From Secundilactobacillus kimchicus JCM 15530 (GTDB taxonomy: Bacteria; Bacillota; Bacilli; Lactobacillales; Lactobacillaceae), in assembly GCF_001433995.1 (NCBI RefSeq), contig NZ_AZCX01000003.1, positions 248,001-312,000 of the forward strand: DNA of 64,000 nucleotides. The letters run 5' to 3'. The position numbers and the translations under genes were made by a program. Shown in pieces: positions 1 to 64,000 of this stretch. The stretch's first letter is position 1, and the number at the start of each line of letters is the position of its first letter. The notes under the pieces were generated by a model. That model did no database searches. It had not been told where the DNA came from and saw only the letters and a program-made list of their open reading frames with translations.

Positions 1-80
1 ACACGCCCGACCGGCTAGTTTTAAAAAAATACTCGCCGAAATTAGGCCGTCGGACCGAATTTAAAGAAGTCAAAAAATAG
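1..80 (+). CDS. rpmG: 50S ribosomal protein L33 (bL33), 3' end only
   Basis: The window opens inside this gene. The readable C-terminal 25 residues contain TPDRLVLKKYSPKLGRRTEF and end with lysines before TAG at 78-80, which is the conserved bL33 C-terminus (NTPDRLxLKKYSPKL...). bL33 is a small protein of the large ribosomal subunit. The N-terminus, including any zinc-binding cysteines that would separate the Zn-plus from the Zn-minus paralogue, lies outside the window. A small basic ORF follows after 12 bases and a terminator closes the unit. Confidence 0.9.
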   Translation, partial: TPDRLVLKKYSPKLGRRTEFKEVKK

Positions 81-92
81 GAGGCGCCATCT

Positions 93-215
93 ATGGAAAA
101 AACTGATTTAGCCAGTGCTTACCGCCGTTTAAAGAGTCCTAATCTTCGGACGCGTTCCCGCGCCAAGCGGGTCATCAAAGCCCAGCAAAAAAAGGCCAGT
201 GCTGGTAAGAACTAG
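93..215 (+). CDS. 40-residue basic protein, possible 'putative metal homeostasis protein' family
   Basis: An ATG at 93 follows a good ribosome-binding site (AGGAGG, 79-84) directly after rpmG. The product is 40 residues, starts MEKTDLASAYRRLKSPNLRT and is very rich in Arg and Lys, with no membrane segment. It resembles very short lactobacillar proteins that automatic annotation calls 'putative metal homeostasis protein'; I recall that family from its MEKxDLxxAYRxLKSP start, so the name is tentative and the function unknown. Co-transcription with rpmG is likely because of the 12-base gap and the shared terminator downstream. It could instead be a ribosome-associated micro-protein. Confidence 0.6.
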   Translation: MEKTDLASAYRRLKSPNLRTRSRAKRVIKAQQKKASAGKN

Positions 216-234
216 CCTCTAAGCCACATCTCCA

Positions 235-270
235 TAAGCCCCCCTCAATCAAAGCGTTGAGGGGGGCTTA
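235..270 (+). terminator. Rho-independent terminator after rpmG unit
   Basis: A perfect 14-base stem (TAAGCCCCCCTCAA pairing with TTGAGGGGGGCTTA) surrounds an 8-base loop and is followed by TTTGCG. It ends the rpmG/small-protein transcript. The T-run is short, but the stem is long and GC-rich. Confidence 0.8.
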
Positions 271-709
271 TTTGCGTAGCACTGGGGATGCAAGCACTGC
301 TGGTTTGCCACTCTAATCACCGTCATCCTGGCTTACGGGGTCGGTTTCATCTACGGTCTCTGGGCCCAAGACTACCTAAAAAAAGATTAGCGGCAACTCA
401 TGGCCACCAAATCGATCATCTCCTACTGGTCGATTTTTGATAATGACCATTCAATTAATTGGAAACTGGCTGATCCAAACCTATTAGTCCATTATTCGAG
501 AAATACCGTTGATTTTAACCGCTTAACGCTCGGGTCAAATAAAGCAGCCACAACTAACTAACTCGCACTTAAATCAGCTGTATTTAACGTCCAGCCAAGT
601 CGCTGATACCCGGTTCATTTAATTCGCCCAAAACTCGTTTCGGTTGACTTGTCGCAGTCTTAATGGTTTAATGATTTAAACCAACGAACGAAAGTGAAGT
701 GATGCGCCT
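271..709 (+). other. Gene-poor stretch with a decayed membrane-protein tail
   Basis: There is no complete gene here. An open stretch at 301-390 reads WFATLITVILAYGVGFIYGL followed by a polar KKD end and TAG. It looks like the last transmembrane segment of a membrane protein whose 5' part is missing; there is no start codon in frame and a stop lies at 277-279. A 53-codon ORF at 400-561 has no ribosome-binding site and no recognisable family, and I do not support it as a gene. The region is best read as remnants plus the promoter of the ArsR-type gene. Confidence 0.45.
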
Positions 710-1051
710 TTGACGCCAACGGACTGGACACAACTATGGACCGAATTTACCGCCAGCAAGGACTTTCTAATTGCGCTGGGAGATGAAAAGCGCCAGCAAA
801 TCATCATTGCCTTATTACATCAAGAATCCAGTGAAGGGTTACGGGTTGGCGACTTTCTCAAGATTACCCATCTCTCACGACCGGCTGTGTCCCACCACCT
901 AAAAGTTTTAAAAGATGCCGGCGTTCTCATCGTGCGCAGTGAAGGCACCCGAAACTATTATCAATTGGCCATGCGAACCCCTTTAGAGGGCCTCGTGCAA
1001 CTCTGTCAAACTGTTTTAACCACCCTTGACCTTAAGGAGGCAGCACAATGA
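710..1051 (+). CDS. ArsR-family winged-helix transcriptional regulator
   Basis: A 113-residue protein with a winged-helix fold typical of ArsR/SmtB repressors: an N-terminal helix, then EKRQQIIIALLHQ (about residues 27-39), the recognition helix region LSRPAVSHHLKVLKDAGVL (about 55-73) and the wing RSEGTRNYYQL. There is no CxC metal-binding pair, so a metal sensor role is not indicated. The first in-frame start is TTG at 710 with only a weak upstream purine stretch, so the exact N-terminus is uncertain. The stop overlaps the ATG of the next gene (ATGA, 1048-1051), so the two are translationally coupled and the regulator probably controls its own operon with the DJ-1-like protein. Confidence 0.8.
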   Translation: MTPTDWTQLWTEFTASKDFLIALGDEKRQQIIIALLHQESSEGLRVGDFLKITHLSRPAVSHHLKVLKDAGVLIVRSEGTRNYYQLAMRTPLEGLVQLCQTVLTTLDLKEAAQ

Positions 1052-1737
1052 ATAAAATTTTAGTGGTTTTAACGAATACCACGCAATTTACCAAAAAAGA
1101 CGAAGCCACTGGTTTATGGTTAGGTGAAGCCACCGAATTCGTCGAAGATGTTGAAGCTGCAGGCTATCAAGTCGACTACGTCAGCCCTAAGGGGGGTTAC
1201 GTTCCGCTAGATCCCCGAAGTATGAAATACGCAGACAACACAGCGTTGGCCCGCTATCGGTCCAACGATTTCCAAGACCGGGCGCTCAGCCATTCCCTGA
1301 GTCCCGCCGACATTAATCCTGCTGATTACGTTGCCATTTACTATACTGGCGGGCACGGTGTGATGTTTGACTTTCCAAATGACACTGCCCTCCAAAACAT
1401 TAGCCGTCAGATTTATCAAAATGGCGGCTATCTCACCTCAGTTTGCCACGGGATTGCCGGATTGCTCAATTTAAAGGACGAGGCCGGCCACTACCTGATT
1501 AGTGGTCAAAAAATAACCGGGTTTACAACTAGCGAAGAAGTTTTAAGTGGTAAAACACGGATGGTTCCCTTCCTTAACGAAAAGGTTGCTCGCCAACATG
1601 GCGCCCAATTCTTAAAAAAGCGCGCCTTCAAACCTTATGCGGTGACTGACGGCCAATTCATTACGGGCCAAAACCCTTGGTCACCACACGAAGTGGCCCG
1701 GCAACTAATAACGGCATTAAAGACGCACGCCAACTAA
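1048..1737 (+). CDS. DJ-1/PfpI-family (Hsp31-like) type 1 glutamine amidotransferase-fold protein
   Basis: A 229-residue protein of the DJ-1/PfpI superfamily, Hsp31-like branch. The nucleophile elbow is visible as SVCHGIAGLL (Cys near residue 131), with the conserved glutamate in LGEATEF (near residue 27) and the YYTGGHGVMFDFP loop. Family members act as glyoxalase III, protein deglycase or holding chaperone under electrophile or oxidative stress. It sits in an overlapping two-gene unit behind an ArsR-type regulator, which suggests induction by a reactive small molecule. That assignment is inference from context; the substrate cannot be read from sequence. Confidence 0.85.
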   Translation: MNKILVVLTNTTQFTKKDEATGLWLGEATEFVEDVEAAGYQVDYVSPKGGYVPLDPRSMKYADNTALARYRSNDFQDRALSHSLSPADINPADYVAIYYTGGHGVMFDFPNDTALQNISRQIYQNGGYLTSVCHGIAGLLNLKDEAGHYLISGQKITGFTTSEEVLSGKTRMVPFLNEKVARQHGAQFLKKRAFKPYAVTDGQFITGQNPWSPHEVARQLITALKTHAN

Positions 1738-1747
1738 TTTTAGGTAC

Positions 1748-1787
1748 AAAAAAACGACTACCCGGTGAAAGCCGAGTAGTCGTTTTT
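1748..1787. terminator. Bidirectional terminator between DJ-1-like gene and rpsR
   Basis: A stem AAAACGACTAC / GTAGTCGTTTT with A-runs on one side and T-runs on the other lies between two convergent genes, so it can stop transcription from both directions. Confidence 0.85.
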
Positions 1788-1794
1788 AATAAGC

Positions 1795-2031
1795 TTAGTC
1801 TGCGGAAACGAAAGGCATTAAGCCCATGATCCGTGAACGCTTAATTGCGATTGTTAACTTACGTTGGTTCTTGGCACTAGTACCAGTCACCCGACGTGGC
1901 AAAATCTTGCCCCGTTCTGAAACGAAACGTTCCAATAAGTTAGTATCTTTGTAATCGATGTATTCGATGTGGTTTGCTGCGATGAAGTCGACCTTACGGC
2001 GACGACGACCGCCTCTACGTTGTTGAGCCAT
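1795..2031 (-). CDS. rpsR: 30S ribosomal protein S18 (bS18)
   Basis: A 78-residue protein with the bS18 core: [20 protein letters not shown] and [20 protein letters not shown]. It binds S6 on the platform of the small subunit. It is the last gene of the rpsF-ssb-rpsR operon, 24 bases after ssb, and ends at a bidirectional terminator. The family signature is complete. Confidence 0.98.
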
Positions 2032-2055
2032 GATATTCCCTCCAATTCAGTCCGC

Positions 2056-2595
2056 TTAGAACGGTAAATCATCATCTGAGATATCAATTGAATCGCCGTT
2101 ATTAGCGAACGGATCCGCTTGATTATCGTTCGAATTTTGATTATTGTTAGCCGCACCATTGGCGTTTGGATCGCCAAACGGATTATTATTCTGAGGAGCA
2201 CTGCCGTTGCCACCAGCGGGTGCATTGTTGTTGTAGTTATTGTTACTACTACCACTACCGCTATTACTGTTTGCCGACTTGGGCTCCAGTAAAGCGAAGT
2301 TATCAACAACCACCTCAGTGACGTAGACGCGTTGGCCCTGTTGATTTTCGTAATTTCTGGTTTGGATCCGGCCTTCAAGCCCGACTAACGCCCCCTTATG
2401 GGTGAAGTTAGCAAAGTTTTCGGCGGATCGACGCCAAATCACGCAGTTAATAAAGTCCGCTTCACGCTCGTTGTTTTGATTGGTAAATTGCCGATCAACA
2501 GCCAAGGTAAAGTTTCCAACTGCCGCCCCGCTTGGGGTGTAACGCAAATCAACGTCTCTTGTCAGGCGTCCAGTAAGCACTGTTCGGTTGATCAT
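2056..2595 (-). CDS. ssb: Single-stranded DNA-binding protein
   Basis: A 179-residue SSB. The OB-fold occupies about residues 1-105 ([20 protein letters not shown] at the start, [17 protein letters not shown] in the middle). A low-complexity linker rich in Asn, Gly and Ser (about 110-165) leads to the acidic C-terminal tip ISDDDLPF that binds replication and repair partners. It protects ssDNA and recruits PriA, RecG, RecO and others. It sits between rpsF and rpsR, the standard Firmicutes arrangement. The linker includes runs of Asn codons but is otherwise ordinary. Confidence 0.98.
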
Positions 2596-2627
2596 ACGAA
2601 CCGCTCCTCTCGTACTGTTCTAAAAAA

Positions 2628-2915
2628 TTAGTCTTCGCGCTTTACGATCATGTGACGTAAGATATCGTCATTGATCTTTGAAAGACGGTCGAATTCGTTC
2701 AACGCTGCATCGTCGTTAGCATTAACGTTAACGATGTGGTAAACACCTTCAGTGTAGCCACCGATTTCGTAAGCGAAACGAAGCTTCTTCCAGTCTTTTG
2801 AATCAATTAATTCTGCACCATTGTCAGTCAAGATCTTGTCGAAACGTTCAACCAATGCTGTTTTAGCAGCATCGTCAAGGTCTGGACGGATGATGTAGGT
2901 AATTTCATACTTCAT
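2628..2915 (-). CDS. rpsF: 30S ribosomal protein S6 (bS6)
   Basis: A 95-residue bS6 starting [20 protein letters not shown], with the family motif [20 protein letters not shown]. The ATG at 2915 is preceded by a strong AAGGAGG on the minus strand. It is first in the rpsF-ssb-rpsR operon and forms the S6:S18 heterodimer. Expression is probably autoregulated through the leader in many bacteria; the leader at 2916-3011 contains CC/GG-rich pairing, but I cannot prove the S6:S18 motif by eye. Confidence 0.97.
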
Positions 2916-3011
2916 GAAATTTGCACCTCCTTATGGACTTCAGGCCCGCCCCATTTGAATTAGACGAGCAAGGAGAGTCTTCCCAAAATAACGGATTACT
3001 CACAGATAAAC

Positions 3012-3040
3012 ATTTTAACAAAGATTTTCATAAAGTGCAA
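3012..3040 (-). promoter_or_regulatory. Promoter of rpsF-ssb-rpsR
   Basis: Read on the minus strand, TTGCAC (3035-3040) is followed after 17 bases by TAAAAT (3012-3017), a good sigma-A promoter. It leaves a leader of about 90 bases in front of rpsF, long enough for an S6:S18 autoregulatory element. Confidence 0.7.
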
Positions 3041-3084
3041 TGGACTTCCTGACAAGATTTGTTGGTCCGAAATTTACCTACGAA

Positions 3085-3112
3085 AAAAGATGACGGATAT
3101 CGTCATCTTTTT
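3085..3112 (-). terminator. Terminator after gyrA
   Basis: The stem AAAAAGATGACG / CGTCATC with a short loop is followed on the minus strand by a run of T, directly after the gyrA stop codon. Confidence 0.8.
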
Positions 3113-3117
3113 AGATT

Positions 3118-5634
3118 TTATTCTTCTGATTCTGGCTCGTCACCGTCATCCGTTGCAGTGTTCGTATCTGGCGTTGCTTCAGCATCAGCTTCTGGTGCTT
3201 CCTTTTCGACAACTGCCATCGTGGCAACGGTCGATTCATCATCCAGTCGAATCAGGTGAACCCCAAGGGTTGCCCGACCCGTTTCGGAGACGTTTTCAAC
3301 CCCGAACCGAATCATCACACCTTTATCGGTAATCAGCATGATGTCTTCTTCTCCGGTCACGGTCGTCAAACCAGCCAGTGGCCCGTTTTTCTCAGTCACG
3401 TTGATGGTCTTGATTCCCTTACCACCACGTCCTTTAATGGCGTACTCGCTTGCCGGCGTTTGCTTCCCATAACCCTTCTCGGAAATGACAAACACGTTGC
3501 TGTTTGGTGCTAGAACTGCTGCGCCAACCACGTAGTCGTCGTCACGCAACCGAATACCGCGGACCCCGGTAGCTGAACGGCCCATTGACCGGACGTCAGT
3601 TGTTTGGAAACTAGCCGCATACCCGCGGTGCGTCCCGATGATCATGTTTTGTGTATCATCGACGATCGACACGTTCATCACTTCATCGCCCTCTTTAAGG
3701 CTGATGGCTTTAAGCCCGTTACTACGGATATTACTAAATTCCTCGACAGGCGTCCGCTTTACCGTCCCATGAAGGGTGGTAAAGAACAGGTAACGATTCT
3801 GCTCGCTATCTGAATCTGACACATTAATAACGGATTCAACGTGCTCGTCCGAATTGATATTTAGCAAATTGATCACTGGGATTCCCTTAGCTGAACGACC
3901 ATATTCCGGAATCTCGTAGCCCTTCATCCGATAGACCTTACCCGTGTTGGTAAAGAACAGCATCACGTCGTGGGTTGACGTTGAAATCAAGTGTTCGATG
4001 AAGTCATCGTCATGGATTCCCATCCCTTGAATACCACGGCCACCACGATTTTGGGCCTTAAACTCAGTCGTTGGGAGTCGCTTAATGTAGCCGTTATGCG
4101 TCAACGACACAATCACGTCTTCTTCTTCGATCAAGTCTTCGTCTTCCAGACTTAACACTTCCCCGACCATCAACTCAGTCCGGCGATCGTCGCCAAACTT
4201 CTCTTGAATATCCAGCAATTCTTGGTAGATGATACCGTTCATCTTATCCTTACTTGCTAAAATTTCTTGGTATTCTTGAATGGCTTTTTGAAGTTCAGCG
4301 TACTCTTTTTCAACCTTATCACGTTCTAGTCCGGTCAACCGAACGAGTCGCATATCCAAGATTGCTTGGGCTTGCTTATCGGACAACGGGTAGTTATCCA
4401 TGAGTTGTTGTTTCGCAATCTCAGCCGTTTGGGAACTCCGAATAATGCTGATAATTTCATCAATGTGATCAAGCGCAATCTGCAAACCTTCAAGAATGTG
4501 GGCTCGCGCCTTGGCTTTCGCCAGGTCAAACTCGGTCCGTCGCCGGATAACTTCGAGTTGGTGCGCCAGGTAGTACTCCAAGATTTCTTTCAGACTCAAG
4601 ATCTTGGGTGCACCGTTGACGATAGCTAACATGTTGAACCCAAACGACGTCTGCATCAACGTCATCTTGTACAGGTTGTTCAAAATAACTTCGGCACTCG
4701 CATCTCGCCGAACATCGACCACAATCCGCATCCCTTCGCGGTCAGACTCGTCATTGACATCCGTAATGCCTTCGATCCGCTTGTCACGAGCTAATTCAGC
4801 AATGCGCTCAATCAACTTGGCCTTATTGACCATGTATGGAATTTCGGTAGCAACAATGCGTTGCTTGCCATTTTTATCCTCTTCGATATCGACCTTTGCG
4901 CGAAGGGTAATGGTACCCTTCCCCGTGTCATAGGCCTTCCGAATCCCAGACTTACCTAAGACGACCCCACCCGTTGGGAAATCCGGACCTGGTAAGGCTT
5001 CCATCAAGTCTGCCGTCGTGGCCTCCGGGTTATCCATCAAAATGTGAATGGCTGAAATCACTTCCGCCAAATTGTGTGGTGGAATGTTCGTCGCCATCCC
5101 AACGGCAATCCCCGAAGCCCCATTAACGAGCAAATTAGGGAAGCGAGCTGGCAAAACGACGGGTTCTTTTTCGGTGCCATCGTAGTTGTCTTGATAATCA
5201 ATTGTATTTTTATTAATATCACGCAACATCTCAAGCGCAATTTTACTTAACCGAGCCTCGGTATACCGCATTGCGGCCGCGCCATCACCATCGACCGAGC
5301 CGAAGTTCCCATGGCCGTCGACAAGCATGTAGCGGTAACTAAAGTCCTGAGCCATCCGCACCATTGATTCATAGATGGCTGAATCCCCATGGGGGTGGAA
5401 CTTACCCATAACGTCCCCGACGATCCGGGCCGACTTCTTGTACGGCTTATCAGGCGTCACACCCAACTCATTCATCCCATACAAGATCCGCCGGTGAACG
5501 GGCTTCAGCCCATCACGAACGTCTGGCAAGGCCCGCGCCACGATAACGCTCATCGCATAATCAAGAAACGATGACCGCATTGTTTTCGCCAAATCGACAT
5601 CGGTGATGCGACTCGGCAAGTCTTCATTTGCCAA
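3118..5634 (-). CDS. gyrA: DNA gyrase subunit A
   Basis: An 838-residue GyrA. The N-terminal breakage-reunion domain shows [20 protein letters not shown] (residues about 79-98) and the active-site tyrosine in [10 protein letters not shown] (Tyr about 124). The quinolone-determining positions are the wild-type Ser85 and Glu89, so no classic resistance change is present. The C-terminal beta-pinwheel includes the GyrA box [10 protein letters not shown], which distinguishes it from ParC. The protein ends in an unusually acidic tail rich in Asp and Glu. It forms A2B2 gyrase with GyrB and introduces negative supercoils. It is separated from gyrB by 210 bases with a long hairpin. Confidence 0.98.
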
Positions 5635-5673
5635 ATTATTAACCTCCCAGTTGCCACATTACTGAAACGTGAT

Positions 5674-5808
5674 CGGCGAGACTGCCCCCTACTGTGGCAG
5701 GGAAAAGCCCACAAAATCCTAACTCAGATTTTCTGGTCTTCTCCCTGCCACTCCGGGCGCAACCCGTCTCGTCTCACACTCTTTTTGAATCGTGCTATGC
5801 AAGGCCGA
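5674..5808 (-). other. Nested inverted repeat between gyrB and gyrA
   Basis: The 210-base gyrB-gyrA spacer contains stacked complementary arms: GTGGCAGGGA (5693-5702) with TCCCTGCCAC (5741-5750), inside it AAAATC (5712-5717) with GATTTT (5726-5731), and outside it CGAGAC (5676-5681) with GTCTCG (5766-5771), perhaps also ATCGGC (5671-5676) with GCCGAT (about 5803-5808). No T-run follows in the direction of transcription, so it is not a simple terminator. It may be an RNA-processing or regulatory structure that adjusts the gyrB:gyrA ratio. Confidence 0.6.
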
Positions 5809-5844
5809 TGACTACCGTGGAACCGCCTTGCGACACACGCTTAC

Positions 5845-7797
<1,953 letters not shown>

Positions 7798-7811
7798 TCA
7801 CTCTAATTCCC

Positions 7812-8936
7812 TTACACCTCATCATCGACAGCAATGTGCCCGTCGCTAATGGTCAATATCTTTGGTTGGTGAATCAGCTTTTGGGCAACGCCACTAAGAC
7901 TCGTGGTGGTCAAAAACGTCTGCACCTTATCTTGAATAGCTGTTAACAGGTGTGTTTGGCGCATATCGTCCAATTCGGAAAGCACGTCATCGAGTAACAA
8001 AACCGGATACTCACCGGTCTGATCCTGCATGAGGTCAATTTCGGCCAATTTAACGCTTAACGCTGTTGTCCGCTGCTGGCCCTGCGATCCAAAGGCACTG
8101 ACATCCTTATCGTTGACGATGAACTTTAAATCATCCCGGTGCGGCCCCACCAACGTTGTGCGTTGGTAAAGCTCCTTTTCACGGCGTTCAGAGTACTGGT
8201 TCATTAGCGCCTGATAGACGGTATCAACATCCGTTAAAGTGGCTTCCGGTAAGCTCGTAGCGTACTTAAAGCGCAACGTTTCACGGTGTTGAGAAATTTC
8301 CTCATGGATGCCTCGTGCCCACTGCTCAAGCTGGTTTAACAGCGTCAGCCGGGAAACGACGATCTCCGCACCATACGCAGCTAGTTGATCTGACAAAACG
8401 TCTAATAAGACCATGTCTGACTGTTTTTTTGTTCCTAATTCCTTTAGGTACTTGTTTCGCTGCCGTAAGATGGCCCGGTATTGAGTCAAATTGTACAAGT
8501 ACTTATGACTCATCTGACCAAATTCCATGTCCATAAATCGCCGTCGCCCCTGAGGTGACCCCTTAACTAGGGCTAAGTCCTCAGGCGCAAACAAAATCAC
8601 GTTAAGTTGACCCACGTAATTTGACAGCTTGCCCTGTTCCAAATGATTGACTTTGGCCCGTTTTCCGTGCTTAGACAAGTCCAGTTCCAAGGGCGTTGTG
8701 CCCGCGGCTTTTTCGACCCGCCCCAACACCTGAGCATTGTCAGCTTGCCAGTTAATTAATTCCCGGTCGTTACTCGTTCGGTGCGACCTAGCAAGCGCTA
8801 AAACGTAGATGGCTTCTAACAGATTCGTTTTTCCCTGCGCGTTTTCGCCCAATAAGACGTTAACGCCCGGACCAAATGACACATCTAGCGCTTCATAATT
8901 CCGAAAGTGGCGTAACGATAACTCCGTTAATTTCAT
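7812..8936 (-). CDS. recF: DNA replication and repair protein RecF
   Basis: A 374-residue ABC-type ATPase of the SMC/RecF family: Walker [15 protein letters not shown] (about residues 31-44), signature [20 protein letters not shown] and Walker [15 protein letters not shown]. With RecO and RecR it loads RecA at ssDNA-dsDNA junctions and supports fork restart. It is separated from yaaA by two bases and from gyrB by 26, the standard origin operon order. Confidence 0.97.
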
Positions 8937-8938
8937 GG

Positions 8939-9166
8939 CTAATCAGCCTGATTTGAGCGTATAAAAAATAGCCCTACGTCTTTGACGTCGACCGTATCTC
9001 CTGGATACAATTTGCGCCCACGCCGGTCATCTGGCTCGCTATTCACGTCGACCGCGTGTTCTTTGAGGTACCATTTCGCCTGACCGCCTGAACTGACAAT
9101 GGTTTCTTCCTTGAGAAGTTGGCCCAAAGTCATGTACGGCGAATCGATGAAAACTTCTTTTTTCAC
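8939..9166 (-). CDS. yaaA: S4-domain RNA-binding protein YaaA/YlxH-type (RecF operon)
   Basis: A 75-residue S4-domain protein. The core is [20 protein letters not shown] followed by [19 protein letters not shown], typical of the small RNA-binding protein encoded between dnaN and recF in Firmicutes. The start is a GTG: either 9166 ([10 protein letters not shown]..., with GGTGG just upstream) or 9178. The shorter version fits the family length best. It is proposed to bind rRNA and take part in large-subunit assembly. It is translationally close to recF. Confidence 0.88.
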
Positions 9167-9340
9167 GCTTCCACCCACCTTTATTTTCTCTTATAATTAT
9201 ACGCTTTTTAGAGGTAAAAGTATAGTTTGAAATAGAATACAGGCGATTTGAGCCATTTTTAACACTTCTAGGGTGTTCAGTCAGATTAAACGTAAAATCG
9301 CACAGGGGATAAAAATAGCAATTTTCACCAAAAAAGCACA

Positions 9341-9370
9341 AAAAAACGACCATTTTCAAAAAATGGTCGT
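9341..9370 (-). terminator. Terminator after dnaN
   Basis: On the minus strand, ACGACCATTTTTTGAAAATGGTCGT is followed by a run of seven T. It separates dnaA-dnaN transcription from the yaaA-recF-gyrB-gyrA unit, so the latter probably has its own promoter in 9179-9340, where a TATAAT-like box is visible near 9195. Confidence 0.85.
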
Positions 9371-9390
9371 GAGGTCTCGCAAAGTTAGTC

Positions 9391-10530
9391 TTAAAATGTC
9401 CGAACTGGCGTAATCAGTTGAATAAAGTTGGTCTGATCTTCGGTTGGTACCAGCGTAAACGGCCGTAACGCAGAGGTAAACGCAATTCGGATCACCGTCT
9501 GACCAAACGAACGAAGGGCATCCTTCATGTAATCGGGGTTAAATGAAATCTCAAGTGATTCCCCTTCAAAGCCGCTAGCCGCGAGTTCTTCTTCAACGTT
9601 CCCAACGTCTGGCGAGTTCCCAAAAATAGTGGCCGTCTTGCCAGCTGGGTCTAAGGTTAATTTCACCACGTTATTCCGGGACTCATGAGACAGCAACGAA
9701 GCCCGCTCAATTGAAGATAGCAGCGCATGGGCATCGAATTCCACAGTCGTCGTTGATTCGGTTGGAATAAGGCGAGAAGTATCCGGGTAGTTCCCTTCAA
9801 GTAACCGAGAATAAAATAAGCGGTCACCGATGGTAAAGAGCACTTGGTTTTCAGACAAGCGCATCTCAACGTCGGGGTTGTCGTCGCCAATCATCCGTGA
9901 TAGTTCAACTAAACTCTTACCCGGAATGATCACGTCATGATCAGTCGAAGCTGATTCTGGGAGGGTAATGCGGCGTTGGCTTAACCGGTGACTATCCGTG
10001 GCAACGGCCATCAATTCATTACCGCTTAGGGTAAAGTGAACCCCTGTCAAGATTGGTCGACTTTCCTGCGTCGATACCGCAATAACGGTTTGGTTAATCA
10101 ATTCTTTAAAGACGTTTCCGGCTAAGGTAATCGAATCGGTCCCGTCGATTTCAGGTAAGTGGGGGTAGTTATTGGCATCCAATCCATTGATGGTAAACGA
10201 AGCGTTACCTGAAGTAATCTCCGTTTGGAAGCCTTCGGTGACAGCTAACGTTAAGTTGTCTTCTGGCAAGCGCTTAACAATATCACTGAAGAACCGGGCA
10301 GGTAATACAATAGCGCCCATACTTTCTACAGCTAATTGGTTGTCTGGGTTGTCAGCATGGAGAATGGTTTCGATCGAAATATCGGCATCGGAACCCGTTA
10401 ACGTTAACCCAACTTCAGAAGCCACTAACTTGAGACCCGTCAAAATGGGAATCGTGGTTTTTGAAGAAATTGCGCGAGACACGTTGTTAAGTTCCTTAAT
10501 GAACGCTGTACGGTTAATAGTGAATTTCAT
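9391..10530 (-). CDS. dnaN: DNA polymerase III beta subunit (sliding clamp)
   Basis: A 379-residue beta clamp with the family start MKFTINRTAFIKELNNVSRA and three repeated clamp folds; the end LRPFTLVPTEDQTNFIQLIT PVRTF-type tail is typical. An upstream in-frame ATG at 10557 would add nine residues, but only the 10530 start has a ribosome-binding site (AAGGAG) and it matches the family N-terminus. The ring tethers polymerase III to DNA and binds many partners. It lies downstream of dnaA across a spacer rich in DnaA boxes. Confidence 0.97.
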   Translation of the reverse strand: MKFTINRTAFIKELNNVSRAISSKTTIPILTGLKLVASEVGLTLTGSDADISIETILHADNPDNQLAVESMGAIVLPARFFSDIVKRLPEDNLTLAVTEGFQTEITSGNASFTINGLDANNYPHLPEIDGTDSITLAGNVFKELINQTVIAVSTQESRPILTGVHFTLSGNELMAVATDSHRLSQRRITLPESASTDHDVIIPGKSLVELSRMIGDDNPDVEMRLSENQVLFTIGDRLFYSRLLEGNYPDTSRLIPTESTTTVEFDAHALLSSIERASLLSHESRNNVVKLTLDPAGKTATIFGNSPDVGNVEEELAASGFEGESLEISFNPDYMKDALRSFGQTVIRIAFTSALRPFTLVPTEDQTNFIQLITPVRTF

Positions 10531-10599
10531 GTCTGTCTGACACTCCTTATAATCCATAATATAAATAAAGAACAGTAGTCGTAGTAGGGCGGTGGATAC

Positions 10600-10692
10600 T
10601 GTGGATAAGTTAAATGGGCCTTGTTGTCATAAGAGTTATGCACATGTGGATAACCTGTGCATAACTCTTGGAAAAGGTCGTTTTTATCCACA
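10600..10692. promoter_or_regulatory. DnaA-box cluster between dnaA and dnaN
   Basis: Five 9-mers match the DnaA consensus: TGTGGATAA (10600-10608), TTATGCACA (10636-10644), TGTGGATAA (10645-10653), TGTGCATAA (10656-10664) and TTATCCACA (10684-10692). Three of them sit in an inverted repeat with arms AGAGTTATGCACA / TGTGCATAACTCT (10632-10668). This resembles the downstream oriC subregion of Bacillus subtilis and may also repress dnaN. Confidence 0.85.
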
Positions 10693-10730
10693 TCCACCTT
10701 CCTAACCATAATAGCTTACTTGGGTGGTTA

Positions 10731-10777
10731 AAAAAAGTAGCAGGCCAGAATTTTGCAATTCAGCCCACTACTTTTTT
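10731..10777. terminator. Bidirectional terminator after dnaA
   Basis: An imperfect stem AAAAAAGTAG...CTACTTTTTT lies directly after the dnaA stop codon, with T-runs in both directions. Transcription from dnaA into dnaN is therefore at least partly blocked. Confidence 0.75.
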
Positions 10778-10778
10778 C

Positions 10779-12110
10779 TTATCGAGTGAGTTCTGTTTTC
10801 AGTGTTTCAATCTCACTGCGAAGTTCAGCGTTGACTTTTAACGCGTCTGCAATTTTATCGCAGGCGTGAATCACGGTCGTGTGATCCTTACCGCCAAACT
10901 CGTTACCAATTTTAGGAAGGGAGCTATCGGTGAGTTCGCGGGCGAGATACATGGCGATTTGACGGGGCATGACGATGGCCTTCATGCGTTTTTTACCCTT
11001 AAGATCAGCCTGTGACACGTGGTAGAACTTCGCCACTTTTTCCTGAATGACGCCAATGGTGAGCTCGCTGGAATGTTGATCAAGCTTGAGACTCTTTAAT
11101 GAATTGGCGACCAGCTCCGTTGTAATCGGCGCGTGGACCAGCTTCGAATAGGCGTGAACTCGTGAAAGGGCACCTTCGAGTTCGCGCACGTTAGAATCGA
11201 TATGACTCGCGATGTATCCCAGCGTTTCGTCTGGAATATCAATGTGATCTGCGTTGGCTTTATTCCGCAAAATGGCAATTCGCGTTTCCAAATCAGGTGG
11301 GGTAATATCCACGGATAATCCCCAAGCAAAGCGTGAAACCAAGCGATCTTGCAGCTTAGGAATCTCATTTGGTAACCGGTCGCTGGTCAGGACGATTTGT
11401 TTCCCGTCATCATATAACGCGTTAAAGGTATGGAAGAACTCCTCTTGAGTTCCCTCCTTATCAGCGAAGAACTGAATGTCGTCAACAAGTAATAGATCAA
11501 CGTTTCGGTATTCCTCCCGAAACTGCTCTTGGGTCTTAGATTGAATCGCGGTGATGAAGTCGTTAGTGAAGGCCTCACTCGTCACGTATTTAATCTTAGT
11601 GTCGGCGTCATCAACCAACATCTTGTTGCCAATGGCGTGCATCAAGTGGGTCTTGCCCAGGCCGACACCCCCATAGAAGAACAGCGGGTTGTACATGACG
11701 CCGGGTTCTTCAGAGACCACAAGTGCGGCGGCGTGCGCCATTTGGTTACCCTTACCAATGACGAAGGTGTCAAAGGTGTACTTAGGATTGAGCTTCGCGT
11801 CTTGGCGAACATGGTGCGTGACGGGTTTGTCATCGTGTGACGGCACGGCCACGTCCGGTTCGTCACCAGCTACTACGAATACGGGTTCGATATCTTCATG
11901 GGTTGCTGCATATGTAAATTCAAGCAGTGGCTCAGTAAGATTACGTTGCCAGTAATCGCGGTGTAACTCAGAGGGCAACTTGATGGTTAACCGGTTGTTG
12001 GTTAACTTAACTGGGTCTGCCGTTGAGATCCAGGTGTTAAAGGCAGTTGGCGCAACTTCTTTTTCGAAATCGGCCTTGATAGTGCCCCATAAAGAGTCTA
12101 AATCAAGCAC
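10779..12110 (-). CDS. dnaA: Chromosomal replication initiator protein DnaA
   Basis: A 443-residue DnaA. Domain I (about 1-80) is followed by a short linker; the AAA+ domain has Walker [17 protein letters not shown] (about residues 146-161) and Walker [12 protein letters not shown]. Domain IV carries the DNA-binding signature [15 protein letters not shown] near the C-terminus. It binds TTATNCACA boxes and melts oriC. DnaA boxes flank the gene on both sides, which predicts autoregulation. Confidence 0.99.
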
Positions 12111-12486
12111 GATTATTTTTCCCCCTCAAGAAATGATAGATTAAGTTTAGCATGGTCAATAAAAGTTTTCCACAGCCTTTTTAGCCTGTGGATAATTGTT
12201 TCACAGGGAGTGGGAAAGTTATTCACAGGGGGTGTGTATAACTTGCAGTGGATTGTTGTGAAACATTGTTATCAACAGAAAGCTGTGGACAACTAAAGTT
12301 ATCAACAAAGCGTTTAGAGAAGTTTTCCACAATATCCACAATCAATTTAATCTGTGAAACAACAGCGTGTGATTTAGGGGATAACTCAGTTGATAGGCGG
12401 TGGATTTCGATTTTAAATCCACAAGTTATCCACAGGTTATCCTCATGAAACAAATTTTGTTTTCCGAGAAAATTTAAAATGGTACT
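12111..12486. other. oriC: oriC, upstream subregion (dnaA-rpmH spacer)
   Basis: This spacer holds at least eight exact or near DnaA boxes: TGTGGATAA (12187), TTATTCACA (12219), TGTGTATAA (12233), TTATCAACA (12269 and 12299), TGTGGACAA (12284), TTTTCCACA (12323) and TTATCCACA (12426), plus weaker ones (12332, 12437). They are followed by an AT-rich tract at about 12446-12480 that could be the unwinding element. Genes run away from it on both sides. It is the replication origin together with the cluster between dnaA and dnaN. Confidence 0.93.
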
Positions 12487-12514
12487 TTGAACTTGGCGCA
12501 GATTATGATAGTAT
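12487..12514 (+). promoter_or_regulatory. Promoter of rpmH
   Basis: TTGAAC (12487-12492) is followed after 16 bases by TAGTAT (12509-12514). It drives rpmH away from oriC. Confidence 0.6.
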
Positions 12515-12568
12515 GTTCTAGAAATGCATTTTGAGATGTAAATCCCCACGTAGGAGGTGTTAATTCAT

Positions 12569-12703
12569 ATGAAGCGCACATACCAACCAAAGAAACGTCA
12601 CCGTCAACGCGTTCACGGTTTCCGTAAACGCATGAGCACTAGCAACGGCCGCAAGGTTTTAGCACGTAGACGTCAAAAAGGTAGAAAAGTATTGTCTGCA
12701 TAA
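12569..12703 (+). CDS. rpmH: 50S ribosomal protein L34 (bL34)
   Basis: A 44-residue bL34: [20 protein letters not shown] followed by [20 protein letters not shown] and a short tail. It is complete and of normal length. GGAGG lies eight bases before the ATG. It is the first gene on the plus-strand side of oriC and is followed by an internal hairpin terminator before rnpA. Confidence 0.99.
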
Positions 12704-12735
12704 GACCACTGACCGTCAGTGGTCTTTTCTTTTTA
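12704..12735 (+). terminator. Terminator/attenuator between rpmH and rnpA
   Basis: GACCACTGAC and GTCAGTGGTC form a perfect 10-base stem with a one-base core, followed by TTTTCTTTTT. Only part of the rpmH transcripts should read into rnpA, fitting the very different amounts of L34 and RnpA a cell needs. Confidence 0.8.
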
Positions 12736-12762
12736 CGATTTGTTCAAACCTGGAGATGCACT

Positions 12763-13125
12763 ATGCGAAAATCTTACCGTGTCAAAAAGGAAGCGGAGTT
12801 TCAAGAAGTTTTTGAAGCGCGTCAGTCGGTGGCCAACCGGCAATTTGTCATCTATCAGTTGGAACGACCAAACCAAAAACACTTCCGGGTCGGCATTTCA
12901 GTTGGTAAAAAGATTGGTAATGCGGTTCATCGAAATTGGGTTAAACGCCGAATTCGCCAATCACTATTTGAGTTGAAGCCATTTTTAAAGCAGGATGTCG
13001 ATATCCTGGTGATTGCCAGACCGATGGTAAGCGAGCTTTCAATGGCAGCAACCAAGCGACATTTGATTCACGCGTTAAAGTTGGCCAAATTACTGGATAG
13101 CGATTATAGCGAGGAAGAAAAGTGA
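12763..13125 (+). CDS. rnpA: Ribonuclease P protein component
   Basis: A 120-residue RnpA with the signature [19 protein letters not shown] (about residues 48-66). It binds the catalytic RNase P RNA and helps to mature the 5' ends of tRNA. It lies 59 bases after rpmH and overlaps yidC by four bases (GTGA), the standard rpmH-rnpA-yidC order. Confidence 0.97.
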
Positions 13126-13952
13126 AAAAATTTAAACGTTACGCGACAATGTTAAGCATTGTGGCCTTAGCGGTTATCTTGACTGCCTGTGGGAACCAGC
13201 CGATTACCGAGCACAGTACCGGTTTTTGGGACGGTGTTATCCTATTAAACTTCTCTCGGGCGATTATCTGGCTTGCTCACGCTTTTGGTGGGTACGGGAT
13301 GGGGATCATTGTTTTCACCATCATCGTGCGGATCATCATTTTACCGTTGATGATCTTTCAAACTCGAAGCATGCGGCGGACCCAAGAGATTCAACCGCAG
13401 TTAAAAGCACTACAAAAGAAGTATTCATCAAAAGATCAAGAAACGATGGCCAAGTTGCGCGAGGAGCAACAAAAGCTTTACAGCGAAGCGGGCGTTAACC
13501 CGGTTGCCGGCTGTTTGCCATTAGTTGTTCAACTGCCAATTTTGTGGGCCCTGTATCAGGCGATCTGGCGGACGGATGTCTTGCGCTCTGGTCACTTCCT
13601 ATGGTTACAACTCGGGGCGCGCGATCCCTACATTATCTTACCAATTCTAGCAGCCATTTTTACCTTCTTAAGTTCATGGCTGATGATGCGAGGTCAAGCA
13701 GAGTCCAACACCATGACGACGATGATGACGGTCACGACACCGATTATCATTTTCGTAACGGCCCTGAGTCTCCCGAGTGCCTTGTCACTTTACTGGGTGG
13801 CGACTAACGCGTTCCAAGTGGGGCAAACGTTGGTGATTCAAAACCCATGGAAGATTCGACGCGAACGGGAAGAGAAGGCCCAAGCCGAGCGCGAGCGGAA
13901 GCGAAAAGTTCAAAAAGCGGTTCGCCGGGCAAAGCAAAGTAAGCGAAAGTAA
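13122..13952 (+). CDS. yidC: Membrane protein insertase YidC (Oxa1 family)
   Basis: A 276-residue YidC of the Gram-positive SpoIIIJ type. It has a lipoprotein signal with lipobox LTAC (Cys about 23), the 60KD_IMP/Oxa1 domain (about 55-255) with several membrane helices, the motif [20 protein letters not shown] and a strongly basic C-terminal tail that contacts ribosomes. It inserts and folds membrane proteins with or without SecYEG. It starts with GTG overlapping the rnpA stop codon. Confidence 0.95.
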
Positions 13953-13981
13953 CAATTTCGGCAGCCAATAGCGGCCGTAAC

Positions 13982-14018
13982 AGCTCACCAACTTCATTAG
14001 CTGGTGAGCTTTTTTTTG
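13982..14018 (+). terminator. Terminator after yidC
   Basis: AGCTCACCA pairs with TGGTGAGCT and is followed by eight T. The jag gene downstream therefore needs its own promoter in 14020-14120. Confidence 0.85.
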
Positions 14019-14122
14019 ATCATTTTTTAGGCTAACCGGTGTAAACTGCGTATTTGTAATATTTCAGGCCCTTTTCCCGTGATATACTAAATGCATTGAT
14101 TTTGATGAAGGGAAGATTACCC

Positions 14123-14869
14123 ATGACCGTATTCACCGGCGCCACTGTTGAAGAAGCCATCAGCAAAGGCCTTCACGAACTGAACTTGAACAATTCACAG
14201 GTGACCACGACTGTGAAGACCACCCCTAGACGCGGTTTCTTGGGATTTGGTGCGCGCATCGCAGAAGTTGATGTGACGCCCATCGAAGAAGAGCTTCACC
14301 CGGACGCCCCGAGCATTCAACCGCAAGACCAGCCAAGCCACACCAGCGCTGAAACAGCCGCGCCAGTAGTGGCACCCCCCGCAGCGACGGACGCAGAACC
14401 GGAAGCGCCTCGGGTTGACTACAGCGAAGTTGCGCACCGGTTGAGCGACTATTTGCTGACGATCACTCAGCAACTGGGGATTGATGCGACGGCCAAAGTA
14501 GCGGTCCACCACCGCGAGGTTCAGATTAACTTTGACACCGAACAAGAGGGGCTGTTAATTGGCAAACACGGTCGGACGATTAATTCGTTGCAGGCGCTCG
14601 GTCAAGTGTATTTGAATCACGCGCGGTTCTCTAAGCTGTCAGTCATGTTAGACGTTGCGAGTTACCGCGAGCGCCGATTGGAAACGCTGACTCGCCTGGC
14701 TGAAAACATGGCTCGCGAGGTTGTGGCCACCGGAAAACCGGTTTACCTAGATCCGATGCCGTCGTTTGAACGGAAGCAAATTCACAACGTCTTGGCTGAA
14801 AATGATTATGTGATGACCTATTCAGCCGGTACGGAACCAAAACGGGCGGTCGTGATCACACCTCGGTAG
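14123..14869 (+). CDS. jag: Jag/KhpB RNA-binding protein (Jag-N, KH, R3H domains)
   Basis: A 248-residue protein. The Jag-N domain is at 1-50 (TVFTGATVEEAISKGLHEL), followed by an Ala/Pro/Glu-rich linker (about 60-105), a KH domain with the GxxG loop in LLIGKHGRTINSLQAL (about 143-158) and an R3H domain ending in AVVITPR. An in-frame ATG at 14096 would add nine residues, but the start at 14123 has an AAGGGA site and the family N-terminus. KhpB works with KhpA in RNA binding and influences cell division and elongation in streptococci. Confidence 0.93.
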   Translation: MTVFTGATVEEAISKGLHELNLNNSQVTTTVKTTPRRGFLGFGARIAEVDVTPIEEELHPDAPSIQPQDQPSHTSAETAAPVVAPPAATDAEPEAPRVDYSEVAHRLSDYLLTITQQLGIDATAKVAVHHREVQINFDTEQEGLLIGKHGRTINSLQALGQVYLNHARFSKLSVMLDVASYRERRLETLTRLAENMAREVVATGKPVYLDPMPSFERKQIHNVLAENDYVMTYSAGTEPKRAVVITPR

Positions 14870-14890
14870 TGAAATTATCCCGGGTTTTGA

Positions 14891-14919
14891 TTGACAAACT
14901 GGCCGATCCATTTTAGTAT
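14891..14919 (+). promoter_or_regulatory. Promoter of mnmE-mnmG
   Basis: TTGACA (14891-14896) with a 17-base spacer and TAGTAT (14914-14919) is close to consensus. Transcription would start near 14926, leaving a leader of about 120 bases. Confidence 0.75.
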
Positions 14920-14957
14920 TATAGCTAATCATTCTTATCTTAATAGATAAAGTAGTC

Positions 14958-15005
14958 AAAGTGCTTTATCCATGCTGTTAGGGGCATGGAGTGGGCACTT
15001 TTTTT
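14958..15005 (+). terminator. Hairpin-U attenuator in the mnmE leader
   Basis: AAAGTGC (14958-14964) pairs with GCACTTT (14995-15001), enclosing CCATGC (14970-14975) with GCATGG (14984-14989), and seven or more T follow. The structure lies between the promoter and the mnmE start, so read-through must be allowed or regulated. No T-box or known riboswitch core was recognised. Confidence 0.65.
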
Positions 15006-15047
15006 GTGCGTGAATTTTTGAGCATTTTTGATTTTAGGAGGGAAACG

Positions 15048-16439
15048 ATGAGTACGACAAGTGAATTTGATACGATTGCCGCCGTTGCGACACCGCCGGG
15101 TGAGGGGGGCATTTCCATCATTCGAATTAGTGGCGATCAGGTGTTTGAGACAATTAAACCGTTATTTAGGGGACATGACCTTCAACAAGTGGCGAGTCAT
15201 ACGATTCACTACGGCCACATCGTGGACCCTAAGACCAACGGCGAAGTTGATGAAGTGATGGCGACGGTCATGCGGGCGCCGCGTACCTACACGCGAGAAG
15301 ACGTTGTTGAGATTAACTGTCATGGGGGTCTGATGGCGACTAATGAAATCTTACAGTTAATCCTGAGTCAGGGTGCTCGCTTAGCCGAACCCGGTGAATT
15401 TACGAAACGGGCCTTCTTAAGCGGCCGAATCGATCTATCTCAAGCGGAAGCGGTCATGGACTTGATTCGGGCAAAAACGGACCGCTCCATGAAGGTTGCC
15501 CTTAACCAACTTGACGGTAATTTATCACGGTTAATTAAGAACCTCCGGCAAGATATTTTGGAGGTCCTCGCACAGGTTGAGGTCAATATTGACTATCCTG
15601 AATACGACGATGTTGAGACCATGACGACGAAGATGTTGCTGGAAAAAGCCCAGGAAGTTCAGGCAGCCATCGCGCAACTTCTTAAGTCGGCTAAGCAGGG
15701 GAAAGTGCTACGCGACGGGCTAGCAACGGCTATCGTAGGCCGGCCTAACGTTGGCAAATCCAGTCTGCTTAACGAGCTTCTGCACGAGGATAAAGCGATC
15801 GTGACCGACGTTGCTGGAACGACGCGAGACGTCATTGAAGAATACGTTAACGTCGGTGGGGTGCCGTTGAAACTGGTGGACACGGCCGGAATTCGTGAGA
15901 CGGACGACACGGTTGAAAAAATCGGCGTGCAACGCTCAAAACAGGCGATTGAAGCCGCTGATCTGGTTGTCCTAGTCCTTAACGCTAGTGAACCATTAAC
16001 GGCTCAAGACCGTGAATTATTGACGGATACAGCGACTGAAAAGCGCATTATTATTTTAAATAAAACAGACTTACCACGGAAACTCGATATGGTGGCGTTG
16101 GCTGACTTAGCAGGGGAAACGACAGTGATTGAGACGTCGATGACTGAAAACCTTGGGCTTGACGCCTTAGAACACGAGATTAGTCACCTCTTTTTTGAAG
16201 AGGGAATCGAAAGTGGTCAAGGAAACGTCATGGTGACTAATGCCCGCCATATCGGGCTATTAAACCAAGCAGATAGCGCCTTAGACGACGTCTTAAACGG
16301 CATTGCTGCCGGGATGCCGGTAGACCTTGTTCAGGTTGATATGACGCGTTGCTGGGATTTATTAGGGGAAATCACGGGCGATAGCTACCAAGATGAATTA
16401 CTTGATCAACTATTTAGTCAGTTCTGTGTTGGAAAATAA
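15048..16439 (+). CDS. mnmE: tRNA modification GTPase MnmE
   Basis: A 463-residue MnmE (TrmE). The N-terminal folate-binding domain is at 1-120, the GTPase domain has [24 protein letters not shown] and NKTD, and the C-terminus FCVGK carries the conserved Cys of the CxGK motif. The ATG at 15048 follows AGGAGGG; an earlier in-frame ATG at 14991 lies within the attenuator hairpin and is rejected. With MnmG it installs the 5-aminomethyl or carboxymethylaminomethyl group on wobble U34. mnmG follows after 17 bases. Confidence 0.97.
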
Positions 16440-16456
16440 CGAGGAGGAACATTAAG

Positions 16457-18370
16457 ATGCCTGAAGTACAATCCTATCAAGGCCAAGACTACGACGTTAT
16501 TGTCGTGGGTGCTGGGCACGCCGGCTCCGAGGCCGCACTAGCAGCGGCTCGGATGGGTAATAAGACGCTGTTGATGACCATTAACTTAGATATGGTGGCC
16601 TTCATGCCGTGTAACCCATCTGTCGGGGGACCGGCAAAGGGAATCGTTGTGCGCGAAATTGACGCCTTAGGTGGCGAAATGGGGCGTAATATTGATAAGA
16701 CCTATGTTCAAATGCGGATGCTTAACACGGGGAAGGGGCCGGCTGTTCGGGCCTTACGGGCACAAGCTGACAAGCATGCCTACCATGCTGAGATGAAGCA
16801 CACGTTGGAACAAGAACCTAACTTAACGTTGCGTCAGGGAATCGTGGATGACCTCATCGTCGAAAACGGTGAATGTAAAGGGGTCATCACCAATACAGGC
16901 GCTCACTACAAGGCTAAAGCCGTTGTCATTTGTGCGGGAACGGCTGCGCGCGGCAAGATTATTATCGGGGAACTGATGTACTCTAGTGGTCCAAACAATT
17001 CCCAGCCAGCGATGGCACTGACCAAGAATCTCGAAAAGTTTGGGTTTGAACTCAAACGCTTTAAGACCGGGACACCGCCTAGAGTTGATGGGAACACGAT
17101 TACTTATAGTGAAACCGAAGAACAACCTGGCGATGCTGAGGTTAACCATTTTAGTTATGAAACGCCAGACGAAAACTACCTGTCATTGAAGAACCAGCTG
17201 TCATGTTGGTTGACGTATACGAATGAAAAAACCCACGAAATCATCCGTGAGAACCTCGACCGAGCGCCGATGTTTTCGGGTGTGATCGAAGGGGTTGGAC
17301 CACGGTACTGTCCATCGATTGAAGATAAAATCGTGCGTTTCGCTGATAAGAGTCGTCACCAGTTGTTCTTGGAGCCAGAGGGTCGTCAGACCGATGAATG
17401 GTACGTTCAGGGACTCTCAACATCCATGCCAGAAGAAATCCAACAACAAATTCTACACTCCATTAAAGGGCTAGAACACGCTGAAATGATGCGGCCAGGA
17501 TACGCCATTGAATACGATGTCGTGTCCCCTTACCAGCTCCGCCCGACATTGGAGACCAAGATTGTGAAAAACCTGTTCACGGCCGGGCAGACAAACGGGA
17601 CGTCAGGTTATGAAGAGGCAGCTGGTCAAGGCATTATCGCCGGGATCAACGCGGGATTGCGGGCGCTTGGTCAAGGCGAATTTGTGATGAAGCGAAATGA
17701 AGGCTATATCGGGGTCATGATTGACGACTTGGTGACCAAGGGGACTAACGAGCCTTACCGGTTATTGACTAGCCGGGCAGAATACCGATTGATTTTGCGG
17801 CACGATAATGCTGATATGCGCTTGACACAAAAGGGCTACGACCTTGGACTGATCTCTCAGGACCGTTATGAGGCCTTTTTGGCTAAACGGCAGGCAGTTG
17901 AAGATGAGATTAACCGCCTTAACACAGTGCGGGTTAAGCCATCGGATGCCGTTAACGCCTACGTGATGAGTCATAACGAAAAGCCGTTGAAGGATGGGGT
18001 ATTAGCCGCTGATTTTCTGCGCCGGCCACGGGTCAGTTATCAGGATCTCTTGCAGTTTATTCCAGTTCCGGATCAGCTCCTTGACCACCGAATTGTTGAA
18101 GAAGTTGAGATTCGGATTAAGTATGCGGGTTACATTAAGAAGGCTGAAGAAAACGTCGCTAAGATGAAGAAGATGGAAGCTAAGAAAATTCCAGATCAGA
18201 TCGACTATGATGCTATTGATGGGTTAGCAACGGAAGCCCACCAAAAACTGAATAAGATTCGCCCAGAAACAATTGCTCAAGCAACCCGAATTAGCGGGGT
18301 TAATCCAGCCGATATTGCGATTTTGAGTGTGTATATTGAACAGGGGAAGATTGCGAAGGTGCAGTCGTAA
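16457..18370 (+). CDS. mnmG: tRNA uridine-5-carboxymethylaminomethyl modification enzyme MnmG (GidA)
   Basis: A 637-residue FAD protein. The Rossmann motif [18 protein letters not shown] is near residue 16, [13 protein letters not shown] follows, and the C-terminal GidA-associated domain contains [13 protein letters not shown]. It uses FAD, NADH and methylene-THF with MnmE for wobble U34 modification. It ends the mnmE-mnmG operon. In most Firmicutes rsmG and the par genes follow; here a terminator and a small membrane protein follow instead. Confidence 0.97.
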
Positions 18371-18410
18371 ATTGTGGAACTTGGTCTTAATCGGATGATT
18401 TAAGTAGCTA

Positions 18411-18450
18411 GTGGCGTCAACTTAGCTTTTTTAGGTTGACATCACTTTTT
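18411..18450 (+). terminator. Terminator after mnmG
   Basis: GTGGCGTCAAC (18411-18421) pairs with GTTGACATCAC (18435-18445) with one mismatch zone and is followed by TTTTT. Confidence 0.75.
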
Positions 18451-18502
18451 AGTTGAATTAAAGCAAGGATGAGGGACCCGCCATTAACAAGGAGGGCTGG
18501 CC

Positions 18503-18727
18503 GTGCTTCATAACCAATATGTTCGATCGGTCTTTGAATTGACAGCGTTCGTGATGGCGCTCATGATTCCAGTTATTCTCATTAAAGCTGGCGTCGACCT
18601 TTTTAATCAGGGCTTGCTATCTCCCGGCCATTATTTGCGGATGATGCTAACAACGGTTGGCCACACGTTTGTCTTTTTCACTCTGATTGAAACCATCGAA
18701 TTTTTCTGGCATCATCGGCAGCATTAA
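18503..18727 (+). CDS. Small membrane protein, unknown
   Basis: A 74-residue protein starting with GTG after a strong AAGGAGGG site. It has two predicted membrane helices (about residues 10-32 and 43-66), a short polar loop between them and a His-rich end (HHRQH). The layout is slightly reminiscent of PsiE-like or other small multi-helix proteins, but I do not recognise a family and assign no function. It is a monocistronic unit ended by the terminator at 18739-18786. Confidence 0.6.
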   Translation: MLHNQYVRSVFELTAFVMALMIPVILIKAGVDLFNQGLLSPGHYLRMMLTTVGHTFVFFTLIETIEFFWHHRQH

Positions 18728-18738
18728 ATATAGATCGG

Positions 18739-18786
18739 AAAAAACGCTCGTTCGGTTCAGATTCTGAATTCGAACGAGCGTTTTTT
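18739..18786. terminator. Bidirectional terminator between convergent genes
   Basis: AAAAAACGCTCGTTCG pairs with CGAACGAGCGTTTTTT around a 16-base interior. It serves the small membrane protein and the DAACS transporter gene. Confidence 0.9.
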
Positions 18787-20026
18787 AGGATTTGGGAGCG
18801 GTCGCGGGGGACTTGTAAGCGTCGCGTGATAAAGCGTGTTCGTCGGCGGCCACGGCAATCGCGGTTGTGGTATCTCCGACAACGTTGGCGACCGTTCGAA
18901 ACATGCCGGAAAACCAATCGATTCCAGCGAATAATGCGACGCTTGAGATGGGCAGACCTAGGGTGGGCACGATAATGGTCAGGGCAACCAGCCCGCCTCC
19001 TGGCACAACGACCGTTCCAAGACAGGACAAGACGGCCAGTAACACAATCTGAATGAGGCCGACGCCAGTGAGTTGAATATGGTAAAGCTGGGTTAACATG
19101 ACGCAAACCAATGCGACATACATGGCCAAGCCGTTACTGTTGAGGGCCATGCCAAGTGGTAAGACTAATTGACTGACCGACTTACTAACGCCGAGTTTAG
19201 CTTGAGCGTCTCGCATCTCGACTGGTAACGCGACAGCGGACGAGGTAGTGGTGAAGGCGACGATGATGATCTGGCTGAGTCCGCGGACTAGCCCAACAAT
19301 GGGCACCTTGGCATACCAGCTAACGAAGGTTAATAAGCCAACCAGGAATAGGGCGGTTGCTAGCCCGTAAATCCCCAGAAATTGAAAGAGGGGCAGTAGG
19401 ACCTGGCTACCATTTGCGGCAACAATGCCGGCCATCAGAGCAGCAATGCTAATCGGCGCAAGTTTCATCACAAGCATGACGAGCTTAACGGTCAGTTGGT
19501 TGAGCTGACTCACTAGGGTTAATAGCCCACTAAACTGGCCACGTTGGTTGGCTCGACTCAAAACAGTACCGAACAGAATGGCGAAAACAATGACTTGGAT
19601 CACGTTTCCGGACGCTAAGGACGCAAAAATATTGGTCGGAAAAAAGTTGAGAATGGTCTCGTTCAGACTACTCGTGGCTTTGGCCGTGGCCCCGACCGGT
19701 TGTAATTGATCCAAGTGAACGGCGAGTCCTGGTTTGAATAATAGGCCGCTCCCGAGACCGATGGTGGCTGCTAAAAGTGTGGTCATTAAAAACCACAGGC
19801 CCGTTTTAGCCCCTAATTTACCTAGATCCTGGGGATTGAGTGTGCCAAGGGCCTCAATGACCGCCCCGAAAATGAGGAGAATCACTGCCATTTGAATTAA
19901 ACGTAAAAAAATGTCGCCTAAAATCTTAACGGTTGTGGCGAGTGGCCCAAAGAGGAGGCCAAAAACAATGCCACCAACCATTCCAATCGTGATTTGAGTG
20001 GTTAGACCAACCCGATGCATCTTCAT
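18785..20026 (-). CDS. Dicarboxylate/amino acid:cation symporter (DAACS family)
   Basis: A 413-residue membrane protein with about eight membrane helices and two re-entrant loops. The serine-rich HP1 motif reads AFTTTSSAVALPVEMRD and a second re-entrant loop region near GLPISSVALFAGIDWF is present, as in GltP, DctA and SstT. The family takes up glutamate, aspartate, serine/threonine or C4-dicarboxylates with H+ or Na+. The ATG at 20026 follows AAAGGAG. It starts 74 bases after the M20 hydrolase and has no obvious terminator in front, so it may be the last gene of the TPP-regulated thi operon. The substrate cannot be read from sequence. Confidence 0.88.
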   Translation of the reverse strand: MKMHRVGLTTQITIGMVGGIVFGLLFGPLATTVKILGDIFLRLIQMAVILLIFGAVIEALGTLNPQDLGKLGAKTGLWFLMTTLLAATIGLGSGLLFKPGLAVHLDQLQPVGATAKATSSLNETILNFFPTNIFASLASGNVIQVIVFAILFGTVLSRANQRGQFSGLLTLVSQLNQLTVKLVMLVMKLAPISIAALMAGIVAANGSQVLLPLFQFLGIYGLATALFLVGLLTFVSWYAKVPIVGLVRGLSQIIIVAFTTTSSAVALPVEMRDAQAKLGVSKSVSQLVLPLGMALNSNGLAMYVALVCVMLTQLYHIQLTGVGLIQIVLLAVLSCLGTVVVPGGGLVALTIIVPTLGLPISSVALFAGIDWFSGMFRTVANVVGDTTTAIAVAADEHALSRDAYKSPATAPKS

Positions 20027-20100
20027 AATAGTGGGTCTCCTTTTAAGGTTTCAGCCGAGGTCGTTGTCAGTGAGAGCGGCCACAATGACGCGCAATCACG

Positions 20101-21318
20101 TTAGTAAGCTTGATGGTAGAGGCTTTCTGTTAAAACGTCGACGCCGGCGGTTAAATCATCAGGGGCTGTTTGTTCCGTTGGTGCGTGACTAATCCCGCCA
20201 ATGCTGGGAACAAACAGCATGGTCGTTGGCACCACTTGGCTCATCACCGCACTATCGTGGCCGGCACCAGAAACGAGCGTCAAGGGGTGATAGCCAAGTT
20301 GGCTAGCAATTCGACGATTATTGGCCAGCATGGTGGCGTCAAGTGGTCGGGGCACGTCGTTGACCCACCGACGGCTTTCAACCGGGTGTTGGGGCTGGTT
20401 TGCTGCGGCAACGATGGCCGTTAATTTGGTTTCGAACGCATCCAGTACCGTTGAACTGGGGTGCCTAAAGTCCACGGAAAAGGTGACCTTACCCGGAATA
20501 GTGTTAGCGGTATTGGGCACTACCGCGAGCTGACCGACCGTGTAGGTTAGTTCGGGATCAGTCTGGGCTGCGGCCTGCTGAAGCTGGACCAGTAGTTGCG
20601 TTGTGAGGGTCAAAGCGTCAATTCGGCCAACCATGGGCGTCGTTCCCGCATGGTTGGCGACACCGTGAACGGTGATGTTGAAGCGGCGCTGTCCCACAAT
20701 GGCGGCGACTAAGCCAATGGTTCGATGCTCGTGAATGAGCCGCGGCCCTTGTTCAATGTGCAGTTCGGTGAAGGTCGCGGGGAGGTCAGGTCGCTGGAAA
20801 ATCACCCGTGGAATCCGTTTTAGCGATTGAACGGCTGTGATTCGTGCGGCTTCAAAGGACGCACCAGTGGCGTCAACCAGATTCGTGACCTGATCGCGTC
20901 GTGCATAGTATTTGGACCCGCTAAACGTTGCGGGAAATCGACTGCCCTCCTCTTCGCTAAAAGCGATAATCCGTAGCGTCCGCTTGGGTTGGCCGTACTG
21001 GTGGCGTAATCGCTGCACTGCAGTTAAGCCACCAATAATTCCGTAAAGGCCGTCCAGCGCCCCGCCGTTAACAACGGTGTCCATGTGGGACCCCGTCGCA
21101 ATGGCGGGTAGCTCGGGCAAGCGGCCGGGAAGATCTAAGTAGACGTTGCCATATTGATCGACGCGGGCTTGGAGATCATCAACCACGCCCGCCTGAAGGA
21201 GTTGCGTCTGAGCGGCCACCCAATTGGGGGTGTAGACTAGGCGGTTTTGCCCCGCATCTGCGGCGGATAAGGCGAGGATTGATTGAAAAAGGGGGTTGAT
21301 AGTGATGGGGGTCATCAT
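20101..21318 (-). CDS. M20-family metal-dependent amidohydrolase (AllC/HyuC/AmaB-like)
   Basis: A 405-residue di-metal hydrolase: GSHMDTVVNGGALDGLYG (about residues 81-98) and AFSEEEGSRFPATFSGS carry the metal and base residues typical of allantoate amidohydrolase, N-carbamoyl-L-amino-acid hydrolase and beta-ureidopropionase. Late motifs HAGTTPMVGR and GAGHDSAVM are also present. It begins three bases after thiG in a TPP-riboswitch operon, so a role in thiamine metabolism is likely. YlmB, which deformylates formyl-aminopyrimidine in thiamine salvage, is also M20, but this protein looks closer to the AllC/HyuC branch. The other possibility I raise is trimming of the ThiS tail. Function is unproven. 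Confidence 0.82.
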   Translation of the reverse strand: MMTPITINPLFQSILALSAADAGQNRLVYTPNWVAAQTQLLQAGVVDDLQARVDQYGNVYLDLPGRLPELPAIATGSHMDTVVNGGALDGLYGIIGGLTAVQRLRHQYGQPKRTLRIIAFSEEEGSRFPATFSGSKYYARRDQVTNLVDATGASFEAARITAVQSLKRIPRVIFQRPDLPATFTELHIEQGPRLIHEHRTIGLVAAIVGQRRFNITVHGVANHAGTTPMVGRIDALTLTTQLLVQLQQAAAQTDPELTYTVGQLAVVPNTANTIPGKVTFSVDFRHPSSTVLDAFETKLTAIVAAANQPQHPVESRRWVNDVPRPLDATMLANNRRIASQLGYHPLTLVSGAGHDSAVMSQVVPTTMLFVPSIGGISHAPTEQTAPDDLTAGVDVLTESLYHQAY

Positions 21319-21321
21319 CTG

Positions 21322-22098
21322 TTAGACCTTTTGACTAATGCCTTTCAGCGGTGACGAGGCGCTGGCGCCCTTATCGATGACTCGGCCAGGCCCCGCTAAG
21401 AAGGCTTTGCGACCAGCCTCGACACCTAGGCGGAACGCTTCGGCCATTAGGGGAATATTGTTGGCTGTTGCCATTGATGTGTTCGCCATGATGGCGGCAG
21501 CGCCCATTTCCATGGCTTCAGCTGCTTGGCTCGGGCGGCCAATTCCGGCGTCCACGATAATGGGGACCTCAATTTCGTCGATTAAAATCTGAATGAGGGC
21601 TTTTGTCGACAGTCCTTGATTCGTGCCAATTGGCGCACCAAGTGGCATGACCGTGGCCGCCCCTGCGTCGACGAGTTGCCGGGCCACATTTAAGTCGGGT
21701 AAAACGTATGGCATCACAATAAAGCCCTCGTTAGCCAGAACAGCGGTTGCTTTGACGGTTTCGGCGTTGTCGGGCATGAGGTACTTTTTATCGGGAACAA
21801 CTTCTAACTTGATGAACGGGCTACCGCTGAGTTCGCGAGCGAGCCGAGCAGTTCGGATTGCTTCTTCAGCGTTAGTGGCGCCCGAAGTGTTGGGGAGAAT
21901 GGTGACGTGATCAGGAATGAAATTTAAGATATTGTCGTCAGCTGACTCCGTTCGTCGCAGGGCCATGGTGATCATTTCGGCTTTGGCGTGGGTGACCGCC
22001 GCATCGATTAAATCGTACGAGTACTTACCAGATCCCAAAATAAAACGGGATTCAAAAGTGTGACCGGCGATGGTGAGTAAATCAGTGGTAGTTGTCAT
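21322..22098 (-). CDS. thiG: Thiazole synthase
   Basis: A 258-residue TIM-barrel protein. It shows the start FESRFILGSGKYSYDLI, MITMALRRTESADDNILNFI, the Schiff-base lysine in PFIKLEVVPDKKYL (near Lys100), VMPLGAPIGTNQGL and VDAGIGRPSQAAEAMEMGA. It condenses deoxyxylulose phosphate, ThiS-thiocarboxylate sulfur and dehydroglycine into the thiazole unit of thiamine. It lies in the order thiS-thiF-thiG. No glycine oxidase (thiO) or tyrosine lyase (thiH) is in the window. Confidence 0.96.
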   Translation of the reverse strand: MTTTTDLLTIAGHTFESRFILGSGKYSYDLIDAAVTHAKAEMITMALRRTESADDNILNFIPDHVTILPNTSGATNAEEAIRTARLARELSGSPFIKLEVVPDKKYLMPDNAETVKATAVLANEGFIVMPYVLPDLNVARQLVDAGAATVMPLGAPIGTNQGLSTKALIQILIDEIEVPIIVDAGIGRPSQAAEAMEMGAAAIMANTSMATANNIPLMAEAFRLGVEAGRKAFLAGPGRVIDKGASASSPLKGISQKV

Positions 22099-22112
22099 AG
22101 TTGCGCGCTCCT

Positions 22113-22766
22113 TTAAAGGTCGTTGATGCCTAAAATAAGTTGGGTAATGATGTTTGCTTCGTGGCCGGCGGTAATCATGACCCGCGGTGCCATTAGTCCT
22201 TCGGTTCCCTTGGATACCCCGTCTCCTGCAATGTAAAGGTTGGGCCTAGGATTGGCCGTTTTGATGGTGTTGCTACTGTGAACGCCAGCCATCCCGGTGC
22301 CCATGACCAACGGTGTTTCGGGTAGTACCGCGCTGGCGGTGTCTAACAACAGCGCCTTTGCGGCGGGATTGTCGAACGCCTCAGCGATAATGTCGGCCGA
22401 ATGAAAGAGGTCGTAGACGTTATCGCGGGTGACCCGCTCCTGAATCGCTTCAACCGTCACAAACGGGTTGATTTCTTGGAGGTTTTGCTTCATGGCCACG
22501 ACCTTGGGCATGCCGACCTGGCTGAATTTGAACTGTTGTCGGTTAAGGTTGCTAAGCTCGACGACGTCAAAGTCGATGAGGGTGAGATGGCCCACGCCAA
22601 TTCTGGTGAGGGCTAAGGCGATGTTGGTGCCCAGACCGCCGCTGCCGGCAATGGTCACGTGAGCCGCTGATAACTTTGCGGTTGAATCAGCGACGTTCCG
22701 GTCTTTCATCCCCGTATACACGGTGGCGAGAGGCATGCCTTGGATGGTTAAATGATCTGGTATCAT
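22113..22766 (-). CDS. thiF: ThiF-family adenylyltransferase (short, family 2)
   Basis: A 217-residue E1-like protein. The nucleotide site is IAGSGGLGTNIALALTRIG (about residues 34-52), followed by LIDFDVVELSNLNRQQF and DIIAEAFDNPAAK. It activates the C-terminus of ThiS by adenylation. It has no cysteine at all, so the zinc CxxC pairs and the persulfide cysteine of E. coli ThiF are absent; this matches the short clostridial-type ThiF. Sulfur must come by another route. It lies 12 bases after thiS and 14 before thiG. Confidence 0.92.
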   Translation of the reverse strand: MIPDHLTIQGMPLATVYTGMKDRNVADSTAKLSAAHVTIAGSGGLGTNIALALTRIGVGHLTLIDFDVVELSNLNRQQFKFSQVGMPKVVAMKQNLQEINPFVTVEAIQERVTRDNVYDLFHSADIIAEAFDNPAAKALLLDTASAVLPETPLVMGTGMAGVHSSNTIKTANPRPNLYIAGDGVSKGTEGLMAPRVMITAGHEANIITQLILGINDL

Positions 22767-22778
22767 ACGAGTTATCTC

Positions 22779-22979
22779 CTAACGACCGCCGCCCACAAAG
22801 GAAATGAGCTCAACTTTGTCGGTGGTCTTCAAAATGGTGGTGTCAAATTCAGAATGGTGGACGATGTTACCGTTAACCTCCACCACGATATTTTCGATGG
22901 GCGCCTGGCGATCGCTTAAGAACTGGGCGACCGACTTACCAGCGACGTTGACTTCTTGTTGACCGTTAACCGTAACCAT
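22779..22979 (-). CDS. thiS: Sulfur-carrier protein ThiS with an extra C-terminal Arg
   Basis: A 66-residue beta-grasp protein with the family features SVAQFLSDRQAPIENIVVEV and the end KVELISFVGGGR. Usual ThiS ends exactly at Gly-Gly, the group that ThiF adenylates. Here an arginine codon follows the glycines before TAG. Either the Arg is removed by a peptidase, or chemistry differs, or this is a tolerated variant. It is the first gene after the TPP riboswitch, with an AAGGAGG site. Confidence 0.9.
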   Translation of the reverse strand: MVTVNGQQEVNVAGKSVAQFLSDRQAPIENIVVEVNGNIVHHSEFDTTILKTTDKVELISFVGGGR

Positions 22980-23048
22980 GTAAAAAAACCTCCTTCTTCA
23001 GTTACCGAAGAAAGAGGCTTCAAAAATCCCGTCAAATACGCCTTTCAG

Positions 23049-23091
23049 TAAAAAACGGGCCCGTTCTTTACTGAAGGACGGACCCGTCTTA
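23049..23091 (-). terminator. Expression-platform terminator of the TPP riboswitch
   Basis: On the minus strand ACGGGTCCGT pairs with ACGGGCCCGT (one G-U) and is followed by six T. It lies between the aptamer and thiS, as expected for transcriptional control: TPP binding favours termination. Confidence 0.85.
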
Positions 23092-23110
23092 AGACAAGTT
23101 TTAGGGTTAG

Positions 23111-23188
23111 TCGCGCTTCCTTCGGTAGTATCAACTACATCAGGTTCGATGGGTTTAATCTCAGCCAGTGGATGGCACCCCAGACGAA
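23111..23188 (-). ncRNA. TPP riboswitch (THI element)
   Basis: Read on the minus strand the aptamer shows all conserved blocks: GGGGTGCC at the 5' side, CTGAGAT, ACCCATCGAACCTGAT, GTTGATACTACCG and AAGGAAGCG. These are the pyrimidine- and pyrophosphate-sensor arms of the thi-box. It controls thiS-thiF-thiG and the downstream hydrolase, shutting them off when thiamine pyrophosphate is abundant. Confidence 0.97.
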
Positions 23189-23217
23189 CAGAAAATTATT
23201 TAGTTTTAACGCTTCGA

Positions 23218-23246
23218 ATTATTCCATGCCCGTCAAAATTTGTCAA
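23218..23246 (-). promoter_or_regulatory. Promoter of the thi operon
   Basis: On the minus strand TTGACA (23241-23246) is followed after 17 bases by AATAAT (23218-23223), placing the start just upstream of the TPP aptamer. Confidence 0.8.
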
Positions 23247-23326
23247 CCAAAGAAATTTAGGCTAGGCAAACGAGGGGTTGTTCAGTACAATGCTCGTAAA
23301 CCGAAACTTGAAACGGAGGCGTGAAG

Positions 23327-23965
23327 ATGCCAATTAAAAATCGACCACTGTACCTGGTCACCGATCGGACCGGACTAACAACCCCTGAGTTCCTAGACCG
23401 AATTCAAGCGGCGTGTGCTGCTGGTGTGGACATCGTTCAACTTAGGGAAAAGGACCTGTTAGGCCGCGAATACTTCGAATTAGCCCAGCAGGTCAAACGG
23501 ATCACAGATCAGTTTCAGATTCCGTTGATTATTGATGATCGAATTGATGTTGCACAGGCGGTCGATGCTGCGGGTGTGCACATAGGCCAAGCTGATTTGT
23601 CAGTGGCGGTCGCCAGACAGCTGATGGGAGCGGAAAAATTGGTCGGGGCGACAACGAAGACCGTGACGCAAGCCCTTGAAGCCGCTAAAGCTGGCGCGGA
23701 TTACGTGGGCGTCGGCGCTATTTTTGAAACGACGACGCACGTCAAAACGGTTCGAACAAGCGTGGCCACGTTGGCGGCAATCAAGGATCAGCTTAACATT
23801 CCGGTATACGCGTTGGGCGGCCTAACCGCGGATAACGTTGCAGCGGTGACGCCCGCGCACGTGGACGGGGTAGCCGTGGTCTCGGCGATCATGAAAGCAA
23901 CGGACGTCACTACCGCTACCCGGGTGTTGCGACAAGCCGTCTTACAAGCGGTCGCGCATCAGTGA
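23327..23965 (+). CDS. thiE: Thiamine-phosphate synthase
   Basis: A 212-residue TIM-barrel protein: LYLVTDRTGLTTPEFLDRI, VDIVQLREKDLLGREYF, LIIDDRIDVAQAVDAAGVHIG and DYVGVGAIFETTTH are the ThiE motifs. It joins the pyrimidine pyrophosphate and thiazole phosphate to thiamine phosphate. The ATG at 23327 has GGAGG seven bases upstream; the GTG at 23321 is too close to that site. It is divergent from the thi operon and has no TPP aptamer of its own in the 80 bases before it; a weak promoter is TAGGCA (23263)-N17-TACAAT (23286). It overlaps the convergent thioesterase gene by seven bases. Confidence 0.95.
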   Translation: MPIKNRPLYLVTDRTGLTTPEFLDRIQAACAAGVDIVQLREKDLLGREYFELAQQVKRITDQFQIPLIIDDRIDVAQAVDAAGVHIGQADLSVAVARQLMGAEKLVGATTKTVTQALEAAKAGADYVGVGAIFETTTHVKTVRTSVATLAAIKDQLNIPVYALGGLTADNVAAVTPAHVDGVAVVSAIMKATDVTTATRVLRQAVLQAVAHQ

Positions 23966-24468
23966 CTTGAGAGGTCCAAATGCTCACGAAGGGTGCGCTC
24001 ATCATCCCGGTGAGTCCGCCGTTGCGCCAGCCGATTAGCATACCCGGCGCAAAGGAACCGCTCTTCATCAGTTTCTGGAACGATGAGTGGTAGCTCAGGA
24101 TCGGCCGGTTTGCTGTCCGTGACAAAGGTAACGAAGCAAGAAAAGCCCAAGAAGCGTTCCCCAGTCATGAGATGTTCGCCGAGCCCTTTTACGAAGACTT
24201 CAAGGGAGCGGTGGCTGGTTCCGGTGACAAAGGATTCAAAAATCATGGCGTCCTGTAAGCGATATGGTGCGATGAAGTTAATGTGGTCCATGGTCACGGT
24301 GACCGTCACCTGACGAGCAGCAACGGCGGCCGCAATTGAGGAGCTATCGTCAACCATCGACAAAATTTGACCGCCAAAAACGGTCCCGTGTTCGTTGAGG
24401 TCGGAATTAAACACCCGGTGATTAGTTAGTGACCGGGTTTGTTGACAAGTGAGTTGATGAGTTGTCAT
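23959..24468 (-). CDS. Acyl-CoA thioesterase (hotdog fold, YciA/BACH type)
   Basis: A 169-residue single hotdog domain: the motif DLNEHGTVFGGQILSMVDDS (about residues 23-42) contains the catalytic Asn/Asp region, followed by TMDHINFIAPYRLQDAMIFE. It hydrolyses acyl-CoA esters to free acid and CoA. It is a monocistronic gene, convergent with thiE with a seven-base overlap of the 3' ends. Confidence 0.88.
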   Translation of the reverse strand: MTTHQLTCQQTRSLTNHRVFNSDLNEHGTVFGGQILSMVDDSSSIAAAVAARQVTVTVTMDHINFIAPYRLQDAMIFESFVTGTSHRSLEVFVKGLGEHLMTGERFLGFSCFVTFVTDSKPADPELPLIVPETDEERFLCAGYANRLAQRRTHRDDERTLREHLDLSSH

Positions 24469-24573
24469 GTCATGCCTCCAGAGTGTTTAGCCCCATTTTA
24501 GCATAGCCAAGACGGATTGGTTGCGCTTCCGCTACTGAACGCCGATAATGTGGGCAATAGGAGATGATGCGTG

Positions 24574-24936
24574 ATGGCACGGCATTTAACTTTTTCACAA
24601 GCGGCAATTGACCACGTTAAACCGTATTTGAATGATCAATCAAAGGTTTTGCTAAGTTATGATGACGGCGTGGGCCCATATTCTCATCATGGCCTGGTGG
24701 CGTTACAAATTTCATTTCAACTTGTGGTTATCAACGCGGATATGCCAGCAACGGACTATAACGTCGAAATTGAGAGTAACTTTGTTCCGGTCTACGTGAA
24801 GGATTACTCGGAACGGATGCTTGGTCAGAATTTGACCCTGTCAGAACAGCCCAAGTATCATACGTTAATCTTGGCGGATGAAAATGACCGCATTGACGAA
24901 AACGTTGAAGTGGTGGACGAGCGGCCCAAAGGTTAA
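24574..24936 (+). CDS. IscA/HesB-fold 'iron-sulfur cluster biosynthesis family' protein without cysteine
   Basis: A 120-residue protein that looks like the YneR/HesB-like family annotated in lactobacilli as iron-sulfur biosynthesis: LTFSQAAIDHVKPYL at the start and the beta-rich middle VALQISFQLVVINADMP. No cysteine occurs in the whole chain, so the A-type scaffold cysteines are missing and a cluster-carrier role is unlikely. Start is ATG 24574 or GTG 24571; both are at workable distance from AGGAG (24559-24563). Confidence 0.7.
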   Translation: MARHLTFSQAAIDHVKPYLNDQSKVLLSYDDGVGPYSHHGLVALQISFQLVVINADMPATDYNVEIESNFVPVYVKDYSERMLGQNLTLSEQPKYHTLILADENDRIDENVEVVDERPKG

Positions 24937-24963
24937 AAGTTTAGTGTTAGTGGTCAAAAGGCG

Positions 24964-25005
24964 TTGCGTTTTGGCGCTGACGGTGGTTAAATGAAAGCGG
25001 ATACA
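24964..25005 (+). promoter_or_regulatory. Promoter and cre-like site before acetoin reductase
   Basis: TTGCGT (24964-24969), 17-base spacer, TTAAAT (24987-24992). The 14-mer TGAAAGCGGATACA (24992-25005) matches the CcpA consensus TGWAANCGNTNWCA at all but one position and overlaps the start of transcription, which predicts carbon catabolite repression. Confidence 0.6.
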
Positions 25006-25040
25006 AAGTTTGTGAAATTTCAGTAGGAGGGTGGTTGCTT

Positions 25041-25802
25041 ATGGCAAGAATTGCAATTGTAACTGGTGGTGGCCAAGGAATTGGCGAAGGCATTGCAAAA
25101 CAGCTCGCAACGGATGGCTTGACCGTAGCCGTAGCCGACTTGAACAAGGACAATGCGGAGAAGGTTGCCGCGGAAATTGGTAACGGTTCGAAGGGTTATT
25201 ATGTGGACGTTTCGAAGCGCGACGACGTCTTCAAATTAGTTGATGACGTGGTGGCCGACTTCGGTCAGCTAGACGTTATTGTTAACAACGCCGGAATTGC
25301 TGAAATTGGCGCGATAATTGATGCCAAGGAAGAAGATATTAACAAGATTTTCAACATCAACGTTAACGGCGACATTTTCGGGATTCAAGCCGCTGCGCAA
25401 CAGTTTAAAAAGCAGGGGACCGGTGGCAAGATTATTAATGCCTGTTCGATTGCCGGCCACGAAGGCTTCGAACTGTTAGGCATTTACTCGGCAACTAAAT
25501 TTGCTGTCCGGGGATTGACGCAGGCCGCTGCTAAGGAATTGGCTAAGGACAAAATTACGGTCAATGCCTACTGCCCAGGCATTGTGTTGACCCCAATGTG
25601 GGACCAAATTGACGCCGAAATGGCAAAAATTTACGATGTTCCGCTTGGTCAAACGTTGCAATCTTACATTGATGGTATTGCGCTTGGTCGTGGCGAACAA
25701 CCAGCCGATGTGGCAAACTTGGTTTCCTTCTTAGCGGATAAGAAGAGTGACTACATTACTGGACAGTCAATCATGGTTGACGGTGGGATTCAATATTCGT
25801 AA
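25041..25802 (+). CDS. butA: (S)-acetoin-forming diacetyl reductase / meso-2,3-butanediol dehydrogenase (SDR)
   Basis: A 253-residue short-chain dehydrogenase. NAD site [15 protein letters not shown] (about residues 7-21), NNAG, catalytic Ser in [10 protein letters not shown] and YSATK. The [20 protein letters not shown] stretch and [11 protein letters not shown] follow the acetoin reductase subfamily. It reduces diacetyl to acetoin and acetoin to butanediol, consuming NADH. The ATG at 25041 follows GTAGGAGGG; a TTG two codons upstream is less likely. It is monocistronic, with a terminator at 25819. Confidence 0.9.
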
Positions 25803-25818
25803 TTAACTGAGTGTTTAA

Positions 25819-25846
25819 GGCCTGGACGATTGTTCAGGTCTTTTTT
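25819..25846 (+). terminator. Terminator after acetoin reductase
   Basis: GGCCTGGAC / TTCAGGTC hairpin followed by TTTTTT. Confidence 0.75.
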
Positions 25847-25962
25847 GCTGGTGTTAAAAAAGTGGGGCGATGAATCGCTTACATCTGATTTGTAATATTA
25901 TCGGGTGGTTAGCCGTGCTACGATTGTAGGCAAGATATGAATTTAAGATGTAGGAGGAACCG

Positions 25963-28629
25963 ATGATGGTTTCACGTGAAACATTTCATTCGCAACGCCG
26001 GTCCGATCGGCATCAAGGGGTCACTCAAGATCAACGATTGACCGGTAAGCGGTTCTGGCTCATTGCAGCCATTTTAAGTTTGGTGGCGGTAACAGCCCTA
26101 TTTTTGATCCTTGGGCTAGCCCCATTTGGTCCACATAATTTAGCAATGAGCGATATGGGAAGCCAGTACACGCAGTTTTTCCTGATGTTACGCCGCGCCA
26201 TTGTTCAACACGCATGGTCGCCGTATTCGTTTACTGTCGGGATTGGCGATAGCGTTATCCCAATTTACACGTATTATCTAATGAGTCCACTCAATTTGTT
26301 GATTTTAGCCTTTCCTGCCAGTCATATTTTGACGGCGATTAATTTGATTATTTTTACCAAGCTCGTTTTAGCCAGTCTCAGCATGACGGTGTTGTTGACA
26401 TATAAATACAATCACCGGGGCTTCTTCACCATTGGGGCGGGGCTGGCGTACAGCTTGTCCGGTTTCGTTGCGATGAACTTCTATGATTTGATGTGGTTGG
26501 ACGCCGTGGTTTTATTCCCTCTAATTATCCTGGGACTGGAACGTCTATTTGACAACCATATTTGGGGGTATTTGATCACCCTGACAGCAACGATTGTGAT
26601 TAACTACTACATGGGCTATCAAACCTGTTTATTTGTTGTCTTTTACTTTATATACCTGCTGATACGTCGTAAGACGCACGATGATCATTCAACGGGGCAG
26701 TATTTTAAACAGCAGTGGCCAACGATTCGCCGGTTTATTGGCCTATCAGCTCTAGCCGGCTTACTATCAGCGGTCGTTTTGCTCCCAACCGTTTTTGCCA
26801 TGTTAAGTACCGGGAAAAATACCTTTTCGGCGGCGGATTATCAGTTGGCACCGACCTTTGGCGGGTCAGCTTTAGCCGGTCTTGGTATCGGGACGACGAA
26901 CTTTGAGGGTCATTTGGTTCATAATCCGGCCGTCTTCGTTGGCCTGACCTTTGTGGTCGCCTTATTAACCTTCTTCCTGGCTAAAAGGGTGACTAGCCGT
27001 GCAAAATGGACGGGTGGCGGCCTGCTATTAGTCGTCATTTTGTTCATGGGACTGCGGCCACTGAATACGATCTGGCACATGTTTCAAATGCCGGCTGGGT
27101 TCCCGTTTCGGATGAGTTATATCCTGAGTTTTGTCATCATCGCGTTGGGGTACGAAGGGGCGGTTTCCGGCGCATTCAATGAGACGCGCCGCGTGCTGAT
27201 GGCGGGGGTTGGAACAGCGGTTCTACTCAGCGTCGGCTATTGGTTCGCCAACCATCCGCTAAGTATCGATCAGACTGATCCGGGCTTTGAGACGCAGTTC
27301 ATGGTGTCAAATAACAATTACTGGTTAAGCCTTGGTGCCATTGTGGTCGCGACGTTGCTGATTGCGCTGATTGGCCGTCAAATCAAGATTGCCCGACCAC
27401 TCATTGTGGTCTTTGTCGGTCTCGAAATGGTGACAAACTTCGTGTTAGCGACGGCCACCCTGCCATTTGGCAATGAGGCACGCTTCAGTCGGGCGTATAC
27501 CCGTAGTGAAGCCGCAACAAATCAGCGGCAACAGTCGGGCGCGATGCTGGCGGCTGATACTGGTGATGACAGTGGCTTTTACCGGGTTGGCGCCATTGAT
27601 CACGCCTTCTCAAAAGCGTTCCCACAAGCCTATAGCGGGTATAACGATGCGATGACTTTCGACTATGCTGGCGCGAGTTCGTATAGTTCGACGCTGAATA
27701 GTCACACTCTCAACACAATGCGAAACTTAGGATTCTTTAGTCGAAATGAACGCCGAATTAGCTTTCAAGGAAGCTCGGCACCTGCCGCTCAGCTGTTGGG
27801 GTTGAAATACCTGTTCCGGGTTGGCGAGAAGCCGGCGGTAACAACGCTGCTCCACCGTGCTAGTTTGGGATATATGGTGAACGATCAACTGGCCGACACG
27901 CAGCTGAGGCCGGGCGATGTTTTGGCTAACCTCAACCGATTGTTACAAGGATCGACGGGCCGCCAAAACCAGTTTATGCAGGCGGCAAAAGTTCATTTGC
28001 TAAGCACTTCTCAGCGACGGGGTTACCGCTATCAGTTAAAGGTCACCGCCGCGACGTCGGGCCCTCAGTATCTCTATATTAAGGATATCAACGTGGCAGA
28101 AGTGACGGGTTACCGGGATGGCGAGCGGTTCTCATCAGACCGCCACACGCCTGGAAACGTCTTGATGGGGCTCGGTCGAATGAAGGCTGGTCAGACCACC
28201 CGGGTAACGTTGACCAGCGTTCATCCATTGCGGCAGTTGAGCCAGAGCTTTGCCGGTCTGGACCAAGCTGCCTTTACCAAGTGGCAGCAAACGATTGCTA
28301 AGCACCAATTGAAACTGCGAAATGCCCAATCGGTGTTAACTCACGGTGCAAACTTGACCGGGGAAGTGACAGTAGGGAGCACGAACCGCCTATTGATGGT
28401 GAGTGTGCCGTACGATAAGGGCTGGCAGGTGACGGTCGACGGGACCGCCGTTGCGACGACAAAGGTCATGGACGGCTTGCTCGGCGTTCATTTAACACCC
28501 GGACAGCATCAGGTGACCTTGCAATACCGGCCTCAAGGGTTATTGGTTGGCGGCATCCTGACGCTAGTTGGCCTCTGCTTAGTGGTTCTGATGGCTGGCG
28601 TGCGGGTCCGGCGAGTGGCCTCCGAATAG
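25963..28629 (+). CDS. YfhO-family polytopic membrane protein
   Basis: An 888-residue protein with about 13 membrane helices from residue 28 on (AAILSLVAVTALFLILGL first) and a large C-terminal extracytoplasmic part (about 560-850) rich in Ser, Thr and Gln, then a last helix (LLVGGILTLVGLCLVVLMAG). The pattern DMGSQYTQFF, MSDMG and the C-terminal RLLMVSVPYDKGWQVTVDG-like beta domain are those of YfhO, which in Bacillus and lactobacilli helps to decorate lipoteichoic acid or other polymers with sugars. The ATG pair at 25963/25966 follows TAGGAGG. Its codons 3-7 form a parS site. Confidence 0.88.
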   Translation: MMVSRETFHSQRRSDRHQGVTQDQRLTGKRFWLIAAILSLVAVTALFLILGLAPFGPHNLAMSDMGSQYTQFFLMLRRAIVQHAWSPYSFTVGIGDSVIPIYTYYLMSPLNLLILAFPASHILTAINLIIFTKLVLASLSMTVLLTYKYNHRGFFTIGAGLAYSLSGFVAMNFYDLMWLDAVVLFPLIILGLERLFDNHIWGYLITLTATIVINYYMGYQTCLFVVFYFIYLLIRRKTHDDHSTGQYFKQQWPTIRRFIGLSALAGLLSAVVLLPTVFAMLSTGKNTFSAADYQLAPTFGGSALAGLGIGTTNFEGHLVHNPAVFVGLTFVVALLTFFLAKRVTSRAKWTGGGLLLVVILFMGLRPLNTIWHMFQMPAGFPFRMSYILSFVIIALGYEGAVSGAFNETRRVLMAGVGTAVLLSVGYWFANHPLSIDQTDPGFETQFMVSNNNYWLSLGAIVVATLLIALIGRQIKIARPLIVVFVGLEMVTNFVLATATLPFGNEARFSRAYTRSEAATNQRQQSGAMLAADTGDDSGFYRVGAIDHAFSKAFPQAYSGYNDAMTFDYAGASSYSSTLNSHTLNTMRNLGFFSRNERRISFQGSSAPAAQLLGLKYLFRVGEKPAVTTLLHRASLGYMVNDQLADTQLRPGDVLANLNRLLQGSTGRQNQFMQAAKVHLLSTSQRRGYRYQLKVTAATSGPQYLYIKDINVAEVTGYRDGERFSSDRHTPGNVLMGLGRMKAGQTTRVTLTSVHPLRQLSQSFAGLDQAAFTKWQQTIAKHQLKLRNAQSVLTHGANLTGEVTVGSTNRLLMVSVPYDKGWQVTVDGTAVATTKVMDGLLGVHLTPGQHQVTLQYRPQGLLVGGILTLVGLCLVVLMAGVRVRRVASE
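25968..25983. promoter_or_regulatory. parS: parS site (15/16) inside the yfhO-like start
   Basis: GGTTTCACGTGAAACA differs from the consensus TGTTTCACGTGAAACA only at base 1. It is coding sequence here (Val-Ser-Arg-Glu-Thr). ParB/Spo0J would load at this palindrome. Confidence 0.85.
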
Positions 28630-28700
28630 CCAGATAGTTAAGGCTGGTCCTCAGACCGAGAAGCATTGGTTGATTGACCATATCATCTAGACATAACGAA

Positions 28701-28744
28701 GGCGCCATTGGTTCGAACATCGTTCAAACTGATGGCGTCTTTTG
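28701..28744 (+). terminator. Terminator after the YfhO-like gene
   Basis: GGCGCCATTGGTTCGAAC pairs (with G-U pairs) with GTTCAAACTGATGGCGTC and is followed by TTTTG. Confidence 0.75.
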
Positions 28745-28778
28745 ATATGGCGATGATCAGGATGGGGTGTTTGGTCAT

Positions 28779-28794
28779 TGTTTCACGTGAAACA
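28779..28794. promoter_or_regulatory. parS: parS site, perfect
   Basis: TGTTTCACGTGAAACA, an exact 16-base match to the Spo0J/ParB consensus, located in the spacer between the YfhO-like gene and pyruvate oxidase. Confidence 0.95.
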
Positions 28795-28904
28795 ATTAAG
28801 ACCCATCTAGGCCAACTAGGTCGTTGAAGTGGGAAAAAACACCGCCCTGATAGGATTCTTACAATTAGTAAGTCGTTTGGCGTGTATTTTAAAAATGCTC
28901 GGAT

Positions 28905-28923
28905 TATAATGTAAGCGTTAATT
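28905..28923 (+). promoter_or_regulatory. -10 box and cre site of pyruvate oxidase
   Basis: TATAAT (28905-28910) is overlapped by TGTAAGCGTTAATT (28910-28923), which matches the cre consensus in the first twelve bases. No good -35 box is visible 17 bases upstream, so the promoter may need an activator. CcpA repression in rapidly metabolised sugar is predicted, as known for pox genes of Lactiplantibacillus. Confidence 0.65.
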
Positions 28924-28944
28924 CAGTTGAAGGAGATCTTGGAC

Positions 28945-30708
28945 ATGGCAAAAATGAGTGCAGGACAAGCGTTAGTTAAAGTTTTAGAAGATTGGGGCGT
29001 TGACCACATTTATGGGATTCCTGGTGGTTCAATCAACCATACCGTTGAGGGCCTCTACCTTGAAAAGGAAAAGATGAAGTACATTCAGGTTCGCCACGAA
29101 GAAGTTGGGGCCATTGCGGCCTCAGCAGATGCGAAGTTTACCGGCAAGATTGGGGTCGCCTTTGGGTCAGCTGGCCCTGGTGCTACTCACCTATTCAATG
29201 GACTGTACGATGCTAAAATGGACCACGTGCCAGTCTTAGCCATTGTCGGTCAAGTTGGCCAACCAGTGATGAACACCAACTTCTTCCAAGAAATGGACGA
29301 GACACCAATGTTTGGTGACGTTGCGGTCTTTAATCGGACCGTGACGACGGCTGATCAAATTCCTTACGTGATTAACCAAGCCGTTCGAGAAGCTTACCGT
29401 CAAAGTGGCCCGGCCGTTGTGATTTTGCCGGAAGACTTGACGACTCAAGAAATTGACTACGTGCCAAGTAAGACGCCAAAAGTTGTTAAAGACGACTTTA
29501 GCCAAGTGGTAAACCCTGACGCCATTCAAGAAAGCTTAAAGATGTTAAAGGAAGCTAAGCACCCGTTGATCTACGCTGGCCGCGGATTGCTGGGCTCTCG
29601 CGACGTGCTGGAGAAATTCTCCGAACAGTTCAACATTCCGGTGATGAACACGGTTCCCGCAACCGGCGTCATTAGTACCGATCACCCGAACTTTATTGGG
29701 ACGTTTGGTCGATTAGGGACGAAGTCGGGATTTGAAGCGCTCCAACACACTGATTTGATCCTGTTCTTAGCGTCTGAGTTCCCATTTGCTGAATTCTGGC
29801 CGAAGAACTTGAAGATTATTCAAGTGAATACTAACCCGTTTGACATCGGCAAGACGGTTGACGTCGATTACGCCGTGATCTCGGATGCCACGAGTTACCT
29901 GAAAGCCATGATTGACACCGGCGAGAGCCGTCCTGCTGATACTTGGCTGAAGGCTAATCAAGAAAATAAAAAGAACTGGGACGCTTGGCTCAATGAACTG
30001 GCAGATAAGGACGATGAGGATGGTCTCTACGCCGAAGCCATTACCAAGAAGATCAGTGAACTATCAGGACCAAACGATACCTTTGCGATTGACACTGGGA
30101 ACGTGTCAGAGTGGGGCGTCCGTGGGGTGCCAATGAACAAAAATCAGCGCTTTGCCATCTCTGGGTTGTTCGCAACTATGGGCTTTGGCTTGCCTGGTGG
30201 GCTTGCTGGTGCTTTGAGTGTGCCAGATGCTCAAGCTTGGTCACTATCTGGTGACGGCGGCTTTGCAATGGTGGCCCCAGATATTATTACGGAAGCTCGG
30301 TATGAATTGCCGGTCATTAACGTGGTCTTTTCAAATAATCGCTTCGGCTTCATCTGGTACGAACAAGCTGAAACGAAGCAACACTTCTACGGTGTTGATT
30401 TGACGGATGCTGATTGGGCTAAGGTTGCCGAAGGCCTTGGTGGGATTGGCTTTACGGTCCACAATCAAGCCGACTTAAAGGATGTCTTTGACAAAGTCAA
30501 GGAACTCCAAGCTAACGGTAACAAGAAGCCGATTGTGATCAATGCGATCATTAAGCCGGACGATCCTGTTGCGACAGCCTTTATGCCGTTGGATGAAAAG
30601 CTCTACGGCAAGGACACCGTTGACGCTTACGCCAAGAAGTACAATATTGACCCAAGCAAGCAACCATCATTAGGTGAAATGCTACGGGCCGAAGGTGACG
30701 AACTGTAG
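28945..30708 (+). CDS. pox: Pyruvate oxidase (FAD- and TPP-dependent)
   Basis: A 587-residue TPP enzyme. The TPP-Glu and substrate region reads YGIPGGSINHTVEG (about 25-38), the middle FAD domain follows, and the TPP/Mg motif is SGDGGFAMVAPDIITEARY (about 440-460) ending in SNN. It oxidises pyruvate with phosphate and O2 to acetyl phosphate, CO2 and H2O2. Start ATG 28945 follows AAGGAG; an upstream TTG at 28927 contains that site and is rejected. It is monocistronic with a terminator. It couples to acetate kinase for ATP when oxygen is present. Confidence 0.95.
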   Translation: MAKMSAGQALVKVLEDWGVDHIYGIPGGSINHTVEGLYLEKEKMKYIQVRHEEVGAIAASADAKFTGKIGVAFGSAGPGATHLFNGLYDAKMDHVPVLAIVGQVGQPVMNTNFFQEMDETPMFGDVAVFNRTVTTADQIPYVINQAVREAYRQSGPAVVILPEDLTTQEIDYVPSKTPKVVKDDFSQVVNPDAIQESLKMLKEAKHPLIYAGRGLLGSRDVLEKFSEQFNIPVMNTVPATGVISTDHPNFIGTFGRLGTKSGFEALQHTDLILFLASEFPFAEFWPKNLKIIQVNTNPFDIGKTVDVDYAVISDATSYLKAMIDTGESRPADTWLKANQENKKNWDAWLNELADKDDEDGLYAEAITKKISELSGPNDTFAIDTGNVSEWGVRGVPMNKNQRFAISGLFATMGFGLPGGLAGALSVPDAQAWSLSGDGGFAMVAPDIITEARYELPVINVVFSNNRFGFIWYEQAETKQHFYGVDLTDADWAKVAEGLGGIGFTVHNQADLKDVFDKVKELQANGNKKPIVINAIIKPDDPVATAFMPLDEKLYGKDTVDAYAKKYNIDPSKQPSLGEMLRAEGDEL

Positions 30709-30722
30709 TCAGTTTGGCCCTT

Positions 30723-30766
30723 AAAAACACCAGTGAACCCCACTAGGTTCGCTGGTGTTTTGTTTT
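30723..30766 (+). terminator. Terminator after pyruvate oxidase
   Basis: AAAACACCAGTGAACC / GGTTCGCTGGTGTTTT hairpin followed by GTTTT. Confidence 0.85.
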
Positions 30767-30827
30767 CTGCACAAATTGTCAAAGTCTGGTATGATACCGG
30801 TATAGATAATCGGAGGGGGTCCGGATA

Positions 30828-31016
30828 ATGGGCAATTGGTTTAAGAGCGGTCGGACAGTGTCTCGGGGGACGAGCAGTCACGAAATTGATTACGGGGAAT
30901 TATTTACGACCTATATGCGGGAAAAAAATAAAAATCTGGAACGGCAACGCCGACAAGCGCGGTCCGTTTCCAAAGAGATGCAACGAGATACTAAACGTCG
31001 TTCAAAGACGGATTAG
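30828..31016 (+). CDS. Small highly charged protein, unknown
   Basis: A 62-residue soluble protein with ATG after GGAGGGGG and its own terminator. It is strongly basic, with an Arg/Lys-rich predicted helix in the second half (REKNKNLERQRRQARSVSKE) and no cysteine or membrane segment. A -10-like TATGATACC precedes it at about 30790. I do not recognise the family. It could bind nucleic acid because of charge, but that is only a guess. Confidence 0.6.
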   Translation: MGNWFKSGRTVSRGTSSHEIDYGELFTTYMREKNKNLERQRRQARSVSKEMQRDTKRRSKTD

Positions 31017-31018
31017 GC

Positions 31019-31050
31019 GCGTCGCAGCCGCACTGGCTGCGACTTTTTTA
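31019..31050 (+). terminator. Terminator after the small basic protein
   Basis: GTCGCAGCC pairs with GGCTGCGAC, followed by TTTTTTT. Confidence 0.85.
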
Positions 31051-31099
31051 ATTTGATTGGCAATGGGGAACCATTGCATTAATTCATGGAGGTCTTTTT

Positions 31100-32005
31100 A
31101 TGACAATGGACAAAACACCACGCTTCATCGACCGGCATGTTCCCTTTCAACCGGCAGCGACAACCGGTATTCCGCATCAATATCACGATGTGCCATACGC
31201 GCCAGGAGCGCGTCACACACTCGATATTTATTTACCAAACGATGGGGTGGCACCGTTTCCGGTCGTGATTGACGTATACGGAGGCGGTTTGTATTTTGGC
31301 CAGAAGAGCTCTCATAAGTTAAACCCGGCGCTGCAGCTGCGGTCTGCGGGTTACGCGATTGTGAGTCCCGATTACTCACTGAGCTATCAGCAGCCGTTTC
31401 CAACTCAGATTAGCGAATTAAAGGCTGCCATTCGCTTCGTACGCGCCAAAGCAGCACTGTACGGTTTGGACCCCAACAGGATTGCACTAATGGGAGAATC
31501 CTCTGGCGCTCATTTGGCCGTTTTGACAGCCGCGAGTGAAACTGTGGGTCAGTTGGACCGGGGCCTCGGCAACCACCTCGGCGTGTCGGCGGCGGTGTCC
31601 GCAGTTATTGCATCCTATGGTCCCTATCAATTTGACCAGTTCAGTGCCCAGTTTGATTTGTTAAAAATAACGCCCAAATTTCGGGAAACGGGGCAAGCTG
31701 ATTCCTTTGAAGGCGTCATGTTTGGCGGCCATGCGCCAGCTCAGATTAAAGATCAAATCACCGCAGCAGACCCGGCTCATTATCTCACCGCTAAGATGCC
31801 ACCGTTGCTCCTGACGGCGGGGACGGCTGATCAAGTCGTGCCCTACGTTCAATCCTTTAATTTGGCAGCGAGTGCCATGACGGTGATGGGAACTGACCAG
31901 GTGCAACTCCACCTCGTTGATGGGGCACATCACGGCCCGGCGGACTTCATGACCGCTGATATTGTGGCGGAACGGGTGGCGTTTTTGAACCGGTGGCTGG
32001 ATTAG
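31100..32005 (+). CDS. Alpha/beta hydrolase, BD-FAE/Aes-like esterase
   Basis: A 301-residue alpha/beta hydrolase of the hormone-sensitive-lipase-like group. The oxyanion region reads VIDVYGGGLYFGQ (about residues 53-65), the nucleophile elbow is MGESSGAHLAV (Ser about 136), an Asp region is TAGTADQVVPY and the His is in DGAHHGPADF. It should hydrolyse short-chain esters. The ATG at 31100 follows GGAGGTC. Another ORF in the first part of this stretch in a different frame is a shadow. The biological substrate is unknown. Confidence 0.85.
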   Translation: MTMDKTPRFIDRHVPFQPAATTGIPHQYHDVPYAPGARHTLDIYLPNDGVAPFPVVIDVYGGGLYFGQKSSHKLNPALQLRSAGYAIVSPDYSLSYQQPFPTQISELKAAIRFVRAKAALYGLDPNRIALMGESSGAHLAVLTAASETVGQLDRGLGNHLGVSAAVSAVIASYGPYQFDQFSAQFDLLKITPKFRETGQADSFEGVMFGGHAPAQIKDQITAADPAHYLTAKMPPLLLTAGTADQVVPYVQSFNLAASAMTVMGTDQVQLHLVDGAHHGPADFMTADIVAERVAFLNRWLD

Positions 32006-32154
32006 CGCGTAACGCTTGATGGCAATTCTCTCCGGGGGTTGATGTCGATCATTTTCAGTACTCTGTATCGACTTTTAAGTCGCGATTATCAAATTAACGA
32101 ATTAATGAGACGCTTATAAAAGAGGACAAGGGATGTTAATTTGGGGGAGAAAAG

Positions 32155-32469
32155 ATGTCGAAATATAAACGATTTTGGGCTTGGGTGAACTCTGAACGCG
32201 TCTATCGTAGGTTCAAAGGCAGTCTAATTGTGCTGTGTTTGATTTCATTTGGACTGGTCGTCGTGTTGAACCAGCTATGGGCTTGGATTCCGTTGGTGGT
32301 GTTTGCTAGTATATCAGGATTGTTAGCAGATTTAATCTGGAGTGACGACACAATCAACCGGGCTGATGGCAGTCGATTTCGGTTATTGTGGCGAGGTATC
32401 GTTATCGGGATAGCGTGGTTTCTTGCTGTTTTAATCACGCTCGTTATTTTTCTGGTTAAAGGTCACTAG
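32155..32469 (+). CDS. Small membrane protein (DUF-type), unknown
   Basis: A 104-residue protein with three hydrophobic segments (about residues 22-40, 43-62 and 78-99) and a basic N-terminus. The ATG follows GGGGAGAAAAG. The topology resembles small DUF3899-like proteins of lactobacilli, but I am not sure of the family. It ends at a strong terminator shared with the convergent efflux gene. Confidence 0.6.
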   Translation: MSKYKRFWAWVNSERVYRRFKGSLIVLCLISFGLVVVLNQLWAWIPLVVFASISGLLADLIWSDDTINRADGSRFRLLWRGIVIGIAWFLAVLITLVIFLVKGH

Positions 32470-32476
32470 TCATGAT

Positions 32477-32518
32477 AAAGAAGCGTTCGACCAAACTCTG
32501 TCGGTCGAACGCTTCTTT
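32477..32518. terminator. Bidirectional terminator
   Basis: AAAGAAGCGTTCGACC and GGTCGAACGCTTCTTT form a perfect 16-base stem between convergent genes. Confidence 0.92.
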
Positions 32519-32548
32519 GTGGTTGATGTCAGGTTAAGTCGAGGCCGC

Positions 32549-33730
32549 TTAGCGCGACTTGGAACGTGTCACCAAAGCTAGTGCTGCACCGCTAAAGAGC
32601 AGCACCATTGTGGCCATTGGCGCATAACTGGCACTGCCAAACAGGCCGACAATGGGACTTGCGAGGCCCCCGAAGGCGTTTTGTGACAAGCCAATCAGGG
32701 CGGACGCACCACCGGCGTTTTGGGTGGTGAGGTTCATAATGATTGAAGTGGTTAAAGTAAGCAGGAGGCCAATCATCATGACGAGCACGAAGATGAGGCC
32801 AGCGACAGCAACTAGTGGGAAGTGGACGTTGGCGCCCACTAGTAAGAGGCCGCCCACAAGCACGCTGATGGATAGACTCACTTGCACCTGCCGCTTAGCG
32901 CTGATCTGATTCAGTCGGCCCGGCAGCGCGCTCCCGATAACGATTCCGAGTCCGTTAAGCGCGTAAATAAGGCTAAAGGCCTGCGCTGATAACCCAAATA
33001 GGTTTTGGTAAACGAAGGTCGACGCCGCAATATAGCTGAATAGACTCCCGTAAACGACCCCGGTTACGATAATGTAGCCCGTGAACTGAGGGGTTTTTAG
33101 TAGCTGGCCAAAGGACTTATAGATGTCAAACAGGGGCCCAGTTTGGCGCTGGGCTATTGTGAGGGTTTCGGGGATGCCGATGATAATGAGCCCGCACAAA
33201 ATCAAGCCGATGGTGCCGAGGAGCACGAATATGCCCTGCCATGGGACAAAGCGGATGAGAACGCCACCCACGATGGGGGCGAGAATGGGGAAAATGCCGT
33301 TGACGGCGTTGAGAATGGCATAAAACTGGGTCAGTGCTGGACCAGAGAATAGATCACGAGCCACCGCCCGGGACAAAACTTGGCCGCTCGCACCCGCAAT
33401 CCCTTGAAGGAACCGGAAAATAATCAGTAAACTGATGGAGTGGGTCAACGAGATGGCAAGTGAGGCTAGTGCGAAAACAAAAAAGCCAAGAAATAGCGGG
33501 CGCCTGCGGCCATATCGGTCGCTTAAAGGCCCCACGATGAGTTGCCCAATCGCTAACCCAATGAGACAAGCGGTGATGCTAAGTTGCATCATAGAAGCGC
33601 TGGTGTTAAATTGGCGCATCATTTGGGGTAAAGCTGGTAGGTATAGGTCAATTGCTAACGGACCGGTTGCGCTTAAAGTGCCTAGAATCAGGATAAAGCG
33701 CAGTCGGTGCGCTGCGGCATTTTGGGTCAT
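32549..33730 (-). CDS. Bcr/CflA-type multidrug efflux MFS transporter
   Basis: A 393-residue 12-helix MFS protein. The first helix LILGTLSATGPLAIDLYLPALP and motif A GPLSDRYGRRRPLFLG, with GRFLQGIAGASGQVLSRA-like motif C region, are characteristic of the Bcr/CflA drug:H+ antiporters (chloramphenicol, bicyclomycin). The start at 33730 (MTQNAAAHRLRF) follows GGGAGG; an earlier in-frame start at 33745 is not supported by a site. It is monocistronic. Confidence 0.88.
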   Translation of the reverse strand: MTQNAAAHRLRFILILGTLSATGPLAIDLYLPALPQMMRQFNTSASMMQLSITACLIGLAIGQLIVGPLSDRYGRRRPLFLGFFVFALASLAISLTHSISLLIIFRFLQGIAGASGQVLSRAVARDLFSGPALTQFYAILNAVNGIFPILAPIVGGVLIRFVPWQGIFVLLGTIGLILCGLIIIGIPETLTIAQRQTGPLFDIYKSFGQLLKTPQFTGYIIVTGVVYGSLFSYIAASTFVYQNLFGLSAQAFSLIYALNGLGIVIGSALPGRLNQISAKRQVQVSLSISVLVGGLLLVGANVHFPLVAVAGLIFVLVMMIGLLLTLTTSIIMNLTTQNAGGASALIGLSQNAFGGLASPIVGLFGSASYAPMATMVLLFSGAALALVTRSKSR

Positions 33731-33931
33731 CAAGTACCCTCCCAAGTCAGATTTCTGGTATTATTTTACAGGTTAAAGGTTTGAATCGCATGAAAAGCCG
33801 AGAATTTGTTAAAGTTTATCGGCTTTAATTGCCAGCCTGTGGTCAAGTAGCGTACACTAAGTTTTAGATTTGTCAGTTATGGGCAGATATTACCGCGGTC
33901 CGCTGGGCTGAGCGAAGGGAAAGCATTTGTG

Positions 33932-34525
33932 ATGAAAGTCATTAGAGAATTAGCGAGTTGGATTGTTCCGGTGATTATTGGAATTATCATCGCTTTCGGG
34001 ATTAAGGCGTTTGTCCTGTCACCGGTTCGGGTAGACGGGCCGTCGATGGAGCCAAACCTAGTTAATAACGAACGGATTTGGATGTTTAAACAAGCCAAGG
34101 TCAAGCACCTTAGTGTGATCGTTTTTGATGCTCACGGTGAGGACCCCAGCGCTAAGAAGGGGTCGGACTATGTGAAGCGGGTGATTGGGCTGCCGGGTGA
34201 TTCGGTCGCGTTTAAGAACAATAACATCTACGTCAACAACAAAAAGATCGACCAAAGTTTTATTAGTCGTTCAGAAGCCACGACGGGGACCGGAGCGACA
34301 AGCTGGACGTTAACAACGCTGGCTAAACGCTATGGTTGGCAGACCAGTGGTAACGTGGTCCCTAAGGGCAAGTACTTTGTGCTTGGTGATCACCGAAGCG
34401 TTTCAAATGACTCCAGATACTGGGGTTACGTGGATGCTAACAAGGTTGCTGGGGTCGTGAAAGTACCGTTCTGGACGGGGACTAAGACCCAACGACATAA
34501 CATTAATTCGTTATCATATGACTAG
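33932..34525 (+). CDS. lepB: Signal peptidase I
   Basis: A 197-residue type I signal peptidase: one N-terminal membrane anchor (WIVPVIIGIIIAFGIKAF), the catalytic Ser in VDGPSMEPNL (near residue 37), the catalytic Lys in DYVKRVIGLPGDSV (near 77) and the conserved LGDHRSVSNDSR box. It removes signal peptides of secreted proteins at the outer membrane face. A GTG three bases upstream is an alternative start. It is monocistronic, with a terminator before the leu leader. Confidence 0.95.
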   Translation: MKVIRELASWIVPVIIGIIIAFGIKAFVLSPVRVDGPSMEPNLVNNERIWMFKQAKVKHLSVIVFDAHGEDPSAKKGSDYVKRVIGLPGDSVAFKNNNIYVNNKKIDQSFISRSEATTGTGATSWTLTTLAKRYGWQTSGNVVPKGKYFVLGDHRSVSNDSRYWGYVDANKVAGVVKVPFWTGTKTQRHNINSLSYD

Positions 34526-34532
34526 TGAAAAT

Positions 34533-34577
34533 GCGTCACCGCTGAATCAATTGCTGATTTAGGGGTGACGTTTTTTT
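34533..34577 (+). terminator. Terminator after lepB
   Basis: GCGTCACC / GGGTGACG stem with a second inner pairing (CTGAATCA / TGATTTAG) and seven T. Confidence 0.8.
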
Positions 34578-34740
34578 CTGCCCGCCTCAGTTTCGACTCA
34601 AAATCGCCCGAAAAAACGGCTCATTTCTATATAATTTGGGAATAATGGGGGACGCTGGAATAATCAGTGGACGCCTGATATTATCGGGTTTTACCCCGAT
34701 ATTCCATTAAATTTAAATGAAAATATAATTAAAAAATCCG

Positions 34741-34769
34741 TTGCCGATTCGGCTTCCCAGTGCTAAACT
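34741..34769 (+). promoter_or_regulatory. Promoter of the leu operon
   Basis: TTGCCG (34741-34746), 17-base spacer, TAAACT (34764-34769). It places the start about 25 bases before the leader peptide. The AT-rich tract just upstream (34700-34735) could be an UP element or hold an activator site. Confidence 0.6.
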
Positions 34770-34802
34770 TTCGGTATTCAATCAAAAGGAGGTTTCGAAC
34801 TT

Positions 34803-34871
34803 ATGACAACAGCTCAACAACAACACCAATCAACTAACTTCGAAACCGCCTTATTAGCCTTATTACTATAA
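34803..34871 (+). CDS. leuL: Leucine-rich leader peptide of the leu operon
   Basis: A 22-codon ORF with an ideal site (AAAGGAGG, ten bases before ATG). It begins MTTAQQQHQSTNFET and ends ALLALLL-stop, with five Leu among the last seven residues (codons TTA, TTA, TTA, TTA, CTA). It lies between promoter and attenuator of leuA. When charged leucyl-tRNA is scarce the ribosome should stall in the Leu run and change the folding downstream. This is the attenuation logic known from enteric and lactococcal leu/ilv operons. Confidence 0.9.
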   Translation: MTTAQQQHQSTNFETALLALLL

Positions 34872-34873
34872 CT

Positions 34874-34971
34874 TAGGACTCTGACAATTAATCTGTCGAG
34901 TCCATTTTGCGTTATGGAAATGAGGCTCGGCGGCACGAACACCTCATTTCTTGTAAATGAGGTGTTTTTTT
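34874..34971 (+). terminator. Attenuator of the leu operon
   Basis: Directly after the leader peptide comes a hairpin GGACTCTGACA / TGTCGAGTCC (34876-34903) and then the terminator AACACCTCATTT / AAATGAGGTGTT followed by seven T (34938-34971). The segment AAATGAGG (34918-34925) is an extra copy of the terminator's 3' arm, so it can pair with CCTCATTT and form an antiterminator. Two mutually exclusive folds are therefore available. Confidence 0.85.
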
Positions 34972-35008
34972 GTTTTTCAACTACGACGTTCAGAAAGGAT
35001 TGATCATT

Positions 35009-36172
35009 ATGACAAAGAACATTCAATTTTTCGACACCACATTGCGAGACGGAGAACAAACCATCGGCGTCAACTTCAGTATCGACCAAAAAGTAGCTAT
35101 TGCTAAACAGTTGGAGGCCTGGGGCATTGACGTGATCGAAGCCGGTTTTCCAGTGGCTTCGGACGGGGATTTTAAAGCCGTTGAAGCTGTCTCACACGCC
35201 GTGACCAAGGCCTGTGTCACGGGGTTGGCACGGGCCAAAAAAGGAGACATTGATGCGTGCGTCAAAGCCACTCAAGCAGCGGCCCATAAACAAATTCACG
35301 TGTTTATTGCAACCAGTCCTATTCACCGCAAGTCTAAGTTACATATGAGCCAAGATGAGGTGATCGCAAGTATTCAAGATCACGTGAGCTACGCGCGTCG
35401 GTTCTTTGATATCGTTGAATTTTCACCCGAAGACGCAACCCGGACCGAACCGGATTTCTTGGTTCGAGCCGTTCAAGCGGCCATTGATGCTGGGGCTTCG
35501 GTCATCAATATTCCCGACACCGTTGGCTATACCAATCCCGTAGAATTTGCGGCGCTCTTCAAGAATCTCCGAGAAAACGTGCCCGACTTCGATAACGTGA
35601 CCTTTTCAGTTCACTGCCACGATGACTTGGGGATGGCGGTTGCGAATAGTCTGGCCTCCATTGAAAACGGGGCAACGCGGATTGAGGGCACCATCAACGG
35701 GATTGGTGAACGGGCCGGCAATGCGGCGTTGGAGGAAGTGGCTGCGGCCCTGTACGTCCGGCACGATTACTATGACGCTGATAATCGGATCAACCTCTCG
35801 GAGACGAAACGAACGAGCGATATGATTAGTGATTTTACCAATATGGCTGTGCCACATAATAAGGCGGTGGTCGGCGCGAATGCTTTCGCTCACGAATCTG
35901 GTATTCATCAGGATGGCATGTTGAAAAATCCGCAAACCTACGAAATTCTGACGCCAGAGGTGGTTGGTGCTCACAAGACCACCTTGCCACTTGGTAAGCT
36001 GTCCGGTTCCCATGCCGTGATGACGAAGTTGCAAGAAATGGGGTACAACGTGACCCGGGCCGATATGACGTGCATTTTCCCCATCTTTAAGGCGAAGGCC
36101 GATACCACGGACGTTGTTTCCGAAGCCGATTTGAGAATCATTATGAAACATGTTAGCGAGGTGTCTGCGTAA
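35009..36172 (+). CDS. leuA: 2-isopropylmalate synthase, short form without regulatory domain
   Basis: A 387-residue protein of the HMG-CoA-lyase-like family: [18 protein letters not shown] at the start, the metal site HCHDDLGMA (about residue 200) and [18 protein letters not shown]. It condenses acetyl-CoA with 2-ketoisovalerate. Usual LeuA has about 500-520 residues with a C-terminal LeuA_dimer domain that binds leucine. This one stops shortly after the subdomain [20 protein letters not shown], so that domain is absent and feedback inhibition should be lost. The ATG at 35009 follows GAAAGGA. It overlaps leuB by one base. Confidence 0.9.
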
Positions 36173-37251
36173 TGAGCCAAAAACCCTACCAAATTACCGC
36201 ATTGCCTGGTGACTACATCGGTCCAGAAATTATGGCGGCCGGCTTACGAGTCCTAAGGGCGGTCACTGCCGACCAAAACTTTGATTATACCGTCACCGAA
36301 TACCCATTTGGCGGTGCTGGGATTGACGCAGCCGGTGATCCCTTACCAAAAGAAACGCTAGCAGCAGCCAAAGCCAGTGACGCCGTGTTACTAGCAGCCA
36401 TTGGCGGACCCAAGTGGGACGGGGCAGCTCGGACACCTGAAACCGGCTTGCTGGAAATTCGCAAGGCCTTGAACTTATTTGCCAATATCCGGCCCACCGC
36501 AATTAGTCCGGTGATGCAACGGTACTCACCGATTAAAAATGAAGACCCAGTCGACTTCGTCATTGTCCGGGAACTAACCAGCGGGATTTACTTTGGCACC
36601 CCCCGGGAACGGACTGCTGATTATGCCCTAGATACTATGCGTTACACAGCAAGTGAAATCGAACGAGTCGCCCGGGTGGCTTTTGAAATGGCTAACCGTC
36701 GACACCAGCACGTGACGTTGGTGGATAAGGCTAATGTCTTAGCGACCAGTAAGTTCTGGCGCGAAGTTGTTGGGCGAGTGGCCACCCAGTATCCGGCTGT
36801 CACCTTAGATTACTCATACGTTGATGCGGCGGCAATGAAGATTATTGCCAACCCCGCACAGTTTGACGTGATCTTAACCGAAAACCTCTTCGGCGACATT
36901 TTAAGTGACGAAGCCGCTCAGATTACTGGATCGCTAGGCACCATTCCATCGATGAGTTCGGGGGCTAACGGTCCGGCTCTATACGAACCCATTCACGGAT
37001 CAGCACCGGATATCGCCGGTCAGGGAATCGCTAATCCATTTTCAATGATTAAGTCGGTTGCCATGATGTTGACCAATTCCTTTGACCGTCGCGACTTGGC
37101 GGCTACCATTAATGCGGCTGTTGATCAAAGTATCGCGACGCACATTGTCACACCGGATCTCGGCGGCAGTGCCACGACCGAGGAAGTCACCAACGCTGTC
37201 ATTCAATCAATTCAGGAAAGCAGGGTCAGTTATGAACCAAACCATGTTTGA
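36172..37251 (+). CDS. leuB: 3-isopropylmalate dehydrogenase
   Basis: A 359-residue decarboxylating dehydrogenase: [20 protein letters not shown], the substrate loop [10 protein letters not shown] and [14 protein letters not shown], and the metal/NAD part [19 protein letters not shown] and [15 protein letters not shown]. It makes 2-ketoisocaproate from 3-isopropylmalate with NAD+. The ATG overlaps the leuA stop, and its own 3' end overlaps leuC by 20 bases, so the operon is tightly coupled. Confidence 0.96.
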
Positions 37252-38605
37252 TAAAATTTGGAATCAGCACGTCATTGAAGGTCAACCGGGTGAGCCCCAG
37301 TTGATTTATGTGGATCTTCATTTACTCCACGAAGTCACGTCACCTCAGGCCTTTGAAGGGTTACGAGAAGCTGGTCGAAAGGTGCGCCGGACCGACAAGA
37401 CCTTTGCGACGATGGATCACAACGTGCCCACTGAAGACATCTTTAACGTTAAAGATGCGATTTCGCGAAAACAGATTGAAACGTTGGGCCAAAACGCTAA
37501 GGAATTTGGCGTTCGGTTAGCCGGAATGGGCGACGAACGGCAGGGGATCATTCACGTCATCGGCCCACAGCTTGGTTTGACGCAGCCCGGGATGGTCATC
37601 GTGTGTGGCGACTCACACACGGCCACCCACGGCGCATTTGGGTCCATCGCATTTGGGATTGGGACCAGTGAAGTTGAACACGTCTTGGCCACGCAGACCA
37701 TCTGGCAGACCAAGCCGAAAACCATGGGAATTCACGTTCACGGCAAGATGCCGGCTGGCGTCTACGCCAAGGACATTATCATGGGTATTATTGCGCGTGA
37801 AGGGGTGGCCTTTGGGACCGGCTATGGTGCCGAATTTTACGGTGACACCATTGAGGCTATGAGTATGGAAGAACGTATGACATTGTGCAACATGGCGATT
37901 GAAGGTGGGGCCAAAATGGGGAGCGTCCGGCCGGATCAGACGACGTTTGATTACGTGGCAGGCCGGGAATACGCGCCGAAGGATATGGCGAAGGCTATCG
38001 CGTACTGGCAGCAGTTCTACACGGACAGCGAGGATGCTTTTGACCGGATCATCGATTTTGATGTCAGCGAATTGGCCCCATTTGTCTCCTGGGGAACTAA
38101 TCCAGGAATGGCCGTGCCCATTGACCAACCCTTCCCAGCCATTAAAAATGCCGATGACCAGAAAGCTTACGATTACGTGGGATTACAACCTGGTGAGACA
38201 GCTGATCAGATTCCAATCCAATACGTCTTCTTCGGCTCATGCACCAATGGCCGCTTGTCGGATCTGAAAATTGCCGCCAATATTTTGAAAGGGCACCACA
38301 TTGCTGACGGAGTGACGGCGTTGGTGGTGCCGGGGTCCCGGACGATTAAGCACGAAGCTGAAAAACTGGGAATCGACCAAATTTTTAAGGCCGCGGGCTG
38401 TGATTGGCGGGAACCGGGATGCTCGGCCTGTCTCGGAATGAATCCGGATCAAGTGCCAGCTGGCATGCACTGCGCGTCAACGTCAAACCGAAACTTCGAA
38501 GGGCGCCAAGGGGCTGGTTCTAAGACCCATCTCGCAAGCCCTGCCATGGTGGCTGCAGCTGCCATTCACGGCCACTTTATTGATATTCGAAAGGAAGCCA
38601 TTTAG
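37232..38605 (+). CDS. leuC: 3-isopropylmalate dehydratase, large subunit
   Basis: A 457-residue aconitase-family protein with three Fe-S cysteines ([13 protein letters not shown]; the C-terminal [13 protein letters not shown] pair) and MDHNVPT and [12 protein letters not shown] motifs. The start is ATG 37232 ([10 protein letters not shown]) or ATG 37244; upstream codons in frame belong to the leuB overlap and are rejected. With LeuD it isomerises 2- to 3-isopropylmalate. Confidence 0.95.
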
Positions 38606-39190
38606 ATGGAACCCATTACGGTGATCAACGGCACCAGTGTGCCACTCATGAAGGATAACATCGATACAGACCAATTAATTCCTAAGCAGTTTTTGAAAAA
38701 TATTTTGAAGGTTGGTTATGGTCAACACCTATTTTACGATTGGCGGTATCAAGAAAATGGTCAACCTAATCCTGACTTTATCTTAAACCGGCCTGACCGG
38801 CAGGGTGCAAGCATTCTGGTGGTAGGGGACAATTTCGGTTGCGGGTCCTCTCGAGAACACGCTGTCTGGGCGCTTAAGGACTATGGGTTCAAGGTTGTCA
38901 TCGCCGGTGGTTACTCAGATATCTTTTATATGAATAGTACCAAAAACGGATTTTTAGCCATTATCTTACCCAAAGAACAGCGTGACATTTTAGCTGCAGC
39001 TCCGGCAGATGCCGTCATTACAGTGGATTTGCCGAATCAGGTCGTGGAATACGATGGGTACCGCTTTGAATTTGATATTGATCCGCTGTGGAAACATAAG
39101 TTTGTTAACGGGCTCGACGATATCGCAATTACCATGGGCTACGAAGACGAAATTGAAGCCTACGAAGCACGGATGCCTAGCTTCAATTAG
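38606..39190 (+). CDS. leuD: 3-isopropylmalate dehydratase, small subunit
   Basis: A 194-residue swivel-domain protein: [42 protein letters not shown] and [18 protein letters not shown]. It completes the LeuCD isomerase. The ATG begins directly after the leuC stop codon (no gap). An MFS gene follows 25 bases later in the same transcript. Confidence 0.96.
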
Positions 39191-39215
39191 CGGCACACAC
39201 ATAGGAGATGGTTAA

Positions 39216-40511
39216 ATGGAACTACAAAACATAGGGCTACAGACCAGGCTTGATCAAACTCGGGAATCGCCGCTATTCTATAAAATTTTTGGGCTCGTTG
39301 CCGGCGGAATGTTTTTGGACGCCGCCGATGTTTACATGGCAAGCTCTGTGGCAAGTTATACCCTTCAGACGGGGTGGTCGACGGTTCAGCTGAATTCGTT
39401 GTTTTTATCCAGCGGGTTCCTAGGTTTATTTATTGGCTCCATCATTTCAGGTTTCATTGGCGACTTAAAAGGGCGTCGGGTGGCGTATCAAATCAACCTG
39501 ATATTGTTCGGTGGTTTTACCTTTTTGGCCGCCTTTTCGCCTAATATGACCTTCTTGATTGGTTGCCGGCTAATGGCGGCTATCGGTTTAGGGTCAGAAA
39601 TCGTGACCGGTTACTCAATGGTTAACGAGTTCTCGCCAATTCATAACCGAGGAAAGTGGTGTGCCGCGACGTCGTTAATCGCCAATTGTGGGGCGCCGAT
39701 TACCATGCTAATCTGTACACTGGTCCTGCCCCGTTTCGGTTGGCGCCCACTATTTGCGCTTATTGGGGTTATTGCCGCCATTCTGTGGTATTTGCGGCGT
39801 GACATTCCCGAGTCCCCGCGCTGGTTGATTGCTCACGGGCGGAATGAGGAAGCAGAGGCCGTGGTCAAGCAATTGGAGATCACCGGGCGCCAGACGGCAA
39901 CGCCATCGAAGACACCGGTTTCTCACGACCAAGTGCACCATTCGCTAGGCGTGAGTCTCTTTGTTGCCATTGTGGCTGTTACGGCGACGATTATTTGCCA
40001 GTATGCATTCACCTCGTGGGTCCCAACGTTGTTGCTACAACGCGGCATCAACATCTCAAGTTCCCTGGGTGTTTCAACAATCATGATGCTGGGGGCGCCA
40101 GTGGGCTGTGCCATTGGGGCCACGATGATTGACCGAATTGGGCGGAAAAAGACCATTGTCCCAGCCTTTTTGCTGACAGCCGTTTTTGGCATGATGTATG
40201 CGCACCAGTCCAGTATGGGCATGGTAGTTTTGATTGGGTTCTTACTCACCACGTGTTTTTACGTTCTGATGGCCAGCGTTGTGGCCGTTTACGTAGCTGA
40301 GTTATTTCCCACACAGTACCGGTTCCGAGGATCCGGCATTGCTAACGGCATTGCTAAGTTGATGACAGTCGCCATGCCGATCGTCGTGGCTTGGTTATTG
40401 AAAGTTGCTTCAGCTGACGCTATTTTCTGGGCAATCAGTGGCATTGCATTATTTGCAGGAATTGTGGTTTGGGTCTTCGGTGATGAGACGAACCAAAAAG
40501 AAATTGGTTAG
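39216..40511 (+). CDS. MFS transporter (aromatic/carboxylic acid:H+ symporter-like) in the leu operon
   Basis: A 431-residue, 12-helix MFS protein. Motifs include FLDAADVYMASSVASYTL in helix 1, GDLKGRRVAYQINL (motif A), RLMAAIGLGSEIVTGYSMVNEF (sugar/acid porter signature) and DIPESPRWLIAHGRNEEA in the middle loop. The combination points to the AAHS/SHS-like or sugar porter branch that often carries carboxylates. It lies 25 bases after leuD and before the operon terminator. A leucine-pathway keto or hydroxy acid is a plausible substrate, but that is inference from position only. Confidence 0.82.
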   Translation: MELQNIGLQTRLDQTRESPLFYKIFGLVAGGMFLDAADVYMASSVASYTLQTGWSTVQLNSLFLSSGFLGLFIGSIISGFIGDLKGRRVAYQINLILFGGFTFLAAFSPNMTFLIGCRLMAAIGLGSEIVTGYSMVNEFSPIHNRGKWCAATSLIANCGAPITMLICTLVLPRFGWRPLFALIGVIAAILWYLRRDIPESPRWLIAHGRNEEAEAVVKQLEITGRQTATPSKTPVSHDQVHHSLGVSLFVAIVAVTATIICQYAFTSWVPTLLLQRGINISSSLGVSTIMMLGAPVGCAIGATMIDRIGRKKTIVPAFLLTAVFGMMYAHQSSMGMVVLIGFLLTTCFYVLMASVVAVYVAELFPTQYRFRGSGIANGIAKLMTVAMPIVVAWLLKVASADAIFWAISGIALFAGIVVWVFGDETNQKEIG

Positions 40512-40520
40512 GTAATCAGT

Positions 40521-40562
40521 GACGCGGTGTTGCGGTGGTTTTGCAGTGTCGCGTCTTTTATT
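40521..40562 (+). terminator. Terminator of the leu operon
   Basis: GACGCG / CGCGTC ends of a 35-base hairpin with internal GTG/TGT mispairing, then TTTTATT. Confidence 0.6.
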
Positions 40563-40629
40563 AGGTATCAGGAAACGATAAGATCGCTGATTTTGGGACG
40601 TCATTTCCCATCATTTTAGGGTTCTGACC

Positions 40630-40635
40630 TATAAT
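40630..40635 (+). promoter_or_regulatory. -10 box of the FAD oxidase gene
   Basis: TATAAT at 40630-40635 with no convincing -35 box 17 bases upstream. A GGGA...TCCC imperfect palindrome (40596-40609) lies at the -35 position and may bind a regulator. Confidence 0.45.
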
Positions 40636-40674
40636 GAGTGGGTGACGATAACCTAAGGAAAGCGTGATACGACA

Positions 40675-42069
40675 ATGATGACTTTTGATGCTTACACAAA
40701 TGATGAAAAAATCAGCTACTTAAAGGCCCAAGCACCGCATGCCGACATCCACGTGGATGATGCAGTGACTCAGAAATACTCAGCAAACGGTCGTGCGGCT
40801 AGTGAAATTGATGGCAAAATTCTAGCGTACGTCGCTGTTTCCGATGTTGATGATATTAAAGGCGTGCTGAAAACGGCCCGCAGATTTCATTTACCAGTTG
40901 TTCCTCAGACCGCTGATAGCTCAACGGTGATTGGGGCTGACGGCATTGATGGTGGGTTGATTTTATCAACGGCAAACATGACGACGATTAAAGAAATCAG
41001 CCCGGATGATGGGGTCGCAGTGGTTGAACCCGGCGTGGTCAATGGGGACCTCGATAAGGCAGCGCGCGAACACGGGATGTTTTACGCACCAGACCCTGGT
41101 TCTAAGCCATTTTCATCAGTTGGTGGGAATGTCGGCACCAACGCGGGTGGTATGAGCACGGTTAAATACGGGGCTACTCGTGATTCCGTGCTGGGATTAA
41201 AGGTAGTTTTGGCGGATGGCAGAGAGATTAAGATTGGTGGACGAACCTACAAGCAGGCCTTTGGCTACGACCTGACCCACCTCTTTGTTGGCAGTGAAGG
41301 GACGCTTGGCATCGTGACTGAAATCACCGTTAAGCTGTTCCCAATTCCGTTGGGGACCTCGGTCATGGGAAGTGCCTTTTTCCCTGATATGGCGGCATTG
41401 GCCGCGACAGTTAAGGACTTGCGGATGTCGGGCATTTACCCGGTCATGCTGGAAGCGCTAGACGGGAAAACAACGGCGGCGTTGGATGAGTATGAAGGTA
41501 CCCACTATGCGGAAGGAAACGACGCGATGCTGATTTTCCGGTTAGATGCGGGTGGTCAGGAAGCCCTAGACGTTGCTGAGAAGATCCTTAATGATCATGA
41601 GGCAAAGCACGTTCACGTGACCTCTGATGAGACCGAGAAAAAAGCCCTTGAAAAGTTGCGTCAAGACATGTTACCAGCCGTATTTGCACACGGTAACCAC
41701 ATTATGGAAGACATGGCCGTGCCGCTATCGAAGCTGGCTGAAATGGTTGACTACGTGAACCAAGTGGCCGAAGAACTTGACGTGGATATTTACACGGCTG
41801 GTCATGCGGGAGATGGCAATGTCCATCCAAGTCTCTTATGGCCAAAGGATCAACCGGAACCACCGGCTAAAGTTCTGGAAGCCACTCGCCGATTGCTGAA
41901 AAAAGCACTGGAACTCGATGGTACCATTTCGGGTGAACACGCCGTGGGGATGCTGAAGAATCAGTGGACGAACGCGGAACTAGGATTTGATGTTGATATG
42001 ATTCAACACCAAATTAAGGACCTCTTTGACCCAATGGGCATTTTGAACCCAAAGCGCAAGATTAATTAG
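40675..42069 (+). CDS. FAD-binding 2-hydroxy-acid oxidase/dehydrogenase (GlcD / D-lactate dehydrogenase type)
   Basis: A 464-residue protein of the VAO-type FAD family: FAD domain with VPQTADSSTVIGADGIDGGLIL, GVVNGDLDKAAREHGMFYAPDPG and GSEGTLGIVTEITVKL, then the FAD-oxidase C-terminal domain with GHAGDGNVHPSL and the end GMLNPKRKI-like FDPMGILNPKRKIN. Relatives oxidise D-lactate, glycolate or D-2-hydroxyglutarate. No Fe-S partner subunit (GlcF/LutA) is near. The gene follows the leu operon on the same strand but has its own promoter. A leucine-derived hydroxy acid could be a substrate; this is a guess. Confidence 0.88.
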   Translation: MMTFDAYTNDEKISYLKAQAPHADIHVDDAVTQKYSANGRAASEIDGKILAYVAVSDVDDIKGVLKTARRFHLPVVPQTADSSTVIGADGIDGGLILSTANMTTIKEISPDDGVAVVEPGVVNGDLDKAAREHGMFYAPDPGSKPFSSVGGNVGTNAGGMSTVKYGATRDSVLGLKVVLADGREIKIGGRTYKQAFGYDLTHLFVGSEGTLGIVTEITVKLFPIPLGTSVMGSAFFPDMAALAATVKDLRMSGIYPVMLEALDGKTTAALDEYEGTHYAEGNDAMLIFRLDAGGQEALDVAEKILNDHEAKHVHVTSDETEKKALEKLRQDMLPAVFAHGNHIMEDMAVPLSKLAEMVDYVNQVAEELDVDIYTAGHAGDGNVHPSLLWPKDQPEPPAKVLEATRRLLKKALELDGTISGEHAVGMLKNQWTNAELGFDVDMIQHQIKDLFDPMGILNPKRKIN

Positions 42070-42090
42070 ACTCGAAGATGAGATGATTCT

Positions 42091-42124
42091 GCCGTCACCC
42101 GATATTGTTGGGTGGCGGTTTTTG
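42091..42124 (+). terminator. Terminator after the FAD oxidase
   Basis: CCGTCACCC / GGGTGGCGG stem followed by TTTTTG. Confidence 0.8.
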
Positions 42125-42134
42125 ATTGGGAGTA

Positions 42135-42148
42135 ATTTCCCGGGAAAT
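42135..42148. promoter_or_regulatory. Noc-type palindrome
   Basis: ATTTCCCGGGAAAT is an exact match to the consensus NBS of the nucleoid occlusion protein Noc in Bacillus subtilis. It lies in a non-coding spacer. No noc gene is in the window, so the assignment needs a Noc protein elsewhere. Confidence 0.65.
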
Positions 42149-42224
42149 ACGAAAGTGATGAGACAGCATGGGAAAATAAATATTTCGGATGAAGTCTCTC
42201 GGGCATTTGATCTAATAGGAGATT

Positions 42225-42270
42225 AGCAAGTATGATTTGCGTGACAAATGCGTTTGATACTTGCTAGTAT
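42225..42270 (+). promoter_or_regulatory. Operator-promoter of the XRE regulator
   Basis: A 9-base inverted repeat AGCAAGTAT (42225-42233) / ATACTTGCT (42257-42265) brackets GTGACA (42241-42246), 18-base spacer, TAGTAT (42265-42270). The right arm touches the -10 box, so a protein bound here would block the promoter; autorepression by the gene product is the simplest idea. Confidence 0.55.
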
Positions 42271-42311
42271 TACCTGAGATCCCCATGTACAGTTTTTAGG
42301 AGGCGTGTGAG

Positions 42312-43061
42312 TTGAGTTTTAAAGATGATTTAAGGATGATGCGACACCAAGCCGGGTTAACACAGGAAGATTTAGCACAAAAGTTACATGTGACTCGCCA
42401 AACAGTATCAACTTGGGAGACAGGTAAAAATAGGCCTAACCTGGAGACTTTACACACCTTAAGTCAACTTTTCAACGAGCCACTCGAAAAACTATTATTT
42501 GGGGAGGAAACAAAAGTGGACAAAGTAAACCGACACTCTGTGGCCAAAAAAATTGACCATGATGTTAACTTAAAGAAGCGCTATCGTTTTTGGACGATTA
42601 GCCTAGCAAGCCTACTGACATTAACCGTCGCGGGTATTGGTCTGTTATTGTTTGGATATTATCAAGGGATTGATACAATCGACCGGATTAATCCTTTTTT
42701 GTCCTATGAGGTGGGGTACACAAAGCTCCCTAGTAGCTCAGAAATTAGTCCGCGAAATAAAAAAACGGATGGCTACTGGACCGCTTGGTTTACTGATAGC
42801 CCGATGGGAAATGAGTGGACAAAGTTGACCCTAACCACGGGAGAAAACCCGGGCCTCAAAGACCCGTATGTCATGGCCTACCACAAAGGGAGTTTTGTTA
42901 AAGAGGCCAGAATTGTTCCCCGAACTTATCTGAGTAAAGCATATGTTAGTAATCTAAAAGGATTGGAGACGTTGTTAAAGACCAAGAATACGCCAGACTA
43001 CAAACTGTTTCAGCATCAGATTCACGTTTCCGACACGATTCAAGATCTGTCGGAAGAGTGA
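42312..43061 (+). CDS. Membrane-tethered XRE-family transcriptional regulator
   Basis: A 249-residue protein. An HTH_3 domain is at 1-62 (LRMMRHQAGLTQEDLAQKLH, TRQTVSTWETGKNRPNLETL). A single membrane helix follows (about 97-117, SLASLLTLTVAGIGLLLFGY), then an extracytoplasmic domain of about 130 residues without a recognised family. The start is TTG at 42312, with AGGAGG eight bases upstream. It fits the class of one-component membrane regulators that sense something outside. The regulated gene is not obvious, since it is monocistronic. Confidence 0.85.
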   Translation: MSFKDDLRMMRHQAGLTQEDLAQKLHVTRQTVSTWETGKNRPNLETLHTLSQLFNEPLEKLLFGEETKVDKVNRHSVAKKIDHDVNLKKRYRFWTISLASLLTLTVAGIGLLLFGYYQGIDTIDRINPFLSYEVGYTKLPSSSEISPRNKKTDGYWTAWFTDSPMGNEWTKLTLTTGENPGLKDPYVMAYHKGSFVKEARIVPRTYLSKAYVSNLKGLETLLKTKNTPDYKLFQHQIHVSDTIQDLSEE

Positions 43062-43120
43062 TCGACTGAGGAGATGGCGGTTGCCACGTTCTATTGTTTT
43101 AGATTTTAATTGGTAAATTA

Positions 43121-43147
43121 AAAAAACGCCCTGATGAGGGCGTTTTT
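43121..43147. terminator. Bidirectional terminator
   Basis: AAAAAACGCCC and GGGCGTTTTT form a short stem with a seven-base loop between the convergent regulator and hom genes. Confidence 0.85.
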
Positions 43148-43178
43148 GAATACAGTCAGGTAGTAAAGGGGTCAGACT

Positions 43179-44459
43179 CTAATCCAATACCTTATAAGCG
43201 GCCAACAACGTCACATCGTCGGTTGCTGCGAGTTGGATCTTTAACTCGGCTAGCTGAGCCTTTGACATAGCGTGCGTAATGACCATCACCTTTGCCCGTT
43301 GTTCGGGACCGTCAGTTTGGACAATTTGTTTGAAACTAGCCCCAATGTTGGTCATAATCTGGGTGAGCTTGAGCATTTGGCCCGGGATGTCAGGCATCGA
43401 CAGGGAAAGGTAGTAGGGGTAAAGAATGTCGGCTGGGTCCGCGTACTGGGTCTGAGTCTGATAGTTATTAAACCCGTTACCAGTCGTGCCTAGTGCGATA
43501 TTTTTGGACTCCGATATAATGTCGCTCAACACACTATTAGCGGTGGGTAGACCACCGGCACCTGGGCCGTAAAATAAAGTTTCTCCCACGGCCTGGCCCG
43601 TTACCATCACAGCATTATTTTCGTTATTAATTGTTGCGAGCGGGTGGTCAGATGGGACCAAAACGGGGGCAACTTCAGCAAAGACACCGTCGTCAATGCG
43701 TTTAGCGACGCCGAGTAGCTTGACGGTGTAACCTAATTCGGCGGCCTGGGTCACGTCATCGAGTTGAACGTTATCGATCCCAGTGACGGCCATTTTATCG
43801 AGGCTAAGTTGGGTGCCGAAGGCAAACTGACTGAGAATGATCATCTTGTAGGCGGCGTCAATGCCGGCCACATCGTTGGTTGGGTCGGCCTCAGCGAAGC
43901 CCAGTTTCTGAGCCTGTTGCAGGGCTTCTTCGTAGGACCGCCCGTGTTGTTGCATCTGGGTCAAAATGTAGTTGGTGGTGCCGTTCACGATTCCTTTAAC
44001 TTCTAAAATATGGTCGGCAGCAAAACTATTCACGATGGTTCGCAAAATAGGAATGCCGCCCGCGACACTCGCTTCATACATGAGGTCAGTGTGGGTATCA
44101 CGCGCGGTGGTGGCCAGTTCCTCGCCGGCGTTCGCAATGAGGTCTTTGTTAGCTGTGACGACGTGCTTGCCAGCTTGTAGTAGTTGGGTAATAATTTCTT
44201 TGGCCGGGTGAATGCCACCCATGACTTCCACCACGATTTGAATCTCGGGGTCGTCCATAATGGCGTTTAAATCACTTGTGAGTTGAATCCCCGTTAAGTC
44301 GACGGTTCGCGGTTTATCGATGTTATGCACCACAATCGTCTTGACGGTCAGGGATCGACCGGTAATATTGGCGATTTTATCCTGGTTGCTGGTCAACATT
44401 TGGAGCACGCCACTGCCGACGGTTCCGAGCCCGACTAATCCGATTTTAATATCTTCCAT
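43179..44459 (-). CDS. hom: Homoserine dehydrogenase
   Basis: A 426-residue enzyme: NAD(P) motif GLVGLGTVGSGVLQML, the family signature EVKGIVNGTTNYILTQM, AFGTQLSLDKMAVTGI and a C-terminal ACT-type domain (YLSLSMPDIPGQMLKLTQIM, about 345-425). It converts aspartate semialdehyde to homoserine for threonine and methionine. No thrB or thrC neighbour lies in the window. A leader with a hairpin terminator precedes it. Confidence 0.96.
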   Translation of the reverse strand: MEDIKIGLVGLGTVGSGVLQMLTSNQDKIANITGRSLTVKTIVVHNIDKPRTVDLTGIQLTSDLNAIMDDPEIQIVVEVMGGIHPAKEIITQLLQAGKHVVTANKDLIANAGEELATTARDTHTDLMYEASVAGGIPILRTIVNSFAADHILEVKGIVNGTTNYILTQMQQHGRSYEEALQQAQKLGFAEADPTNDVAGIDAAYKMIILSQFAFGTQLSLDKMAVTGIDNVQLDDVTQAAELGYTVKLLGVAKRIDDGVFAEVAPVLVPSDHPLATINNENNAVMVTGQAVGETLFYGPGAGGLPTANSVLSDIISESKNIALGTTGNGFNNYQTQTQYADPADILYPYYLSLSMPDIPGQMLKLTQIMTNIGASFKQIVQTDGPEQRAKVMVITHAMSKAQLAELKIQLAATDDVTLLAAYKVLD

Positions 44460-44864
44460 GATAGACTAACCTCTTTCGTTTCAAATAGCATTGAGCTAAG
44501 TATATCAGAAGAGATCAGTATGAGGAAACTATTAGAAATAGAATCGAGAATAGTTTTTACAATCTTATATAGATAATTAGAAATAAAATAAACCACCACA
44601 GAAATTAATCTGTGGTGGTTTGGAAGACTACTTATGCCTTGGTTAGGGGCTTAAGCAGTTGTAGATTGGTTGTGTAGGTTATTTGGTATAGGGTTACTAT
44701 AACGCATTTTAACAGGAAATTCACGTTAAATTTGGAATTTCCAGGCGTAGATAATTTATATTTAATTTATATTATAAGTTAAATCAGAGAATCCGTTAAT
44801 TGCCGAAAGCCATCTTAGCGGGGTGGGCGTGCTATAATCAGTTTAAAAACAAGGGGGAAGCACG
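44460..44864 (-). other. Long spacer between hom and the acetyltransferase: probable leader or small RNA of hom
   Basis: The spacer has 405 bases. On the minus strand, TTAACG-N17-TATAAT (near 44772-44800) starts a transcript that meets an inverted repeat GGAAATTC / GAATTTCC (44715-44742), an 18-codon ORF beginning ATG near 44703 and ending ...QSTTA-stop without a ribosome-binding site, and the terminator at 44584-44622. hom starts 125 bases further on and has a second possible -10 box (TATACT near 44498). It may be an attenuated leader of hom or a separate RNA of about 180 bases. Confidence 0.45.
44584..44622 (-). terminator. Terminator/attenuator upstream of hom
   Basis: AAACCACCACAG / CTGTGGTGGTTT is a perfect 12-base stem with an eight-base loop. 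In the minus direction it is followed by ATTTTATTT, so it acts towards hom. Confidence 0.75.
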
Positions 44865-45302
44865 ATGATCATCCGTGAGTTAACAGCGGCAGATAGGCCA
44901 GCGGTTGCCGACATTTATTTAGTAGACCGACAACGTTTTTTCCCTTGGGTGGCACAGCCGGAATTAGCTGATTTTGAGCGCGATTCCAATCATGAACTAG
45001 TGCTCGTGGCTGAAATTGATGGTGAAATTGCCGGGTTTATTTCCTTTTACCGGTTGGAAAACTTTATTCATCTACTCTTTGTGAGTCCGAAACATCAACG
45101 TTGCGGCGTTGGTCATGCCCTGATTGAGGCCATGCGTCAGCAAGCCACCGCACCTATGACGCTGAAGTGTGTGACGACAAATGAAAACGCCCTAATTTTT
45201 TACCGGCGTGAGGGCTTTGAGATTATTCGTGAAGACCGGTTCGCTGTCCCAAACAACTATACGTTGAAGGACACGCATGAGGAACGGTATTGGTATCGGT
45301 AG
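44865..45302 (+). CDS. GNAT-family N-acetyltransferase
   Basis: A 145-residue GNAT protein: the acetyl-CoA site SPKHQRCGVGHALIEAMRQ (about residues 83-101) and the late NENALIFYRREGFEIIRED block are typical. The acceptor substrate is unknown. The ATG follows AAGGGGGAAG, and an extended -10 (GCTATAAT, 44831-44838) precedes it. It is convergent with and directly abuts the next gene. Confidence 0.85.
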   Translation: MIIRELTAADRPAVADIYLVDRQRFFPWVAQPELADFERDSNHELVLVAEIDGEIAGFISFYRLENFIHLLFVSPKHQRCGVGHALIEAMRQQATAPMTLKCVTTNENALIFYRREGFEIIREDRFAVPNNYTLKDTHEERYWYR

Positions 45303-45593
45303 TTAATGATTTAGGTCTGCTAGTGGGGCCGATACAAACTTTTTATTAAACATGACGCGGCCAAGCTGGTATTCATCCGTGTTGAACGTCATGCGTTGGC
45401 CGTCCTTATCCTCCAAGGTGAACGTCGTCGCTCGATTGTATTTGGCAAAATTCTTACGAACATACAGTGATCCGTACGCGGAACGGTTCGGTTCACGATC
45501 GGCGTGAACGTATAAAATATCGCGAAGAATCATCGCCTCGGTTGAATCGGGATGGTTGATTGTCACTAAAATGCGGCGGTATCGTTTGACCAT
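45303..45593 (-). CDS. Small basic protein, unknown
   Basis: A 96-residue protein starting MVKRYRRILVTINHPDSTEA with AAAGGAGG eight bases upstream; a longer in-frame start at 45617 would contain that site and is rejected. Its tail TFNTDEYQLGRVMFNKKFVS is beta-rich. There is no membrane segment, cysteine or recognised family. Its stop codon abuts the acetyltransferase stop codon. Confidence 0.65.
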   Translation of the reverse strand: MVKRYRRILVTINHPDSTEAMILRDILYVHADREPNRSAYGSLYVRKNFAKYNRATTFTLEDKDGQRMTFNTDEYQLGRVMFNKKFVSAPLADLNH

Positions 45594-45749
45594 AGCGGCC
45601 TCCTTTCTGGAAAACACTGATATTGTAGCATAACGCAGGGTGGTTGGTTAGACTGCTTAGTTGTCACGCGAATAATGGTGTGATGGAAAAATAGCCAGCG
45701 AGCCTATTTTTGATTAGGCCGTCGCCAGCAAATTTGATTTTATTTCACG

Positions 45750-45813
45750 AAAATGGCGTTTTGATAGAATAGAAATCTAAAAATCGATTTCTAATTCGTC
45801 AAAACGCCATTTT
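45750..45813. repeat. Long perfect-armed inverted repeat
   Basis: AAAATGGCGTTTTGA (45750-45764) and TCAAAACGCCATTTT (45799-45813) are complementary, with TAGAAATC (45770-45777) and GATTTCTA (45786-45793) nested inside. The stem can reach about 25-30 bases. It stands between the 45832-46104 gene and the 45303-45593 gene and could be a terminator (T-run weak) or a MITE-like palindrome. Confidence 0.7.
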
Positions 45814-45831
45814 TGATGTTGCTATTTCTGA

Positions 45832-46104
45832 TTATTCTGCCAACTGTTTAGGAACGGCCCGTCCGCGGTGGTGATGATGGTGACCGCCTTCTTGTTGGAG
45901 CATTAGTTGCTTTGTGCGCTCCCGTTCAATTTGGAGTTGTTTTTTGAGGTTTCGGGTGCGGGCTCGGCTGGCAATCCATACCGCAACGGGGACGGTAGCC
46001 ACAGCAACAGTAGCCGGAATTAGCCAGGGGTTGACCTCGACGATGGCAGTGCCATCTTGAACTAAGTCATCAAGTAAATTCAATGCAACTTTCTTCTTAG
46101 ACAT
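45832..46104 (-). CDS. Small single-pass membrane protein with a His run
   Basis: A 90-residue protein: an N-terminal basic start, one membrane helix (PWLIPATVAVATVPVAVWIA, about residues 26-46), then a long basic, coiled-coil-like segment (LKKQLQIERERTKQLMLQQE) and a tail GGHHHHHRGRAVPKQLAE with five histidines. The His run suggests metal binding, but nothing else supports that. An ATG with AAGGAGC upstream supports expression. Family not recognised. Confidence 0.6.
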   Translation of the reverse strand: MSKKKVALNLLDDLVQDGTAIVEVNPWLIPATVAVATVPVAVWIASRARTRNLKKQLQIERERTKQLMLQQEGGHHHHHRGRAVPKQLAE

Positions 46105-46174
46105 TAAAAATCACGCTCCTTTTCTCCATGATACCTTAAAAACGGTTAATTGACTGCGGATTAATCCTAAAATT

Positions 46175-47320
46175 TTAAAGCTTGAGCTGTTGCTCATCAG
46201 TGGAAAGTGGGAATCCTTTTTTGAAGGTTGTTCGCAGGAAATGCAAGAGTGGCGGGGTGACCTTTAATTCGTCTAAGTCAGCAAGAGAGAAGGTATACCG
46301 GATGGCCCTTTCGTCGCCAGCAATTACTTTTTGCACCCACTTTGGCTCACGAATAAGTTCGCGCCCCAACGCTGCAAATTGGACGCCGTCGCTCATGAGC
46401 TGTTCCACTTGCGACGGGGTGGCCAAGTGACCGACTACCATGAGTGGCAAGTCGTCAGCGACAACGGCTTGGATTTTTTGGAAAATCGGCGTGGCCTCTG
46501 ATCGGTCAACGATGGATCCCGCCCAGGCATCGGCAAGTGAGATGTGGAGGTAGTCAATTGGTTTATAGTTGAGGAGTTTGATTAATTCAAGGGTGTCTGC
46601 CAAGCGAATGCCGGGTTCTTCCCGTTCTTCAGGAGAAATCCGGTACCCAAGAATAAACGGCCGATCCGCCTTGGCAATGACATTGGCGCAAGCATCGACG
46701 ACGGCGAGGGGGAAGGTCATGCGTTTTGACAGCGACCCGCCAAACCGGTCCGTGCGGCGATTGGAATGTGGGCTGAAGAACTGCTGCATGAGATACGTAT
46801 TGGCACCGTGGAGTTCGACCCCATCAAAGCCGGCGTCAATCGCGAGTTGCGTTGCATTGGCGAAATCCTGAATGGTCTGTTCAACTTCAGCGGTTGTTAA
46901 TGCCCTCGGCGTCTCGGCATTTGGCCGTAACGGGGCTACCGCACTAGCCGAGACGGGTTGCTGGCCACGTAAAACCGCTGTTGAGGTCATTCGCCCAGCG
47001 CTGAAGACTTGTAAAATGGCCTTGGTGGGCCCGGCTTTGATCCCCTGAGCCAGCCGACTTAAGCCAGGTAGCATGGACCGGTCAGCAGCACTTAACTCAC
47101 CTTCGTATCCTTTACCAAGGGGGTTCACGTAGGCGCAGCCCGTAATCAACATCCCCACGCCACCCGCGCGTAACCGGTAATAGTCAATTTCGTCGTTGGT
47201 GATGGTACCGTCTTCGAAGCTGGATTGCTCAGTCATGGGTGACATGGCGACCCGGTTAGCGATGGTGACGCCGTTGCGTAGCGTGTACGGTTCTAGAAAT
47301 TGATAAGTCAAAGTGATCAT
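46175..47320 (-). CDS. NADH:flavin oxidoreductase, old yellow enzyme family
   Basis: A 381-residue TIM-barrel flavoprotein: RVAMSPMTEQSSFEDGTITN, the FMN/substrate region FDGVELHGANTYLMQQFFSP followed by NRRTDRFGGS, and LVVGHLATPSQVEQLMSDG near the C-terminus. It should reduce enals, enones or nitro compounds with NAD(P)H. No Fe-S domain follows, so it is the short, YqiG/NemA-like form rather than dienoyl-CoA reductase. The ATG at 47320 sits close to its AAGGG site and a TTG four codons on is possible. Confidence 0.88.
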   Translation of the reverse strand: MITLTYQFLEPYTLRNGVTIANRVAMSPMTEQSSFEDGTITNDEIDYYRLRAGGVGMLITGCAYVNPLGKGYEGELSAADRSMLPGLSRLAQGIKAGPTKAILQVFSAGRMTSTAVLRGQQPVSASAVAPLRPNAETPRALTTAEVEQTIQDFANATQLAIDAGFDGVELHGANTYLMQQFFSPHSNRRTDRFGGSLSKRMTFPLAVVDACANVIAKADRPFILGYRISPEEREEPGIRLADTLELIKLLNYKPIDYLHISLADAWAGSIVDRSEATPIFQKIQAVVADDLPLMVVGHLATPSQVEQLMSDGVQFAALGRELIREPKWVQKVIAGDERAIRYTFSLADLDELKVTPPLLHFLRTTFKKGFPLSTDEQQLKL

Positions 47321-47388
47321 ATCCCTTCTATGTTGTTTTCCTTAACTATAGTCGTCTTATTGGGGGATTTCAGGATTATCATAACAAA

Positions 47389-47414
47389 AACCCGTAAACC
47401 TCGGCTTACGGGTT
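47389..47414 (-). terminator. Terminator after the secreted protein gene
   Basis: AACCCGTAA / TTACGGGTT stem, followed on the minus strand by TTTTGTT. Confidence 0.8.
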
Positions 47415-47418
47415 GATG

Positions 47419-48762
47419 TCAATATTGATGCCAGAGACTTTCTGGTGAATAGAGTATTTTTAACGTGTTACTGTCAGCTGTGGCGGATCCTTGACTTACA
47501 GGATATGGCGGTAATATGTTTTTTGATTGGCCACCAATGCCGCGGCGGAAGTAAATCTTTATTGGCGTTTGGTCAGACAACAGCCCTGCGTAAAAGTTTT
47601 GTTGCCATTTACCATTGACATAGGTGAAATCTGTAAAACTGATCGGCATGTTAGTGTCAATGTAACGGTAATGGGTCGCTTTCTTTGTATCAACAGTTAA
47701 CGTTGTTCTTGTTGGGTCTGTTAATCCATAGGCGATCCCAGAACGGTACTGAAATCGATTGGGAAATTTCAAAATGTTGGTGGTTTTAATGTAGGCCAGA
47801 TTGAGCCCGTTTTGGACAACCGATAACGAGCCCTTTTTAAGGGTGTAGATTTTATCCGCTCGATTGTACGGGTAGCGTCGCATCAAGCTATAGCTTGGTA
47901 AAACGTAACTGACTGGGGTATAGATGATGTCGCCCGTTGGCCCGGGTTGAGTGGTTGAATCGTAACTTTTGCTGCTCTTAGCAGTGGCTGCATCGTAGAA
48001 TGCCTGAAAGCTGCCGGCACTATACCACTCATTTCCGGAAACATCGTAGCCAGTTCCGATATCGTCATAGTGGTTGTCCATATATTCAACAAAAGGAATC
48101 ATTGTGAGGGATTTTGTGGAAGCGACTGGTCGCATCACGATTCTAAAGTTTTGCCAGCCCTTGTAAGAAGCGGTCAATGTTCCAGTTCCAGTGATGCCTT
48201 CTGCTTTGTTGGTCGCTTTAATAAAAGCTACAACTTTATTGATTTGGGCGGTTGTTGGTTTCTTAGCAAATGACGCATATGAAGATATACCAGTCAGGTT
48301 TGGTTTCGCATAGGTATAATTTTCTGCCGAGTTTACTTTGTTCCAATCTTTTTTGGCGATACTGCTGTAAAGAACGTTAACGTCGCTATTTTGAACGTAT
48401 GATGCAGTGGGATTTTTCCCACTAGTTAAGTAACCTCGCCAGACATAACCATTTGCGTGACCATTACTGATCTGATAGTATACGCCCTTTTTTTGACCGG
48501 ATTGTAAAATAACCGTTTGGATTCGGCTCCATGTTGTTCGTGGATAGTTTTTCATATTATGTAACCGCTTGGTATGTGAAAGATTCCATAGGTATACATT
48601 TGTACCACGATTCTTTTGATGAAAGTCAGGAAATGGGAATTCCTGTTTGACGCGTTTGACGACGCGATAAGAAGCCGATGCGTCTGGAACCTGGGTGATT
48701 CCGTAGGCGATTCCCAAGCCGATTAGTAGTGCAAGACTACCCTTTATAAGTTTTCTTTTCAT
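47419..48762 (-). CDS. Secreted lactobacillar surface-type protein, unknown function
   Basis: A 447-residue protein from the ATG at 48762, with an AAGGGGG site; in-frame codons up to 48852 are not supported. It has a signal peptide (MKRKLIKGSLALLIGLGIAY, cleavage near SASY), then a short SH3-like unit with VYYQISNGHANGYVWRGYLT (about 95-115), and a C-terminal Ser/Tyr-rich beta domain. Lactobacilli encode many such proteins with YVWRGYL repeats thought to bind the cell surface. No enzymatic motif is visible. Confidence 0.65.
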   Translation of the reverse strand: MKRKLIKGSLALLIGLGIAYGITQVPDASASYRVVKRVKQEFPFPDFHQKNRGTNVYLWNLSHTKRLHNMKNYPRTTWSRIQTVILQSGQKKGVYYQISNGHANGYVWRGYLTSGKNPTASYVQNSDVNVLYSSIAKKDWNKVNSAENYTYAKPNLTGISSYASFAKKPTTAQINKVVAFIKATNKAEGITGTGTLTASYKGWQNFRIVMRPVASTKSLTMIPFVEYMDNHYDDIGTGYDVSGNEWYSAGSFQAFYDAATAKSSKSYDSTTQPGPTGDIIYTPVSYVLPSYSLMRRYPYNRADKIYTLKKGSLSVVQNGLNLAYIKTTNILKFPNRFQYRSGIAYGLTDPTRTTLTVDTKKATHYRYIDTNMPISFTDFTYVNGKWQQNFYAGLLSDQTPIKIYFRRGIGGQSKNILPPYPVSQGSATADSNTLKILYSPESLWHQY

Positions 48763-48867
48763 GATGAACCCCCTTAATGAACTTAGCTTAACATAAGTTA
48801 TTAAGAGGGACAATTTGCAAAGGGGCTTCAATTTGGTAAACGATACGTCCAATCCCTAGAATTTCGG

Positions 48868-48873
48868 TATAAT
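48868..48873 (+). promoter_or_regulatory. -10 box six bases before the metallophosphoesterase ATG
   Basis: TATAAT (48868-48873) lies six bases before the ATG at 48880, so the transcript would start at or very near the ATG. No ribosome-binding site is present. It suggests a leaderless message. No convincing -35 box is present. Confidence 0.5.
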
Positions 48874-48879
48874 AGCTAT

Positions 48880-50364
48880 ATGATATCTGAAAAAACAACA
48901 CAAAAGCAACTATCATTGCTCCACCAAACCTGGCCCCTCCACGGGCAGATGACCGTTATTAAAAACGGGGTCTTTTCACGACCAGAGCCGACGTTTCGGG
49001 CCCCAGCTGAAAAAATTCACCGCGGATTGGTCTTTTCCTATCAGGGGAAGCTTTTTCGGGAAGGCTGGCTATGGGCGATTTCGGACGGCCGCTATATTCC
49101 GTATCAGCGGGTCCGAGGGCACCTACCACGATCGGTTCGCAAACGCCGGGTCGGTGGGGTTAACTGGTACCGCGCTGGCCGCGTTCTTGATACGGCCGCC
49201 AAGCAACCACTCGCGGGCATTTGGCCCTACAGCTCTGAACGGCACGTGGCTGATCGTGGTCAGTCGATGACAGTGGAAGCGGTAAGGCCGCTTCTGCCCA
49301 CCAAAGTTGAGCAACGCGAGCTTCAGCGCGTGAAACAAGCCATCGCCCGGGTTCAACAACCGGACAGCGTCGTGATTGCCCACCTGACGGACACCCATTT
49401 TAGTTCCTATGCTAGCCCGTCGACCGCTCGTAGTTTGCACTATCTCAAGACTGTTAGCTATTACGCCAAGGATACGGCGCTAGACTTGATCGTCCACAAT
49501 GGGGACCTGACTGATGGGGTCGTGGATAAACGCTATGAACTGACGGACATGAAACAGGCGGTGGCGGCTTTGCAACTGAGCCAGCGTCCGGTCCTAATCA
49601 GTCAGGGGAACCATGACGATAATTCGGGATACGCTAGAGACGTTGACAGTCAGTTCTACGATCAGGTTATCACTAACCCGGAAGCTAACCAGATTAAAGG
49701 GGCCACTTTTGCGGGGCTGTTAGATAACCGACTGGTGACAAATGCCAATCACGCGGTCTACGGTCGCTATAAAGTCCCAGATTCGCCGGTTAATGTGATT
49801 ATCTTAGACGGTTTTGACCAACCGGATGACTTGCCAGGATACCGTTCCCGGTACGATTTCCGTCACGGTTGGACGCATTTTTCGCCAGCCCAACAAACCT
49901 GGCTACGAGAAACGTTAACGGCGTTACCTGACGATGAGATGGCCTTAGTTTTTACCCACATTATGCCCCACGGACTGCCGTTCGACCGGCATGGGAACTA
50001 CAACGAATTTGCGGCCACTAATCAGCGTGGTGGCGCGGATGAGGGGGACGCGATCCGGGCTATTTTGCGGCAGTATCAACAGCGTACGGGTAACCTCATC
50101 GCAGTAGTGGCCGGCCATACGCACATTGACGACTACGCCTACCAAGACGGAATCAACTGGATTGTTAGTACGTGCGCCATCACAGACCGGGGGCTTGGTC
50201 GCTTGAAACGGCGATTTAACACCCGCTATGAACAGGCGTGGGATGTTTTTTCAGTCAATCCAAGTACCCGGGAACTGTACCGAATTCGCTACGGGTACCA
50301 TAACCGCAGGGGGTTCTTGGGCCGGGTGCACTGGCGTGGATTTAAGGGGAAATTTACATTTTAA
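48880..50364 (+). CDS. Metallophosphoesterase (calcineurin-like)
   Basis: A 494-residue protein. The N-terminal 160 residues contain a lactobacillar SH3-like element (FSYQGKLFREGWLWAISDGR) and the catalytic half has the five metallophosphoesterase blocks: IAHLTDTHFSS, VHNGDLTDG, ISQGNHDDN, VFTHIMPHG and VAGHTHIDDY. It is a di-metal phosphatase or nuclease; substrate unknown. There is no signal peptide. The start may be the leaderless ATG at 48880; the next in-frame ATG at 48949 also lacks a site. Confidence 0.85.
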   Translation: MISEKTTQKQLSLLHQTWPLHGQMTVIKNGVFSRPEPTFRAPAEKIHRGLVFSYQGKLFREGWLWAISDGRYIPYQRVRGHLPRSVRKRRVGGVNWYRAGRVLDTAAKQPLAGIWPYSSERHVADRGQSMTVEAVRPLLPTKVEQRELQRVKQAIARVQQPDSVVIAHLTDTHFSSYASPSTARSLHYLKTVSYYAKDTALDLIVHNGDLTDGVVDKRYELTDMKQAVAALQLSQRPVLISQGNHDDNSGYARDVDSQFYDQVITNPEANQIKGATFAGLLDNRLVTNANHAVYGRYKVPDSPVNVIILDGFDQPDDLPGYRSRYDFRHGWTHFSPAQQTWLRETLTALPDDEMALVFTHIMPHGLPFDRHGNYNEFAATNQRGGADEGDAIRAILRQYQQRTGNLIAVVAGHTHIDDYAYQDGINWIVSTCAITDRGLGRLKRRFNTRYEQAWDVFSVNPSTRELYRIRYGYHNRRGFLGRVHWRGFKGKFTF

Positions 50365-50369
50365 AGACA

Positions 50370-50411
50370 AAAAAGTTCTGATCTGGCCGCGACCTGATTA
50401 GAACTTTTTTG
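50370..50411 (+). terminator. Terminator after the metallophosphoesterase
   Basis: AAAAAGTTCTGATC pairs with TGATTAGAACTTTTTT, leaving an 11-base loop. Confidence 0.85.
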
Positions 50412-50430
50412 GTTTGGAAAGGGGTTGGAG

Positions 50431-50446
50431 TGTTTCACGTGAAACA
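50431..50446. promoter_or_regulatory. parS: parS site, perfect
   Basis: TGTTTCACGTGAAACA, an exact match to the Spo0J/ParB consensus in a spacer. Confidence 0.95.
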
Positions 50447-50583
50447 AGATTAAGTTGGTTTTCCCAAGGTGTTAAATGAGTTAAATGTCACAAATAGACA
50501 GAATCCAACAATACGAAACGGCCACAAAGGTTAGCGAATAATGAGACCGGTGCTCCCTGCTGACGTTTTGCTGTCTGCATATT

Positions 50584-51747
50584 CTATTGTTTAATAATTA
50601 TGCGGCTTATGTAGAGTGCTAGTAGCGTCGCTATGACCGCGCTAGTCCCCACAGCTAGAAAAGATAAATTTTGATAGAGAACGCCACCTAGCGATGACCC
50701 TACGGTTAGGCCAAGATAAAGAAACGAACTATTCAAGGACGTCATCGTTGTGCGGCTTTCAGTCAGTACCGTTGCGTTGTGGGTTGTTAGTTGTGGTGCG
50801 CCGATCCCTTGAGCAAATGCAAGCACGGCCAACGCAAGTACGAAGGCCACCAATCCAGATGCAATGCCAAGACCTAAGTAGGCTAGAATGCTGATGATTC
50901 CTGCAACTGTCACTGCTCGCCTCATGCCCAGATAATTACCAATCCAGCCACCAGTAAAACTGCTAATGAAATTGCTAACCCCATACGCGACAAACACCAG
51001 ACCAGTCGCTCCGACCGAAAGCGAAAACTGTGTTTCTACATAGAGGCCGAGGTAAGTGTATACCGCGTAGAAGCCATACATCCACAGTAACATCGCCACT
51101 AATCCTAACCACGCGCGCCGATTTTTCAATATTCTGACATAATGTTGTAGTGGATTAGTAGAAATGACGTTTGACCGATTGTCACGAGTAACCAGAAAGG
51201 CGATAAGCACGACTGAAACAAAAGCAAGTTCCGCTGAAACAAAGAAGGTCCATTTCCAGCTTAACCAGTCAGCGATAAAGGAACCAGTTGGTACGCCGAT
51301 GGCAATCGATAAGGATAATGCTGACATCACGATACCCATAATTTTCCCAACAAGCTGACGGCTGAATTGACTACCTATGTAGGCGTAAACATTCGGTGTA
51401 AACATGGCAGCGCCCAGCCCGGCCAAGGCACGATATGCCCAGAATTGATAAAGCGAGGTTGCAGTGCCGCATAAAGCGGTTGCTAACATAAATAGGCTGA
51501 GTCCGAGCAGAATCATTTGCTTACGCGGCCATCGTTCTGAGAATGGTGCAATGATCGGCGCCCCTACTGCGTAACAGACGGCATACATCGTGACACCAAA
51601 GCCGATTTGTGTTACTGAACTGTGCAGCTCAGTAGCTATAGTCGCCAACAGCGGCGAAATAATGAATGAGTCTAATCCAACAATGAAAACGGCAATGAAG
51701 AAGCCGAACACGACTAATTTTTGCTTAACTGATAATCTGTCTGACAT
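50584..51747 (-). CDS. MFS transporter (drug efflux, AraJ/YdhP-like)
   Basis: A 387-residue, 12-helix MFS protein: first helix VFGFFIAVFIVGLDSFIISPLL, motif A APFSERWPRKQMILLG and GVPTGSFIADWLSWKW. It looks like the 14-12 TMS drug:H+ antiporters and arabinose-efflux relatives. It lies 94 bases after an ArsR-type regulator on the same strand, the usual layout of inducible efflux. The substrate is unknown. The spacer holds the inverted repeat at 51809-51836. Confidence 0.85.
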   Translation of the reverse strand: MSDRLSVKQKLVVFGFFIAVFIVGLDSFIISPLLATIATELHSSVTQIGFGVTMYAVCYAVGAPIIAPFSERWPRKQMILLGLSLFMLATALCGTATSLYQFWAYRALAGLGAAMFTPNVYAYIGSQFSRQLVGKIMGIVMSALSLSIAIGVPTGSFIADWLSWKWTFFVSAELAFVSVVLIAFLVTRDNRSNVISTNPLQHYVRILKNRRAWLGLVAMLLWMYGFYAVYTYLGLYVETQFSLSVGATGLVFVAYGVSNFISSFTGGWIGNYLGMRRAVTVAGIISILAYLGLGIASGLVAFVLALAVLAFAQGIGAPQLTTHNATVLTESRTTMTSLNSSFLYLGLTVGSSLGGVLYQNLSFLAVGTSAVIATLLALYISRIIIKQ

Positions 51748-51808
51748 GAATATCCCTCCATACTTGTTTCTGTATTTCCAAAGATTTAGAAATAAAATCT
51801 AAAAATAT

Positions 51809-51836
51809 TGACGCCTGTCGTCAAATACAGACGTCA
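51809..51836. promoter_or_regulatory. Inverted repeat between arsR-type gene and MFS gene
   Basis: TGACGCCTGT (51809-51818) and ACAGACGTCA (51827-51836) are complementary except one base. On the minus strand it follows the regulator's stop codon and is trailed by A/T-rich sequence, so it may be a weak terminator or an operator. Confidence 0.5.
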
Positions 51837-51841
51837 TTAAA

Positions 51842-52129
51842 TCAATCTTCCATTTCGAGTGATTCGAGGAACCCGGGCATATACTTCGTGAATGTCTCTT
51901 CCCGAAGGGTGATTAGCCGACTTTGTGCATCTTTTCGGGTGGTAGTGAGACCAGCCTCCCTTAAAGTACGGAGGTGATATGAGATCGTCGAATTAGCGAT
52001 GCCCATCAGATCACTTATTTCACCACAAGCCATTTCGCGATGCGTCGCGTGCAATATTCGCACGATTTCCAGTCGCGCGTCATCTGCCAAGGCCTTTAAT
52101 ATTTTCACTCTAGAGCTATTGTCATGCAT
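51842..52129 (-). CDS. ArsR-family transcriptional regulator
   Basis: A 95-residue winged-helix protein: SSRVKILKALADDARLEIVR, REMACGEISDLMGIANSTIS and YHLRTLREAGLTTTRKD are the ArsR blocks. One Cys (in MACGE) is present, not the ELCVCDL metal box. The start MHDNSSR at 52129 has AAGGAG nine bases upstream; longer in-frame starts are less likely. It probably controls the MFS gene behind it. Confidence 0.85.
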   Translation of the reverse strand: MHDNSSRVKILKALADDARLEIVRILHATHREMACGEISDLMGIANSTISYHLRTLREAGLTTTRKDAQSRLITLREETFTKYMPGFLESLEMED

Positions 52130-52163
52130 GAACATCACTCCTTGGCAATGAGTATACACTTAT

Positions 52164-52179
52164 TTCCATATATGTGGAA
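52164..52179. promoter_or_regulatory. Candidate operator upstream of the ArsR-type gene
   Basis: TTCCATATATGTGGAA is a short palindrome (5-base arms) beside the -10 box TATACA/TATACT at 52153. It is a reasonable ArsR operator. Confidence 0.45.
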
Positions 52180-52338
52180 GTACAAACTTGAGAGCTAAAA
52201 ATCAATGTTCGCACTGATGATTCTTCGCACTAATCCGGCCAGCGAATCATGATAAGGTCGTTCAACCTGAAAAAAAGAGGTAAACTACGATTAATGAAAT
52301 CAGCTCATTTTCTATCACTATTTTAGGAGGGATATTTC

Positions 52339-52998
52339 ATGACCAATAATGATTACCTAGCGCTTAAAGTGCCGTTTTCTGAAAAAGATCAGGTTAAAAA
52401 ATTATTTGCGCATTGGGATGCAGGAAAAAAGAGATGGTATGCCACAAACCGAAAGTATTACTATAAATTCAGAAATTGGATTCCTGGAGAAATTGTTGTT
52501 ACCGATTTTATAGGCATTATTCAAGGGGTGGTTACTTGCTGGAAGTGCGGTAGGCAAACCCATGTCTCCTCACCCACGATTACTGCGTTAAACACCATTG
52601 ATATCGAAGATGGTGGCACCATCACCGATTTTTCAGGGTTTGATGTCTATTCGTTTCCTTGGGAGACCGCAAGCGTTATCATGCCCCAGCAGTTTGTAGA
52701 ATATGGTCGAAGGACACGTTCAATCAAACGTGTTTTTAGCAAGACTGAGGGACACGCATACTTAGGGAACGTTTGTGAACACTGTACTTCACTTCAAGGG
52801 AATTTTTTTCTCTACGATGAACCAGATTCCCCATTTCTCTACGAAAGCACTACGCCATTAGTTATAGAGCGCGTCCGCCTAGGCAATGGTGATTATGTTT
52901 TGCCATTTAACAGTATTGATTCTCGAATTTCACCTAATACAGATATTCTTAGCCGCGTTTCATTCGTCGAGTCGAATATGGTCATCGCCGATTACTAA
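52339..52998 (+). CDS. DUF5710-domain protein with zinc ribbon
   Basis: A 219-residue protein. Residues 5-50 (LALKVPFSEKDQVKKLFAHW then DAGKKRWYATNRKYYYKF) match the DUF5710 motif found in plasmid and phage-related proteins that handle nucleic acids. A TCWKCGRQTH pair (about 72-82) and GNVCEHC (about 142-148) give a four-cysteine zinc site. An ATG follows GGAGGG. Base composition is more AT-rich than the neighbours. Function unknown. It may be a mobile-element or defence accessory. Confidence 0.65.
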   Translation: MTNNDYLALKVPFSEKDQVKKLFAHWDAGKKRWYATNRKYYYKFRNWIPGEIVVTDFIGIIQGVVTCWKCGRQTHVSSPTITALNTIDIEDGGTITDFSGFDVYSFPWETASVIMPQQFVEYGRRTRSIKRVFSKTEGHAYLGNVCEHCTSLQGNFFLYDEPDSPFLYESTTPLVIERVRLGNGDYVLPFNSIDSRISPNTDILSRVSFVESNMVIADY

Positions 52999-53059
52999 CA
53001 TATTAGTGGACAACGTGAAAAGAAACATCGACAAGGAGTTGCCAGAATTGTGCCATACT

Positions 53060-53310
53060 GTGTTCACTTGGACGGGGGATGGCTGATCACTTTGAGCTGG
53101 TACAGGCACTTTTTGCCAAGGCGGTTAAAGCACACAACGATACGGGCGACAAATTAGAACGTGCATATTGGGTCAGATTATCCAGATGTATATGTGGAGC
53201 ACAAATCACTTCTGAGAGGTCACCCACTTGTTGGATCGTCGCTATGTGAATGAGTATCTCGATAAGACGGAAAGGGAATTGCGCGACGCAATTGGTAATA
53301 ACAAAGACTA
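53060..53310 (+). pseudogene. Decayed coding remnant
   Basis: No frame is open throughout, but short stretches read like protein in changing frames: ADHFELVQALFAKAVKAHND and about 53170-53248 SDYPDVYVEHKSLLRGHPLV, then about 53236-53310 RRYVNEYLDKTERELRDAIG. The pattern fits a gene broken by two or more frameshifts. The original family could not be named. It lies next to the OLD-family fragment, so both may be remnants of one mobile or defence locus. Confidence 0.5.
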
Positions 53311-53351
53311 AGCTCCAATTTTAAAAATATTGATTAATGGAAGGAAATAAT

Positions 53352-53541
53352 ATGAAGCTGACGAAGTTGATAATAGATGGATTTCGATCTTATGGAGAAC
53401 CGACAACCATCAGTTTTGATAATATTACGACACTGATTGGTAGCAACGGGGCTGGTAAAACCACTGCTAAATGCACTAAATAAGATGTTCTCAGTAAATG
53501 CTACTGATCGTGTAATTGTTCCAACCGATTTTTTCGTTATT
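53352..53541 (+). pseudogene. OLD-family AAA ATPase/nuclease, truncated and frameshifted
   Basis: From ATG 53352 (site GGAAGG) the frame reads MKLTKLIIDGFRSYGEPTTI then a Walker A ending LIGSNGAGKTT and stops at 53481. Shifting by one base gives LLNALNKMFSVNATDRVIVP TDFF, which continues the OLD/RecF-like ATPase pattern, then degenerates. So a one-base indel disrupts the gene and the rest (TOPRIM half) is gone. OLD proteins are anti-phage nucleases (the GajA group). Confidence 0.75.
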
Positions 53542-53616
53542 TTTTATTTTTTTGCTAAAAAGCAGTACCACTAACGCCGTCATATCAACATTTGTCTCTC
53601 ATATTTAACTTAGTAA

Positions 53617-53632
53617 AGTTTCACGTGAAACA
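53617..53632. promoter_or_regulatory. parS: parS site (15/16), abutting the next stop codon
   Basis: AGTTTCACGTGAAACA differs from the consensus only at the first base. Its end touches the stop codon of the recombinase-like gene (minus strand, TAA at 53633-53635). Confidence 0.88.
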
Positions 53633-54478
53633 TTATTCCGCCACCGACCGTGCTAATTTTCGGTAGTAGTCAATGGATTGGGGATCTAGTCGGAATTGGC
53701 TGGCCAAGGTTTGGTCGTCAACTTTGGGATGGTTCATCAGGTAATCAACAACCACACTTTGGTATAGTTTGGTGGGACTCAGCGGCATTCCGAGCTTGGC
53801 TTCGTCCGGTTTTAGATACTTGTGCAAACCAGGAAGGGTGAGGTGAGGGTCGTTAGAAAATCGTTGTTTGAGAAAGATATCGGCGGTCTTTTGGCGCTCC
53901 TGAATGGGCTTAATGAACTGTTGAAACGCCTGCCAGAAGTGCTGTTCATCAGTGGTAAACGTCGCGGGATCGAGCTGTTGGTAGAATCCGGGCGTTAAGA
54001 GTTCACTGACGGTGAATCCTTGGTGGATCAGCATCAGTGTCAGTCGCGTGTAGAAACTCAAGGTCGGATCCGCTAAAATTTCAGGTAGCAGGTATAACCA
54101 TTTGACAGCAGGTGGCTGAAGGTCGGCCTTGGACTTCCCTTTCAACGTTACAGTGGGGTACTGGCTAATCAATTGATGAGTGAATAGGTACTTAAAATAC
54201 ACGTTGATATGGGACAAAAGCTTGTTGTAAGTGCCATTTGTGATGTGCCGTTGCTTAAGAACCATTCCGAGATACTGCTCAATATCACGGTCAAACAAGC
54301 TGTCAACGCGATGATCGCGTTGGTAGCCAACGTTAAACAGGCTGAGATAGTTGAAGAGGTCCGTTAGTACGGAACGGTATTCGGTGATGGTGATGGGCGC
54401 CAAGTCTTGACCCGCTAACATGGTTTCAAAACTATCTTGGTAGGGGTAGGCATTGACGGGCTTTTGTTGATCTGACAT
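53633..54478 (-). CDS. Tyrosine-recombinase-like protein without catalytic residues
   Basis: A 281-residue protein with a SAM-like N-terminal core-binding domain (about residues 13-110, EYRSVLTDLFNYLSL, TNGTYNKLLSHINVYFKYLF) followed by a catalytic-like half. In the first box, where active recombinases read GLRxSEL, it has GFTVSELL, so the catalytic Arg is Thr. The later HxLRH box is replaced by PTKLYQSVVVDYLM and only a YYRKL tyrosine remains. It cannot be an active XerC/D-type enzyme. The start at 54478 (MSDQQKPV) has GGAGG upstream; an upstream ATG at 54496 is less likely. A DNA-binding, non-cutting role is possible. Confidence 0.75.
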   Translation of the reverse strand: MSDQQKPVNAYPYQDSFETMLAGQDLAPITITEYRSVLTDLFNYLSLFNVGYQRDHRVDSLFDRDIEQYLGMVLKQRHITNGTYNKLLSHINVYFKYLFTHQLISQYPTVTLKGKSKADLQPPAVKWLYLLPEILADPTLSFYTRLTLMLIHQGFTVSELLTPGFYQQLDPATFTTDEQHFWQAFQQFIKPIQERQKTADIFLKQRFSNDPHLTLPGLHKYLKPDEAKLGMPLSPTKLYQSVVVDYLMNHPKVDDQTLASQFRLDPQSIDYYRKLARSVAE

Positions 54479-54532
54479 TCCGGGACCTCCATTCATTGAT
54501 AAAGTTACTTTAACTTAATTGGGCCTAAAATA

Positions 54533-54567
54533 AAACCCTTAACCCGTCAAGTCGCGGGTTAAGGGTT
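54533..54567. terminator. Bidirectional terminator
   Basis: AAACCCTTAACCCG and CGGGTTAAGGGTTT form a perfect 14-base stem after the lipoprotein gene; T/A tracts follow. Confidence 0.8.
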
Positions 54568-54574
54568 TAAAAGA

Positions 54575-55123
54575 CTAGTTATCAGCTTGAACAAAGACGG
54601 CGTTCGTCTTATCGTAATCAACATCACGGACAACTTTGTAGCCGCTAAGACCAATCTTAGTGGCGTTGTTGGTACCCGTGGTCGTATCTTTAAACGTCAT
54701 GGTTTGCGTCATTGGAATATCGGATAACTTCCCGGCGAACTTAATCACCGTTTGGTTGTTGGCATCGGTCTTGAACGTGTAGCGGACGGTGCCTTCCTTA
54801 TTCAGCGCGTTAGCACTCTTTGCAGCGCTGTATGACTTGTAATACTTCGTGACATTATAGATGGTGACCCGGTTGGTGTTTTTATTGAAATAAAAAGCTT
54901 CCATGCCGGATTCACTCTTTTTATTAACGCCGCCAGCAGCGTACCAAAGGGCGTTGCTGTCTTCAATCGTTTTTTGAACGTCACTGGGTTTAGTACTAGT
55001 GGGTTCGTTTTTAAAGCTCGCTTGTTCGTGTTGTTTGTTCCCTTGACTTTGATTCCCGCAGGCGGCTAGCACCAGCGCAAGAACGGCTACTAGACTTAGT
55101 AGTAGAGTTTGGGACTTCTTCAT
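54575..55123 (-). CDS. Lipoprotein, unknown function
   Basis: A 182-residue secreted lipoprotein: signal segment LLLSLVAVLALVLAACGNQS with lipobox LAAC (Cys about 20). The mature part is Lys, Asn, Thr-rich and contains GGVNKKSESGMEAFYFNKNTN, resembling small Lactobacillus lipoproteins of unknown role. The start is the ATG at 55123, with GAGGTG upstream; a TTG two codons earlier is possible. It is monocistronic. Confidence 0.75.
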   Translation of the reverse strand: MKKSQTLLLSLVAVLALVLAACGNQSQGNKQHEQASFKNEPTSTKPSDVQKTIEDSNALWYAAGGVNKKSESGMEAFYFNKNTNRVTIYNVTKYYKSYSAAKSANALNKEGTVRYTFKTDANNQTVIKFAGKLSDIPMTQTMTFKDTTTGTNNATKIGLSGYKVVRDVDYDKTNAVFVQADN

Positions 55124-55200
55124 TTTCAATCACCTCAATAGCTTTAGTATAGCATATCCATGTAACAGCTAGGTGGCTTTTACTTTAAGAAAGTGTGAAA

Positions 55201-55357
55201 AAGAAAAGTGCGGAACAAGGCGGTTAGACCGCGGAGTGTAAGCGGAATAGGCGGAAACTCCCGGGTTTGGAGTTTTTGGCTATTTTGCTTACACAGTAGC
55301 GGTTTGCCTTGAGTAGCCGGATTAAGAAAAGTGCGGAACAAGGCGGTTAGACCGCGG
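55201..55357. repeat. Palindromic repeat element with flanking direct repeats
   Basis: A 34-base unit beginning AAGAAAAGTGCGGAACAAGG occurs at 55201-55234 and again at 55324-55357. Between and overlapping them lies a large inverted repeat: CAAGGC (55216) with GCCTTG (55306), GTGTAAGC (55236) with GCTTACAC (55287), AAACTCC (55255) with GGAGTTT (55269). The whole 157 bases has no support as a gene. It looks like a non-autonomous repeat or a structured RNA, probably present elsewhere in the genome. Confidence 0.7.
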
Positions 55358-55434
55358 GAAATCACTAATTACCAGTAGACCAAACATATGTTTCTTGGTA
55401 AAATTGAAGACATTAGTGATGAGGAGTTGTCAGC

Positions 55435-56247
55435 ATGTCAAAAAAGCGTCGACCGGGTCGTCGAAATCAACAATCGTCTATTATAGGGTATCTCGTCATC
55501 TTCATTGTTGTGGTTGTTGGGGCGTTAGCGGTAGATGGCCGCCATTATTCGACCTCAAACAAGGGAAGCTTACTGGAAGAAGCCAGTTCGGTTGTGCGAT
55601 CCGTGACGCAGGGGGCCAACCCGGCGAATACGGGTACGACAACGGCTAAAGGGACCCAACAGTTAGCTAAGTTAAACTATTCAGGTAAACAAACCGTATT
55701 GGTTAATGAAAATCAGCCAACGTTTACGAAGGCTCAGCTCAGTATGAGTCATGGCGCGTGGGCGCATTATGGGGATCTAGATTCCCTCAATCGGGTCACA
55801 GGCGCGTCAGCCATGTTGAACCGATCATTGATGCCGACAGCTAAGCGGGAGCCACTGTACGTGAATCCGACGGGTTGGCATAATCGTAAAATTCGGTACA
55901 AAGGGGAGACAACTTGGCTGTATAACCGTAGTCATTTATTGGGGTACCAGCTGACCGGCCAAAATAATAATTTAAAAAATCTCATGACGGGCACGCAATC
56001 CTTAAACAGTCCTGGTATGGAGATTTATGAAAATAAAATTGCCAGTTATCTGCGAGAAACCACCGATAACGTCCGTTACGAGGTCACACCCGTTTTTCGC
56101 GGGACCGAACTACTAGCACGTGGGGTGCACATGCAAGCGGAGTCGCTGCGAACTAGATCGATTCGATTCAACATTTATATTTTTAATATCCAACCCGGCG
56201 CTAATATTGATTATCAGACTGGCCGTGCCAAACAGGCGGCGAGTTAG
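55435..56247 (+). CDS. DNA/RNA non-specific endonuclease, secreted or membrane-anchored (EndA-like)
   Basis: A 270-residue protein with a basic N-terminus and one hydrophobic segment (IIGYLVIFIVVVVGALAVDG, about 16-35) that anchors it outside the cell. The catalytic core NRSHLLGYQLTGQNNNLKNL (about residues 162-182) corresponds to the DRGH/NRSH box plus the downstream Asn/Glu metal site of the beta-beta-alpha-Me nucleases (EndA, DNA-entry nuclease). It should cut extracellular DNA or RNA. The ATG follows GAGGAG. Monocistronic. Confidence 0.88.
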   Translation: MSKKRRPGRRNQQSSIIGYLVIFIVVVVGALAVDGRHYSTSNKGSLLEEASSVVRSVTQGANPANTGTTTAKGTQQLAKLNYSGKQTVLVNENQPTFTKAQLSMSHGAWAHYGDLDSLNRVTGASAMLNRSLMPTAKREPLYVNPTGWHNRKIRYKGETTWLYNRSHLLGYQLTGQNNNLKNLMTGTQSLNSPGMEIYENKIASYLRETTDNVRYEVTPVFRGTELLARGVHMQAESLRTRSIRFNIYIFNIQPGANIDYQTGRAKQAAS

Positions 56248-56252
56248 CCGTA

Positions 56253-56300
56253 AAAGCTTATTCCAGATGGGCAATCCGCCCACGGAATAAGCTTTTTTTT
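56253..56300 (+). terminator. Terminator after the nuclease
   Basis: AAAGCTTATTCC pairs with GGAATAAGCTTT and eight T follow. Confidence 0.9.
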
Positions 56301-56444
56301 ATGCTTAACCGTCGGATTTGCCGAACGGGTTGCCCCTGAATTGAACGGAACCAATCTTTGTGAAAAATAAGTTAGGTTACGTCGAGCTAGGGCCGGTCCG
56401 AGTTAAAAAAAGATCGCAAAATTCAAAAAAAGTTTTGTGAAAAA

Positions 56445-56458
56445 TGCAATCGATTACA
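56445..56458. promoter_or_regulatory. cre-like palindrome, distal
   Basis: TGCAATCGATTACA matches the LacI/CcpA-type consensus with one mismatch. It lies 270 bases upstream of fructokinase in an otherwise AT-rich spacer (56301-56606) that shows no gene. It could bind CcpA or a local LacI-type regulator. Confidence 0.5.
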
Positions 56459-56606
56459 TTTCATTCAAAATATGGTTTTATTCAGAACCACTAGTCAGTA
56501 ATAACGGCCAAATCAGGTATCGTATCAAGAGTTAATGGTGTTTCTGGAAATAGATAAATAATCAAAATAAAACATAATTATTCAGTGATCAAAGAATTTC
56601 ACTATC

Positions 56607-56635
56607 TTGCCCTATTTCCTGTAAGCGCTTACCAT
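56607..56635 (+). promoter_or_regulatory. Promoter with overlapping cre, fructokinase operon
   Basis: TTGCCC (56607-56612), 17-base spacer, TACCAT (56630-56635). TGTAAGCGCTTACC (56620-56633) is a near-perfect cre lying in the spacer and -10 box, so CcpA would block the promoter. It fits catabolite repression of the fructose genes. Confidence 0.7.
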
Positions 56636-56712
56636 TAGTAGCATAATAAACGCGACTTAGATAAACATTTCACTAACTTGAATGTGATTCGGTTGCAGAG
56701 AGGGGCATTACG

Positions 56713-57588
56713 ATGCAGTTAGGCAGTGTAGAAGCAGGTGGAACGAAGTTTGTTTGCGCAGTTGGAAATGAGGACTACCGGATCTTAGATCGCGTGCAGT
56801 TCCCGACCACAACTCCGGAGGAAACACTTCAAAAAACCGTCGACTACTTCAAACAATTTCCAGAATTACAAGCGATTGGGGTCTCAAGTTTTGGCCCAAT
56901 CGAATTACGTCGGAATGCGGATGATTACGGCTACATTACTAATACACCAAAGCCGGGATGGAAGGATACCCCGTTTGTGGGCCGACTTCAACAGGATTTT
57001 GACCTTCCCATTAGCTGGACAACGGACGTGAATGGCTCTGCATATGGGGAATATGTGATGTCAACGCTGTTTAACGAGAAAATTGATTCGTTAGTTTATT
57101 ACACAATTGGCACTGGTGTCGGTGCGGGTGCTGTTGTGGACGGCGAATTTATTGGGGATGTGGGTCATCCAGAGATGGGCCACGTTCGGCTCAAACGGCA
57201 CCCTGACGATCTTGATTTTCCAGGAATTTGCCCGTTTCACGGTGATTGCCTAGAAGGATTAGTGGCGGGGCCAACGTTTGAGGCTCGGACCGGGAAAAAG
57301 GGACAGGACGTGCCACTGAGCGACCACACCTGGGACATCATGGCCTTTTACGTGGCGCAAGCAGCCATTCAGGTCACCCTAACGTTGCGGCCAGCCAAAA
57401 TCGTTTTTGGTGGTGGTGTGGTTAGCGAACCGTTCCTCAAAAAGGTCAGAAGTCAGTTTGACGAGTTGATGAACCACTATGTTGAAGTTGGTGATTTGAA
57501 CCACTACATTGTGATGCCAAACGTGAAGGAAAATGGCTCGGCGACGGTCGGCGACTTCGCGCTTGCCCTCAAAGAATTACAAAAATAA
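56713..57588 (+). CDS. scrK: Fructokinase (ROK family)
   Basis: A 291-residue ROK kinase: nucleotide site GSVEAGGTKFVCAVGN, catalytic Asp in TTDVNGSAYGEY (near residue 105), TIGTGVGAGAVVDG and the zinc motif built from His in RHPDDLDFPGICPFHGDCLE (Cys, His, Cys). This zinc version with PGWKD is typical of bacterial fructokinase ScrK/YdhR. It makes fructose 6-phosphate from fructose. It is first in a four-gene unit with mannitol dehydrogenase, a membrane protein and a VOC protein. Confidence 0.9.
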   Translation: MQLGSVEAGGTKFVCAVGNEDYRILDRVQFPTTTPEETLQKTVDYFKQFPELQAIGVSSFGPIELRRNADDYGYITNTPKPGWKDTPFVGRLQQDFDLPISWTTDVNGSAYGEYVMSTLFNEKIDSLVYYTIGTGVGAGAVVDGEFIGDVGHPEMGHVRLKRHPDDLDFPGICPFHGDCLEGLVAGPTFEARTGKKGQDVPLSDHTWDIMAFYVAQAAIQVTLTLRPAKIVFGGGVVSEPFLKKVRSQFDELMNHYVEVGDLNHYIVMPNVKENGSATVGDFALALKELQK

Positions 57589-57609
57589 CGCATTAAGGAG
57601 CTTTTGAAG

Positions 57610-58611
57610 ATGAAGGGATTAGTATTAACCGCAGTTGAAAAGATGGCTGTTGAAGAATTAAAGACGCCAGAATTAAAGCCAAACGAGGTGTTGATCAACA
57701 CCGCTTATGCTGGAATTTGTGGGACTGACCACGCTCTATACAAAGGATTGCCTGGTTCCGCTGATGCCGTTCCACCAATCGTGTTGGGTCACGAAAATTC
57801 AGGAGTGGTGGCCGAAGTTGGGTCAGAAGTTAAAAATGTGAAGAAGGGTGATCGCGTGACCGTTGACCCTAACATCTACTGTGGCGAATGCTTCTACTGT
57901 CGGACGGGACGTCCAGAACTCTGCGATAACCTGTCTGCAGTTGGGGTTACTCGTAACGGGGGCTTTGAGGAGCAATTTACCGCACCCGCTTCAGTTGTTT
58001 ACCGGATCCCGGACAACGTGTCATTGAAGGATGCGGCAACCACGGAACCTATTTCTTGTGCGGTTCACGGAATTAAGTTGTTAAAATTAACGCCGTATCA
58101 AAAAGCGCTAGTCATCGGTGACGGCTTCATGGGTCAATTGTTTGTTCAAATTCTCCAAGCCTATGGGGTTCACCAAGTTGATTTAGCCGGTTTGAACGAC
58201 GAACGAATGGCTTTGAACAAAGAAAAATTTGGCGTCGTGAACACTTACAAGTCTGGTGTCGACGACATTCCTGCTGACTACGACGTTGTGATCGAAGCCG
58301 TCGGTGCACCGGTCACTCAAGAAATGGCAGTTTCAGCAACGCGGAAGGGCGCTCAAGTGTTAATGTACGGGGTTGGTGCACCTGATCAAACCTTCTCAAT
58401 GAACACGTACGAAGTTTTCCAAAAGCAATTGACGATCCAAGGTTCGTTTATTAACCCCCACGCTTTTGAAGACTCATTGGCACTCTTATCCAGCGGTAAG
58501 TTGGATGTCGATACTTTGATTAGTCACGAACTGACCTTTGACACCGTTGAAGACTTCTTGAACGGTCGCATTGAAAACGTCAGCAAGGCCGTTGTTAAAG
58601 TAGGTGACTAA
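57610..58611 (+). CDS. mdh: Mannitol 2-dehydrogenase (zinc, NAD(P)H-dependent fructose reductase)
   Basis: A 333-residue zinc medium-chain dehydrogenase. It strongly recalls the mannitol dehydrogenase of Leuconostoc (shared blocks AGICGTDHALYKGLPGSADAV, PPIVLGHENSGVVAEVGSEV, TVDPNIYCGECFYCRTGRPE, FVQILQAYGVHQVDLAGL). Catalytic zinc ligands and the four-Cys structural site are intact. It reduces fructose to mannitol, regenerating NAD+ or NADP+ in heterofermentation. The ATG at 57610 follows AAGGAG; a TTG two codons earlier is possible. The pairing with fructokinase lets fructose serve as carbon source or electron acceptor. Confidence 0.92.
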   Translation: MKGLVLTAVEKMAVEELKTPELKPNEVLINTAYAGICGTDHALYKGLPGSADAVPPIVLGHENSGVVAEVGSEVKNVKKGDRVTVDPNIYCGECFYCRTGRPELCDNLSAVGVTRNGGFEEQFTAPASVVYRIPDNVSLKDAATTEPISCAVHGIKLLKLTPYQKALVIGDGFMGQLFVQILQAYGVHQVDLAGLNDERMALNKEKFGVVNTYKSGVDDIPADYDVVIEAVGAPVTQEMAVSATRKGAQVLMYGVGAPDQTFSMNTYEVFQKQLTIQGSFINPHAFEDSLALLSSGKLDVDTLISHELTFDTVEDFLNGRIENVSKAVVKVGD

Positions 58612-58645
58612 CATGCGAACTGCGAGTGAAGCGGGAGGTGCTACA

Positions 58646-59389
58646 ATGTCGACAGCAACTGGTCGGACCATCTCAATGAGCAAGTCCATCGCATACTTTG
58701 CGTTGTCGTTAGTGATTAACTCCGCTGGTAACGTCATTACACTGGTGACCAGCTCGAAAATCCATCCGTCTTATCTGGGGTCAGCGTACTGGACGGCGGC
58801 TGAAGCCAATTTTGCGACAGCCATCAATTGGAACTTGTTTTGGACCTTTTTGATTATTGGGGTTTTAACAACGGTGTTAAACGCCATTTTGATCGGAAAA
58901 TGGGAATGGGGTCGGGCCCTTGGAAACTTGATTTTCATGGTGCCGTTCTCGTTTCTGATTCAGGTCTTTGAAGACTTTTTCATGGGGAAGTATCCCAGCC
59001 TGTTTGCCGGGTTCCCGGATGCTAAGACGCCGGGCATGGTCATCTTCTATGTATTATTGAACTTCTTTGGGGTTGCGATGATTGCGACGGCTATCTCAAT
59101 CTACCAGCGGGTCAACTTGGTGTTACACCCTGCTGATGACTTGATGCAGGTTTTACGGTTTAAGTATTTTAAGGGGAATGCGAACGTGGCCATGTGGGTG
59201 TCATACGTGCCACCGACCGTTTTGGCCATCATCGCGTTTGCGGTGACGCGTCAATTTACAAACTTTGGGCTCGGGACAATATTTGCCCTGCTATTCCAAG
59301 GCGGCATTACTGGAATCGCCGATAAAGCCATCTTCCCGCGGCTGAAACATCAAGCCGTTGACGTTGGTGAATCAGAGACCGGTAAGTAG
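58646..59389 (+). CDS. YczE/YitT-like integral membrane protein
   Basis: A 247-residue protein with about six membrane helices. After a short tail come SIAYFALSLVINSAGNVITL, VTSSKIHPSYLGSAYWTAAE, GVLTTVLNAILIGKWEWGRA and a final helix near GLGTIFALLFQGGITGI. The pattern resembles the YczE/YyaS/YitT permease-like family common in lactobacilli. The start at 58646 has GGGAGGTG; a start at 58613 overlapping the mdh stop codon is an alternative. It may carry sugar or polyol in this operon, but that is only from position. Confidence 0.75.
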   Translation: MSTATGRTISMSKSIAYFALSLVINSAGNVITLVTSSKIHPSYLGSAYWTAAEANFATAINWNLFWTFLIIGVLTTVLNAILIGKWEWGRALGNLIFMVPFSFLIQVFEDFFMGKYPSLFAGFPDAKTPGMVIFYVLLNFFGVAMIATAISIYQRVNLVLHPADDLMQVLRFKYFKGNANVAMWVSYVPPTVLAIIAFAVTRQFTNFGLGTIFALLFQGGITGIADKAIFPRLKHQAVDVGESETGK

Positions 59390-59399
59390 GAGGAGAAAA

Positions 59400-59789
59400 A
59401 TGGCGATTAATGAGTATATTACGGGTATCCAACACGTGGGCATTCCCACGGATGATTTGGACAGCACCATTGCATTTTATAAAGGGCTTGGTTTTGAACA
59501 AGCGGGACTGTTTCCAAACGGGCAGGAACACTGTGCGTTCATGCGGTTAGGAAACCTAACGATCGAGACGTGGACTGGTGATCCAACCGCTAAAAAGGCG
59601 GGCGCAATTAACCATATTTCGTTAAATACCACTGATGTTGAGGCGGCCTTTGCAGCTGCTAAGAAACAGGGTCTGACCTTGGTCAACACTGAGATTCAGT
59701 CAATTCCCAGTTTTTGGGATAACGGCATTCGATTCTTTAACATTTTGGGCCCTAATCAGGAAACGATTGAATTTTGTCAAATTTTGTAA
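59400..59789 (+). CDS. VOC-family (glyoxalase/bleomycin-resistance fold) protein
   Basis: A 129-residue single VOC repeat pair: ITGIQHVGIPTDDLDSTIAF YKGLGFEQ, metal-type His and Glu positions (HVGI, IETW, NHISL, ETIEF). It may act on a small carbonyl or isomerise a substrate; annotation is only to superfamily. The ATG follows AGGAGG. It is the fourth gene after fructokinase and is closed by a terminator. A detoxifying or lyase role near the fructose genes is a guess. Confidence 0.8.
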   Translation: MAINEYITGIQHVGIPTDDLDSTIAFYKGLGFEQAGLFPNGQEHCAFMRLGNLTIETWTGDPTAKKAGAINHISLNTTDVEAAFAAAKKQGLTLVNTEIQSIPSFWDNGIRFFNILGPNQETIEFCQIL

Positions 59790-59821
59790 TCGAGTAACGA
59801 ACGATTAAAGCAATTTAGTCA

Positions 59822-59857
59822 TAGCGGTGAACTTGGATATAACCGAGTTCACCGCTA
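59822..59857 (+). terminator. Terminator of the fructose/mannitol operon
   Basis: TAGCGGTGAACT and AGTTCACCGCTA form a 12-base stem, followed by TTTGTTTG. Confidence 0.75.
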
Positions 59858-59982
59858 TTTGTTTGTGTCGTCAGTTTATTGGTTGATAATAAACAGTCGG
59901 CTTTAACCTTGTCCAACTTTGTCAAAACGACTACACTATAAGTTAGTCACATTATTTTAGGTTCTTTACAGGAGGCGTTCCA

Positions 59983-61095
59983 TTGCGTAAGTGGGGGAGG
60001 ATCATCACCAGTATTATTTTGATGATGCTGCTGGGACAGCCGGTTGTTGCTAGGGCCAAATGGCATATTTATCACCAAAAGTCATCGGCCTTAGTGGACT
60101 ACCATCGTTCCAGAATGCGAGTTGTCAATGATCGAAAAGTTCAGTATAAAAAGGTGCCAAAGCGGTACGCTCACATGAGCAAGTCGAGTACGATTCATGA
60201 AATTAAGGCAACTCAGGGGCGTCGCGCGACCTTTAAAACGCGGTACCTATTGCCAAATCCGGGTAAAAATGGCCAGCGGTGGGGTAATCCTCAGTCGATT
60301 GCGATCTCTAAAAACCGGATAATGAGCGTTGTCTACTGCCCAACAAATTTGAAGAACAAGGGACGAATTGTGCAGTTCGACTTAAACCGGTTAGACCAAG
60401 CTGGCGTCATAGAGGATCCGGCCAGCTTGCAGACAGTTTTTGTCAAACACAAGGGTCATTATTCGCAGGATCAAAAGACCTTGCAACACGCGATTAAAGT
60501 TGGCCCGCTATTTACAACCGGTCACGGCCAATCCTTGGCCTATAACTTTAAGACGCACGGATTATATATGTGGCGTGACTGCGAGAAGCGTGCGCGGGTT
60601 CCAGTTAATAAGTGGGGATACATCCAACATATTAATGCCAAATCACTGCGACCGGACCGACTGATACGGTTCCGGCTTCGGTCGCACGGATTGAGCGTTC
60701 CTGGTGGGCACACACTGGCGTTTGATGGCGCTGGCAACGCTTATTTTTGGACAAATCCCGGCTTTGGCGGCTACATCTATAAGGGCCACATTGGCAAAAA
60801 ACACGTGACGTTTAGGCTGACGCGTCAGATTCTTAAGCACATCCCTGGGACCCGGATTCAGAGCATGGGATACAATCCGGTGCGCAAGCGGCTTTACCTA
60901 ATATCAGATGGTTCCATCGCCAGTTTTTCGAGTGCGAAGCTCAAGGGTCGCGGTCATTTGACGAATCGGAGTTTTGATTATTCGGCGTTCACTCCGAAGC
61001 GGGAGTTTGAAGGGTTAGCCTATGATCAAAAAGGCCATGCCTATTTGCTTGTGAACCACCAGCCCGAAGTCCTGGTCGCGAATCGCTCATACTAA
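59983..61095 (+). CDS. Secreted beta-propeller-like protein, unknown
   Basis: A 370-residue protein. A signal peptide (SIILMMLLGQPVVARA, cleavage near residue 25) is followed by a basic mature part without transmembrane segments. Repeated short blocks (NPQSIAISKNRIMSVVYCP, HGQSLAYNFKTHGLYMWR, GHTLAFDGAGNAYFWT, FEGLAYDQKGHAYLLVNHQP) suggest beta-propeller blades. Helveticin-like or sugar-binding propellers are possible relatives, but I did not find a clear match. The start is TTG 59983, with AGGAGG nine bases upstream. Confidence 0.65.
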   Translation: MRKWGRIITSIILMMLLGQPVVARAKWHIYHQKSSALVDYHRSRMRVVNDRKVQYKKVPKRYAHMSKSSTIHEIKATQGRRATFKTRYLLPNPGKNGQRWGNPQSIAISKNRIMSVVYCPTNLKNKGRIVQFDLNRLDQAGVIEDPASLQTVFVKHKGHYSQDQKTLQHAIKVGPLFTTGHGQSLAYNFKTHGLYMWRDCEKRARVPVNKWGYIQHINAKSLRPDRLIRFRLRSHGLSVPGGHTLAFDGAGNAYFWTNPGFGGYIYKGHIGKKHVTFRLTRQILKHIPGTRIQSMGYNPVRKRLYLISDGSIASFSSAKLKGRGHLTNRSFDYSAFTPKREFEGLAYDQKGHAYLLVNHQPEVLVANRSY

Positions 61096-61131
61096 ACGGG
61101 TTGTCGTGTCGTCTGCAGGGTGAGGGAAATC

Positions 61132-61177
61132 AAAAGCGGTAAGCTGAGCCGAATGGGCCAGCCTACCGCTTTTTTTG
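61132..61177 (+). terminator. Terminator after the secreted protein gene
   Basis: AAAGCGGTA pairs with TACCGCTTT, enclosing CTG.../CAG pairs, with seven T. Confidence 0.85.
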
Positions 61178-61196
61178 GTCCGTGGTTGGCCGCGGT

Positions 61197-61342
61197 TACC
61201 GGCGCTTGTTATACCGGTACAGTAGCCATAAACCGAGGGCGACGAGGACAGCAACGCCCAAAAGTCGATTGCCGCCGGTCAGCTGATGTAGGAAAAAGAA
61301 AGTGTGGGTGCCATGAAAGCCCCCAATAAGTAAATTAAACAT
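61197..61342 (-). pseudogene. Frameshifted small membrane protein, candidate
   Basis: On the minus strand an ATG at 61342 with an AAAGGAG site starts MFNLLIG. A run of four C at 61321-61324 ends that frame; after a one-base shift the sequence continues GFHGTHTFFFLHQLTGGNRL and LGVAVLVALGLWLLYRYNKR before a stop at 61197. Together they would give a 47-residue protein with one membrane helix and a basic tail. One C too few (or a sequencing error) would explain the break. Confidence 0.45.
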
Positions 61343-61365
61343 GATGGATGCTCCTTTTCTAAGAC

Positions 61366-61392
61366 TTGCCAGTTCGCCTGCTGTGCTATAAT
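61366..61392 (+). promoter_or_regulatory. Promoter of the cardiolipin synthase gene
   Basis: TTGCCA (61366-61371), 15-base spacer and an extended -10 TGCTATAAT (61384-61392). Confidence 0.6.
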
Positions 61393-61411
61393 TTCGTCAG
61401 GAGGTGCGGGA

Positions 61412-62866
61412 GTGAGTATTGATTGGACATTAATTATTGAAATTATTTACTTTTTAAACGTGATTTTAGCCATTATTACGGTATTTCGTCAACCGCGCGA
61501 TATCGCTGCCATTTGGGCCTGGCTGCTAGTGCTTTTGCTACTGCCGGTTGTGGGATTTATTATGTATGCCTTCGTTGGGCGACAGCTACCGAAAAATAAG
61601 CTGTTTCGGGTGAAGAGCCACGTTCAGATGCAACTGGACGAACGGCTGCAGCAACAGCGAGATGCAATTGGAAACGAGGATTTACCGGCTGATTTAGTTT
61701 CGAACTCCGAGCGGGCTCTTGTGCAGATGTTCAAAACATCGGATCAGGCCTTTCTAGCGCGGAAAAATCGGGTCAAAATTTACACTGACGGGAAAGCGCT
61801 GTTCCACGATATTATTGAAGATATTCAACGGGCGACGAGTTCTGTCAATATTGAATTTTACACCTTTTATAACGATAAAATCGGTAATGAAATCTTGAAC
61901 TTGCTGGTTAAAAAAGCTAAGGCTGGCGTGGAAGTTCGGGTCATTTACGATCCATGGGGTTCCATGGGGACGTACCGGTCATTTTTTAAGCCGTTAATCG
62001 AGGCGGGCGGTTACGTCGAAGCCTTTTTGGCGCGTTCAGCAATTTTGGACTTCCGGCTGAATTTCCGGGATCACAGAAAGATTGTGGTTGTTGACGGGAA
62101 AGTCGGCTACGTCGGAGGGTTCAATATTGGTGACCAGTATTTGGGTCGAAAAGAAAAGTTTGGCTATTGGCGCGACACTCATTTGCGAATTACCGGTTCT
62201 GGGGTATTTGGCCTGCAAAGTCGGTTCTTCCTGGACTGGAATGCAACTGCGAAAGCTGGTCAGTTGCCGGTTGACCATATTGAACCTAAGTACTTTCCAC
62301 TGACCACGGTTAAGGGGGACACGAACCTCCAGATTGTCTCGAGTGGGCCAGATTCAGCGTTACAACAAATCAAAATGGGTTATATTAAGATGATTCAAAG
62401 TGCTCATAAAACGCTGTGGATTCAGTCACCGTACTTGATTCCGGATGATAGTGTGTTAGATGCACTGCGTATTTCAGTGATGGCAGGTGTGGATGTTCGG
62501 ATCATGATTCCGCACATGCCTGACCATCCGTTTGTGTATCGAGCAACGCAGTACTACGCCCACCAATTGGCTAAGCAGGGCGTGAAAATCTACTACTACG
62601 AAGCTGGTTTTCTCCATGCCAAAACGATGGTGATTGACGGCCGGATTGCATCCGTTGGATCCGCCAACATGGATTATCGCAGTTATAAATTAAACTTTGA
62701 AATCAACGCGTTCTTGTATGATGAAAAACTAGCGCAACAGCTGGCTGACATTTTTGAGATGGACATGCGAAAGAGTCGCCGCATTACCGCTGAGATGTTT
62801 GATAATCAGTCGTTTTACTTACGATTTAAGCAGAATTTTTCACGGTTATTGTCGCCAATTTTGTAG
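61412..62866 (+). CDS. cls: Cardiolipin synthase (phospholipase D family)
   Basis: A 484-residue protein: two N-terminal membrane helices (LIIEIIYFLNVILAIITVF and ALLVLLLLPVVGFIMYAFVG), then two HKD motifs, HRKIVVVDGKVGYVGGFN (about residue 220) and HAKTMVIDGRIASVGSAN (about 400). It condenses two phosphatidylglycerols to cardiolipin at the membrane. GTG 61412 follows AGGAGG. It is of normal length. Monocistronic. Confidence 0.95.
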   Translation: MSIDWTLIIEIIYFLNVILAIITVFRQPRDIAAIWAWLLVLLLLPVVGFIMYAFVGRQLPKNKLFRVKSHVQMQLDERLQQQRDAIGNEDLPADLVSNSERALVQMFKTSDQAFLARKNRVKIYTDGKALFHDIIEDIQRATSSVNIEFYTFYNDKIGNEILNLLVKKAKAGVEVRVIYDPWGSMGTYRSFFKPLIEAGGYVEAFLARSAILDFRLNFRDHRKIVVVDGKVGYVGGFNIGDQYLGRKEKFGYWRDTHLRITGSGVFGLQSRFFLDWNATAKAGQLPVDHIEPKYFPLTTVKGDTNLQIVSSGPDSALQQIKMGYIKMIQSAHKTLWIQSPYLIPDDSVLDALRISVMAGVDVRIMIPHMPDHPFVYRATQYYAHQLAKQGVKIYYYEAGFLHAKTMVIDGRIASVGSANMDYRSYKLNFEINAFLYDEKLAQQLADIFEMDMRKSRRITAEMFDNQSFYLRFKQNFSRLLSPIL

Positions 62867-62877
62867 GAGCTAATTGC

Positions 62878-62909
62878 TTGAAAGCGATACCAAGATGGGG
62901 TATTATAAT
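62878..62909 (+). promoter_or_regulatory. Promoter of a candidate RNA gene
   Basis: TTGAAA (62878-62883), 17 bases, TATTAT (62901-62906), with TATAAT overlapping at 62904-62909. No ORF follows. Confidence 0.6.
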
Positions 62910-62910
62910 G

Positions 62911-63243
62911 GTGGAAGGTTAGATAAGACCAATTTTAAAACAAAGTACAAGGACTGCTGAAACGGCGGTTTGATCCGATATTTAGTGATGCTAGACCAAT
63001 CGGATCGATTGTGGGAAGTTTAGGGAAGTACTCAGTGACGTTGGTGGCGGTAAAGAATGAGGAGTTTGGTTAACTGGATCAAGGTTTAACCACTGAAAAA
63101 CCTCCCGCCATAACCAGACGAAACCCGCCAAGAGAACCATCGATTGGTCATTAACCTTCTGCGGTACGCCGGGACGCAACTGAGTCCCGTAGATAAAAGT
63201 GAACCACCGACCTGATAATGATATTGGGTCGGTGGTTCTTTTG
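62911..63243 (+). ncRNA. Candidate structured non-coding RNA, about 330 bases
   Basis: Between cls and queT a promoter and a strong terminator (GAACCACCGACC / GGTCGGTGGTTC then TTTT, 63201-63242) bracket a stretch with no supported ORF on the plus strand. Complementary arms are frequent: GATCCGAT (62972) with ATCGGATC (62999), GACCAATCG (62994) with CGATTGGTC (63141), ACTCAGT (63030) with ACTGAGT (63179), and the hairpin GGGACGCAACTGAGTCCC (63171-63188). It does not match RNase P, tmRNA, SRP or 6S motifs that I know. An ORF on the minus strand (96 codons) is the alternative, and no ribosome-binding site supports it. Confidence 0.5.
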
Positions 63244-63314
63244 ACTATTTTGGTTGAAACGCGCGGTTGTCTTTGGCCCATAGGGAGCAGCAGATTATTG
63301 GGGCGCCGTCACTT

Positions 63315-63346
63315 AAAAAGCGCACTCACCAGATGGTGAGTGCGCT
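63315..63346 (-). terminator. Terminator after queT
   Basis: On the minus strand GCGCACTCACC / GGTGAGTGCGC is followed by TTTTTAAG. Confidence 0.85.
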
Positions 63347-63360
63347 GATTGCGTTGATCA

Positions 63361-63888
63361 TTAATCTAGAATTCGGTGTAGATCGACTTGCTGGTTCAGA
63401 ATCCAAAAGAACATGGCACCAGCGACGAGGACGACGAGTTCGCCGGCCCCAACGGTTAGCCAGTTCATCCAGAAAGTTCCCCAAAACGACATGTGAAGGA
63501 CGATGGGTAACTCGGCGGCAATCGTGACCATTGAGAGGGTCACGATGACAACGCCGGCAACAAGCTTATTAGCATAAGTTCTGATGTGCTGAGCCACGTA
63601 GTATAAGATAAGCATGGTGACGAAAGTGGAGAGTGCCCCCCAGATAACGTCAATTGGGCCCAACGGTCCGAGTGCATTGCTGATACCGACGCCGAGCGCC
63701 ACGGCGACAACGTAGCGTTTGTTGTACAGTGCGAGTAGGTTCAACAGTTCGGCAACCCGAAACTGAACTGGACCGTAGCTTAGGCTCGCAAAGACCATTG
63801 TAATGACAACGTAGAGTGCGGTTACGATGGCCACGCGCGTCATATCATAGACGGTCGCGATACCAAAGTAGTTAGTCTTAGAATTCAT
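63361..63888 (-). CDS. queT: QueT-family ECF transporter substrate-binding subunit (queuosine precursor)
   Basis: A 175-residue membrane protein with about five helices: VAIVTALYVVITMVFASLSY, GPVQFRVAELLNLLALYNKR and ALGPLGPIDVIWGALSTFV match the QueT S-component (COG4708) proposed to bind queuosine precursors (preQ1) and to work with the shared ECF energising module. The ATG follows AAGGAAT. The upstream region continues beyond the window edge only in part and may carry a preQ1-type riboswitch. Confidence 0.92.
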   Translation of the reverse strand: MNSKTNYFGIATVYDMTRVAIVTALYVVITMVFASLSYGPVQFRVAELLNLLALYNKRYVVAVALGVGISNALGPLGPIDVIWGALSTFVTMLILYYVAQHIRTYANKLVAGVVIVTLSMVTIAAELPIVLHMSFWGTFWMNWLTVGAGELVVLVAGAMFFWILNQQVDLHRILD

Positions 63889-64000
63889 CAGAAATTCCTT
63901 CCCTTGCTATTAAATTGGACACCGTAATAGCGTAGGGGATTTCCGGGCAAAAAGCAAGTTTAGTTGGCATCAAAGGTGTTTAATTTGGCCACGGCTTGGT
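63889..64000 (-). promoter_or_regulatory. queT leader, possible preQ1 riboswitch
   Basis: Read on the minus strand, ACTTGC pairs with AGCAAG around a block containing GCTATTACGGTGTCC. A conserved TATTAC-like block followed by a short pseudoknot and a purine-rich end (AAGGGAAGGAA) resembles preQ1-II (COG4708 RNA) leaders, which normally precede queT in lactobacilli. The match is only partial by eye, so treat it as a suggestion. No gene is seen in 63900-64000. Confidence 0.35.

Follow-up and report, generated by a model that had tools for sequence, protein, structure and literature searches.

What does the region in front of leuA do in Secundilactobacillus kimchicus JCM 15530, and how could it tie the leucine operon to the leucine supply? 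The question is raised by the window, i.e. the whole stretch of 64,000 nucleotides analysed here (NZ_AZCX01000003.1, positions 248,001 to 312,000), in which a small ORF and hairpin structures lie upstream of leuA. We consider it highly probable that this leader is a ribosome-mediated transcription attenuator which senses charged tRNA-Leu and controls leuABCD together with a gene for an MFS transporter. Translation-coupled attenuation by leucine had been proposed in a first-pass annotation of this DNA and is strongly supported by the conservation, covariation and codon content described in the following.

A short predicted ORF with a ribosome-binding site (RBS) and a run of regulatory codons, as expected of an attenuator, is found in the leader (Table 1). 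The first-pass annotation had placed and read this 22-codon ORF correctly, with AAGGAGG at 34786-34792 in front of it. As it had stated, Leu accounts for five of the seven final sense codons (at 34851, 34854, 34860, 34863 and 34866), and the peptide ends with LLALLL. Likewise, the duplicate of the terminator 3' arm is present at 34918-34925 (AAATGAGG), and the announced hairpin and terminator ahead of leuA were recovered: the terminator hairpin spans 34937-34967 with a T run to 34971, it is the sole terminator-like site in 34480-35050 (shuffle mean 0.4), and the fold of 34870-34980 amounts to -36.7 kcal/mol (z -4.41), with none of 200 shuffles equally stable. The promoter given in Table 1 recurs by eye in a related leader (L001) as TTGCCA-17-TAACCT with equal spacing; since it lies below the cut-off of the promoter scan, whose listed sites elsewhere occur at about chance level, it has to be regarded as unproven. 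An inverted repeat (ATCGGG..CCCCGAT, 34686-34703) located 5' of this promoter may, judging from its sequence, be an operator.

Table 1. Features of the leu leader and the operon behind it (positions in the window)
Feature	Position	Strand	Basis or remark
Likely promoter, TTGCCG-17-TAAACT	34741..34769	+	read from sequence; transcription start about 34776
Leader ribosome-binding region, 5' arm of the predicted RBS-occluding helix	34786..34799	+	fold and covariation
Leader peptide ORF MTTAQQQHQSTNFETALLALLL	34803..34871	+	22 codons, ATG 34803, TAA 34869-34871; conserved in relatives
Anti-RBS arm within the leader ORF, up to the first Leu codon of the run	34839..34852	+	fold, covariation
Sensing codons TTA TTA GCC TTA TTA CTA (Leu Leu Ala Leu Leu Leu)	34851..34868	+	Leu run conserved
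Segment 0, Leu-codon stretch AGCCTTATT	34856..34864	+	pairs with segment 3 if the ribosome is absent
Segment 1	34876..34886	+	helix 1:2
Segment 2, partner of 1 or 3	34893..34908	+	fold, helix statistics, modelling
GTTATGG	34911..34917	+	partner of the stop-codon region 34866-34872 when the leader is untranslated
Segment 3, partner of 0, 2 or 4; includes AAATGAGG	34916..34933	+	
Segment 4, terminator 5' arm; partner of 3 or 5	34937..34951	+	
Segment 5 (terminator 3' arm) and T run	34955..34971	+	
leuA, 387 aa, without C-terminal LeuA_dimer domain	35009..36172	+	profile matches
leuB	36172..37251	+	passes curated NCBIfam cut-off
leuC	37232..38605	+	passes curated NCBIfam cut-off
leuD	38606..39190	+	passes curated NCBIfam cut-off
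MFS transporter, 25 nt past leuD, taken as the operon's last gene	39216..40511	+	inference

The leader peptide is conserved in related strains, a point treated as a refutation test of the earlier annotation: a DNA search detected the leader in 11 of the 15 genomes of the genus, which are exactly the 11 with leuA, and the other four have neither the leader nor leuA (leuA cut-off E 1e-90). In the leaders that were read, the Leu run is kept, and the peptide is free to vary in its N-terminal half. This bears on the view that a constitutive terminator or processing site lies behind a gene for a small functional protein and that leucine is not sensed at all. Although such a view would fit the short, well-started ORF and the strong terminator, it does not account for a peptide whose Leu run is held constant against a variable N-terminal half, nor for the maintenance of four mutually exclusive helices (see below) that a simple terminator does not need, and we regard it as very improbable. 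A riboswitch or a tRNA-binding T-box, instead of a translation-dependent device, has to be weighed for a 5' leader that is long, conserved and equipped with both terminator and antiterminator at a branched-chain amino acid (BCAA) operon of the Bacillota; according to the accessible part of PMC5794164, the ilv-leu operon of B. subtilis uses a T-box. However, at gathering score Rfam yielded nothing at the leader in the window or in 13 related loci, sub-threshold matches at the leader belong to unrelated families, and this reading was rejected on that ground. As the leaders also contain a conserved ORF whose BCAA codons track the function of the gene behind it, we rate it as even less probable than a constitutive terminator.

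Further leaders were collected with two covariance models, the E-values of which are rough. Model R1, built from 13 leaders with the sequence after the stop codon only, matched 85 of the 397 Lactobacillaceae genomes searched (E 1e-3), the weakest matches being partly due to chance. Model R2 comprises 59 sequences and excludes the sensing codons as well, with some coding sequence beyond the sensing run being added by transporter leaders. At E 1e-4 it matched 112 of the 397 Lactobacillaceae genomes, spread over 19 of 40 genera. In the order, 97 of 295 genomes from 36 of 75 genera were matched at this cut-off, 10 of these 97 belonging again to the Lactobacillaceae. The first-pass annotation had called such leaders seldom described in lactobacilli. 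The arrangement is not rare: for 53 of the 85 leuA genes in the 397 Lactobacillaceae genomes a match lies no more than 700 nt ahead of the gene and on its strand. The other 32 leuA genes have no model match within this distance; among them is one genome (G093) with leuA and a leader at contig ends. From the R1 matches 90 loci were read, ten of which gave no leader ORF (L105, L160, L165, L169, L171, L172, L174, L178, L180 and L182), and 67 further loci include three without a leader ORF, the ilvB locus L235 among them. Likely chance matches (L165, L170, L173, L178-L181, L183) were left out of the sets for Shine-Dalgarno (SD) occlusion and for composition-blind ORF choice. The leader nearest to that of the window (L082, G003:C57; 85% identity) precedes an MFS gene without leuA, and the leuA of the same genome has a different leader (L092/L124); judging from the sequence, the L082 locus is possibly the leftover of a second leu operon. 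In another genome the leuA behind the leader (G026:C26:12673-13806) has an in-frame TAA, pointing to a decayed gene or an assembly error.

Statistics on the helices were obtained from alignment A4, which holds 63 Lactobacillaceae leaders aligned by covariance model, 61 of them distinct. Paired cells make up 93.4% for helix 1:2, 94.2% for 2:3, 97.3% for 3:4 and 94.9% for 4:5, and sliding the helix partners by one or two columns lowers pairing to 30-61%. Helices 2:3 and 3:4 lie outside the model of A4, and their paired-cell percentage and covariation score are above 500 of 500 shuffles. The same was observed for 1:2 and 4:5 counted jointly, which lean towards the model since A4 was fitted to both. 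Two-sided changes occur in 3 of 10 pairs of helix 1:2, in 5 of 8 of 3:4, in all 10 of 4:5 and in only 3 of 12 of 2:3, where 70 of 500 shuffles reach as many. Segment 3 is complementary to segments 2 and 4 alike and hence has the property required of a switch, and by pairing statistics and modelling the terminator and the antiterminator exclude each other.

For the modelling of ribosome positions, pairing was barred under the ribosome footprint and the transcript ended at 34952, just past segment 4. In the window the probability of helix 3:4 is 0.92-0.98 with one of the codons Leu17-21 in the A site, 0.26 with Leu22, 0.10 at the stop codon and 0.03 without a ribosome. Folding with and without a ribosome stalled on the Leu codons, suggested earlier as a check, therefore gives ON for a stall at Leu17-21 and OFF without a ribosome. 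For 34 clusters of the leu type, namely those of 46 present in A4, the median values are 0.99 at the best Leu codon, 0.01 at the stop codon and 0.16 without a ribosome. Taking the best Leu codon and a difference of at least 0.3, a contrast between ON and the stop position is obtained in 31 of the 34 clusters and between ON and the untranslated leader in 21; in the remaining 13, among them that of L094, the leader most frequent in the genus, an untranslated OFF state is not predicted. The outcomes agree for leading edges of 14-18 nt, and at 12 nt the contrast is seen in 25 clusters and the stop state of the window is no longer OFF, with a P(3:4) of 0.81. In silico, then, the position of the ribosome would select between terminator and antiterminator, depending on the footprint size. 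A stalled ribosome was suspected to block helix 1:2, wrongly, as a stall upstream leaves segment 1 free and it is the stop position that covers segment 1. In the full-length transcript, 1:2 with 4:5 (-29.6 kcal/mol) is better than 1:2 with 3:4 (-25.1 kcal/mol) and the terminator is favoured at all ribosome positions modelled, so the ON state needs kinetic trapping before segment 5 emerges.

The first-pass annotation had described a two-state attenuator. The alternative of terminator and antiterminator holds, but the window is better described by three states in the models, i.e. OFF without a ribosome, ON at Leu17-21 and OFF at the last Leu or stop codon, with the Leu codons themselves pairing with segment 3 when translation is absent. 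We infer that in the cell the leader is translated, ribosomes stall, and transcription is terminated or antiterminated as follows. If the leader is not translated, segment 0 would fold onto segment 3 around hairpin 1:2, the terminator 4:5 would form and the operon would be OFF. When leucine is scarce, the first ribosome would stall on Leu codons 17-21 and cover segment 0 with segment 1 left free. Helix 1:2 could then form, and segment 3, being released, would pair with segment 4 before segment 5 emerges (ON). When leucine is plentiful, a ribosome at the last Leu or stop codon would cover both segments 0 and 1, leading to 2:3, the terminator and OFF.

In the fold of the window without a ribosome, AGCCTTATT (34856-34864) pairs with AATGAGGCT of segment 3 (34919-34927), and this helix 0:3, together with the pairing of the stop-codon region to GTTATGG, encloses hairpin 1:2. 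For 54 distinct leaders of the leu type, 94.4% of the cells of 0:3 are paired compared to 42-62% for slid partners. Shuffles reach 93.0 +- 0.4%, with one in 1000 as high, which is a narrow margin with little covariation, and only one of the eight pairs changes on both sides. Here a plain two-state attenuator, working by 1:2/3:4 versus 2:3/4:5 only, has to be considered, for which helix 0:3 and the RBS helix are by-products of coding conservation. The few two-sided changes and the 13 clusters without an untranslated OFF state speak for it, and the Leu run and segment 3 may each be conserved for other reasons. Against it stands the codon, Ala in the window, that breaks up the Leu run four positions ahead of the stop: it is GCC in 50 and GTC (Val) in 4 of 55 leaders (those of the 63 rows of A4 for which a separate leader record exists, the others being identical or without ORF call), as pairing with segment 3 requires. 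The remaining leader (L121) is shifted out of register by an additional codon. Moreover, 18 transporter leaders (two pairs with identical strands included; segment 0 located by an [AVS]LLL-type motif) show covariation in the duplex of codon run and segment 3, the cognate duplexes having -16.2 and the permuted ones -11.6 kcal/mol (0 of 5000 permutations). With the exception of L159 and L176, which are worse, 16 of the 18 beat their own noncognate mean.

A second helix, which like 0:3 had escaped the first-pass annotation, concerns the start of the leader ORF. The RBS region pairs with the anti-RBS arm inside its own ORF (-16.0 kcal/mol, z -4.10), just before the Leu codons, with 34791-34799 opposite 34839-34847. 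Among 68 distinct leaders of leu and transporter types in 46 clusters (under 80% identity), the expected number of pairs between the RBS region and the ORF plus 16 nt is 12.5, versus 8.7 in synonymous and 7.9 in codon-order shuffles, and 44 of the 46 clusters lie above the synonymous mean. Counted up to the stop codon only, the values are 11.0 versus 8.0 and 7.0 (38 of 46 above). The starts of 42 downstream genes, counted over the ORF length only, give 5.4 expected pairs. Individually, 21 of 46 clusters pass the 5% level against synonymous controls. The window itself does not (0.12), a point in favour of the plain two-state reading, and it passes against codon order. Against this reading, the pairing of the set as a whole exceeds both controls and covaries: cognate duplexes have -15.1 and noncognate ones -10.4 kcal/mol in the 46 clusters (0 of 5000 permutations; 44 of 46 better), and -12.0 versus -8.3 in 44 order-wide clusters (0 of 5000; 31 of 44 beat their own noncognate mean). 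Taken together, we regard the plain two-state reading as unlikely and prefer the three-state leader with its RBS helix. Occlusion of the SD core alone is modest (lower than the null mean in 34 of 46 clusters and within the lowest 5% in 11 of them) and proved a weak measure of RBS control; it was replaced by the pairing that the entire RBS region forms with the ORF. In short leaders ending with FALLL the SD, e.g. GGAGTCC, reaches over the stop codon to pair with segment 1; in L117, L118, L120, L122 and relatives a GGAGTCC-like SD pairs with GGACTC of segment 1, not with the ORF, which by sequence is a different solution to RBS closure. The RBS:ORF helix would shut the RBS behind a ribosome that has finished, and with the RBS closed after the first ribosome, probably one ribosome decides per transcript.

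The regulatory codons fit the product of the genes behind them, as expected of an attenuator. Genes behind leader matches are leuA, leuB, ilvD, ilvE, ilvB, those for an SBF-type symporter and a PTS_EIIC_2 protein and few others, and matches also precede genes for livJ-type, OppA-type and family-3 solute-binding proteins. The leuB leaders adjoin a leuA leader in several genomes, and no leader ORF was called at the ilvB locus. For these assignments, IlvD, IlvE, IlvB and livJ-type proteins were tested on one locus each, OppA-type, permease and MFS proteins were tested as well, and the other loci were classed by BLAST to tested proteins or by an N-terminal motif which we take to be characteristic. 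A 45-aa IlvD fragment gave no family match, and the livJ-type proteins match Peripla_BP_6, their best NCBIfam model being below its own cut-off. In the best six-residue window of the ORFs, whose choice favoured Leu or L/I/V/A runs in both locus sets, the L/I/V residues are 90% Leu before leuA (47 distinct peptides), 83% Leu before livJ (27), 36/41/23% L/I/V before ilvD (18), 87% Ile before the SBF-type symporter (n=3) and mostly Ile before ilvE (n=4). With a composition-blind ORF choice (149 loci, 130 with ORF), 95 of 116 distinct peptides have at least four L/I/V residues in six versus 55% of shuffled ones.

Some leaders deserve separate mention. A second leader in the genome of the window (L213, G000:C41) is located before a livJ-type gene; the reading frame of livJ-type leaders extends into segment 1 (..LLLKTKDPTL..), so that their stop codon comes later than in leu leaders. 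LivJ-type leaders with ..LLMLSIKDPII.. (L218, L226) were detected before a gene like iron-containing alcohol dehydrogenases, assigned by Pfam for L218 and by likeness for L226. In L163 the leader ends with TVVVVLLLS (Val and Leu codons) in front of a PEP-mutase-like gene, an unexpected target.

In the operon itself, 2-isopropylmalate synthase models cover residues 2-382 of the 387 of LeuA; the score exceeds the cut-off of NF002086 but, LeuA being shorter than the models, stays under those of the others. The closest named relatives of LeuA, from Secundilactobacillus, share 82-83% identity. LeuA_dimer, the leucine-feedback domain, was found in none of the 397 Lactobacillaceae genomes, 85 of them with leuA, and in 14 of 14 control genomes. 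Its loss is not universal, since it is present in Limosilactobacillus ingluviei from another collection (L012). CodY (PF06018) was not found in the genome of the window, with B. subtilis and L. lactis as positive controls, so the operon does not classify as a CodY-controlled BCAA operon; an IlvD/Edd-family gene is present. With a LeuA lacking LeuA_dimer and CodY not found, the leader may be the main leucine-specific control. The nearest NCBIfam model of the MFS protein is the aromatic acid/H+ symport family, below cut-off; homologues stand behind their own Leu-rich leader (L102/L082, L125/L093 and, with a weak 19.8 bits, L012), which leads us to predict a role in the transport of leucine or a leucine precursor. 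The operon is taken to end after this gene because of a terminator-like hairpin at 40521-40555, in a region that has about as many such sites as its shuffles have on average. Beyond this hairpin lies a GlcD-like FAD-linked oxidase gene (40675-42069), and elsewhere the window holds a TPP riboswitch on the minus strand (23099-23192; RF00059, 64.7 bits).

In the trp and his attenuators, stalling on regulatory codons allows the antiterminator to form; in that of trp, regulatory codons also lie within a pairing strand, and the E. coli trpL leader can occlude its own RBS. E. coli and Salmonella attenuators differ from the leader described here in strand count and wiring, 0:3 enclosing 1:2 in the window. 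As far as the accessible parts of the following reports go, the leu and ilv attenuators of these bacteria likewise let the antiterminator form upon a stall on regulatory codons (PMC6123439), and experiments on ribosome-mediated attenuation of BCAA operons exist for Listeria and S. aureus (PMC5864092, PMC5794164). Rli60 of Listeria monocytogenes resembles our leader in its BCAA-rich peptide, alternative terminator and antiterminator and position at a Bacillota BCAA operon; mutants of its RBS and ATG lower ilvD transcription in low-BCAA medium, corresponding to the reduced operon transcription predicted here for an untranslated leader (PMC5864092). Its antiterminator comprises segments 2 and 3 and its terminator 3 and 4, and it precedes ilvD in one ilv-leu operon that is also under CodY (PMC5864092), whereas in the window there are six strands, leuABCD stands alone and CodY was not found in the genome. 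The S. aureus ilv-leu attenuator shares a Leu-rich leader, terminator, alternative fold and Leu control, but encodes a 26-aa peptide with three Ile codons, and its antiterminator pairs GAAUGG with the poly-U tail and not with the terminator 5' arm (PMC5794164). A premature-stop mutant of S. aureus, once taken as support for ribosome-free readthrough, was dropped since the untranslated state is OFF here. The leu leader of Lactococcus lactis (Godon 1992) and BCAA leaders of Streptococcus are, in the accessible text of PMC6123439, predictions with a BCAA-rich peptide and terminator ahead of BCAA genes, as in the window. Streptococcal leuA leaders end with ALLLRYSG or similar and match model R1 (best 2.7e-5); by sequence, streptococcal and Lactococcus leaders appear to share the RNA architecture of the lactobacilli, more weakly outside the Lactobacillaceae. 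Among the matches listed from the open-access literature (including PMC2965389, PMC5794164, PMC6123439 and PMC5864092), the accessible parts hold no lactobacillar leu leader, no RNA family common to these genes and no such leader RBS helix. The mechanism is therefore known, and the architecture and breadth are apparently new relative to these matches.

The leader elements, their conservation and covariation and the modelled state preferences were all obtained by computation. To a wider proposal we give somewhat less than an even chance: one homologous attenuator RNA family, not contained in Rfam 15, would be a main BCAA sensor of the Lactobacillales, moved among genes of biosynthesis, transport and transamination, and its codon run would have been adapted to Leu, Ile or a mixture on the way. 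The sensing codons would double as the strand that blocks the antiterminator, a self-made anti-RBS would let only the first ribosome decide, and in the lineage of the window the leader may replace CodY and the feedback domain of LeuA. The RBS helix, whose role in the cell we infer, raises a general question on attenuators, i.e. how reinitiation is prevented so that one ribosome means one decision. Through the search model, transporters and enzymes whose role is uncertain can be connected with branched-chain amino acids, as exemplified by the MFS protein behind leuD. For lactobacilli, the leader offers a concrete six-strand mechanism of leucine control, and where LeuA_dimer has been lost it may be the only leucine-specific brake of the pathway.
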